Shown: positions 1-33,940 of the stretch, piece after piece
Layout: each line of letters opens with the position of its first letter
How positions within the stretch are numbered: position 1 is the stretch's first letter
Origin: Massilimicrobiota sp. An134
GTDB taxonomy: Bacteria > Bacillota_I > Bacilli_A > Erysipelotrichales > Coprobacillaceae
Length of the DNA stretch: 33,940 nucleotides
Assembly: GCF_002160815.1 (NCBI RefSeq)
Contig: NZ_NFLH01000026.1
Location: forward strand, 1 to 33,940
Direction: 5' to 3'
Notes under the pieces: generated by a model
Database searches by the model: none
What the model saw: only the letters and a program-made list of their open reading frames with translations
What the model was told of the DNA's origin: nothing
Made by a program: the position numbers and the translations under genes

Positions 1-1
1 G

Positions 2-235
2 AGACTCAACTTTGGTCGGGAGGGTTTCATCTTTTTTTCTTTCTATAGATTTCAGAAGATATATCCTGATAATACCATTATAGAATTTCCCGTGATTTTA
101 AACCAGCATAAGAGAAAACAAAAAAAGAGATTTCCCGTAAAACTTATTCGTTTTGGGAAACCCCGTGACTTCTTAGACTATCTTTTTTTCAATTTTTATG
201 TGATAAAAAAGGATTCTTATGCATTGATAGGGTAA
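2..235 (+). CDS. Possible C-terminal end of an unknown protein cut by the left edge
   Basis: One frame stays open from the first bases to a TAA at 233-235. That is 77 codons without a stop in very AT-rich DNA, which is unusual by chance. No start is visible, so if real this is the tail of a gene that begins outside the window. The translation is basic and aromatic, with two FPV motifs encoded by the repeated ATTTCCCGT, and I do not recognise it. The TAA overlaps the ribosome site of the lipoprotein at 250. The frame also runs through a hairpin at 131-160, which argues against coding, so this could simply be open non-coding DNA. Confidence 0.28.
   Translation, partial: RLNFGREGFIFFSFYRFQKIYPDNTIIEFPVILNQHKRKQKKRFPVKLIRFGKPRDFLDYLFFNFYVIKKDSYALIG
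115..160 (-). terminator. Hairpin with a minus-strand T-run
   Basis: TTTCCC (131-136) pairs with GGGAAA (155-160), and AAAAC (139-143) pairs with GTTTT (150-154), with a 2-nt bulge and a 6-nt loop. An A-rich stretch at 115-127 gives a T-run only when read on the minus strand, so as a terminator it would serve leftward transcripts. No minus-strand gene lies nearby to its right, so the role is uncertain. Confidence 0.3.
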
Positions 236-249
236 AGGAGTTGAAAAAA

Positions 250-1521
250 ATGAAAAAATTAAAATTATGGGGAATAAGTTTATTAGCAATGTTTTTAATG
301 ACAGGATGCGGAAGTGGTCAAAATGCACAAAAATATACGAGTCTTGTCACTTTGGATATCAATCCAAGTATTCAATTACAATTAGATGATGATCATAAAG
401 TTGTAGATGCTATTGCAGTTAATGATGATGCCAAAAAAGTTTTACAGGATATGGATTTAAAACAGGCAGATGCCAATGTTGCATTAAATGCATTATTAGG
501 TTCATTAGTTAAAAATGGTTATTTAAATGCTAATCAAAATACAGTTTTATTATCAGTGGAAAATGATGATGAAACAAAACGTACAGCTTTAGAAGAAGAA
601 TTAAGTCAATATATTTATACAACATTACAGAATTATTCTATTGAAGGAGCTATATATTCACAAAATATTGATATTGATGATGATATAGAGAATTTAATGA
701 AGAAATATAGTATTTCTTATGGTAAAGCTAATCTGATAGAAGATATTATGGATGATGATCAGACACAAAAACAATATACTGTAGAAGACTTAGTTAAATT
801 AAATGCACAGGATCTTATTTTAATTCATCAATCAATAGATGATGATCAAAACAATCAAAATATGGTAGGAACAGTCAGTACAAAACAATATATTAGTCGT
901 GATGAAGCTTTAAATATTGCACTAAAAAATGCGTCATTGACTCAAGATCAGATAAAAAATCTAGAAATTAATTATGATACAGAAAATGGTGTCCTGACTT
1001 ATGATATTGAATTTCAGTATAATCAAAGTGAATATGAATATGAAGTCAGTGCTACAAAAGGTGTCGTAGAAAGAGAAGTAGAACCTGAAAAACCAAAGGC
1101 ATCTACAAATACAAATTCAAAACAAAATACAAATAATGACAATACAAATTACGATACATCAAATTATGGAACAAGTCAACCGGCAAGCACAAATCAGTCA
1201 TCAAGTTCAAGCAAGCCATCAAGTTCAAGCAAGCCAGCAACTTCAAATTCATCATCAAATAAGAATACAAATTATGATAATACAAATTATGATAATTCGA
1301 ACTATAATTCAAATCAATCATCAAATTCGTCAACAAATACAAGTTCTGGATCACAAAATACGAATACAGGTTCACAAAATTCTAACTATGATCAAAATTC
1401 AAACTATAATCAAAGTTCAAACAATAACCAGTCTTCAAATTATGACCAAAACTCTAATTATGATTCACAACAGAATTCTAATTATGACGATACAAATGAT
1501 AATTCTAATTACGATGATTAA
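250..1521 (+). CDS. RsgI-like lipoprotein with PepSY-like domain and Asn/Ser/Tyr-rich tail
   Basis: This is probably an exported lipoprotein. The signal peptide (residues 1-19) ends in a lipobox, LMTGC, with Cys20 as the lipid site. Residues about 29-160 match the extracellular middle domain of RsgI anti-sigma factors, including the conserved DINPS with Asn38-Pro39, the bond reported to self-cleave in RsgI proteins. Residues about 215-280 look like a PepSY-type domain. The last roughly 140 residues are low-complexity N/S/T/Q with recurring NYD and NYN. The ATG at 250 was chosen because AAAGGAG (about 234-240) abuts the upstream TTG at 241 but sits 9 nt before 250. The protein shares its middle and PepSY-like domains with the anti-sigma at 2129 but lacks the cytoplasmic segment and membrane helix. 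It may be a paralogous ligand sensor, decoy or wall-associated target of the sigma factor. The function is inferred. Confidence 0.75.
   Translation: MKKLKLWGISLLAMFLMTGCGSGQNAQKYTSLVTLDINPSIQLQLDDDHKVVDAIAVNDDAKKVLQDMDLKQADANVALNALLGSLVKNGYLNANQNTVLLSVENDDETKRTALEEELSQYIYTTLQNYSIEGAIYSQNIDIDDDIENLMKKYSISYGKANLIEDIMDDDQTQKQYTVEDLVKLNAQDLILIHQSIDDDQNNQNMVGTVSTKQYISRDEALNIALKNASLTQDQIKNLEINYDTENGVLTYDIEFQYNQSEYEYEVSATKGVVEREVEPEKPKASTNTNSKQNTNNDNTNYDTSNYGTSQPASTNQSSSSSKPSSSSKPATSNSSSNKNTNYDNTNYDNSNYNSNQSSNSSTNTSSGSQNTNTGSQNSNYDQNSNYNQSSNNNQSSNYDQNSNYDSQQNSNYDDTNDNSNYDD
1201..1236 (+). repeat. 18-bp exact tandem repeat (two copies) in the lipoprotein tail
   Basis: TCAAGTTCAAGCAAGCCA occurs at 1201-1218 and again at 1219-1236, encoding repeated SSSSKP units. 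It is one of several short in-frame repeats that could change copy number by slippage without breaking the frame. Confidence 0.9.
1266..1295 (+). repeat. 15-bp exact tandem repeat (two copies) encoding NYDNT-like units
   Basis: TACAAATTATGATAA occurs at 1266-1280 and 1281-1295. It lies in the Tyr-Asp-Asn-rich tail, where degenerate versions of the same unit recur as far as the stop codon. Confidence 0.88.
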
Positions 1522-1579
1522 TTAACATAAAATTAATATAAACTTTACAAAGATTGAAAGACATAACTATCTATATAAT
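1522..1579 (+). promoter_or_regulatory. PhoP-box-like array and -10 element before the sigma-factor operon
   Basis: TTAACA (1522-1527), TTAATA (1533-1538) and TTTACA (1544-1549) repeat at exactly 11 bp with AT-rich 5-nt spacers. This is the layout of Firmicute PhoP boxes. A TATAAT at 1574-1579 has no -35 hexamer at the normal distance, as expected for an activator-dependent promoter. The array would lie at roughly -64 to -37 from the predicted start. The match is by pattern, and the regulator is not in the window. Confidence 0.6.
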
Positions 1580-1609
1580 GTGATATTAACATTATGGGAG
1601 AGATAAGTG

Positions 1610-2125
1610 ATGTCAAAAGAGAACAATCTGGAAAACTTATTAATAGCATTAAAAGATGATAATCGTGTGATTGGGGACATTTATGATCTTATGTATAATG
1701 AAGTCTATCGTTATATCTATAGTATTGTTCATGCAAAAGAATATGCCCAAGATCTGACCCATGATACTTTTATTCAAATCTATAAAAATGCACATTTATA
1801 TAAAGGGAACGGACATGCGAAAGCATGGATCATAACAATCTCTAGAAATATCACTTATATGTCTTTAAGAAAATCAAACAGAGAACAAGTTGTAGATTAT
1901 CATATTGATTCCGTAGATGAAAGTATAAATGATATACATGATAAGATGATGATTGAAAAGATGATGAATATTCTGCGTCAGGAGGAAAGAGAAATCATCA
2001 TCTTACATGTTGTAGAGGGTTTAACCTTTAAAGAAATATCACAAGTGATGGATTTAAAATTATCAACTGTTCTTAATAAATATCACCGTTCTTTGAAGAA
2101 GATTAGAAAGAGTCTGGAGGAATGA
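1610..2125 (+). CDS. ECF-family RNA polymerase sigma factor
   Basis: This is a two-domain sigma-70 protein of about 171 residues, the normal size for ECF sigmas. Region 2 lies in the first 90 residues, with the typical DLTHDTF and the AWIITISRN stretch that contacts the -10. Region 4 is C-terminal, with the LTFKEISQVMDL helix-turn-helix and a basic end. It should direct RNA polymerase to a small regulon after release from the anti-sigma encoded immediately downstream. A GTG at 1607 and an ATG at 1610 are both possible; GGGAG at 1596-1600 is better spaced for 1610. The 3-bp gap to the next gene implies coupled translation. The RsgI-type partner resembles that of SigI systems, but the length and domain layout are those of an ECF sigma. 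Its target promoters cannot be read from the window. Confidence 0.88.
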   Translation: MSKENNLENLLIALKDDNRVIGDIYDLMYNEVYRYIYSIVHAKEYAQDLTHDTFIQIYKNAHLYKGNGHAKAWIITISRNITYMSLRKSNREQVVDYHIDSVDESINDIHDKMMIEKMMNILRQEEREIIILHVVEGLTFKEISQVMDLKLSTVLNKYHRSLKKIRKSLEE

Positions 2126-2128
2126 GCC

Positions 2129-3091
2129 TTGAAAAATAAAGATATAAAAAGAAAAATAAAAGAAGAGTTTCAAGATATTCATATGCCTTCAAAGAAAGAA
2201 AAACTGCTGGAAGATATTCAATTTGTTCAACCTATTCAAGAAGACAAACATAAAAATAAACATTTCAATATCAAATGGCAGTTATCAATATTAACCATTG
2301 CTTGTATATACATCTTTTCATTTATAACTTTACAAACCCAAGATGCTTATTCCATATCATTTGAAGTCAATCCAAGTATTGAACTTAAAGTCAATAATCA
2401 AAGACGTGTTGATGATGTGATTTGTCATAATGATGATGCTGTACTTGTTTTAGATGACATGGATTTAAAAAATACAGATTTGGATGTCGCTGTCAATGCT
2501 GTGATTGGAAGCATGTTTAAACATGGCTATATTAGCGAAGCTAAAAATTCAGTCTTGGTCAGTGTACAGGGAAGTGATCAAGAAAAAAGAAATGCATTAA
2601 AGCAAGATGTCGCAACGGATGTGAAAGATATATTATCTGGCTATTCATTAGAAGCTTCAGTTGTTTCACAGGATTATGATTTTTCTAAAGAAAGAGAAGC
2701 ACTCGCAAAGCAATATGGAATCTCTGTTGGAAAAGTTACATTAATACAAAAATTAATTAATGTTAGTCCTAACTATGATTTTGAAGATTTAATTCATTTA
2801 TCTATTAATGATTTAAATACATTGATACATTACAAACATTTGAATTTTAAGTCTATTACGATTGATGGTGTGGAAAGTCATAGTGGTTATTTAACAAATG
2901 AACAGGTGAAATCAAAAGTTTTACAACATGCACATGTCAATGAAGAAAGTGTTTATGAATATCGTGATGATTTGGATGTTCAGGATAACCAGCTTATATA
3001 TATTGTTGAATTTACAGATGAATTTGCTAAGTATCATTATAAAGTGAATGCGATTAGTGGAGAGATTGTATCATTTGAAAGTGAAATGTAG
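2129..3091 (+). CDS. RsgI-like transmembrane anti-sigma factor
   Basis: The protein probably holds the upstream sigma factor inactive at the membrane. Residues 1-50 are charged and cytoplasmic and would bind sigma. Residues about 51-68 form the single membrane helix. Residues about 73-205 are the extracellular RsgI middle domain with EVNPS (Asn81-Pro82), the reported self-cleavage bond that primes regulated proteolysis. The C-terminal roughly 65 residues look like a PepSY domain, ending with a typical 'vnaisGeiv' strand. The start is TTG at 2129, 8 nt after GGAGG (2116-2120); no ATG fits. It lies 3 bp after the sigma gene and 43 bp before the VTC gene. Unlike classical RsgI, it has no recognisable carbohydrate-binding module, so the signal is probably not a polysaccharide. 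Its paralogue at 250 lacks the sigma-binding and membrane parts. Confidence 0.82.
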   Translation: MKNKDIKRKIKEEFQDIHMPSKKEKLLEDIQFVQPIQEDKHKNKHFNIKWQLSILTIACIYIFSFITLQTQDAYSISFEVNPSIELKVNNQRRVDDVICHNDDAVLVLDDMDLKNTDLDVAVNAVIGSMFKHGYISEAKNSVLVSVQGSDQEKRNALKQDVATDVKDILSGYSLEASVVSQDYDFSKEREALAKQYGISVGKVTLIQKLINVSPNYDFEDLIHLSINDLNTLIHYKHLNFKSITIDGVESHSGYLTNEQVKSKVLQHAHVNEESVYEYRDDLDVQDNQLIYIVEFTDEFAKYHYKVNAISGEIVSFESEM

Positions 3092-3134
3092 AAAGTTTAT
3101 CAATTCCATTTTATCAGCTGGGGGAGGATAAAAT

Positions 3135-3827
3135 ATGATTTTTGAGTATCAGCCAGTCACTTATCGACATGAAATGAAACATAGAATCAATCCACTGGAA
3201 GCTCAAATATTAACGAGTCGCTTTGATGTCTTATTTCAACAAGACAAATATAGTCAAAAAGATGGCTTTTATCATGTGCATAGTCTCTATTTTGATACAC
3301 CTTATGACCAGGCTCTAAAAGAAAAACTAGCTGGTGTTTCTCAAAGAGAGAAATTTCGCATTCGTTATTATAATCATGATTTAAGTTTTATACGTTTAGA
3401 AAAGAAAATCAAACATAATGGATTATGTGCTAAACAAACAGCACGTCTATCTGTTGAACAGGTTCAAAATATTTTAAATGGAGAAGTTGATTTTCTATTA
3501 AAAAGTGAAAATCCATTGATGATAGACTTCTACAGTCAAATCAAAGGAAAATTATTACAGCCAAGTGTAATTGTTTCTTATCAAAGACAGGCATATGTCT
3601 ATGAAATATCACGTGTTCGATTAACCATTGACCATCATCTTTGTACATATCAAAATAAAAAGGATTTTTTAAATCTTAAACATGGAATATCAATTGACAA
3701 TCATTATATCTTAGAAGTGAAATATAATGAATTTTTACCAGAAATTGTGAAAATGTCAGTACAAGGTATTTCACAAAAAACATCATCATATTCAAAATTT
3801 GCGCAATGTCGCATGATGGATTGGTAG
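3135..3827 (+). CDS. VTC-domain polyphosphate polymerase
   Basis: This is a single VTC domain of 230 residues, the fold of the yeast Vtc4 catalytic tunnel that builds inorganic polyphosphate from ATP. The basic tunnel residues can be picked out: RHEMKHR near the N-terminus (residues 11-17), KFRIRYY (Arg75, Arg77), LEKKIK (89-94), Lys100, Arg151, the RVRLTID strand (160-166), and the metal-binding LEVKY with Glu194. A closing SSYSKF motif is also present. GGGGGAGG precedes the ATG by 8 nt. It sits between the anti-sigma and a DUF4956 membrane protein, an arrangement often seen with CotH-type kinases. The domain is soluble, so membrane association or product export would depend on the next gene. 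The nucleotide substrate is inferred from the family. Confidence 0.85.
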   Translation: MIFEYQPVTYRHEMKHRINPLEAQILTSRFDVLFQQDKYSQKDGFYHVHSLYFDTPYDQALKEKLAGVSQREKFRIRYYNHDLSFIRLEKKIKHNGLCAKQTARLSVEQVQNILNGEVDFLLKSENPLMIDFYSQIKGKLLQPSVIVSYQRQAYVYEISRVRLTIDHHLCTYQNKKDFLNLKHGISIDNHYILEVKYNEFLPEIVKMSVQGISQKTSSYSKFAQCRMMDW

Positions 3828-3841
3828 AAAGAAGGGAAAGG

Positions 3842-4513
3842 ATGAGTTTTCAGGATATTTTTAAATCAAACTTTTTAGAAAATGTCAATGCAGTGACATT
3901 ATTAGATATGGGTATTGCGCTTGTTTTAGCTTTTACAATGGGATTGTTTATTTTCTTTGTTTATAAGAAAAGTTATAGTGGATTGATGTATTCATCAAGC
4001 TTTGCGACAACGCTTATTGCATTGACAATGATTACAACACTTGTTATTTTAGCAATCACAAGTAATATTATTTTATCTTTAGGAATGGTTGGGGCACTTT
4101 CTATTGTGAGATTTCGTACAGCCATTAAAGAACCTATGGATATAGCTTTTCTTTTCTGGAGTATTGCGGTGGGAATTGTTTTGGCAGCAGGACTTATTCC
4201 ACTGGCAGTCATTGGCAGTCTTTTTATAGGAATCATACTGATTGTTTTTTCAAATCAAAAGAATATTCAAAAGCCCTATATTTTAGTTGTCCATTGTGAT
4301 AATACAGATCATGAACAGATGGCTATGGAATTTATTCAAAGACATGTAGATGCCTGTTCTTTGAAAAGTAAAAGTATAAAGCCAGATTGTATAGAATTGA
4401 ATTATGAAGTGAGACTTAAGCAGCAGGAAACACTTTTTATCAATGAATTATCCAAGAAGGAAGGCATTCTTTATACTGTGATGGTTTCTTATAATGGAGA
4501 TTATATGAATTAG
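3842..4513 (+). CDS. DUF4956 family membrane protein
   Basis: The N-terminal half carries about four hydrophobic helices (roughly residues 19-41, 48-68, 71-86 and 101-137). The conserved segment GALSIVRFRTAIKEP, typical of DUF4956 proteins, lies between the third and fourth. The last roughly 80 residues are a soluble alpha/beta domain. The family has no proven biochemical role but commonly accompanies VTC and CotH genes, so a membrane partner or channel for the polyphosphate polymerase is plausible. An upstream in-frame ATG at 3806 overlaps the VTC gene. I prefer 3842, which has GAAGGGAAAGG just before it and leaves a 14-bp gap. It is followed after 3 bp by the CotH gene. Confidence 0.8.
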   Translation: MSFQDIFKSNFLENVNAVTLLDMGIALVLAFTMGLFIFFVYKKSYSGLMYSSSFATTLIALTMITTLVILAITSNIILSLGMVGALSIVRFRTAIKEPMDIAFLFWSIAVGIVLAAGLIPLAVIGSLFIGIILIVFSNQKNIQKPYILVVHCDNTDHEQMAMEFIQRHVDACSLKSKSIKPDCIELNYEVRLKQQETLFINELSKKEGILYTVMVSYNGDYMN

Positions 4514-4516
4514 ATT

Positions 4517-5911
4517 ATGATAAAAAGTAAGTTTATGGATGGCATTGTCATTGTTTGTATCTGTATATCACTTATATTTACGATTGGCTTTATGTTTTTT
4601 GATCATTGGGGAATAGAACCAGCCCACACATCTCCACCATATATGAATAAGCTATTTGATAATCAACGTGTTCATACGATTGATATTGAATTAGATAATC
4701 CGGAATCTTTTTTTGATCAGGCAGCAAATAAAGACTATCATGTCTGTGCCATAACGATTGATGGAGAAAAGTTTGATATGGTTGGATTAAGGGTTAAGGG
4801 TCATAATTCATTAGAACTGATTGACAGGTATCAATCAGATCGTTTTAGTCTTAAAATAGAGTTTGATCATTATGATGAAAATTATCATTATTATGGATTA
4901 GATAAGTTTACTTTAGACTGTTCTTTTCAAGATAATGCTTATCTTAAAAATTTTATGACCTATGATATGATGTCTTTTATGGGAGTCCCCACACCACTCA
5001 CAAGTTATGTTTGGGTGACAATCAATCAACAGGATTGGGGCCTCTTTCTTGCAATCGAAGAGCCAGAAGAAGCTTTCGCAAGAAGACATTTTGGAAAAGA
5101 TTATGGCATATTATATAAACCTGGATATACAGATGTTTATGCAGCTAATAAGGATTTAGCACTTCAATATATTGATGACCGTATTGAATCTTATCCTAAC
5201 CTTTTTGATAATGCGAAATTTGATATTGATAGAGAAGATAAAGAAAGATTAATTCAATCACTTAAAATATTAGATGAAAATAAAGATTTAACCAAAGCTG
5301 TCAATATTGATGAAGTATTAAGATATTTTGTTGTACAGGTCTTTGTGGTGAATTTAGATAGTTATCTGGGGCCAACAGGACATAATTATTTCTTATATGA
5401 AGAAGATGGTATCATTTCAATGCTTCCTTGGGATTATAATTTGGCTTATGGAACTTATGCATTAGGAATGCCAAATCCCAGCAATGATACAACGCAATAT
5501 GTGAATTTTCCAATAAATACGCCATATACCAAAGAAGTCATGTTAAACAGACCATTGTATCATCATGCGATGCTACATGATGACTATTATCAACAGTACC
5601 ATGAATACTTTGATCAATTCATAAGTGATTATTTTGAAAGTGGGTATTTTGAAAAGAAGGTTAAAGATACTACAAAAATGATTGATTCTTATATTCAAAA
5701 AGATCCGACTGCATTTTGTTCGTATCAGGATCATCTTTTAGGAATAGAAACATTTCAAGAGTTCTGTCAGTTAAGAGCACAAAGTGTGAGAGGACAACTC
5801 AATGGAACATTACCTTCCACGATTGCCCAACAGGATGAATCTATTGTAAGAATTGATGCTTCTCATATTCATTTGGAAGATATGGGAGAAATTCTCGATT
5901 TATATACATAA
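4517..5911 (+). CDS. Membrane-anchored CotH-family kinase-like protein
   Basis: This 464-residue protein has an N-terminal membrane helix (residues about 9-28) and an extracellular CotH domain. CotH proteins are atypical kinases; the Bacillus spore-coat CotH phosphorylates CotB and CotG. Visible family motifs are GLRVKGHNS (90-98), YVWVTIN...WGLFLAIEEP (165-183), VNLDSY...GHNYFLYE (278-295) and the metal-binding PWDYN (304-308). It is the last gene of the sigma operon and ends at a strong terminator. The start ATG lies only 3 bp after the DUF4956 stop. GGAG is 17 nt away, so translation probably depends on coupling. The substrate is unknown. Nothing else here points to spores, so an envelope phosphotransfer role is more likely than coat assembly. 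Confidence 0.82.
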   Translation: MIKSKFMDGIVIVCICISLIFTIGFMFFDHWGIEPAHTSPPYMNKLFDNQRVHTIDIELDNPESFFDQAANKDYHVCAITIDGEKFDMVGLRVKGHNSLELIDRYQSDRFSLKIEFDHYDENYHYYGLDKFTLDCSFQDNAYLKNFMTYDMMSFMGVPTPLTSYVWVTINQQDWGLFLAIEEPEEAFARRHFGKDYGILYKPGYTDVYAANKDLALQYIDDRIESYPNLFDNAKFDIDREDKERLIQSLKILDENKDLTKAVNIDEVLRYFVVQVFVVNLDSYLGPTGHNYFLYEEDGIISMLPWDYNLAYGTYALGMPNPSNDTTQYVNFPINTPYTKEVMLNRPLYHHAMLHDDYYQQYHEYFDQFISDYFESGYFEKKVKDTTKMIDSYIQKDPTAFCSYQDHLLGIETFQEFCQLRAQSVRGQLNGTLPSTIAQQDESIVRIDASHIHLEDMGEILDLYT

Positions 5912-5946
5912 AAGGTGTACTCTTTGTTTTGAGTACACCCTTTTGT
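5910..5946. terminator. Bidirectional terminator between convergent genes
   Basis: GGTGTACTC (5914-5922) pairs with GAGTACACC (5931-5939) around an 8-nt loop, flanked by A-run and T-run. It ends the CotH operon and the oppositely transcribed GH1 gene. Confidence 0.92.
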
Positions 5947-7419
<1,473 letters not shown>

Positions 7420-7442
7420 TTATATTCCTCCTTATACTCTAT

Positions 7443-7471
7443 ATTGTAATAGCGAATGATGAAAAAAACAA
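7443..7471 (-). promoter_or_regulatory. Sigma-A promoter for the GH1 gene
   Basis: Read on the minus strand: TTGTTT (7466-7471), a 17-bp spacer, and TACAAT (7443-7448), about 27 nt before the start codon. I saw no clear cre site. Confidence 0.5.
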
Positions 7472-7627
7472 ATACTTAAAAAGAATGTATATATATGCCT
7501 TTTACAATATTAAACTTCATAAATAAGTCATAAAGTCAATTTATATTGAAAAGATATTTAGGTTTACTTATTAAAAGTTGTCTAAGAATATACTTTAAAA
7601 GATATGAGATTAAGAATTAATTAAAAT

Positions 7628-7656
7628 TTGTTTTTTTGTATATTCTCGTCTTTAAT
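7628..7656 (+). promoter_or_regulatory. Candidate promoter for the nagB-GH4 operon
   Basis: TTGTTT (7628-7633), a 17-bp spacer and TTTAAT (7651-7656) give a short leader to the ATG at 7706. The same TTGTTTTTTT context occurs at the divergent GH1 promoter. The rest of the 289-bp intergenic stretch shows no further clear element. Confidence 0.42.
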
Positions 7657-7705
7657 CATGTTACTATTGATGTGAGAAGAGAGTTATAAAATAGGAGGGT
7701 TTAAA

Positions 7706-8455
7706 ATGAAAATTCTTGTCTTTGAAAAAGAGGAGTATCTTGATGCTTATGTAGGAGAATATATCTGTCATTTTATTAGAAATCATTCGCAACCAGTTAT
7801 TGGGTTTGCAACAGGATTAACACCACTTGGAGTTTATCGCTATTTTATAGACAATTATCAGGCTCAAAAAGTAAGTTTTCGTCAGGTCAAAGCATTCAAT
7901 TTAGATGAATATGTAGGATTAACTCCAAGTCATCCACGTAGTTTTGCATCAGCAATGAAAAATGAACTTTTTTCCCACATTGATATTTTACCTGAAAATA
8001 TCAATGCTTTAGATGGATCAAAAGAAGATATGATTCAAGAATGTCAAAGATATGAATCTTTGATTGATGCCAATCCTATTGATATCCAAATTTTAGGAAT
8101 TGGAATGGATGGACACATTGCTTATAATGAGCCAGGAAGTCCACTTGATGGAGCATGTCATGTTGTGGATTTACATCAGGAATCTATAGAAAGTTCACTT
8201 GATTATGGATTTGCTCATATTGAAGAGGTTCCTACACAAGGTGTCACACAGGGAATTGGCACAATCATGAAAGCAAAACAACTGATCATGATGGCTAAGG
8301 GACAAAAGAAAGCTGATTTAGTGAAAAGAATGATTTATGGTGAAGTGACACCAGATTTTCCTAGCTCTATTATTCAAAGACATCCAAATGTGATTGTCTG
8401 CCTTGATAGAAGTGCAGCGAGTCAATTGAAGGAGGAAGATTATGAAAAGCGTTAA
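7706..8455 (+). CDS. nagB: Glucosamine-6-phosphate deaminase
   Basis: It converts glucosamine-6-phosphate to fructose-6-phosphate and ammonia, the step that feeds amino sugars into glycolysis. The 249-residue sequence has the sugar-isomerase fold, with phosphate-binding GFATGLTPLG (33-42), NLDEYVGL with Asp67, and LGIGMDGHIAYNEPGS carrying the catalytic Asp135, His137 and Glu142. The length is normal for the Firmicute form that lacks the E. coli allosteric extension. AGGAGG precedes the ATG by 7-8 nt. It overlaps the GH4 gene by 14 bp, so the two are translated together. No nagA deacetylase is nearby, so the pair may handle deacetylated glucosamine units or rely on nagA elsewhere. Confidence 0.93.
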   Translation: MKILVFEKEEYLDAYVGEYICHFIRNHSQPVIGFATGLTPLGVYRYFIDNYQAQKVSFRQVKAFNLDEYVGLTPSHPRSFASAMKNELFSHIDILPENINALDGSKEDMIQECQRYESLIDANPIDIQILGIGMDGHIAYNEPGSPLDGACHVVDLHQESIESSLDYGFAHIEEVPTQGVTQGIGTIMKAKQLIMMAKGQKKADLVKRMIYGEVTPDFPSSIIQRHPNVIVCLDRSAASQLKEEDYEKR

Positions 8456-9758
8456 AATTGTAACAATTGGTGGTGGTTCTTCCTATACACCAGAGCTTAT
8501 TGAAGGATTTATCAAAAGATATGATGAATTACCTGTTAGAGAATTATGGCTTGTTGATATTGAAGAAGGGAAACATAAGTTGGAAATTGTAGGAAATCTT
8601 GCAAAAAGAATGGTGAAAAAAGCAGGAATCCCTATGAAGATTTATATGACTCTTGATCGTCAGGAAGCATTGAAAGATGCAGATTTTGTTACAACTCAAT
8701 TTAGAGTTGGACAGTTAGATGCCAGAGAAAAAGATGAATTGATTCCTTTAAAATATGGTGTTATTGGACAAGAAACAAATGGTCCAGGAGGTATGTTTAA
8801 AGCTTTAAGAACAATACCTGTTATCTTTGATATTATTAAAGATTGTGAAAAATTATGTCCAAACGCATGGATTATTTCATTTACGAATCCATCAGGAATT
8901 AATGCCGAAGCTGTTTTTAGACATACAGGATGGAAGAAATTTATTGGTTTATGTAATGGACCAGTGAATATGATTAAAGATATTGAACATATTTTAAATG
9001 TTCAAGAAAATGATGAATTAGATGTTAAAATCGGTGGTATCAATCATATGATTTATGCATTAGATATTACATTGAATGGAGAAAATGCGAATCGAAAATT
9101 GATTGATACAATGATTGATCAGGGAAATAGTGAATCTTTGAAAAATATTGTAGATATACCTTGGTCAAAAGAGTTTTTAAATAGTTATGGATATTTAGGT
9201 ATTGGATATTTACGCTATTACTTACAAAAACAACAAATGTTAGAACATTGTCAGGAAGATGCTGCAAAAGGACAATGTCGAGCACAAGTTGTTAAAAAGG
9301 TTGAAAAAGAATTATTTGAAAAATATAAAGATGAAAATCTTGATGTTAAACCAAAAGAATTGGAACAACGTGGTGGAGCATATTATAGTGATGCAGCCTG
9401 CAACTTGATTTCGTCATTATATAATGATAAAGGTGATATACAAGTTGTTGATACATTAAATAAAGGTGCTATTTCTAATATGCCTGATGATGTTGTGGTA
9501 GAAGTGAGCTGTAAAATCACAAAAGATGGACCTGTTCCTATCCCAGTCGGAGAGCTTCCTTTACAAACAGTTGGTTTAATTCATCAGTTAAAAGCTTTTG
9601 AAATTTTAACAACAAATGTTGCACTAAGTGGAAATTATGATGATGCATTAGTTGCGATGACAATTAACCCTCTTGTTCAAAGTGAAATCACTGCTAAAAA
9701 GATATTAGATGAAATGCTAGAAGCCCATAAAAAATACCTACCTCAATTTTATAAATAA
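8442..9758 (+). CDS. GH4 family 6-phospho-beta-glycosidase (NAD- and Mn-dependent)
   Basis: GH4 enzymes cleave 6-phosphoglycosides by a redox-elimination mechanism using NAD+ and a divalent metal. The Rossmann start is VKIVTIGGGSSYTPEL, the metal site uses Cys171 in GLCNGP and His202 in GGINHM, and the family segment ETNGPGGMFKALRTIP is intact. The 438-residue length matches the LicH/CelF/ChbF group. Overlap with nagB by 14 bp suggests a substrate containing glucosamine, such as chitobiose phosphate. In E. coli the GH4 enzyme ChbF acts on chitobiose-6-phosphate. The exact sugar cannot be read from the sequence; cellobiose phosphate remains possible. Confidence 0.9.
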   Translation: MKSVKIVTIGGGSSYTPELIEGFIKRYDELPVRELWLVDIEEGKHKLEIVGNLAKRMVKKAGIPMKIYMTLDRQEALKDADFVTTQFRVGQLDAREKDELIPLKYGVIGQETNGPGGMFKALRTIPVIFDIIKDCEKLCPNAWIISFTNPSGINAEAVFRHTGWKKFIGLCNGPVNMIKDIEHILNVQENDELDVKIGGINHMIYALDITLNGENANRKLIDTMIDQGNSESLKNIVDIPWSKEFLNSYGYLGIGYLRYYLQKQQMLEHCQEDAAKGQCRAQVVKKVEKELFEKYKDENLDVKPKELEQRGGAYYSDAACNLISSLYNDKGDIQVVDTLNKGAISNMPDDVVVEVSCKITKDGPVPIPVGELPLQTVGLIHQLKAFEILTTNVALSGNYDDALVAMTINPLVQSEITAKKILDEMLEAHKKYLPQFYK

Positions 9759-9762
9759 TGAT

Positions 9763-9795
9763 AAAAAGACTTCAATTGAATTTTGAAGTCTTTTT
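9763..9795. terminator. Bidirectional terminator after GH4 and the antiporter
   Basis: AAAAAGACTTCAA (9763-9775) pairs with TTGAAGTCTTTTT (9783-9795), a 13-bp perfect stem. It separates the convergent GH4 and antiporter genes. Confidence 0.92.
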
Positions 9796-9801
9796 CTATG
9801 T

Positions 9802-11400
9802 TTATATTTCATCCTGTGTTTCAATTGTCACAAGAATATCATTTTCTAAGATAGGCGTTGTTCCATTAGGGATAATAGATTGATGATTTCTTTGAATCAT
9901 GATAATTAACTGTTTAGCAGGTAAAGAAATATCCTTAACAAGCTTATCTTTCCATTTATGTGATGAATGAATATGGGTTTCATCTAAACGAATGTTTTCC
10001 CTGTTTTCAAATTGCTTTGCGGCTAAAACAAGTAAATCTCCTTCTAATATTTCTGTATCACCATTAGGAATCAAAGTTTGGTGATCTCTTGCGATTAAAA
10101 TAACTAACAAATCATCAGCATTAATATCTTTAAGCTTCAGGTTTTTAAAATGATGATGATGACCTATTTTCATTTTCACAAAACACATATCATTATCTTC
10201 CTGATAATCATTAAATGTACGTAATATATCAACTTGTGGGTTAATCATATGACATTTCTTTGAAATCCATGGTAGAAGTGAGCCTTGAATAGAAAGTGAA
10301 AATAAGACAATACAAAAGACAAGATTAAATAAATCAAATGGTAAATCAACTTGATAAAGCACAGCGTATATCGCAAAGACGATTGATGCTACACCTCTTA
10401 ATCCTGCCCATGATACAACGGTCATTTGTCGCAATGGTGAACGAAACATACCAAGGAGTACAGAAATAGATAAAGGACGAGCTACAAATGTTAAGAAAAT
10501 CATAATCAAAATGGCAGGAATAATAACTTCTGGAAGTTCGGATGGTGTGACAAGTAATCCTAGTAAAAAGAAGATTAAGACTTGTGCCATTTTTGTAAGA
10601 GTTTCATAAAAATGAACCATGTCTTTTTTATGGGGAATATAACTATTACCTAAAATGATGCCACAAATATAAACACTTAAATATCCATTTCCACCAATCA
10701 GATTAGAAAAAGCATAAGTGATAATACTACTCGCAAAAATGATAACTGTATTTTCATAGCTTTCATTGACATGAACTTCATTTAAAATTTTCACTATGAT
10801 TTTTCCAATACAAAAACCACATAATAAACCAAAGATGATTTGTTGAAAAATCATAACTGGTAAAGATATGTTTTGTCCTGTCATAATCATAATCACAGAT
10901 ATTGTTAACATATATGAAACAGGGTCATTCGATCCTGATTCAATTTCCAACAAGGAGTCTGTTCCATACTTTAAAGATAAATGACGAGAACGTAAAATAT
11001 TAAAGACAGATGTAGCATCAGTAGAAGAAATGACAGATCCAATTAATAAACTCTGTAACCATGATAAATCTAAAACATAATAAACAAATCCCGCAACCAG
11101 CAATGCTGTTAATAAGACACCCAGTGTTGATAAGACAATAGATTTGACAATTACTGGTTTGGCTACTTTCAAATTGGTTCCAAAACCACCAAAGAACATA
11201 ATGAATATCAAACTGGTTGAACAAATCATTTCGGCAATCTGATAATCATTAAAAACAACACCTAAAATACCATTCTCACCTAAAAGCATTCCTAAAAGAA
11301 TAAAAAACAAAAGAGAAGGAATAGCCAATTTATCTAAAAAACGATTTAATAAAATACATATAAGAATAACACATCCAACTAATACAAAATATAAATCCAT
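9802..11400 (-). CDS. CPA1-type cation/proton antiporter with two RCK_C domains
   Basis: This membrane exchanger moves Na+ or K+ against protons and serves pH and ion homeostasis. About 12 helices fill residues 5-370, with the CPA1 motifs SSTDAT (125-130) and ESGSNDP (154-160), whose Asn-Asp is the ion site. The soluble tail holds two copies of the RCK_C (TrkA-C) fold, each with an IPNG turn: NHQSIIPNGTTPILENDILV in the last, and a DHQTLIPNG/EGDLLVL counterpart before it. RCK_C domains bind regulatory ligands such as nucleotides. The start at 11400 (7 codons inside the longest frame) is preferred because AAAGGAG lies 8 nt upstream. Related K+/H+ antiporters carry the same tail, so K+ export is plausible. 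Confidence 0.87.
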   Translation of the reverse strand: MDLYFVLVGCVILICILLNRFLDKLAIPSLLFFILLGMLLGENGILGVVFNDYQIAEMICSTSLIFIMFFGGFGTNLKVAKPVIVKSIVLSTLGVLLTALLVAGFVYYVLDLSWLQSLLIGSVISSTDATSVFNILRSRHLSLKYGTDSLLEIESGSNDPVSYMLTISVIMIMTGQNISLPVMIFQQIIFGLLCGFCIGKIIVKILNEVHVNESYENTVIIFASSIITYAFSNLIGGNGYLSVYICGIILGNSYIPHKKDMVHFYETLTKMAQVLIFFLLGLLVTPSELPEVIIPAILIMIFLTFVARPLSISVLLGMFRSPLRQMTVVSWAGLRGVASIVFAIYAVLYQVDLPFDLFNLVFCIVLFSLSIQGSLLPWISKKCHMINPQVDILRTFNDYQEDNDMCFVKMKIGHHHHFKNLKLKDINADDLLVILIARDHQTLIPNGDTEILEGDLLVLAAKQFENRENIRLDETHIHSSHKWKDKLVKDISLPAKQLIIMIQRNHQSIIPNGTTPILENDILVTIETQDEI

Positions 11401-11470
11401 CACATCATCTCCTTTTTCCAAACTATATCATATATTTGTGTATCCCATAATAACAAAAGATGAAAAAACG

Positions 11471-11510
11471 AAAATCTTTGTATAGAGAATAAATACTATA
11501 CAAAGATTTT
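11471..11510. terminator. Terminator of the PstS-like operon (minus strand)
   Basis: AAAATCTTTGTATAG (11471-11485) pairs perfectly with CTATACAAAGATTTT (11496-11510). On the minus strand it is followed by a T-rich run. It ends transcripts from 11549-13559 before the antiporter gene. Confidence 0.88.
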
Positions 11511-11548
11511 ATTCATTAATAAATTTTAAACTGTTCGTTATAGCAAGC

Positions 11549-12085
11549 TTAATAACAGACAGTATGAGATATATCTGGTGAAGGAAGATAAGCATAGTAC
11601 TCTTGAATTTGTTGATTTAAATCAAATGAATGGGATGAGTGATTTAAGATATGATTTTGTATTTGAGGTGGAAATAGCCTTTGAATAGAATCAATATAAA
11701 GATCTCCACTTTCCGGCGTTTCACATTGAATGACCTGGTTATCTTTGTAAGTGATTTTATAAGGAATAGAAAAGCTTTCATCTTGAATAAGTTCATCATT
11801 CAAAACATAGAAACTTTCTAAATGTATCCACATAAAGATATGTTGATAATGACCTGTTTCTTCAATACCATAAGGAATATAATCTGTAAAAATATGATAG
11901 TCTTCCTTATCTTTATGATAAGAAGCATTCTTTTGTTTGGATATGACATAGTCTAAGGCTTTAGAATATAGTGTGTCTTCTTTTGCAACATGTGTCATCG
12001 AATCCTTTGTTATTGGACTTAAACAAAATAGACAGATGATTATCATAATGATGACCAAAAGTGATAAGCTGATTACTTTTTTCAT
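11549..12085 (-). CDS. Unknown exported or membrane-anchored protein downstream of the PstS-like gene
   Basis: I do not recognise this 178-residue protein. Residues 1-4 are basic and residues 5-24 form a strong hydrophobic segment (signal anchor; no convincing lipobox). About 150 polar, aromatic-rich residues follow, probably outside the cell. AAAGGAG lies 8 nt before the ATG. It starts 16 bp after the stop of the PstS-like gene, the two share a terminator, and so they form an operon. A periplasm-side partner of that protein is plausible, but nothing in the sequence proves it. Confidence 0.7.
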   Translation of the reverse strand: MKKVISLSLLVIIMIIICLFCLSPITKDSMTHVAKEDTLYSKALDYVISKQKNASYHKDKEDYHIFTDYIPYGIEETGHYQHIFMWIHLESFYVLNDELIQDESFSIPYKITYKDNQVIQCETPESGDLYIDSIQRLFPPQIQNHILNHSSHSFDLNQQIQEYYAYLPSPDISHTVCY

Positions 12086-12101
12086 GAATGAAACTCCTTT
12101 T

Positions 12102-13559
12102 CTAATTTAATGCACAATAACCTGTTTTTTCAATAATATATTGTCCCTGTGAAGAGAGAAGATAGTCTTTTAATTTTTTTACATTTTCTTTTTGATTAGA
12201 TTTTAAAGTCACACAATATAAATAAGTAGATATAGGATATGTCTGATTTTTAATATTTTCAGTCGTTGGCTCAACACCATCAACAGATAATATTTTTACA
12301 TTTTGTTCTTGATGAAGCCCTTCTAAAAAGTATCTAAATGTATATCCGATGGCATCTTTTTCGCCATTATATTGAGCTGTATCAGTAATAATACCGGTCA
12401 TTGCTGAAACATATTCGTATTGAAGAGGTTCCTTTAATGAAACATCTCCCATGAAATGGGTCATCATAGATTGACTGCCAGATTTTTCAGGTCTTTGAAA
12501 AGCAAGAATATCTTTGTTTTGTCCACCAACTTCCTGCCAGTTTGTAATATCGCCATGATAGATATCTTTAATTTGTTGCGTCGATAAATGAGAAACAGGA
12601 TTATTCTCATTAACAAAGAATACAAAAGCTTCCTGACCGATAGGTGTATATTCAAATTCAACACCAGCTGCTTTGGCTTCTGCTAATTGTGACTTTGATG
12701 GTTTAGCCCCAAAGAACATATCAACTTCACCATTGATTAAACGTGTATAACCTACAGATGTATTGGTGAATGTGACAATTTTGCCATTGGTATTATAATA
12801 ATTGTAGTCTTCTGTTTCACTATAGGCTTTTTCTATCTGATCAATATCTTTATAGACAGCTTTCGCAATGGCACTGTAGACAGGATAACAGGCTTCAGCC
12901 CCATCAAGAACAGGCATATCTTCTTTATTTTCAATGATAAAGGTACTTGGTTCTTGAAGTTCTACAAGTTGACTATCTTCAGTATATGGATAAAAAGGAG
13001 ATAAGTCAGTGCTGGAATAACCATTCATGTAGTCAAAATCATGTCCGCCCTTAAATTTTTGAGAAGGGCTATTCTGATAAATGTACAGACTGGTCGTTGT
13101 TGTTATTATCATGACTAATGACCATATAGTGATACGACGTGTTTGGATTTGAGGTTTTGTCATAGCGTAAATGAAAATGAGATGGGCAAGAAGAATGATA
13201 ATAGGACTGATAAAAACAACGGAGTAATTTCCAAAAGTCGTAGATGATAAAATCAATGGACTAAAAGGAAGGGTAATAATATAGAAGATATTCCAGTAGG
13301 GAGAAGATAAATAACCTTGAGAAAGAATAAAAGAAATACATAGGGCTATTGAAATCAATAGAACAAGGAAAGCTTGAAAAAGAAAATAGTCTTTTTGAAG
13401 ATTGTTTTTTCTTTTGAGCATAAATGTGTAAATCCATAAAAAGAGAATCATGATAGGAAGATAAAGTTCAGGTACATACATAAATCCAATAGCAGGTATA
13501 GAGAGAAAAAAATAAAGTAAGATGTAACGTGAAAAAAAGTAATATAAATATTGTTTCAT
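12102..13559 (-). CDS. Membrane-fused PstS-like phosphate-binding protein
   Basis: The N-terminal roughly 165 residues hold about five hydrophobic helices. The rest is a PBP-like domain of the phosphate-binding PstS type, facing out. Family features are DGAEACYPVYSAIAKAVY (the ligand-binding helix start), EAFVFFVNENNPVSHL, IKDIYHGDITNWQEVGG, and the QRPEKSGSQ loop that in PstS supplies Arg and Ser contacts to phosphate. Normal PstS is a lipoprotein without such a membrane region. No pstC, pstA or pstB is nearby, so this may be a sensor or receptor rather than a transporter subunit. A GTG at 13568 is possible, but AGGAAGG is best spaced for the ATG at 13559. A PhoP-box-like array lies upstream at 13641. 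Confidence 0.8.
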   Translation of the reverse strand: MKQYLYYFFSRYILLYFFLSIPAIGFMYVPELYLPIMILFLWIYTFMLKRKNNLQKDYFLFQAFLVLLISIALCISFILSQGYLSSPYWNIFYIITLPFSPLILSSTTFGNYSVVFISPIIILLAHLIFIYAMTKPQIQTRRITIWSLVMIITTTTSLYIYQNSPSQKFKGGHDFDYMNGYSSTDLSPFYPYTEDSQLVELQEPSTFIIENKEDMPVLDGAEACYPVYSAIAKAVYKDIDQIEKAYSETEDYNYYNTNGKIVTFTNTSVGYTRLINGEVDMFFGAKPSKSQLAEAKAAGVEFEYTPIGQEAFVFFVNENNPVSHLSTQQIKDIYHGDITNWQEVGGQNKDILAFQRPEKSGSQSMMTHFMGDVSLKEPLQYEYVSAMTGIITDTAQYNGEKDAIGYTFRYFLEGLHQEQNVKILSVDGVEPTTENIKNQTYPISTYLYCVTLKSNQKENVKKLKDYLLSSQGQYIIEKTGYCALN

Positions 13560-13640
13560 AAGGCTCACCTTCCTACTTTTATTATAATATAAAGATGTGT
13601 ACGATTAATGGAAATATGATGATGAAAACATATTTTTTAT

Positions 13641-13710
13641 TTTACATAAAATTAACTTAAACTTCATATTAACAAATCGCAAAGCCAAGTGGATTATGAC
13701 ATGATATAAA
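13641..13710 (+). promoter_or_regulatory. PhoP-box-like array in the divergent region next to the PstS-like gene
   Basis: TTTACA (13641-13646), TTAACT (13652-13657) and TTCATA (13663-13668) repeat at 11 bp, and a further TTAACA follows at 13669-13674. Spacers resemble those of the array at 1522. A TATAAA (13705-13710) reads toward the gene at 13752 without a -35. On the other strand TATAAT (13581-13586) precedes the PstS-like gene, also without a good -35. The site could control one or both directions. Confidence 0.55.
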
Positions 13711-13751
13711 ATGAATAAGAATGGAATGGTTTTTTATAAGGAGATTTACAC

Positions 13752-14285
13752 ATGTTTATGAATCATATGAAAAAGTATTTGAATATGTATATTTTTTTAT
13801 TATTGCTTATCATTATTGGATGTCTTGTCATGATTATACGACATCAACCACAAGATTTTTATAGTTATCTTATTCAAGATATTTCACAAAGAGATCGTCA
13901 TTTTGAAACTATTGAAAAAATAAAATATCAGGATGGATTATATTTTATTTCTTATCTTGATGATCAAGCTCAAAGCCATTTGCTTATTTATGAAAATGTT
14001 CAGAATTTATGGATGAACGACTATCAGTTTTGGGGAGAGTCATCTTCTTCTCAGGATATAGATACTTTCAATTATGCAGATTCTCATCTGGCTATTATTG
14101 TTGTTTATGGGAAAAATAAACAAAATGCTTCTCAATATTCTTTTGTGAATGATGGGAAGGTTTATGAAAAAGAAATCAATGATTCCCATATCCTTGACAT
14201 TTATATGTTAGATGGGTCTTCTTGTCATATAGATGATTGGACTTTATATGACCAAAATCATCAAGTTATACAAAATGAGTTATAA
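13752..14285 (+). CDS. Unknown single-pass membrane protein, possibly phosphate-regulated
   Basis: I do not recognise this 177-residue protein. It has a short basic N-terminus, one hydrophobic helix (residues about 12-29), and a polar domain rich in Tyr, Asp and Gln, presumably outside the cell. AAGGAG sits 9 nt before the ATG. It is alone on its transcript, between the Pho-type array and a terminator, and diverges from the PstS-like gene. No similarity to the other orphan protein at 11549 was obvious beyond the N-terminal anchor layout. Confidence 0.65.
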   Translation: MFMNHMKKYLNMYIFLLLLIIIGCLVMIIRHQPQDFYSYLIQDISQRDRHFETIEKIKYQDGLYFISYLDDQAQSHLLIYENVQNLWMNDYQFWGESSSSQDIDTFNYADSHLAIIVVYGKNKQNASQYSFVNDGKVYEKEINDSHILDIYMLDGSSCHIDDWTLYDQNHQVIQNEL

Positions 14286-14288
14286 AAA

Positions 14289-14310
14289 AAATCAGTTTTT
14301 AAACTGATTT
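14289..14310. terminator. Bidirectional hairpin terminator
   Basis: AAATCAGTTT (14289-14298) and AAACTGATTT (14301-14310) form a hairpin flanked by A-run and T-rich DNA. It overlaps the stop of the minus-strand CoA-binding gene and lies just past the + gene stop. Confidence 0.75.
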
Positions 14311-14686
14311 ACTCTGTTTCAACTAAGATACAGGCAAGAATAGGTGTAATGCCTTGATCTTTCATATATTGTAATAATTGATCATCATATGTTCCTGGTT
14401 GCATCCATGCATAACGAATACCAATGCCAGACATTTCATCAATGTAATCATAGGCATATTTTGGATTGACCACAAAAACCACAACATCAATAGGATGATC
14501 AATAGCCTCTAAATGAGGATAAATATGATAATCATCTATATTTTGATAGATAGGGGATACACCATAAGTCTGATATCCCTTTTCTAATAAACGCTTAAAG
14601 ATTTTATAACCGTATTTTTCTTGATTAGGAGTGACTCCTACAACTGCAAAATGATAATATTTTTCTAATATGTCTTTAGGATTCAT
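14309..14686 (-). CDS. CoA-binding domain protein (YccU-like)
   Basis: This is a single CoA_binding_2 Rossmann domain of 125 residues, usual for the stand-alone family. The nucleotide loop VVGVTPNQEKYGYKIFKRL lies at 15-33, the Pro-containing GVSPIY follows, and the WMQPGTYD motif lies near residue 94. The family binds coenzyme A in some members, but no reaction is established. The gene is monocistronic, with an extended TGCTATAAT -10 on the minus strand at 14707-14715 and GAGGTG before the ATG. It diverges from mnmG. Confidence 0.82.
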   Translation of the reverse strand: MNPKDILEKYYHFAVVGVTPNQEKYGYKIFKRLLEKGYQTYGVSPIYQNIDDYHIYPHLEAIDHPIDVVVFVVNPKYAYDYIDEMSGIGIRYAWMQPGTYDDQLLQYMKDQGITPILACILVETE

Positions 14687-14791
14687 AAGTTTTCACCTCA
14701 AAAGTATTATAGCATATGCTTCATTTTATGCGCAACAAAACTTCAAGATACCTAAAAGTTTTATCTATTAAGAATGTATGAATAATTCAAT

Positions 14792-14820
14792 TTGATAATA
14801 TGAATATTTTGTGCTAAGAT
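14792..14820 (+). promoter_or_regulatory. Sigma-A promoter for mnmG-rsmG
   Basis: TTGATA (14792-14797), a 17-bp spacer ending in TGC, and TAAGAT (14815-14820) form a strong promoter with an extended -10. The start codon is 28 nt further on. The pair therefore does not depend on an upstream mnmE. Confidence 0.75.
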
Positions 14821-14848
14821 GAAACAGATTAAAGGAGTGTGAGGGAAA

Positions 14849-16702
14849 ATGTATGATGTCATTGTTGTAGGAGGAGGACATGCAGGAATTGAAGCATGTT
14901 TAGCTACGTCAAGAATAGGGAAGAAAACATTGTTAGTGACATCGAATTTTGAAAATGTAGGATCTATGCCTTGTAATACTTCTATCGGTGGACCAGCAAA
15001 AGGAATTATTGTCAGAGAGATTGATGCTTTAGGTGGTCAGATGGGGAAAACAACGGATGCGACATACTTGCAAATGAAGATGTTAAATACGGCCAAAGGA
15101 CCAGGAGTTCAATCATTACGTGCTCAGGCAGATAAAAAAGCTTATCCACGTTATATGCAAAATGTCTTAAAACAACAGGAAAACTTAGATATCATAGAAG
15201 CTATGGTTGAAGGGTTAATCATTGAAAATCAGACAGTTAAAGGAGTCACTTTAGCTGATGGCACAGCTTATGAGGGACAAACTGTCATTTTAACAACAGG
15301 AACTTATTTAAAAGCTGAAGTCATGGTTGGAGATCAAAAGACACCAAGTGGACCTGATCAGGAAAAGCCATCATTGTATTTATCTGATCAACTGAGAGAT
15401 TTAGGCTTCCGTATTCAAAGATTGAAAACAGGAACACCTCCAAGAGTAGAAATCAACAGTGTGGATTATTCAAAAACACAATTACAGCCAGGCACTGACG
15501 AACCTCTTGCATTTAGTTATGAAACAACAACATTTGTTCCTATTGAAAAACAAACTCCTTGTTATTTAACATATACAAATGAAACAACACATCAAATTAT
15601 TAAAGATAATTTATCAAGATGTAGTATGTATTCTGGGATTGTCAAAGGAATAGGACCAAGATATTGTCCTTCTATTGAAGATAAAGTTGTGAAATTTTCT
15701 GATAAACCACAACATCAGATTTTCTTAGAACCAGAATCCAAAGAAATGAATACCATTTATGTTCAAGGTTTTTCAACATCCATGCCTCATGATATTCAAG
15801 AACAAATGATACGTACGATTCCAGGATTAGAAAACTGTCAGATTTTAAAATATGCTTATGCGATAGAATATGATGCGATTGATCCATTACAATTATGGCC
15901 ATCATTAGAAACAAAAGTGATTAAAAATCTTTTCACAGCAGGACAAATCAATGGAACAAGTGGTTATGAAGAAGCAGCAGCTCAAGGATTAATGGCAGGT
16001 ATTAATGCTGTTAAGACAATCAATCATGAAGAACCATTAATTTTAAAAAGAAATGAGGCTTATATTGGTGTCATGATTGATGATTTGGTTACAAAAGGAA
16101 CAAAAGAACCCTATCGTATGTTAACATCACGTGCTGAATATCGTTTATTATTAAGACATGATAATGCGGATGAAAGATTAAGACAATATGGATATGATGC
16201 AGGTCTTGTTAGAGAGGGAGTTTATCAGGCTTATTTGGAAAAGATGAATCATATTCATAATGAAATAGAAAGATTAGATACTATTCGTTTTACACCAAAA
16301 CATGAAATCAATGAATTATTAGTACAATTAGGATCTACACCTTTAAAAGAAGGTATCAGTGCTAAAGGATTATTACAGAGACCAGAGATGGATTATCAGA
16401 AGTTAAAACCATATATTGAGGATGCTCATTTGACATTAGAAGAAGAAAAAAGAGTGACTATCTTAATTAAATATAAGGGATATATTGATAAGACTTTAAG
16501 ACAAGTAGAAAAACAACGAAAAATGGAAGAAAAACAGATTCCTCAAGATATTGATTATGAAGATGTTTTAAATCTTTCTTTAGAAGCTAAACAAAAATTA
16601 TCTGAAATTCGACCAGTTACGATTGCTCAGGCATCAAGAATTTCAGGTATCAATCCAGCCGATATTTCAGTCTTGTTGATCTATTTAAAACAACATTATT
16701 AA
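14849..16702 (+). CDS. mnmG: tRNA uridine-5-carboxymethylaminomethyl modification enzyme MnmG (GidA)
   Basis: MnmG works with MnmE to add the carboxymethylaminomethyl group to U34 of certain tRNAs, using FAD, NADH and methylene-THF. The sequence has the FAD-binding VVGGGHAGIEA at residues 6-16, the signature CNTSIGGPAKG, and the GTPPRV segment. The C-terminal helical domain ends in ISGINPADISVLLIYLK, which contacts tRNA and MnmE. At 617 residues it is near the usual 620-630. AAAGGAG and GAGGG precede the ATG. It is followed after 9 bp by rsmG, the common Firmicute pair. In B. subtilis mnmE lies directly upstream; here it does not. Confidence 0.97.
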   Translation: MYDVIVVGGGHAGIEACLATSRIGKKTLLVTSNFENVGSMPCNTSIGGPAKGIIVREIDALGGQMGKTTDATYLQMKMLNTAKGPGVQSLRAQADKKAYPRYMQNVLKQQENLDIIEAMVEGLIIENQTVKGVTLADGTAYEGQTVILTTGTYLKAEVMVGDQKTPSGPDQEKPSLYLSDQLRDLGFRIQRLKTGTPPRVEINSVDYSKTQLQPGTDEPLAFSYETTTFVPIEKQTPCYLTYTNETTHQIIKDNLSRCSMYSGIVKGIGPRYCPSIEDKVVKFSDKPQHQIFLEPESKEMNTIYVQGFSTSMPHDIQEQMIRTIPGLENCQILKYAYAIEYDAIDPLQLWPSLETKVIKNLFTAGQINGTSGYEEAAAQGLMAGINAVKTINHEEPLILKRNEAYIGVMIDDLVTKGTKEPYRMLTSRAEYRLLLRHDNADERLRQYGYDAGLVREGVYQAYLEKMNHIHNEIERLDTIRFTPKHEINELLVQLGSTPLKEGISAKGLLQRPEMDYQKLKPYIEDAHLTLEEEKRVTILIKYKGYIDKTLRQVEKQRKMEEKQIPQDIDYEDVLNLSLEAKQKLSEIRPVTIAQASRISGINPADISVLLIYLKQHY

Positions 16703-16711
16703 GAGGTATAT

Positions 16712-17416
16712 ATGAATCAGGAACAATTTATACAAGCCCTTTTAGATAAAGGTATCACTTTAACATCAAAACAACTTGAACAGTTTGAACTTTATTATCA
16801 AACATTAGTTGAATGGAATCAAAAAATGAATTTAACAGCCATTACTCAAAAAGAAGATGTTTATTTGAAACATTTCTATGATTCATTAACGATTTCATTT
16901 GATTATGCATTGTCCAATCAATCTTTATGTGATGTAGGCGCAGGAGCAGGTTTCCCTTCTATTCCTTTAAAGATTGTCTATCCAGAATTAAAAGTTACTA
17001 TAGTTGATTCACTTTCAAAGCGTATTACATTTTTAAAACATTTAATCCAAGTTTTAGATTTAAAAGATGTTGATGCTATAAGTGCGAGAGCTGAAGAATA
17101 TGCAGTTAAACATCGTGAATCATTTGATATTGTCACAGCAAGAGCAGTCGCTAGATTAAATATTTTAGATGAATTATGCTTGCCTTTAGTGAAAGTTGAT
17201 GGAGATTTTATAACTTTAAAAGGATTAAAAGCTCAAGAAGAGTTGCAGGAAGCTATGCAGGGTATAGAAAAATTAGGTGGAAAAGTCATGAGACAGGAAA
17301 GCTTCACATTAACAGATGAAAACGATCATCGTTGTAACATCTATATACATAAAGTGAAGAGTACACCTTCTCAATACCCTAGAGATTTTAGTAGAATCAA
17401 AAAGAAACCATTATAA
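16712..17416 (+). CDS. rsmG: 16S rRNA (guanine-527-N7)-methyltransferase RsmG (GidB)
   Basis: It methylates N7 of G527 in the 530 loop of 16S rRNA with S-adenosylmethionine. In 234 residues the sequence shows WNQKMNLTAI near residue 35, the SAM-binding CDVGAGAGFPSIPLKI and the TARAVARL segment, all typical of RsmG. The C-terminus is basic (FSRIKKKPL). It follows mnmG by 9 bp and ends in a terminator that overlaps the stop codon. Loss of this methylation gives low-level streptomycin resistance in other bacteria (family knowledge). In B. subtilis the next gene would be noc, which here is about 9.8 kb away. Confidence 0.97.
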   Translation: MNQEQFIQALLDKGITLTSKQLEQFELYYQTLVEWNQKMNLTAITQKEDVYLKHFYDSLTISFDYALSNQSLCDVGAGAGFPSIPLKIVYPELKVTIVDSLSKRITFLKHLIQVLDLKDVDAISARAEEYAVKHRESFDIVTARAVARLNILDELCLPLVKVDGDFITLKGLKAQEELQEAMQGIEKLGGKVMRQESFTLTDENDHRCNIYIHKVKSTPSQYPRDFSRIKKKPL

Positions 17417-17438
17417 CGCATCAGTTGATGCGTTTTTT
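17415..17438 (+). terminator. Terminator of mnmG-rsmG
   Basis: AACGCATCA (17415-17423) pairs with TGATGCGTT (17426-17434) and runs into six T's. The stem begins inside the rsmG stop codon. Confidence 0.88.
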
Positions 17439-17474
17439 CGTACATGATGATTTGATAAGCTTTTATATAATAAA

Positions 17475-17503
17475 AATCAGCTTTATATCATATAAAGCTG
17501 ATT
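17475..17503 (-). terminator. Terminator of the toxin-antitoxin operon
   Basis: AATCAGCTTTATAT (17475-17488) and ATATAAAGCTGATT (17490-17503) form a perfect inverted repeat about one base. On the minus strand it is followed by a T-rich stretch, 16 nt past the toxin stop. Confidence 0.78.
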
Positions 17504-17518
17504 GAGGGGATATATGAA

Positions 17519-17836
17519 CTATTTTATAGCATTATTCATATTTGTCTTATTGTATAAGATTCTATATATAGATACAACCTTCGTTTTTTTATCTACACCA
17601 TAAAATACAATATAATTCCCTACTATAAAATATCTATATTGTTTTTTGAGTGGTTTTATAAAATCGTAATATTGATAAATTTCTGGATTTGTTTTTAATA
17701 GTTCTATTTTCTTTTGTACTTCATTGACTAATTTATGAGCTGCAGGTTTATTATCAAGTTTTAATGTGATATATTTTACAATATCATTCAAATCGTCTTT
17801 AAATAATTGTAAATATTCTATTTTGTATTCATTCAT
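17519..17836 (-). CDS. RelE/ParE-family toxin
   Basis: This 105-residue basic protein has the RelE/ParE layout: a helical N-terminal half (FKDDLNDIVKYI, with a second helix near residues 38-50), then the strands YRYFIVGNYIVFYGVD and VSIYRILY. RelE-type members cleave mRNA on the ribosome and ParE-type members poison gyrase; the sequence alone does not settle which. Its ATG overlaps the antitoxin stop (TAATG), so the antitoxin is made first and the two are coupled. The pair sits in a small block between rsmG and the next + strand gene, consistent with an acquired module. Confidence 0.82.
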   Translation of the reverse strand: MNEYKIEYLQLFKDDLNDIVKYITLKLDNKPAAHKLVNEVQKKIELLKTNPEIYQYYDFIKPLKKQYRYFIVGNYIVFYGVDKKTKVVSIYRILYNKTNMNNAIK

Positions 17837-18111
17837 TAAAGACTATCAATGAATTCATGCAAGTTATTAAATACTTCTTCATGGCTTAATCGTTTAGTAT
17901 TTAATTCAGCATAAATTTCCGCTTCTTTCATTTTTAAATATATTTCATTGTTTTCAATCATTTCTTGATAAGCCTCCATACTCATGAGAACCATGTCTCC
18001 ATATCCATTCTTTGTTAGATAAATAGGCTGGTTGCTTTCATGTATCTCTTTTGATATTTCAGTTAATTTCGTTCTCAAATCAGATATTGGTCTAATTGTA
18101 ATATGTTCCAT
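17836..18111 (-). CDS. Phd/YefM-family antitoxin
   Basis: This 91-residue acidic partner of the downstream toxin has the Phd/YefM DNA-binding fold at the N-terminus (IRPISDLRTKLTEISKEI, then QPIYLTKNGYGDMVLMSMEAYQEM, residues about 7-52). A flexible C-terminal tail (from about 60) would wrap the toxin. Antitoxins of this class repress their own promoter. A perfect 42-bp inverted repeat lies 28 bp before the start codon. A GAGGTG ribosome site sits close to the ATG. Confidence 0.85.
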   Translation of the reverse strand: MEHITIRPISDLRTKLTEISKEIHESNQPIYLTKNGYGDMVLMSMEAYQEMIENNEIYLKMKEAEIYAELNTKRLSHEEVFNNLHEFIDSL

Positions 18112-18138
18112 AATGAATCACCTCATTTATAGTATATC

Positions 18139-18180
18139 ATATTTCTATATATATTTATACATAAATATATATAGAAATAT
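18139..18180. promoter_or_regulatory. Perfect 42-bp inverted repeat upstream of the toxin-antitoxin operon
   Basis: Bases 18139-18158 are the exact reverse complement of 18161-18180, with only AC at the centre. The arms are nearly all A/T around one GAAAT/ATTTC block. It covers the region where the operon's promoter should be, so it is a likely operator for the antitoxin or toxin-antitoxin complex, and it could also extrude a cruciform. The rest of the 18112-18398 gap shows no further feature I can support. Confidence 0.75.
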
Positions 18181-18398
18181 AAAATGATAGAGAAAATAGT
18201 GTTGTTTATCATGGTTATGATTTATTGATGTGATTGTTTCATTGATTTGGATAGATCGTGAGAAGAAAAGATTTAATATTTACAAATAACAACTTCATAG
18301 ATGATTAATTATCTAAATATGTAAACTTTTCTTCTATTTTGACTTATAAACAATTATAATAAAAGTATAGAAATCTAAAGGGGAAAGGGGAAATCATT

Positions 18399-19253
18399 AT
18401 GCGTTGTGATGTATGTGATACAAAAATACCACCGGGAGCAGATAGGTGTCCAAATTGTGGCTATCGTGTTAGACACAGTTCAACAGCGACTCATACGCAG
18501 GCAACATCTGCAAATTATCCAGAGCCAGAAGTTTTTAAACCAAAACGTAATAAAAAAATTTATATACCACGTAGAGAAAAATCACGTAATCGTTCTCAAC
18601 GAACAAAAACATCTACTTTTAGAAAATACATTATTTTTATAGTGGCATTGATTGCTGTTGTTCAGATGGCATCTGTTTTTATTGGAAATATTGTAAGTAA
18701 TTATAATAGCCATAATTATACAGAGTTTAGTGGAGAATCTTTACAGGAAGGTATTGATAATGGAGATGATGATGGAACTTTGCAGTTGGCACTGGATTAT
18801 GAAAATGATTTAAAGTCTTTCTTTAGTGATGATTTATTGATGGATGTTGATGTTTCTGAGAGTTATGATATATATGAAGACAATTATAGTGCCTATGTTA
18901 ATGTATATGGAACAGATAATGTGATAAGTTTAACAGCTTCTATTAATTTTCAAAATCAGGAACCTTATCTTCAATCTATAACTTTATCATGGAATAATCA
19001 AGGAACGATTAGAGAAAATGACATCAATTTAGATCAAGCACAGATAGAAAAGATTAATGAAAAGTTTAATATTGATATTTTTGGAGCTATTGAGGAATAT
19101 AAATCAAAATTAAAAGTTGATGAAGATGATAATACACGTTTTGTTGTGAGTGATTATAAGGATGATGAAAGCATTTATTTGAGTGAATCTTATGGAATTG
19201 ATGATGAATATTTCGTTTATTTATCTTTAGGACAGGACATTGGTGATAACTAA
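18399..19253 (+). CDS. Membrane protein with N-terminal zinc ribbon, function unknown
   Basis: The first 23 residues hold a zinc ribbon with two CxxC knuckles (Cys3, Cys6, Cys17, Cys20). A Ser/Thr/Arg/Lys-rich linker of about 50 residues follows, then one membrane helix (residues about 77-97), and an acidic domain of roughly 185 residues that would be outside the cell. Zinc-ribbon plus single-helix proteins of this layout are common in Firmicutes and are often annotated only as zinc-ribbon domain proteins. GGGGAAAGGGG precedes the ATG. The gene stands alone between the toxin-antitoxin block and the DeoR operon. I assign no function. Confidence 0.72.
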   Translation: MRCDVCDTKIPPGADRCPNCGYRVRHSSTATHTQATSANYPEPEVFKPKRNKKIYIPRREKSRNRSQRTKTSTFRKYIIFIVALIAVVQMASVFIGNIVSNYNSHNYTEFSGESLQEGIDNGDDDGTLQLALDYENDLKSFFSDDLLMDVDVSESYDIYEDNYSAYVNVYGTDNVISLTASINFQNQEPYLQSITLSWNNQGTIRENDINLDQAQIEKINEKFNIDIFGAIEEYKSKLKVDEDDNTRFVVSDYKDDESIYLSESYGIDDEYFVYLSLGQDIGDN

Positions 19254-19284
19254 TGTCTTTTTATTTTCACAATGAGAAAATGTA

Positions 19285-19312
19285 TTGAAAACAATAAAAA
19301 ATAATATATAAT
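19285..19312 (+). promoter_or_regulatory. Sigma-A promoter for the DeoR/glycyl-radical operon
   Basis: TTGAAA (19285-19290), a 16-bp spacer, and TATAAT (19307-19312). The ATG of the regulator is 38 nt further on. Autoregulation by the DeoR protein is likely but no operator repeat is obvious. Confidence 0.65.
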
Positions 19313-19349
19313 AAGATTAAACAATAAACACTAATAAAGGAGGATGAGA

Positions 19350-20111
19350 ATGTTTGCGAAGGAAAGACAGGATGATATTGTTGAACAGGTGAATCAATCA
19401 GGCAGTGTTAAAGTCAAAGATTTAAGTTTGAAATATCAGGTTACAGAAGATTGTATACGTAAAGATTTGGCTGTCTTAGAGAAAAAAGGATTATTAAAAA
19501 AGACATATGGTGGAGCCATGAGTATTCGTACGAATCCTCATTTGTATAGCAGTTTACAACGTAAAGATATGAATAATGAAGAACGTATAGTCATTGCTGA
19601 TAAAGTCATTTCATTATTAAAAAATCAGGATACTATTTTTCTGGATATCTCAAGAACGCATGTAGAGGTCGCTAAACTGTTAAATCAGTCGACATTAACG
19701 CTTAATGTCATCACCAATATGATAGAGATTTTAGATCTTTTAAGACATAATAAAAACATATCTGTTATTTTTATTGGCGGTGAACTGAATAAGGAAAGAG
19801 ATGGTTTCTGGGGAGGATTATCTGTGCAGATGATTCAAAATTTTAAGATTGATAAGGCATTTCTAGGTGTTGTAGGTGTTGATATGAATCATGGAAAGAT
19901 TTCTACTTATTATGTGGAAGATGGTTTGATGAAACAGGCTGTTATGAAACAAAGTCAAATGAATTATATTGTATGTGAAGAAAGAAAACGAAGAGAAGAT
20001 GGTCAATTTATCTATGGAAACTTAGAAGATTTAGATGGCATGATTGTAGCGGGTTCTTTAAATAAAGATGATCAAAAATATATCAAAGAGTATGACATAG
20101 ATATCATATAG
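19350..20111 (+). CDS. DeoR-family transcriptional regulator
   Basis: This is a sugar-phosphate-responsive repressor type. The N-terminal winged helix-turn-helix (residues about 5-55) contains VKVKDLSLKYQVTEDCIRKDL and the family hinge YGGAM. The C-terminal DeoR_C domain has the isomerase-like fold that binds phosphosugars, with FLDISRTHVEVAK, VITNM, FIGGELN and FLGVVGVD in order. The start at 19350 is chosen because AAAGGAGG runs up to the upstream ATG at 19344 and is properly spaced only for 19350. It lies 9 bp before the glycyl-radical enzyme gene and is the first gene of that operon, so the inducer is probably the pathway's phosphosugar. Confidence 0.88.
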   Translation: MFAKERQDDIVEQVNQSGSVKVKDLSLKYQVTEDCIRKDLAVLEKKGLLKKTYGGAMSIRTNPHLYSSLQRKDMNNEERIVIADKVISLLKNQDTIFLDISRTHVEVAKLLNQSTLTLNVITNMIEILDLLRHNKNISVIFIGGELNKERDGFWGGLSVQMIQNFKIDKAFLGVVGVDMNHGKISTYYVEDGLMKQAVMKQSQMNYIVCEERKRREDGQFIYGNLEDLDGMIVAGSLNKDDQKYIKEYDIDII

Positions 20112-20120
20112 GAGGAAGCT

Positions 20121-22469
20121 ATGGAAAAATTAATGAGTCAAAGAATTCAAATCTTAAAAGATAAAATGTTATCAGCACCACGTTATGCATCTATTGAACA
20201 GGCACGTATTATTACACGTGTTTATCAGGAAAATGAACATTTATCTATTCCTAAAAAAAGAGCCTTATCTTTAAAAGCAGCTATGGAAGAATTGGAAATA
20301 GGCTTTGAAAAAGAAGAGTTAATTGTTGGTAATCGTACAAAGGGTGTAAGATATGGTGTTGTTTTTCCAGAAAGTGGATGTTCATGGGTCAACAACGAAT
20401 TTGAAACATTACCAACTCGACCACAAGATCAGTTTCATGTAAAAGAAGAAGATATTCAAGAATTTAGGGAAAAGATTTATCCTTATTGGAAAGGAAAATC
20501 AATGGAAGATGTCATTAAACATCATGGCGGTCAGGAAATTCAAAGTATTGCTAAGGTTGTAAAAATCAATCAAAAAGATCATGCTCAAGGTCATATTTGT
20601 CCTGACAGCGCATTATGGTTAAAGATGGGACCATTAGGAATCATGAATCAGGCTCAAGAAAAATTAAAGACATGTGAGGAATCACAAAAAGAGTTTTATG
20701 AATGTGTTGTTCTGGTTATGCAGGGTGCCTGTACATTTATGAAAAGATATCATGATATGATTATGGAAAATATTGATGAAGTGGAAGAACCTTATCAACA
20801 ATCTTTAAGAACAGTCGCAAACAATTGTTTAAATCTCACAAAACGTCCACCTGAAACATTCCATGAAGCTGTGCAATCCTTATGGTTTTTATTCGTCCTA
20901 TTGCATATGGAATCTAATGCGTCTTCTTTTTCTCCAGGAAGAATGGATCAATACTTATATCCTTATTATCAAAAAGATATAGAATCAGGAAAGATATCTA
21001 TGGAAGATGCTTTAGACATCTTAGAATGTTTATGGTTAAAATTTAATCAGATCGTTTATTTACGTAATCAAAATAGTGCCAAATATTTTGCAGGATTCCC
21101 CATTGGATTTAATATTGCGATTGGGGGCGAGGATGAAAATGGTAATGACACCTATAATGAGCTTTCTTTACTTTGTTTACAGTGCCAATATGATTTAGGA
21201 CTACCACAACCGAATTTATCAGTACGTTTAAATCGCAATAGCTCTCATGAGCTGATGCAAAAAGCCATTGAGGTTGTATCCAAAGGAAGTGGTATGCCAC
21301 AATTCTTTAATGATGAAGCCATTGTTCATGCGTTAATGGAACTAGGTATTGAAAAGAAAGATGCTTTAAATTATGCAATTGTAGGTTGTGTAGAATTAAC
21401 AACACATGGCAACAATTTAGGTTGGTCTGATGCAGCTATGTTTAATTTGAATAAAGCTTTGGAATTGACATTGAATCATGGCAAGTGTTTATTGACACAT
21501 GAACAGATTGGATTGGATCTAGGAGGATTGGATACTTATCAGACATTTGAAGATTTAGAAAAAGCCTTTCAACAACAAATTGATTACTTTATAGACAAGA
21601 TGATGCAATGTGAAGTCATCGTTGAAAAAGCTCATCAAGATTGTTTACCAACAGCTTTCTTATCATCAGTTATTGACGATTGTCTAGAAAATGGTTTAGA
21701 TGTCACAAAAGGTGGAGCTAAATATAATCTATCTGGTATTCAAATGATTCAAATCGCAAACTTGGCAGATTCTTTGGCTGCTATGAAAAAATTGGTTTAT
21801 GATGATCAGGTTATTGATGCTAAGGAATTACTAGCAGCCTTACAATCAGATTTTAAAGGATATGAAATCATTCAGACAATGTTGTTAAATAAAGTGCCTA
21901 AATATGGAAATGATGTAGAATGGGTTGATCGTTTAGGAGCTAAATGGGCTGAGTATTTTAGATCAAGAATGAAAGATTATACGAATTATCGTGGTGGCCC
22001 ATATCATACAGGTATGTATACAGTTTCAGCTCATGTTCCAATGGGAGAAAATGTTGGCGCTTCTCCTGATGGAAGAAATGCTTTAACGCCATTAGCTGAT
22101 GGGGGTATGTCACCTGTTTATGGACGTGATTTGAAAGGGCCAACAGCAGTTTTAAAATCAGTATCACGTTTAAACAATAGTTTGACAACGAATGGTGGCT
22201 TATTGAATATGAAGTTTTTGCCAGAGTTTTTTGAAACAAAAAATGGAATGAACAAGTTTGAAAACTTTTTAAGAGCTTTTGTTGATTTAAAAGTTCCACA
22301 TATTCAGTTCAATGTTGTCAGACGTGAAGATCTCGAAGATGCCCAGATTCGTCCTCAACTTCATAAATCATTAACAATACGCGTGGCAGGATATACAGCT
22401 TATTTTGTAGAGTTAGCGCATAAATTACAGGATGAAATCATTGAAAGGACAACATATGACAACATCTAA
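20121..22469 (+). CDS. Glycyl-radical enzyme, YbiW/PflD-like
   Basis: This 782-residue glycyl-radical enzyme has the radical Gly757 in RVAGYTAYF, the catalytic thiyl Cys423 and base Glu425 in VGCVE, and GHICPD (157-162) in the active-site region. The GCVE motif belongs to the eliminase/dehydratase branch, not to true pyruvate formate-lyase, which has a Cys-Cys pair. The neighbours (DeoR regulator, activase, fructose-6-phosphate aldolase) match E. coli ybiW/pflD loci. To my recollection those enzymes were reported to open 1,5-anhydroglucitol-6-phosphate to 1-deoxyfructose-6-phosphate. AGGAGG precedes the ATG. It overlaps the activase gene by 14 bp. Glycerol or choline-type chemistry is less likely because their partner genes are absent. 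The substrate is inferred. Confidence 0.85.
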   Translation: MEKLMSQRIQILKDKMLSAPRYASIEQARIITRVYQENEHLSIPKKRALSLKAAMEELEIGFEKEELIVGNRTKGVRYGVVFPESGCSWVNNEFETLPTRPQDQFHVKEEDIQEFREKIYPYWKGKSMEDVIKHHGGQEIQSIAKVVKINQKDHAQGHICPDSALWLKMGPLGIMNQAQEKLKTCEESQKEFYECVVLVMQGACTFMKRYHDMIMENIDEVEEPYQQSLRTVANNCLNLTKRPPETFHEAVQSLWFLFVLLHMESNASSFSPGRMDQYLYPYYQKDIESGKISMEDALDILECLWLKFNQIVYLRNQNSAKYFAGFPIGFNIAIGGEDENGNDTYNELSLLCLQCQYDLGLPQPNLSVRLNRNSSHELMQKAIEVVSKGSGMPQFFNDEAIVHALMELGIEKKDALNYAIVGCVELTTHGNNLGWSDAAMFNLNKALELTLNHGKCLLTHEQIGLDLGGLDTYQTFEDLEKAFQQQIDYFIDKMMQCEVIVEKAHQDCLPTAFLSSVIDDCLENGLDVTKGGAKYNLSGIQMIQIANLADSLAAMKKLVYDDQVIDAKELLAALQSDFKGYEIIQTMLLNKVPKYGNDVEWVDRLGAKWAEYFRSRMKDYTNYRGGPYHTGMYTVSAHVPMGENVGASPDGRNALTPLADGGMSPVYGRDLKGPTAVLKSVSRLNNSLTTNGGLLNMKFLPEFFETKNGMNKFENFLRAFVDLKVPHIQFNVVRREDLEDAQIRPQLHKSLTIRVAGYTAYFVELAHKLQDEIIERTTYDNI

Positions 22470-23373
22470 AGCATTAGTGTTTGATATTAAAAGATTTGCT
22501 GTACATGATGGGGATGGTATTAGAACAACCATTTTCTTTAAAGGTTGTCCCCTTCATTGTATATGGTGTCAAAATCCCGAGGGTATATCACCACAAAGAC
22601 AACCTGTTTATTTTCAAAACAATTGTATACATTGTCGCTGTTGTGAAAAGTATGCAAAATCAGGACAAATGATTTATCAAAATGATAGACCTTATTTTAA
22701 TAAAGATTATCAAGGTGATTTTGATCAATTAATTCATGTCTGTCCATCGGCTGCAATTCGTTATGACAGTCAATATTATGATGTTGATATGCTGATGAAA
22801 GAAATTGAGTCTGATCGTGTTTTTTATCGTGATAGTGGTGGAGTAACTTTTTCTGGTGGAGAACCATTTATGCAGGGAGAGTTCTTAATTGATATTTTGA
22901 AACGTTGTCACCAACAACATATTCACACTGCCATTGAAACAACACTTTATACGTCATTAGATTTCATTCAAAAAGCATTACCATATCTTGATCAGATTTA
23001 TATTGATTTAAAAATCAATGATGAAGATATGCATCAAAAGTATGTTGGAGGTTCATTATCAACAATCAAAAAACATATTCAATATGTCTTAGAAAGTGAA
23101 CATAGACATAAAGTGATTATCAGGACACCATTGATTCCTCAAATCACTGCGACAGAACAAAATATTCAATCTATTAGTCAATTTTTATCGCATATTTATC
23201 CAGATGTCCAATATGAATTACTCAATTATAATCCCTTGGCATCTGCTAAATATGAGTGGGTTGATTTTGATTATGGGATTGATTCAAAATATAAGAAATT
23301 AACAGATGAAGAAATGGAAACATTTTATCAAATTGTTTATCAAAATGGTATCAAAAATTTAATCAAAGAATAA
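22456..23373 (+). CDS. Radical-SAM glycyl-radical enzyme activase
   Basis: It installs the glycyl radical on the upstream enzyme by reductive cleavage of SAM. The iron-sulfur motif is the activase-type CxxxCxxC in GCPLHCIWCQNPEG. SGGEPFMQ and IETTLYTSLD follow as in PFL-activase relatives. Between them is a ferredoxin-like insert, CIHCRCC with a later CPSAA, which supplies ligands for what looks like a single auxiliary cluster rather than the two seen in many relatives. The start ATG at 22456 (AAAGGA, 7 nt before) is preferred over the upstream in-frame ATG at 22432. Overlap with the substrate-enzyme gene keeps the two made together. Oxygen sensitivity supports an anaerobic host. Confidence 0.9.
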   Translation: MTTSKALVFDIKRFAVHDGDGIRTTIFFKGCPLHCIWCQNPEGISPQRQPVYFQNNCIHCRCCEKYAKSGQMIYQNDRPYFNKDYQGDFDQLIHVCPSAAIRYDSQYYDVDMLMKEIESDRVFYRDSGGVTFSGGEPFMQGEFLIDILKRCHQQHIHTAIETTLYTSLDFIQKALPYLDQIYIDLKINDEDMHQKYVGGSLSTIKKHIQYVLESEHRHKVIIRTPLIPQITATEQNIQSISQFLSHIYPDVQYELLNYNPLASAKYEWVDFDYGIDSKYKKLTDEEMETFYQIVYQNGIKNLIKE

Positions 23374-23388
23374 CAGGAGGAGAAGATT

Positions 23389-24069
23389 ATGGAATTTATT
23401 ATTGATACAGTTGATTTAGAAGAAATTAAGGAAGCTGTTGCTTATATGCCTATCGTAGGTGTTACAAGCAATCCTTCTATTGTCAAGAAGACAAGCCCAG
23501 AGGATTTCTTTGCACATATGCGAGCAATCAGAGATATTATTGGAAAGGATAGAAGCCTTCATATCCAGGTGATTTCTAAGGATTGTCAAAGCATGGTCAA
23601 GGAAGCACATAGAATTCTTGAAGAAATAGACAGACAGGTCTATATCAAAGTACCCGTATCTTATGAAGGAATCAAAGCAATTAAGATGTTGAAGGAAGAA
23701 AACATTCATGTCACAGCGACAGCGGTCTATGATTTGATGCAGGCTTATATGGCACTGGCAGCAGGGGCAGACTATATTGCACCATATGTCAATAGAATTG
23801 GAAATCTAGGAGCAGATCCAATGGAGCTCATCAATGAATTATCAAATCGTATTGTCATGGATGGATATGATACAAAGATAGTCGCAGCATCATTCAAGGG
23901 AGTGCAACAGATTAGAGATGCCTTCAATTATGGAGCGCAGTCCATTACAGCACCAGTAGAGATCTTGAAACAGATTTTCAAGAATCCAAGCATAGAAAAA
24001 GCAGTAGATGATTTCAATGCCGACTGGTATAGCATGTATGGTGAAGGCAAAGGAATATGTGATTTATAA
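23389..24069 (+). CDS. Fructose-6-phosphate-aldolase-type class I aldolase (FSA/TalC family)
   Basis: This is a small (226-residue) transaldolase-fold enzyme of the FSA type. The Schiff-base lysine is Lys87 in YIKVPV. Gln60 and Tyr133 (in APYVNRIG) are the residues that distinguish fructose-6-phosphate aldolases from true transaldolases. It would split a ketose phosphate into glyceraldehyde-3-phosphate and a C3 ketone: dihydroxyacetone from fructose-6-phosphate, or hydroxyacetone from 1-deoxyfructose-6-phosphate. It ends the operon, 15 bp after the activase. The later two-thirds has visibly higher GC than its neighbours (48% in the 60 bases I counted at 23881, against 30% at 22921), suggesting a different codon preference, high expression or separate origin. 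Confidence 0.9.
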   Translation: MEFIIDTVDLEEIKEAVAYMPIVGVTSNPSIVKKTSPEDFFAHMRAIRDIIGKDRSLHIQVISKDCQSMVKEAHRILEEIDRQVYIKVPVSYEGIKAIKMLKEENIHVTATAVYDLMQAYMALAAGADYIAPYVNRIGNLGADPMELINELSNRIVMDGYDTKIVAASFKGVQQIRDAFNYGAQSITAPVEILKQIFKNPSIEKAVDDFNADWYSMYGEGKGICDL

Positions 24070-24090
24070 GACGAGGAAACTCGTCTTTTA
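24068..24090 (+). terminator. Terminator of the glycyl-radical operon
   Basis: AAGACGAG (24068-24075), a GAAA loop, CTCGTCTT (24080-24087), then T's. The stem begins inside the aldolase stop codon. Confidence 0.85.
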
Positions 24091-24099
24091 TGTTATAAT
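24091..24099 (+). promoter_or_regulatory. Extended -10 promoter for the AlkD-like gene
   Basis: TGTTATAAT gives a TGnTATAAT element right after the terminator. No clear -35 is present. Predicted transcripts would start near 24106, leaving a very short leader that is mostly the ribosome site. Confidence 0.5.
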
Positions 24100-24116
24100 G
24101 AAACTAAGGATGTGGA

Positions 24117-24779
24117 ATGATGGATAAGTATTTATATATCAAACAGTTATTTGAAAATATGCAAGATCAAAATCAAGCTTTATCTATGGCCCAATATATG
24201 AAAAATCAGTTTGTTTTCTACGGAATACCAACCCCTCAAAGAAGAAAGCTTTATAAAGATTTTTTGAAACAGGAAAAGAAACACAAACAAATTGATTGGG
24301 ATTTTTTAGATTTATGTTATCAAGATTCCCATAGAGAATTTCAATATTTTGTCTGTGATTATTTAAAAATGTTTCAAAATCAATTGGTTTATGAAGATAT
24401 TCAGCATATGAAAGTTTATATAAAAGATAAACAATGGTGGGATTCTATTGATAATTTTGATACGATTATTGGTCAAATTGGATTAACAGACCAACGTGTT
24501 GATGATTTAATGCTGGAATGGTCATTAGATGATGACTTTTGGCTAAGAAGATTAGCTATTGATCATCAGTTAGGACGAAAAGAAAAAACAAATACCATCT
24601 TGTTAGAAGAGATTCTTGTGAATAATTTGAATAGTCATGAGTTTTTTATCAACAAAGCGATAGGCTGGATATTAAGAGATTATTCTAAAACAAATCCACA
24701 ATGGGTTCGTGATTTTATTCAACAATATCATGAAAAAATGGCTAAACTTTCCATTAAAGAAGGCAGTAAGTATATATGA
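24117..24779 (+). CDS. AlkD-like DNA alkylation repair glycosylase
   Basis: HEAT-like-repeat DNA glycosylase that removes bulky or positively charged N3- and N7-alkylpurines. The all-helical sequence matches AlkD. WWDSID gives Trp108 and Asp112, with the same spacing as the catalytic Trp109 and Asp113 of Bacillus cereus AlkD. WSLDDDFWLRRLAI and the family signature FINKAIGWILRDYSKTNPQWV follow. The 220-residue length is normal. Two adjacent ATGs (24117 and 24120) fit the AAGGA at 24106-24110; the choice changes one residue. The gene is monocistronic or read with the small gene after it. Confidence 0.88.
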   Translation: MMDKYLYIKQLFENMQDQNQALSMAQYMKNQFVFYGIPTPQRRKLYKDFLKQEKKHKQIDWDFLDLCYQDSHREFQYFVCDYLKMFQNQLVYEDIQHMKVYIKDKQWWDSIDNFDTIIGQIGLTDQRVDDLMLEWSLDDDFWLRRLAIDHQLGRKEKTNTILLEEILVNNLNSHEFFINKAIGWILRDYSKTNPQWVRDFIQQYHEKMAKLSIKEGSKYI

Positions 24780-24837
24780 TAGAATCTGATAAAGATTATT
24801 TTTTGAAGAAAATCAATAAAGAAAGGAAGTATTGAAA

Positions 24838-25056
24838 ATGATAATGATAGGTGTTCTAGGCATTGTTTCATGTATGATTATTTTATATGTCATAGTAAGT
24901 CAAAATCGTTATTTTCATTGTCTTTATTGTCATCGAATATGGAAACCTCACTTTTTTCAGGTTATAGGCAATGTGAATCGTCAGGTTCAAGATTATCATG
25001 TTCAATGTCCTTATTGTCATACGATTCAAAATATCAAGCTTTCAAAAAAGAAATAA
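24838..25056 (+). CDS. Small membrane zinc-ribbon protein
   Basis: This 72-residue protein has one N-terminal membrane helix (residues about 3-21) followed by a cytoplasmic-size domain with two knuckles, CLYC and CPYC, likely to bind zinc. I do not recognise a function. A TTG at 24832 is too close to the ribosome site; GAAAGGAAG (24821-24829) is 8 nt before the ATG at 24838. It lies 58 bp after the AlkD-like gene. Confidence 0.62.
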   Translation: MIMIGVLGIVSCMIILYVIVSQNRYFHCLYCHRIWKPHFFQVIGNVNRQVQDYHVQCPYCHTIQNIKLSKKK

Positions 25057-25095
25057 GTTGTGTTAGAATAAAAAGTAAGAAAAGAGGTTAGGCGT

Positions 25096-26124
25096 ATGAA
25101 GGAAATCATTTTAGGAAGTACAGGTATTCAAGTTGTACAAAATGGGTTTGGAGCATTACCCGTTCAAAGAGTTTCTAAAGAAGAAGGGGTCACTATTATA
25201 AGAAAAGCCTATGATGGAGGAATGCGTTTTTTTGACACAGCGAGAGCTTATAGCGACAGTGAAGAAAAGTTAGGAGAAGCATTACATATTTATCCGCGTA
25301 GTAGCTATTATATTGCAACAAAGACAATGGCAACGACACCTGAAGAATTCTGGAAGCAATTGGACACATCATTATCGTTATTGAAAACGGATTATGTGGA
25401 TATTTATCAGTTTCATTGTGCTTCACAAGTTTATGCACCAAATGATGGAACAGGTATGTATGAATGTATGTTAGAAGCTAAAAAACAAGGGAAAATCAGA
25501 CATATTGGAATCACTGCTCATCAGTTACAAGTTGCATTAGATGCTGTTGATTCTCATCTCTATGAAACGATTCAATTCCCTTTTAGTTATTTATCATCTC
25601 AAAAAGAAATAGAACTGGTTCAAAAGAGTCAAGAAGCTAATATGGGATTCATTGCGATGAAAGGGTTAGCTGGAGGATTAATTAATCAGTCACGTCCAGC
25701 AATGGCTTATATGAGTCAATTTGATAATGTTTTACCTATTTGGGGAATTCAAAAAGAAAGTGAATTAGATGAATGGTTATCCTATATGCAGGATACACCG
25801 GTTCTTGATGATGAAATGAAGGCATTTATAGAAAAAGAAAAAATAGAATTATCAGGTGATTTCTGTCGAGGATGTGGATATTGTATGCCATGTCCAGCAG
25901 GTATTATGATTAATCAATGTGCCCGTATGTCATTGATGTTAAGAAGAGCACCATCACAAAACTGGTTGACTGAAGATATGCAGGCAGAAATGAAAAAGAT
26001 TGAAGGTTGTTTGCATTGTGGTCAATGTTCAAGTCGATGTCCTTATGAATTAGATACCCCAGCACTGCTTCAAAAGAATTATGAAGATTATCAGAAAGTC
26101 TTATCTGGTGAAGTGAAAGTTTAA
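25096..26124 (+). CDS. Aldo/keto reductase with C-terminal 4Fe-4S ferredoxin-like domain
   Basis: NAD(P)H-dependent aldo/keto reductase barrel (residues about 1-240) with the catalytic set visible as FFDTARAYS (Asp and Tyr), IATKT (Lys) and YQFHCA (His). A C-terminal extension carries CRGCGYCMPCPAGI and CLHCGQCSSRCP, which look like ligands for iron-sulfur clusters. The combination is common in anaerobes (COG1453 type), where electrons may come from ferredoxin. The substrate is unknown. The -10 is probably TGTTAGAAT just upstream of the gene (about 25061). It starts 39 bp after the zinc-ribbon gene and ends in a terminator. Confidence 0.88.
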   Translation: MKEIILGSTGIQVVQNGFGALPVQRVSKEEGVTIIRKAYDGGMRFFDTARAYSDSEEKLGEALHIYPRSSYYIATKTMATTPEEFWKQLDTSLSLLKTDYVDIYQFHCASQVYAPNDGTGMYECMLEAKKQGKIRHIGITAHQLQVALDAVDSHLYETIQFPFSYLSSQKEIELVQKSQEANMGFIAMKGLAGGLINQSRPAMAYMSQFDNVLPIWGIQKESELDEWLSYMQDTPVLDDEMKAFIEKEKIELSGDFCRGCGYCMPCPAGIMINQCARMSLMLRRAPSQNWLTEDMQAEMKKIEGCLHCGQCSSRCPYELDTPALLQKNYEDYQKVLSGEVKV

Positions 26125-26155
26125 TAACAGCATGATTTCATGCTGTTATTTTTTT
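26123..26155 (+). terminator. Terminator of the aldo/keto reductase gene
   Basis: AATAACAGCATG (26123-26134) pairs with CATGCTGTTATT (26139-26150), followed by five T's. Confidence 0.9.
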
Positions 26156-26161
26156 GAAACA

Positions 26162-26170
26162 TGTTATAAT
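26162..26170 (+). promoter_or_regulatory. Extended -10 promoter for the HAD phosphatase gene
   Basis: TGTTATAAT (TGnTATAAT form) lies directly after the terminator and 30 nt before the ATG. No clear -35. Confidence 0.5.
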
Positions 26171-26199
26171 AAAAATAATAGTGGAAAAGGAGAGACAAT

Positions 26200-27042
26200 A
26201 TGAGCAAGATTATATTTTTAGATGTTGATGGAACATTAATTGATTATGAGGCTAAATTACCAGCTTCAGCTGCTCAGGCAGTGAATCAGGCACGTGCAAA
26301 TGGACATAAAGTTTATATTTGTACAGGTTGTTCAAAAGCTGAAATTGAACAGAGAAACCTTTGTGAATTAGATGGTATGATTGGTGGGAATGGAGCTTAT
26401 GTAGAAGATCGTGGACATGTTGTGATGCATCAGGGATTATCAAAGGAAGATGTCAAACATATTGTAGACTGGTGTAATGAAAGACATTTAGGATTTTATT
26501 TAGAAGCCAATAGTGGTATGTATTGTAATGATTATATGTTGGAACAGGGACCAGAAACAATGGTGAAATATGCACAGGGTAAAGGTGCAGATTTAACGAA
26601 AGCTAAAGAATCTTCAAAGAAGTTTATGGATGGTTTTATTCATTTGCAGGGAGAAGATTTATATCGAGATGATGTGAATAAAATTAGTTTTATTTTAAGT
26701 CATTATCAAGATCATTTAGATTCTCAAAAAGAATTTCCTCATTTGATTGCGAATACATGGGGAGGTAAGGGAGAAGTGGCCTTGTATGGTGATTTAGGTC
26801 CAACTGGTATTACAAAAAGACATGCTATTGAAGTTTTATTGGATTATTTAGGTGTTGACCAAAAAGATACGATTTCTTTTGGAGATGCTAAAATTGATTT
26901 ATCTATGTTTGAATGTTGTGATTATAATGTGGCTATGGGAAATGGTGGCGAAGAAATTAAAGCTGCTGCTGATTATATTACAACAGATGTTAATGATGAT
27001 GGGTTATATAATGCTTTTCGTTATTTAAAATTAATTGATTAG
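26200..27042 (+). CDS. Cof-type HAD-family phosphatase
   Basis: Haloacid dehalogenase hydrolase with a C2 cap, the group that removes phosphate from sugar phosphates and flavin or pyridoxal phosphates. Motif I is FLDVDGTL with nucleophile Asp8 and acid Asp10. Motif II is the YICTGCSK stretch, in which the usual second T/S follows the Thr. Motif IV is SFGDAKIDLSMF, with the metal-binding aspartates. The 280-residue length is typical. GGAG precedes the ATG. It is a single gene between terminators, so context gives no substrate. Confidence 0.88.
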   Translation: MSKIIFLDVDGTLIDYEAKLPASAAQAVNQARANGHKVYICTGCSKAEIEQRNLCELDGMIGGNGAYVEDRGHVVMHQGLSKEDVKHIVDWCNERHLGFYLEANSGMYCNDYMLEQGPETMVKYAQGKGADLTKAKESSKKFMDGFIHLQGEDLYRDDVNKISFILSHYQDHLDSQKEFPHLIANTWGGKGEVALYGDLGPTGITKRHAIEVLLDYLGVDQKDTISFGDAKIDLSMFECCDYNVAMGNGGEEIKAAADYITTDVNDDGLYNAFRYLKLID

Positions 27043-27055
27043 GGATTGATGTTAA

Positions 27056-27106
27056 AATTATCAACAGAGACTCTTTATAAAGAGGCCTGTTGATAATTGT
27101 TTTTTT
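27056..27106 (+). terminator. Terminator between the HAD and noc-like genes
   Basis: AATTATCAACAG (27056-27067) pairs with CTGTTGATAATT (27087-27098) and is followed by seven T's. An inner palindrome, CTCTTTATAAAGAG (27071-27084), extends the stem. Confidence 0.92.
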
Positions 27107-27140
27107 GTGTTATTGATTTCTTTTGTTTTTTGAATAAAAA

Positions 27141-27149
27141 TGCTATAAT
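27141..27149 (+). promoter_or_regulatory. Extended -10 promoter for noc
   Basis: TGCTATAAT, with a weak TTTTGT 17 bp upstream (27121-27126). The GTG start of noc is 28 nt further on. Confidence 0.5.
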
Positions 27150-27177
27150 AAGGAACGGATTATAAGGAGAGGATTTT

Positions 27178-27945
27178 GTGAAAGAACCGAAATATAAATT
27201 TATAGATATACATAAAATTGAAGCTAATGGGCATCAGCCAAGAACACATTTTGAAAATGAAAAAATTCAGGAATTAGCTGTATCTATTCAACAAAATGGA
27301 TTATTACAACCTATTGTGGTCAGACCTTATCATGGGAAGTATCAGATTGTTGTTGGGGAAAGACGTTATCGTGCATGTCTTTTGGCAGGTATAGAAGAAG
27401 TTCCATGTCTTGTTCAAAATTATGATGAACAACAGACTGCCACAGCTGCAATTGTTGAAAATATTCAACGAGAGAATTTATCAGCCATTGAAGAAGCATT
27501 AGCATATCAACAAATCTTAGATACACAAAATATAACACAGGAAGAATTAGCTCAAAAAGTTGGTAAAAAGCAATCAACTATTGCAAATAAGTTAAGGTTA
27601 TTACAACTTCCGATGACTGTTCAAGAAGCAGTACGAAGAAAAGATATCACAGAAAGACACGCCAGAGCTTTATTGAAGTTAGATACAACAGCAAAACAAA
27701 ATAATATGTTAAGAGAAATTATGGATAAGGGTTTAAATGTTGAACAGACAGAAGAAAAAATCAAAAAGAAAATTGAACCCAAAAAGCCAAAACCTAAAAC
27801 AAAAAGTATTTCACAAAATTTAAAAATTGCTATGAATACATTAGATCAGGCTGCCGTGATGGTACAGCAGGCAGGAGTGGAAACAACAGTAGATATTTCT
27901 GAAACAGATGAAGAAGTTGTTTATGTGATTAAGATGAAAAAATAA
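27178..27945 (+). CDS. noc: Noc-like ParB-family protein (nucleoid occlusion)
   Basis: ParB-fold DNA-binding CTPase. The N-terminal domain has the CTP-binding GERRYRA (60-66) and ENIQREN (94-100). The helix-turn-helix TQEELAQKVGKKQSTIANKLRLL (120-142) and TERHARALL follow the Noc branch closely rather than ParB. In B. subtilis, Noc binds scattered sites and blocks division over the nucleoid. The GTG start fits GGAG 8 nt upstream, and a TAA lies in frame just before it, so no longer form exists. The protein therefore begins directly in the ParB domain and lacks the short amphipathic membrane-targeting helix of B. subtilis Noc. No parA is beside it. ParB itself is the alternative identity. Confidence 0.82.
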   Translation: MKEPKYKFIDIHKIEANGHQPRTHFENEKIQELAVSIQQNGLLQPIVVRPYHGKYQIVVGERRYRACLLAGIEEVPCLVQNYDEQQTATAAIVENIQRENLSAIEEALAYQQILDTQNITQEELAQKVGKKQSTIANKLRLLQLPMTVQEAVRRKDITERHARALLKLDTTAKQNNMLREIMDKGLNVEQTEEKIKKKIEPKKPKPKTKSISQNLKIAMNTLDQAAVMVQQAGVETTVDISETDEEVVYVIKMKK

Positions 27946-27954
27946 TGAGATGTA

Positions 27955-27983
27955 TTGATATATATTATGTCTTGTGATAGAAT
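27955..27983 (+). promoter_or_regulatory. Strong sigma-A promoter before the riboswitch leader
   Basis: TTGATA (27955-27960), a 17-bp spacer and TAGAAT (27978-27983). Transcription would begin near 27990, just upstream of the structured leader and only about 45 nt after the noc stop. Confidence 0.72.
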
Positions 27984-27998
27984 GCATAGCAGATATAT

Positions 27999-28082
27999 GA
28001 TTGTTTGCCGCCGGGTAAATTTTAAGCATTGGTTTCGTATCGATAGGCCATTGAAGATACGACAATCAGTGCTTTTCTTTTG
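27999..28082 (+). ncRNA. Probable guanidine-IV (mepA-type) riboswitch with terminator
   Basis: A promoter-proximal leader holds two hairpins. The first is TTTGCC (28004-28009) with GGTAAA (28014-28019) and a GC-rich loop. The second is CGTATC (28036-28041) with GATACG (28056-28061). The first loop (GCC, 28010-28012) can pair with GGC (28046-28048) of the second as a kissing interaction. GATTGT (27999-28004) pairs with ACAATC (28062-28067). The last base of that helix is also needed by the competing terminator stem AAGCATTG (28024-28031)/CAGTGCTT (28067-28074), which is followed by a T-rich tail. The guanidine-IV class is known before mepA-type MATE exporters and controls termination. My class call rests on structure and the downstream gene, not on a model search. 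Confidence 0.6.
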
Positions 28083-28162
28083 TAAAGATAGAAAAGGTGA
28101 CAAAAGTCAATAAAATGTTTAATATATCTATTCAATTGATAAAATGAAAGGATAAAGAAAAC

Positions 28163-29482
28163 ATGAAGAAATTAGAGAGTTTACAGGAATTTTTTAGATA
28201 TACATCTTTAAATGTGTTAGGTATGATTGGTTTATCGTGCTATATTTTAGCAGACACATTTTTTGTTTCTAAAGGACTTGGTACAGATGGATTGACAGCT
28301 TTAAATTTGGCTATTCCTATTTATAGTTTTATTCATGGAAGTGGCTTGATGATTGGTATGGGTGGTGGAACAAAATATTCCATATTAAAAAGCCAGGAAC
28401 ATCATCAAGATGCAAACAGGACATTCACTCATGCTGTTTTATTAGCTATATGTTTTGCGATTATTTTTGTTTTGATAGGTCTCTTATTTTCTGGAACAAT
28501 TATTTCATTATTTGTTGAGCAGGGGAATGTTTTTGATATGTCAAAAACATATTTACAAGTGATATTATTGTTTGCGCCAGCTTTTTTAATGAATAATGTT
28601 TTTCTTTGTTTTGTACGTAATGATGGGGCACCACAGCTTTCCATGGCTGCAATGCTAGGAGGAAGTTTTTCTAATATTGTTTTAGATTATATCTTTATTT
28701 TTCCTTGTCAAATGGGCATTTTTGGAGCTGTCTTTGCGACAGGATTAGCTCCTATTATCAGCATGTGCATTTTATCACCACATTTTTTCAAAAAGAAAAA
28801 TCAATTTCATTTTATAAAAAGTACAATTTCATTAAAAACAATCACTGGTATTTTCTCAAGTGGTGTACCCTCTTTGGTTACAGAAGTTTCTTCTGGAATT
28901 GTCATGATTGTTTTTAATACCATTATTTTAAATCTTGAAGGGAATGTGGGTGTTGCTGCATATGGTGTTATTGCTAATTTATCATTAGTTGTCATGGCTA
29001 TATATACTGGGATTGCTCAAGGTATACAGCCATTAATGAGTCGAGATTATGGCTTGAATCATTTAGATAACATTTATAGAGTATTGAAATATGCATTATT
29101 AACTATGTTAATAATTTCAGCTGTTATTTATACAACTGTTTTCTTTGGTGCATCTTCCATCACACAAATATTTAATAGTGAGAATAATGCAATGTTGCAG
29201 ACAATTGCAGCACAAGGGTTGAAGTTATATTTCATTGCTTGTCCATTGGCTGGATTTAATATTATTTTATCAATGTATTTTACTTCTGTTGAACATCCTT
29301 TGCCTGCACATACTATTTCTTTATTAAGGGGATTTATCATTATCATTCCAATGGCTTTTCTCCTCTCCGCTATAGCAAAGATGAATGGTGTCTGGAGTGC
29401 ATTTCCAGTGACTGAACTGATTGTGGCTGTTGTTGGACTGGGATGCTTTGAATGGTTAAAACATCATCATTATAGTGAATAA
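28163..29482 (+). CDS. MATE-family multidrug exporter, MepA-like
   Basis: Multi-pass efflux protein of about 12 helices (439 residues) that exports cationic compounds using a Na+ or H+ gradient. Two homologous halves are visible. The N-terminal half carries YILADTFFVSKGLGTDGLTALNLAIP and the conserved RNDGAPQLSM. DYIFIFPCQMGIFGAVFATG follows, a segment typical of MepA relatives, and the second half has GIAQGIQPLMSRDYG. The gene is expressed behind the predicted guanidine-IV riboswitch, so it may export guanidine or a guanidinylated compound. AAAGGA precedes the ATG by about 9 nt. A strong terminator follows. Confidence 0.9.
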   Translation: MKKLESLQEFFRYTSLNVLGMIGLSCYILADTFFVSKGLGTDGLTALNLAIPIYSFIHGSGLMIGMGGGTKYSILKSQEHHQDANRTFTHAVLLAICFAIIFVLIGLLFSGTIISLFVEQGNVFDMSKTYLQVILLFAPAFLMNNVFLCFVRNDGAPQLSMAAMLGGSFSNIVLDYIFIFPCQMGIFGAVFATGLAPIISMCILSPHFFKKKNQFHFIKSTISLKTITGIFSSGVPSLVTEVSSGIVMIVFNTIILNLEGNVGVAAYGVIANLSLVVMAIYTGIAQGIQPLMSRDYGLNHLDNIYRVLKYALLTMLIISAVIYTTVFFGASSITQIFNSENNAMLQTIAAQGLKLYFIACPLAGFNIILSMYFTSVEHPLPAHTISLLRGFIIIIPMAFLLSAIAKMNGVWSAFPVTELIVAVVGLGCFEWLKHHHYSE

Positions 29483-29484
29483 AT

Positions 29485-29540
29485 AAAACACTATGTTTGA
29501 ATGAACCTGATTGCTTGGTTAACAAACATAGTGTTTTTTA
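29485..29540. terminator. Terminator of the MATE gene (and probably the lactonase)
   Basis: AAAACACTATGTTTG (29485-29499) pairs perfectly with CAAACATAGTGTTTT (29523-29537). T-rich on the + side and A-rich on the other, so it should work both ways between convergent genes. Confidence 0.9.
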
Positions 29541-29566
29541 TAATGAATCAAAGTGATATGCAGAGT

Positions 29567-30598
29567 CTATTCAAAAGCTACACAAACAGGTTCAGGTATT
29601 TCAATTGAAGAGTCACTTAAAACAAGTTCTTCTGTATCTTCATTGAATGTCATCACCTGTAATAGATTGCTGCCTTGACAAGCAATAATTAAATAACGAT
29701 CATCAACAATTTGGAAATCTCGAGGATCTTTTTTTGTATGAACCATATAGAGTAAAGAAATTTTACCACTTTCTTTATTGACGCGGTACATAGCTATACT
29801 GTCATGCCCTCTATTTGATACAAAAAGATGATTTCCACTATGACTTAAGCGAATAGCAGCAGCACTTGAAAAACCTTTAAAATGTCTTGGTATACAGTGA
29901 ATAGCCTGTATTAATTGGAAATGGCCCTGATAATATTTAAAGACCATAATATTATTAGCAATCTCATTGACAAGATAGGCAAAACGACCATCATGAGAAA
30001 AAATCATATGACGTGGACCAGAACCAGGAACAATATTTAAAGTATAATGAGGATCTTCTAATAAAACACCTTGAGAGTAACGATACATAACGACTTTATC
30101 AGCACCTAAATCAACAGAATAAACAAATTCCTGATCAGGAGTGATGCCAACATAATGCGCATGTGGACCTGTTTGGCGTTTTAAAAGATCGGGACCTAAA
30201 CCGACATGATGAACTGCACAAATTTTTTGAGTAATAATACTATTTTCTAATTGGTAAGAAGCAGTTGCGCCAACATGATAATTTGCCGCAAAAAGATAGC
30301 GATTATTTTGATCAACGCATAAATGTGTATAAGAACGACCGCTGGAATGATAATTATTATTTAAAATCAGTTCATCTTTATAGATTGAAAAACTTCCTAA
30401 TCCCCCTCCATAACTATGAGAATTGGCATTTTTATAAGCGACATATAAAGTGTGATCATTACATATCATATAAGAAGGGTAGTCTTGAGTTTCGATTTGT
30501 TGAATACGTTTCATTTCTAATGTTTTTTCATCAAATTTCATGATATAAATACCTTTATCATGATGTTTTCCATAACTTGATACATAAAAGATTTTCAT
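29567..30598 (-). CDS. Lactonase-family beta-propeller protein (6-phosphogluconolactonase type)
   Basis: Seven-bladed propeller of the Lactonase family. Relatives hydrolyse 6-phosphogluconolactone or other sugar lactones in the cytoplasm. The 343 residues carry the repeated blade pattern, including YPSYM, HLCVDQNNRYLFAANYH, QTGPHAHYVGITPDQEFVY, GSGPRHMIFSHDGRFAYLVNE and LSHSGNHLFVSNRGHDSIAMY, the last being the most conserved family segment. AAAGGAG precedes the ATG by 8 nt. It is single and has no pentose-phosphate gene beside it, so the exact lactone is open. Confidence 0.85.
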   Translation of the reverse strand: MKIFYVSSYGKHHDKGIYIMKFDEKTLEMKRIQQIETQDYPSYMICNDHTLYVAYKNANSHSYGGGLGSFSIYKDELILNNNYHSSGRSYTHLCVDQNNRYLFAANYHVGATASYQLENSIITQKICAVHHVGLGPDLLKRQTGPHAHYVGITPDQEFVYSVDLGADKVVMYRYSQGVLLEDPHYTLNIVPGSGPRHMIFSHDGRFAYLVNEIANNIMVFKYYQGHFQLIQAIHCIPRHFKGFSSAAAIRLSHSGNHLFVSNRGHDSIAMYRVNKESGKISLLYMVHTKKDPRDFQIVDDRYLIIACQGSNLLQVMTFNEDTEELVLSDSSIEIPEPVCVAFE

Positions 30599-30761
30599 GT
30601 TAAAGCTCCTTTCGCTATATAAAATATTTTATCATAATATTTTATGAAATGAATAAAAAAAGGTATAAAAACATAGAAATAATAAAAAGAAAATTATAAA
30701 ATTCTTTCATAATACACAAAAGTGTAATACAATAGATACTATATTGAAGGAGGAAGCGAAT

Positions 30762-31253
30762 ATGGAAGAGAAGTTAATGTTAAGTTTATTACAAAAAAAT
30801 GCGAGGATGAAGATTACTGATTTAGCGGCCGCCTTAGATGAATCTAAAGATAATGTCATTCAAAAATTAACGGAATTAGAACAGAAGAAAGTGATCTGTG
30901 GTTATCATACAATTGTCAACTGGGATTTAACAAATACAGAAATTGTAACAGCATTGATTCAAGTCAATGCAAGTCCAGAAAGAGAATATGGCTATGATCG
31001 TATTGCGAGTCATATTTATAAATTTGATGAAGTTGATACAATGTATTTATTGAGTGGAAGTTTTGAATTTGTATGTATTGTTAAAGGAAAGACAATGCAG
31101 GAAGTTGCTCATTTTGTGGCTAGTAAACTGGCATGTGTAGATGGAGTGACAGGAACATCAACTTATTTTGTATTAAAACAATATAAAAATAATGGTGTTG
31201 TTTTAATTGAAGATGAAGATGGAAAAAATGATAGATTGGTGGTGACTCCATAA
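30762..31253 (+). CDS. Lrp/AsnC-family transcriptional regulator, AlaR-like
   Basis: An N-terminal helix-turn-helix (MKITDLAAALDESKDNVIQKLTELEQKKVICGY) and a C-terminal ligand-binding RAM domain make up this 163-residue protein. The start is ATG 30762: AAGGAGG at 30747-30753 lies inside the longer TTG frame that begins at 30744. Its stop overlaps the aminotransferase start (TAATG), so the two are coupled. The same pairing occurs as alaR-alaT in B. subtilis, where AlaR controls an alanine transaminase, so alanine is the probable ligand. An ACACAAAAGTGT repeat (about 30714-30725) sits next to a candidate -10 TACAAT (30728-30733) and may be the operator. Confidence 0.85.
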   Translation: MEEKLMLSLLQKNARMKITDLAAALDESKDNVIQKLTELEQKKVICGYHTIVNWDLTNTEIVTALIQVNASPEREYGYDRIASHIYKFDEVDTMYLLSGSFEFVCIVKGKTMQEVAHFVASKLACVDGVTGTSTYFVLKQYKNNGVVLIEDEDGKNDRLVVTP

Positions 31254-32431
31254 TGGATTATAATGATATTTTAAGTGATAGAGTCAAAACAATTAAACCA
31301 AGTGGAATTAGAAAATTCTTTGATTTAGCTTCACAAATGGAAGATGTCATATCTTTAGGAGTTGGGGAACCGGATTTTACAACACCTTGGGCTATTCGAG
31401 AAGCTGCGATTTATTCCATTGAAAAAGGAAGAACATTTTATACAGCCAATCAGGGATTACAGGAATTAAGAGAAGAAATCTGTCGATATTATCGTGATCG
31501 TTTTCATGTGGATTATAATGCCAAAGAGAACTGTATTGTGACTGTTGGGGGATCAGAGGGTATTGATATTGCGATTCGTGCTATATTAAATCCTGGAGAA
31601 GAAATGATTGTTTTGGATCCTGGATATGTAGCTTATACACCTGGTGTTGAGCTTGCAGGAGGGGTTCCTGTCACAATTAATTTACGTCAGGAAGATGAGT
31701 TTAAATTAACACCAGAGCTTTTAAAAGCTGCGATTACACCCAAAACAAAAGCATTATTGATTAATTATCCATCAAATCCAACAGGTGGATTTATGACAAA
31801 GAGTGATTATGAAAAGATTGTTCCTATTATTAAGGAATCAGGTCTTATCGTGATTTCTGATGAAATTTATGCAGAATTGAGTTATGAAGAAGAATTTTGT
31901 TCAATTGCTTCATTTGATGAAATCAAAGATCAGGTGATTGTTGTGAGTGGTTTTTCTAAAGCCTTTGCGATGACAGGATGGCGTTTAGGTTATGTTCTCG
32001 CTCATTCTGTATTTACAAAAGCTATGAATAAAATTCATCAATATATTATCATGTCTGCGCCTTCAGCTGCCCAATATGGAGCTATTGAAGGATTAAGACA
32101 TTGTTATGATGAAGTCTTGAAAATGCGAGATTCTTATAAGGCTAGACGAAACTTTTTAGTGAAAACATTTAATGATATGGGACTGGAAACATTTAAACCT
32201 CAAGGCGCTTTCTATGTTTTTCCATGTATTCGTTCAACTGGACTCACATCTGATGAATTCTGTGAAAAACTGTTAGAAGATCAAAAAGTAGCTTGTGTTC
32301 CAGGAACTGCTTTTGGACCAGCAGGAGAAGGATTTATTCGTGTTTCTTATGCTTATAGTCTTGAAGAATTAAAGATTGCAACTCAAAAAATAAAAATCTT
32401 TGTAGAGAAATGTAAGGCAACACATGATTAG
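31253..32431 (+). CDS. Class I/II aminotransferase, AlaT-like
   Basis: PLP-dependent aminotransferase of fold type I, 392 residues. SNPTGG and DEIYAELSY place Asp203 and Tyr206 at the cofactor. SGFSKAFAMTGWRLGY supplies the Schiff-base Lys236 and phosphate-binding Arg, and IRVSYAYS near the end has the carboxylate-binding Arg. Members transfer amino groups between alanine, aspartate or aromatic amino acids and a keto acid. Pairing with an Lrp/AsnC regulator favours alanine transaminase (pyruvate with glutamate). It overlaps the orphan IIB-like gene by 8 bp, an unusual partner. Confidence 0.9.
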   Translation: MDYNDILSDRVKTIKPSGIRKFFDLASQMEDVISLGVGEPDFTTPWAIREAAIYSIEKGRTFYTANQGLQELREEICRYYRDRFHVDYNAKENCIVTVGGSEGIDIAIRAILNPGEEMIVLDPGYVAYTPGVELAGGVPVTINLRQEDEFKLTPELLKAAITPKTKALLINYPSNPTGGFMTKSDYEKIVPIIKESGLIVISDEIYAELSYEEEFCSIASFDEIKDQVIVVSGFSKAFAMTGWRLGYVLAHSVFTKAMNKIHQYIIMSAPSAAQYGAIEGLRHCYDEVLKMRDSYKARRNFLVKTFNDMGLETFKPQGAFYVFPCIRSTGLTSDEFCEKLLEDQKVACVPGTAFGPAGEGFIRVSYAYSLEELKIATQKIKIFVEKCKATHD

Positions 32432-32831
32432 AGTCTTATTATGCTGTGGTGGTGGCTTTTCATCAAGTTATGTCGCTGAAAGAATGAAAAAGGAGATTAT
32501 TGCCAAGAACTTATCGAATCAACTTGAAATGGAGTTTTCTCCTTTTTCTCTTGTTTTAGAAAAGATAGATGACTTTGATATTATTATTTGTTGTCCACAC
32601 CTTAATATTTATGTGAAACAGTTACTTGAAAAGACTGATGTTCAAGTCCCTATTTATATTTTACCACCAAGAATGTATGGAAATATGGAGATTGAGGAAA
32701 TCTATCAGGATGTTATAGATTTACTGGAGATTTATCAGCAGACACATATGAATCCTGTTCATTTTCCTGGTGAGGAAAATGTATTAAAAATAACAAGACA
32801 AAAAGCCTATAAACATGTTTATCAAAAGTAA
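32424..32831 (+). CDS. Stand-alone PTS lactose/cellobiose-type IIB-like protein
   Basis: The first roughly 100 residues follow the PTS IIB (Lac family) fold, starting LLCCGGGFSSSYVAERMKKE. Cys8 in CxxGxSS is the phosphocysteine equivalent. IIB domains pass phosphate from IIA to sugar at the IIC permease. No IIA or IIC is here. The gene overlaps the aminotransferase by 8 bp, which makes a sugar-transport role unlikely by context. It may be a regulatory orphan or work with distant PTS parts. The C-terminal roughly 35 residues are not family-specific. A terminator follows at once. Confidence 0.75.
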   Translation: MIRVLLCCGGGFSSSYVAERMKKEIIAKNLSNQLEMEFSPFSLVLEKIDDFDIIICCPHLNIYVKQLLEKTDVQVPIYILPPRMYGNMEIEEIYQDVIDLLEIYQQTHMNPVHFPGEENVLKITRQKAYKHVYQK

Positions 32832-32853
32832 GAACGTTGATTCTTGCTTTTTT
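32827..32853 (+). terminator. Terminator of the alaR-alaT-IIB operon
   Basis: AGTAAGAA (32827-32834) pairs with TTCTTGCT (32841-32848), one G-T pair, then a T-run. Confidence 0.82.
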
Positions 32854-32926
32854 TATAATGAAAATCGTTATAAAATAGAGTTATGAGAATAAAAAAAGAA
32901 GAAATACCAGAAAAGAGGTCAAAGAG

Positions 32927-33781
32927 ATGTGGATTTTATATGCATTTGGTTCAGCATTTTTTGCAGGAATAACGGCTGTTTTAGCAAAATGTGGTATACA
33001 TGATACAAATTCACATGTAGCGACAGCTCTCAGAACAATTGTTGTTTTGATTTTTTCGTGGATTATGGTTTTTATTGTAGGTTCTTTTCATGAAATAGCG
33101 AACTTATCTTATCAGACAATACTTTTTTTGGTGTTATCAGGTCTTTCGACAGGTGCATCCTGGTTATGTTATTTTAGAGCTTTACAATTAGGAAATATTA
33201 ATAAAGTGGCTGCGATAGATAAGACAAGTGTTGTTTTAACAATGATTTTAAGTTTTATTTTATTTCATGAAACAGTCAATATTTATAAAATTATCGGGAT
33301 GATCTTGATGATGACGGGAACTTTTTTGATGTTGGAGAAAAAGGAAACAAATCAAAAAGAAGACAATCATTGGTTGATCTATGCTGTGTTATCAGTTGTC
33401 TTTGCCAGTTTAACAACCATCTTAGGAAAGGTAGGAATCAGTCATATTGAAAGCAATTTAGGAACTGCCATTCGTACAAGTGTTGTCTTGGTGATGGCAT
33501 GGGTTGTTGTATTTGCGACAAATGCGCAAAATAACGTTAAAGAAGTTCCTAAGCACGAATTGATTTATATTTTTTTATCAGGTATAGCGACTGGAGCTTC
33601 ATGGTTATGTTTTTATAGGGCATTGCAGATTGGACCAGCCAGTCTTGTCACACCGATTGATAAATTGAGTATCTTAGTCACGGTGCTTTTCTCTTATATT
33701 GTTTTTCATGAGAAACTGAATTTAAAATCTTTTATTGGATTAATGATGATTGTGGCAGGAACGCTTATTATGTTACTTTAA
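32927..33781 (+). CDS. EamA/DMT-family transporter
   Basis: Ten-helix inner-membrane drug/metabolite transporter built from two EamA repeats. The duplication is plain: STGASWLCYFRALQLG and ATGASWLCFYRALQIG, each followed by an AIDK or PIDK turn, a helix and an FHE stretch. The family exports amino acids, nucleotide-type metabolites or toxic compounds; the substrate is not visible. It has 284 residues, a normal length. A GAGG ribosome site precedes the ATG. Its own transcript lies between two terminators, so it is not in the alaT operon, though amino-acid export would fit the neighbourhood. Confidence 0.88.
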   Translation: MWILYAFGSAFFAGITAVLAKCGIHDTNSHVATALRTIVVLIFSWIMVFIVGSFHEIANLSYQTILFLVLSGLSTGASWLCYFRALQLGNINKVAAIDKTSVVLTMILSFILFHETVNIYKIIGMILMMTGTFLMLEKKETNQKEDNHWLIYAVLSVVFASLTTILGKVGISHIESNLGTAIRTSVVLVMAWVVVFATNAQNNVKEVPKHELIYIFLSGIATGASWLCFYRALQIGPASLVTPIDKLSILVTVLFSYIVFHEKLNLKSFIGLMMIVAGTLIMLL

Positions 33782-33784
33782 TCA

Positions 33785-33820
33785 CAAAAAACAGGATGCA
33801 TTAGGCTTCCTGCTTTTGTT
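33785..33820 (+). terminator. Terminator of the EamA gene
   Basis: An A-rich left arm with CAGGA pairs with TCCTG and a T-rich right side (CTTTTGTT), enclosing an 11-nt loop. Weaker than the other hairpins in the window. Confidence 0.6.
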
Positions 33821-33882
33821 CTATTATAGGAATTTGGTTTCGTTTGGTTGATAAACGCTTAAAGCAAATATTAACAATGAGC

Positions 33883-33911
33883 AAAATAAAAAGTAATGCA
33901 CCAGCATTACT
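33883..33911 (-). terminator. Terminator for a gene entering from the right edge
   Basis: AGTAATGC (33892-33899), an ACCA loop and GCATTACT (33904-33911). On the minus strand the stem runs into a T-rich tract, so a leftward gene beyond the window should end here. Between it and the EamA terminator I see nothing. Confidence 0.75.
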
Positions 33912-33940
33912 CTATTTTTCTGCATGCAAAAACGTAACCA
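33912..33940 (-). CDS. Probable last few codons of a gene cut by the right edge
   Basis: On the minus strand a frame open to the edge ends in TAG at 33912-33914, directly before the terminator hairpin. A second frame ends inside the hairpin. Too short to identify. Confidence 0.3.

Follow-up and report, generated by a model that had tools for sequence, protein, structure and literature searches.

A probable PhoP box ahead of a sigma/anti-sigma/VTC operon in Massilimicrobiota, with related arrays in gut Clostridia and Erysipelotrichia

The production of a sigma factor together with its own anti-sigma factor raises the question of what turns such an operon on and what then releases the sigma factor. 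The question is posed by an operon near the beginning of a 33,940-nucleotide stretch of DNA from Massilimicrobiota sp. An134 (contig NZ_NFLH01000026.1; the whole stretch is called the window). A sequence-only reading had proposed that phosphate starvation activates the operon through a PhoP box and that the operon, in turn, stores or handles phosphate.

All the genes concerned are on the forward strand. The first of them (241-1521) encodes a lipoprotein with RsgI_M and PepSY domains (Pfam PF23750, 5.4e-26, and PF03413, 5.9e-7) and an Asn-rich tail, the putative partner of the anti-sigma factor. In many operons of this kind the anti-sigma factor comes with an RsgI_M lipoprotein whose long tail is of low complexity and rich in Asn, Asp and Tyr, with NYD-type repeats (locus L127, 6075-7001, reverse strand, is another example). 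The operon proper begins with the sigma factor gene (1607-2125), whose product contains the Pfam domains Sigma70_r2 and r4_2 and is SigM-like, below the NCBIfam cut-off; its earlier assignment to the ECF type is confirmed. It is followed by genes for an RsgI_M-type anti-sigma factor (2129-3091; PF23750, 3.7e-27), which contains RsgI_M and PepSY domains and one membrane span as read from its sequence, and a VTC-domain protein, a polyphosphate-polymerase-like triphosphate tunnel enzyme (3135-3827; PF09359, 5.3e-36). The next product is a DUF4956 membrane protein (3806-4513, the start probably being at 3842; PF16316), the C-terminal domain of which appears to resemble MgtC, as judged from a weak family match and from the fold match of a moderate model to 2lqj (E 2.4e-3). 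The last gene (4517-5911; PF08757, 1.1e-51) encodes a CotH kinase-family protein with an N-terminal membrane segment, and a terminator-like hairpin (5914-5939) marks the end of the operon. CotH proteins are described as kinases of the spore coat in work cited in PMC7112168.

The array in front of the sigma gene occupies positions 1522-1549 of the forward strand. It consists of the hexamers TTAACA (1522-1527), TTAATA (1533-1538, the middle repeat) and TTTACA (1544-1549) separated by five-nucleotide spacers, so that re-reading of the coordinates bears out the three TTAACA-like hexamers with a period of exactly 11 bp. In Bacillus, the PhoP box is built of TT(A/C/T)A(C/T)A repeats with an 11-bp period located upstream of the -10, and the array has all of these properties. 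It differs from the Bacillus box in its target, a sigma/anti-sigma operon, and in its constant +32 distance from the -10, as determined in this analysis. Direct repeats of 11 nt in the PhoP box have been described (PMC4415409). When the window is searched for TTWAYA-N5-TTWAYA-N5-TTWAYA with up to one mismatch allowed, 0.05 matches are expected and one is found; it is free of mismatches, and no other perfect match occurs in the 2.56-Mb genome. Allowing up to one mismatch gives 16 matches genome-wide, two of them at pstS (contig C13), one beside a second pstS (contig C23) and two overlapping ones adjoining a Na/Pi cotransporter gene. The backwards control, however, gives 18 matches; the loose pattern alone is therefore no proof, and counts obtained with it were dropped as evidence. 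Support for the array comes instead from a matrix trained on pst promoters and from conservation.

The genome contains a pstSCAB-phoU-phoP-phoR cluster, in which pstS, pstC, pstA, pstB, phoU and the genes of an OmpR-type regulator and a histidine kinase form one row on contig C13 (pstA and pstB were assigned by position). The PhoPR pair on which the earlier proposal depends is thus present, and the pst genes of the same genome carry boxes similar to the array. Fifteen pst promoters from this genome and its relatives share the architecture TTTACATAATC-TTAACAAATTT-TATACA, in which the -10 starts 30-32 nt past the third hexamer. A 28-bp matrix trained solely on these 15 promoters was used to scan about 275 kb on both strands (548,266 positions, about 11% of the genome, training sites included). 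The site at 1522-1549 scores 24.4 bits and ranks fourth of the 548,266 positions. Only three pst sites of the same genome, all in the training set, rank higher, and the box of the Na/Pi cotransporter gene is level with it. In shuffled sequence, none of 4.4 million positions reaches 24.4 bits. The pst promoters also carry a weak fourth unit, and in-register comparison suggests a possible degenerate counterpart, TGAAAG, at 1555-1560 of the forward strand. The site fits less well to longer matrices that include this unit (20.9 and 18.2 bits), although these still place it next after the pst and Na/Pi sites. Beside a Na/Pi cotransporter gene there are four 11-bp TTWACA-like repeats, in the opposite orientation to the gene (locus L068, 3655-3693; contig C23, 107654-107692). 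The interpretation as a PhoP box has accordingly withstood the checks that can be made in silico: PhoPR is present, the pst boxes of the same genome are alike and the site scores as they do. We put the probability that 1522-1549 is a PhoP box at roughly 0.8.

The geometry of the promoter required a revision. The TATAAT taken earlier for the -10 does exist at 1574-1579 of the forward strand, 24 nt after the third hexamer. It is, however, unconserved in the sister species and lies 8 bp off the position common to related loci, and was for these reasons rejected. The -10 of the sigma operon is probably the extended element TGT-GATATT (1579-1587, forward strand), the GATATT hexamer of which (1582-1587) starts 32 nt after the third hexamer. 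TGN-GATATT is kept in four Massilimicrobiota genomes (G000-G003) and in a genome of another genus, G044, and in three of them it is one base farther downstream. When loci are aligned on the third hexamer, a -10 hexamer is found at exactly +32 in 10 of 17, and at most other offsets in about one of 17. The spacing therefore agrees between the window (+32), the pst promoters (30-32) and the loci as a set (peak at +32).

Conservation of the array extends over six species of three genera. In the sister Massilimicrobiota genomes G001-G003 arrays occur at the same place and score 21.4, 21.4 and 17.2 bits, the last being weak; three loci with a DUF4956 identity of about 80% belong to Massilimicrobiota. 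The whole operon was also found in two further genera, represented by G044 and G051. The G044 array is degenerate (12.5 bits) and yet the best of its locus, with an identical TGTGATATT. That of G051 differs in sequence, but again has TTAACA-like repeats ahead of TGCTATAAT and is the best of its locus. Among the closest sigma/anti-sigma paralogs that are not linked to VTC, the locus-best array is in this position in only one of 11. A paralogous ECF sigma gene found throughout the family (locus L077, 6535-7107, reverse strand; on contig C27 of G000) has one moderate upstream array, TTTAAAGGGCTTTAACACCGTTTTTATG, with a generic score of 15.1, which the pst matrix misses.

A search with a DUF4956 alignment gave 80 loci, mostly from Clostridia and Erysipelotrichia; the anti-sigma protein used as a query against named genomes gave no matches. 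The 80 loci contain 30 sigma genes, 27 of them of the SigI type, an identity verified on one representative (L127), which has region 2 and the SigI C-terminal domain and lacks region 4. Downstream of the SigI gene there are usually genes for an RsgI_M anti-sigma factor and an RsgI_M lipoprotein. When three-unit arrays with an 11-bp period were scored over each whole locus and both strands, 23 of the 30 sigma genes had the best array of their locus no more than 320 bp upstream, as opposed to 8 of 499 other genes (Fisher p ~1e-27, with loci that are not fully independent and form 18 SigI groups at 80% identity). Upstream of 26 sigma genes, the best score averages 14.7 when the period is 11, against 3.5-5.9 for periods of 7-10 and 12-17. 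Upstream arrays of at least 14 bits are found for 69% of these 26 genes versus 1% of 494 other upstream regions. Among 36 operons headed by VTC and lacking a sigma gene, only 11% reach 14 bits, which indicates that Pho control mostly follows the sigma-headed form. Several of the array-bearing genomes have matching repeats before pstS too. The SigI operons of L162, L173, L192 and L221 are without an array. Beside the L173 operon, on the opposite strand, is a gene for a second, distant DUF4956 protein of about 23% identity (9098-9790, reverse strand). A PhoP-type site recurs before matching sigma/anti-sigma/VTC operons in many gut Clostridia and Erysipelotrichia, where a membrane-gated sigma factor is probably turned on by phosphate starvation.

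In 16 of 23 SigI operons a second promoter, ACCCC-N-CGTAT, is situated between the array and the sigI gene (L150, L153, L155, L157, L167, L178, L179 and others). This promoter also precedes 20 of 53 RsgI_M genes, as compared with only 10 of 258 other genes. Its -10 agrees with the CGWA motif reported for SigI (PMC10575876), and these promoters probably represent autoregulation. A SigI promoter beside the array would imply two layers of control, PhoP first and self-amplification by the sigma factor afterwards. The window has a candidate ECF counterpart of this promoter, TGTGATAAA-N13-GCATTGATA (199-229, forward strand), kept upstream of the lipoprotein gene in the sister genomes; it may be autoregulatory, the evidence being weaker than for the SigI promoters. 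The site is the only perfect match in the genome to a pattern of which it is also the source. A genome search with this pattern, aimed at other genes controlled by the ECF sigma factor, revealed no regulon, the sole one-mismatch match (contig C20) lying inside a gene.

Three other explanations of the array have to be weighed against activation by PhoP. The box might be real but serve PhoP to repress or merely tune the operon, with the main control exerted by the sigma factor at the promoter of the lipoprotein gene. The candidate promoter at 199-229 could indeed read through that gene into the operon, and the 16 of 23 SigI-type relatives with a SigI promoter between box and gene are in line with such an arrangement. 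The box is, however, on the same strand and at the activation distance of the pst promoters, and this explanation is unlikely. Slightly less likely still is the binding of another OmpR-family regulator, such as WalR, to the repeats, in which case the operon would answer to the state of the cell wall and not to phosphate. The repeat to which WalR-type regulators bind also has an 11-bp period and is nearly the same when taken from the opposite strand: the reverse complement of TTWACA, TGTWAA, is near the WalR consensus. About 19 OmpR-type DNA-binding domains are encoded in the genome, and the anti-sigma factor, CotH and the MgtC-like protein are envelope proteins, as a WalR target would suggest. 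Against this, the strand, the number of repeats, the 11-bp register and the distance to the -10 all match the pst promoters of this genome and its relatives, and the scoring matrix was trained on pst genes only.

It is very improbable that the array is a chance resemblance in AT-rich intergenic DNA and that the operon is driven by an ordinary sigma-A promoter whose -10 is the TATAAT at 1574. The AT-richness of the region and the similar frequency of the loose pattern and its backwards control (16 versus 18 at up to one mismatch) would be expected from chance, but the matrix score and the shuffled sequences, the presence of the array in six species of three genera, the specificity for period 11 over 26 sigma-headed operons and the lack of conservation of TATAAT are not. 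Activation by PhoP remains the preferred explanation.

Among the known systems closest to the window pair are those of SigI and RsgI in Bacillus and Clostridium thermocellum (PMC10575876, PMC12203970), which likewise have an RsgI_M domain with an Asn-Pro dipeptide in a membrane anti-sigma factor encoded beside the sigma gene. Signalling by RsgI starts with self-cleavage of its periplasmic domain (PMC12203970). In the window, Asn-Pro is kept by both the anti-sigma factor, where it lies in FEVNPSIEL, and the lipoprotein; among the relatives it is present in 57 of 58 RsgI_M proteins. In RsgI, this dipeptide is where the self-cleavage takes place. The window sigma factor, however, is of the ECF type with regions 2 and 4, whereas SigI has region 2 and a C-terminal domain and no region 4, and no carbohydrate-binding module was found in the window system. 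The RsgI_N domain (PF12791) has no match in the anti-sigma factor of the window; it is above the cut-off in L127 and below it in L179 and L167. The window pair is therefore not a member of the SigI-RsgI family, since the anti-sigma factor is without RsgI_N and the sigma factor is not SigI. It nevertheless probably works like one.

From the computed identity of the box, its conservation, the promoter geometry and the gene families, a mechanism can be proposed, the later steps of which are less certain than the box itself. Under starvation, PhoP~P would bind the three, perhaps four, 11-bp repeats and activate a sigma-A promoter with the extended -10 TGT-GATATT, giving a transcript for the ECF sigma factor, the membrane anti-sigma factor, VTC, DUF4956 and CotH. 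Starvation would only arm the system, because the anti-sigma factor is co-produced with the sigma factor. An extracytoplasmic signal, read by the RsgI_M domain of the autoproteolytic type and perhaps by the lipoprotein partner, would free the sigma factor, which would then amplify its own operon via the promoter before the lipoprotein gene. The likely task of the effectors would be to synthesize or alter either a polymer containing phosphate or a phosphorylated component of the surface. The most extended form of the proposal is tentative and falls a little short of even odds: a two-key system of gut Clostridia and Erysipelotrichia in which PhoP arms SigI-RsgI (ECF/RsgI_M in Massilimicrobiota and relatives), an autoproteolytic extracytoplasmic anti-sigma factor fires it, the VTC/MgtC-like/CotH output builds or phosphorylates a surface polymer, and the PhoP promoter has been kept through an exchange of sigma class. 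It would tie phosphate starvation to envelope signalling of the SigI/RsgI type across abundant gut bacteria, and, with the PhoP box retained while the sigma class was exchanged, it would offer a useful case of regulatory rewiring. It would also supply a physiological condition for expression of the unexplained bacterial VTC-DUF4956-CotH set, making the function of the set testable.

The output need not be stored phosphate, as had been suggested. The model of the VTC protein (pLDDT 93) has yeast Vtc4 as its best fold match in the PDB (Z 18.4 over 218 residues), and a sequence search of the PDB with the protein and its profile found no relative. Residues R11, E13, K15, R75, R77, E89, K91, K100, R162, E194, K196, K221 and R226 are invariant in 40 relatives. 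The fold and these basic and acidic residues are consistent with a protein that makes intracellular polyphosphate under PhoP, a function compatible with the PhoP box. The fold by itself, however, shows no activity, other tunnel enzymes being hydrolases or cyclases, and the same VTC/DUF4956/CotH set also accompanies pel exopolysaccharide operons (PMC7112168). Since a full Ppk1 gene is present elsewhere in the genome, polyphosphate storage by VTC is only one possibility, and a doubtful one.

Control of a sigma/anti-sigma operon by the Pho system is not without precedent, although the earlier reading knew of no such link in the literature. The vreA-vreI-vreR operon (PUMA3) of Pseudomonas aeruginosa is controlled through PhoB (PMC4971064, PMC7035377). 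There too, a starvation regulator at a pho box drives a sigma/anti-sigma operon, and the sigma factor is presumably freed by an additional signal. It differs in its TonB-type cell-surface signalling, in its Gram-negative host, in the additional requirement for PhoB at the sigma targets and in the absence of VTC, DUF4956, CotH and RsgI_M. The C. perfringens locus NELoc-2 (CP4_0458-0465; PMC2879425) has genes for SigI, a hypothetical protein, VTC and CotH in that order, with a further protein at the place of DUF4956 between the last two; SigI stands there in place of ECF, and the paper gives the genes in a list. The pel accessory genes (PMC7112168) belong to the same VTC/DUF4956/CotH families, but are tied to an exopolysaccharide cluster and no sigma pair is described with them. 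No paper in the literature searched, which includes few from subscription journals, describes SigI/RsgI or VTC operons under Pho control.

A second PhoP-box-like array in the window, TTTACATAAAATTAACTTAAACTTCATA (13641-13668, forward strand), has the next-best score, 22.6 bits. It sits between a PstS-like gene (12102-13568, reverse strand) and an open reading frame at 13752-14285 of the forward strand, and has a counterpart in G003 (L103, 17.5 bits).
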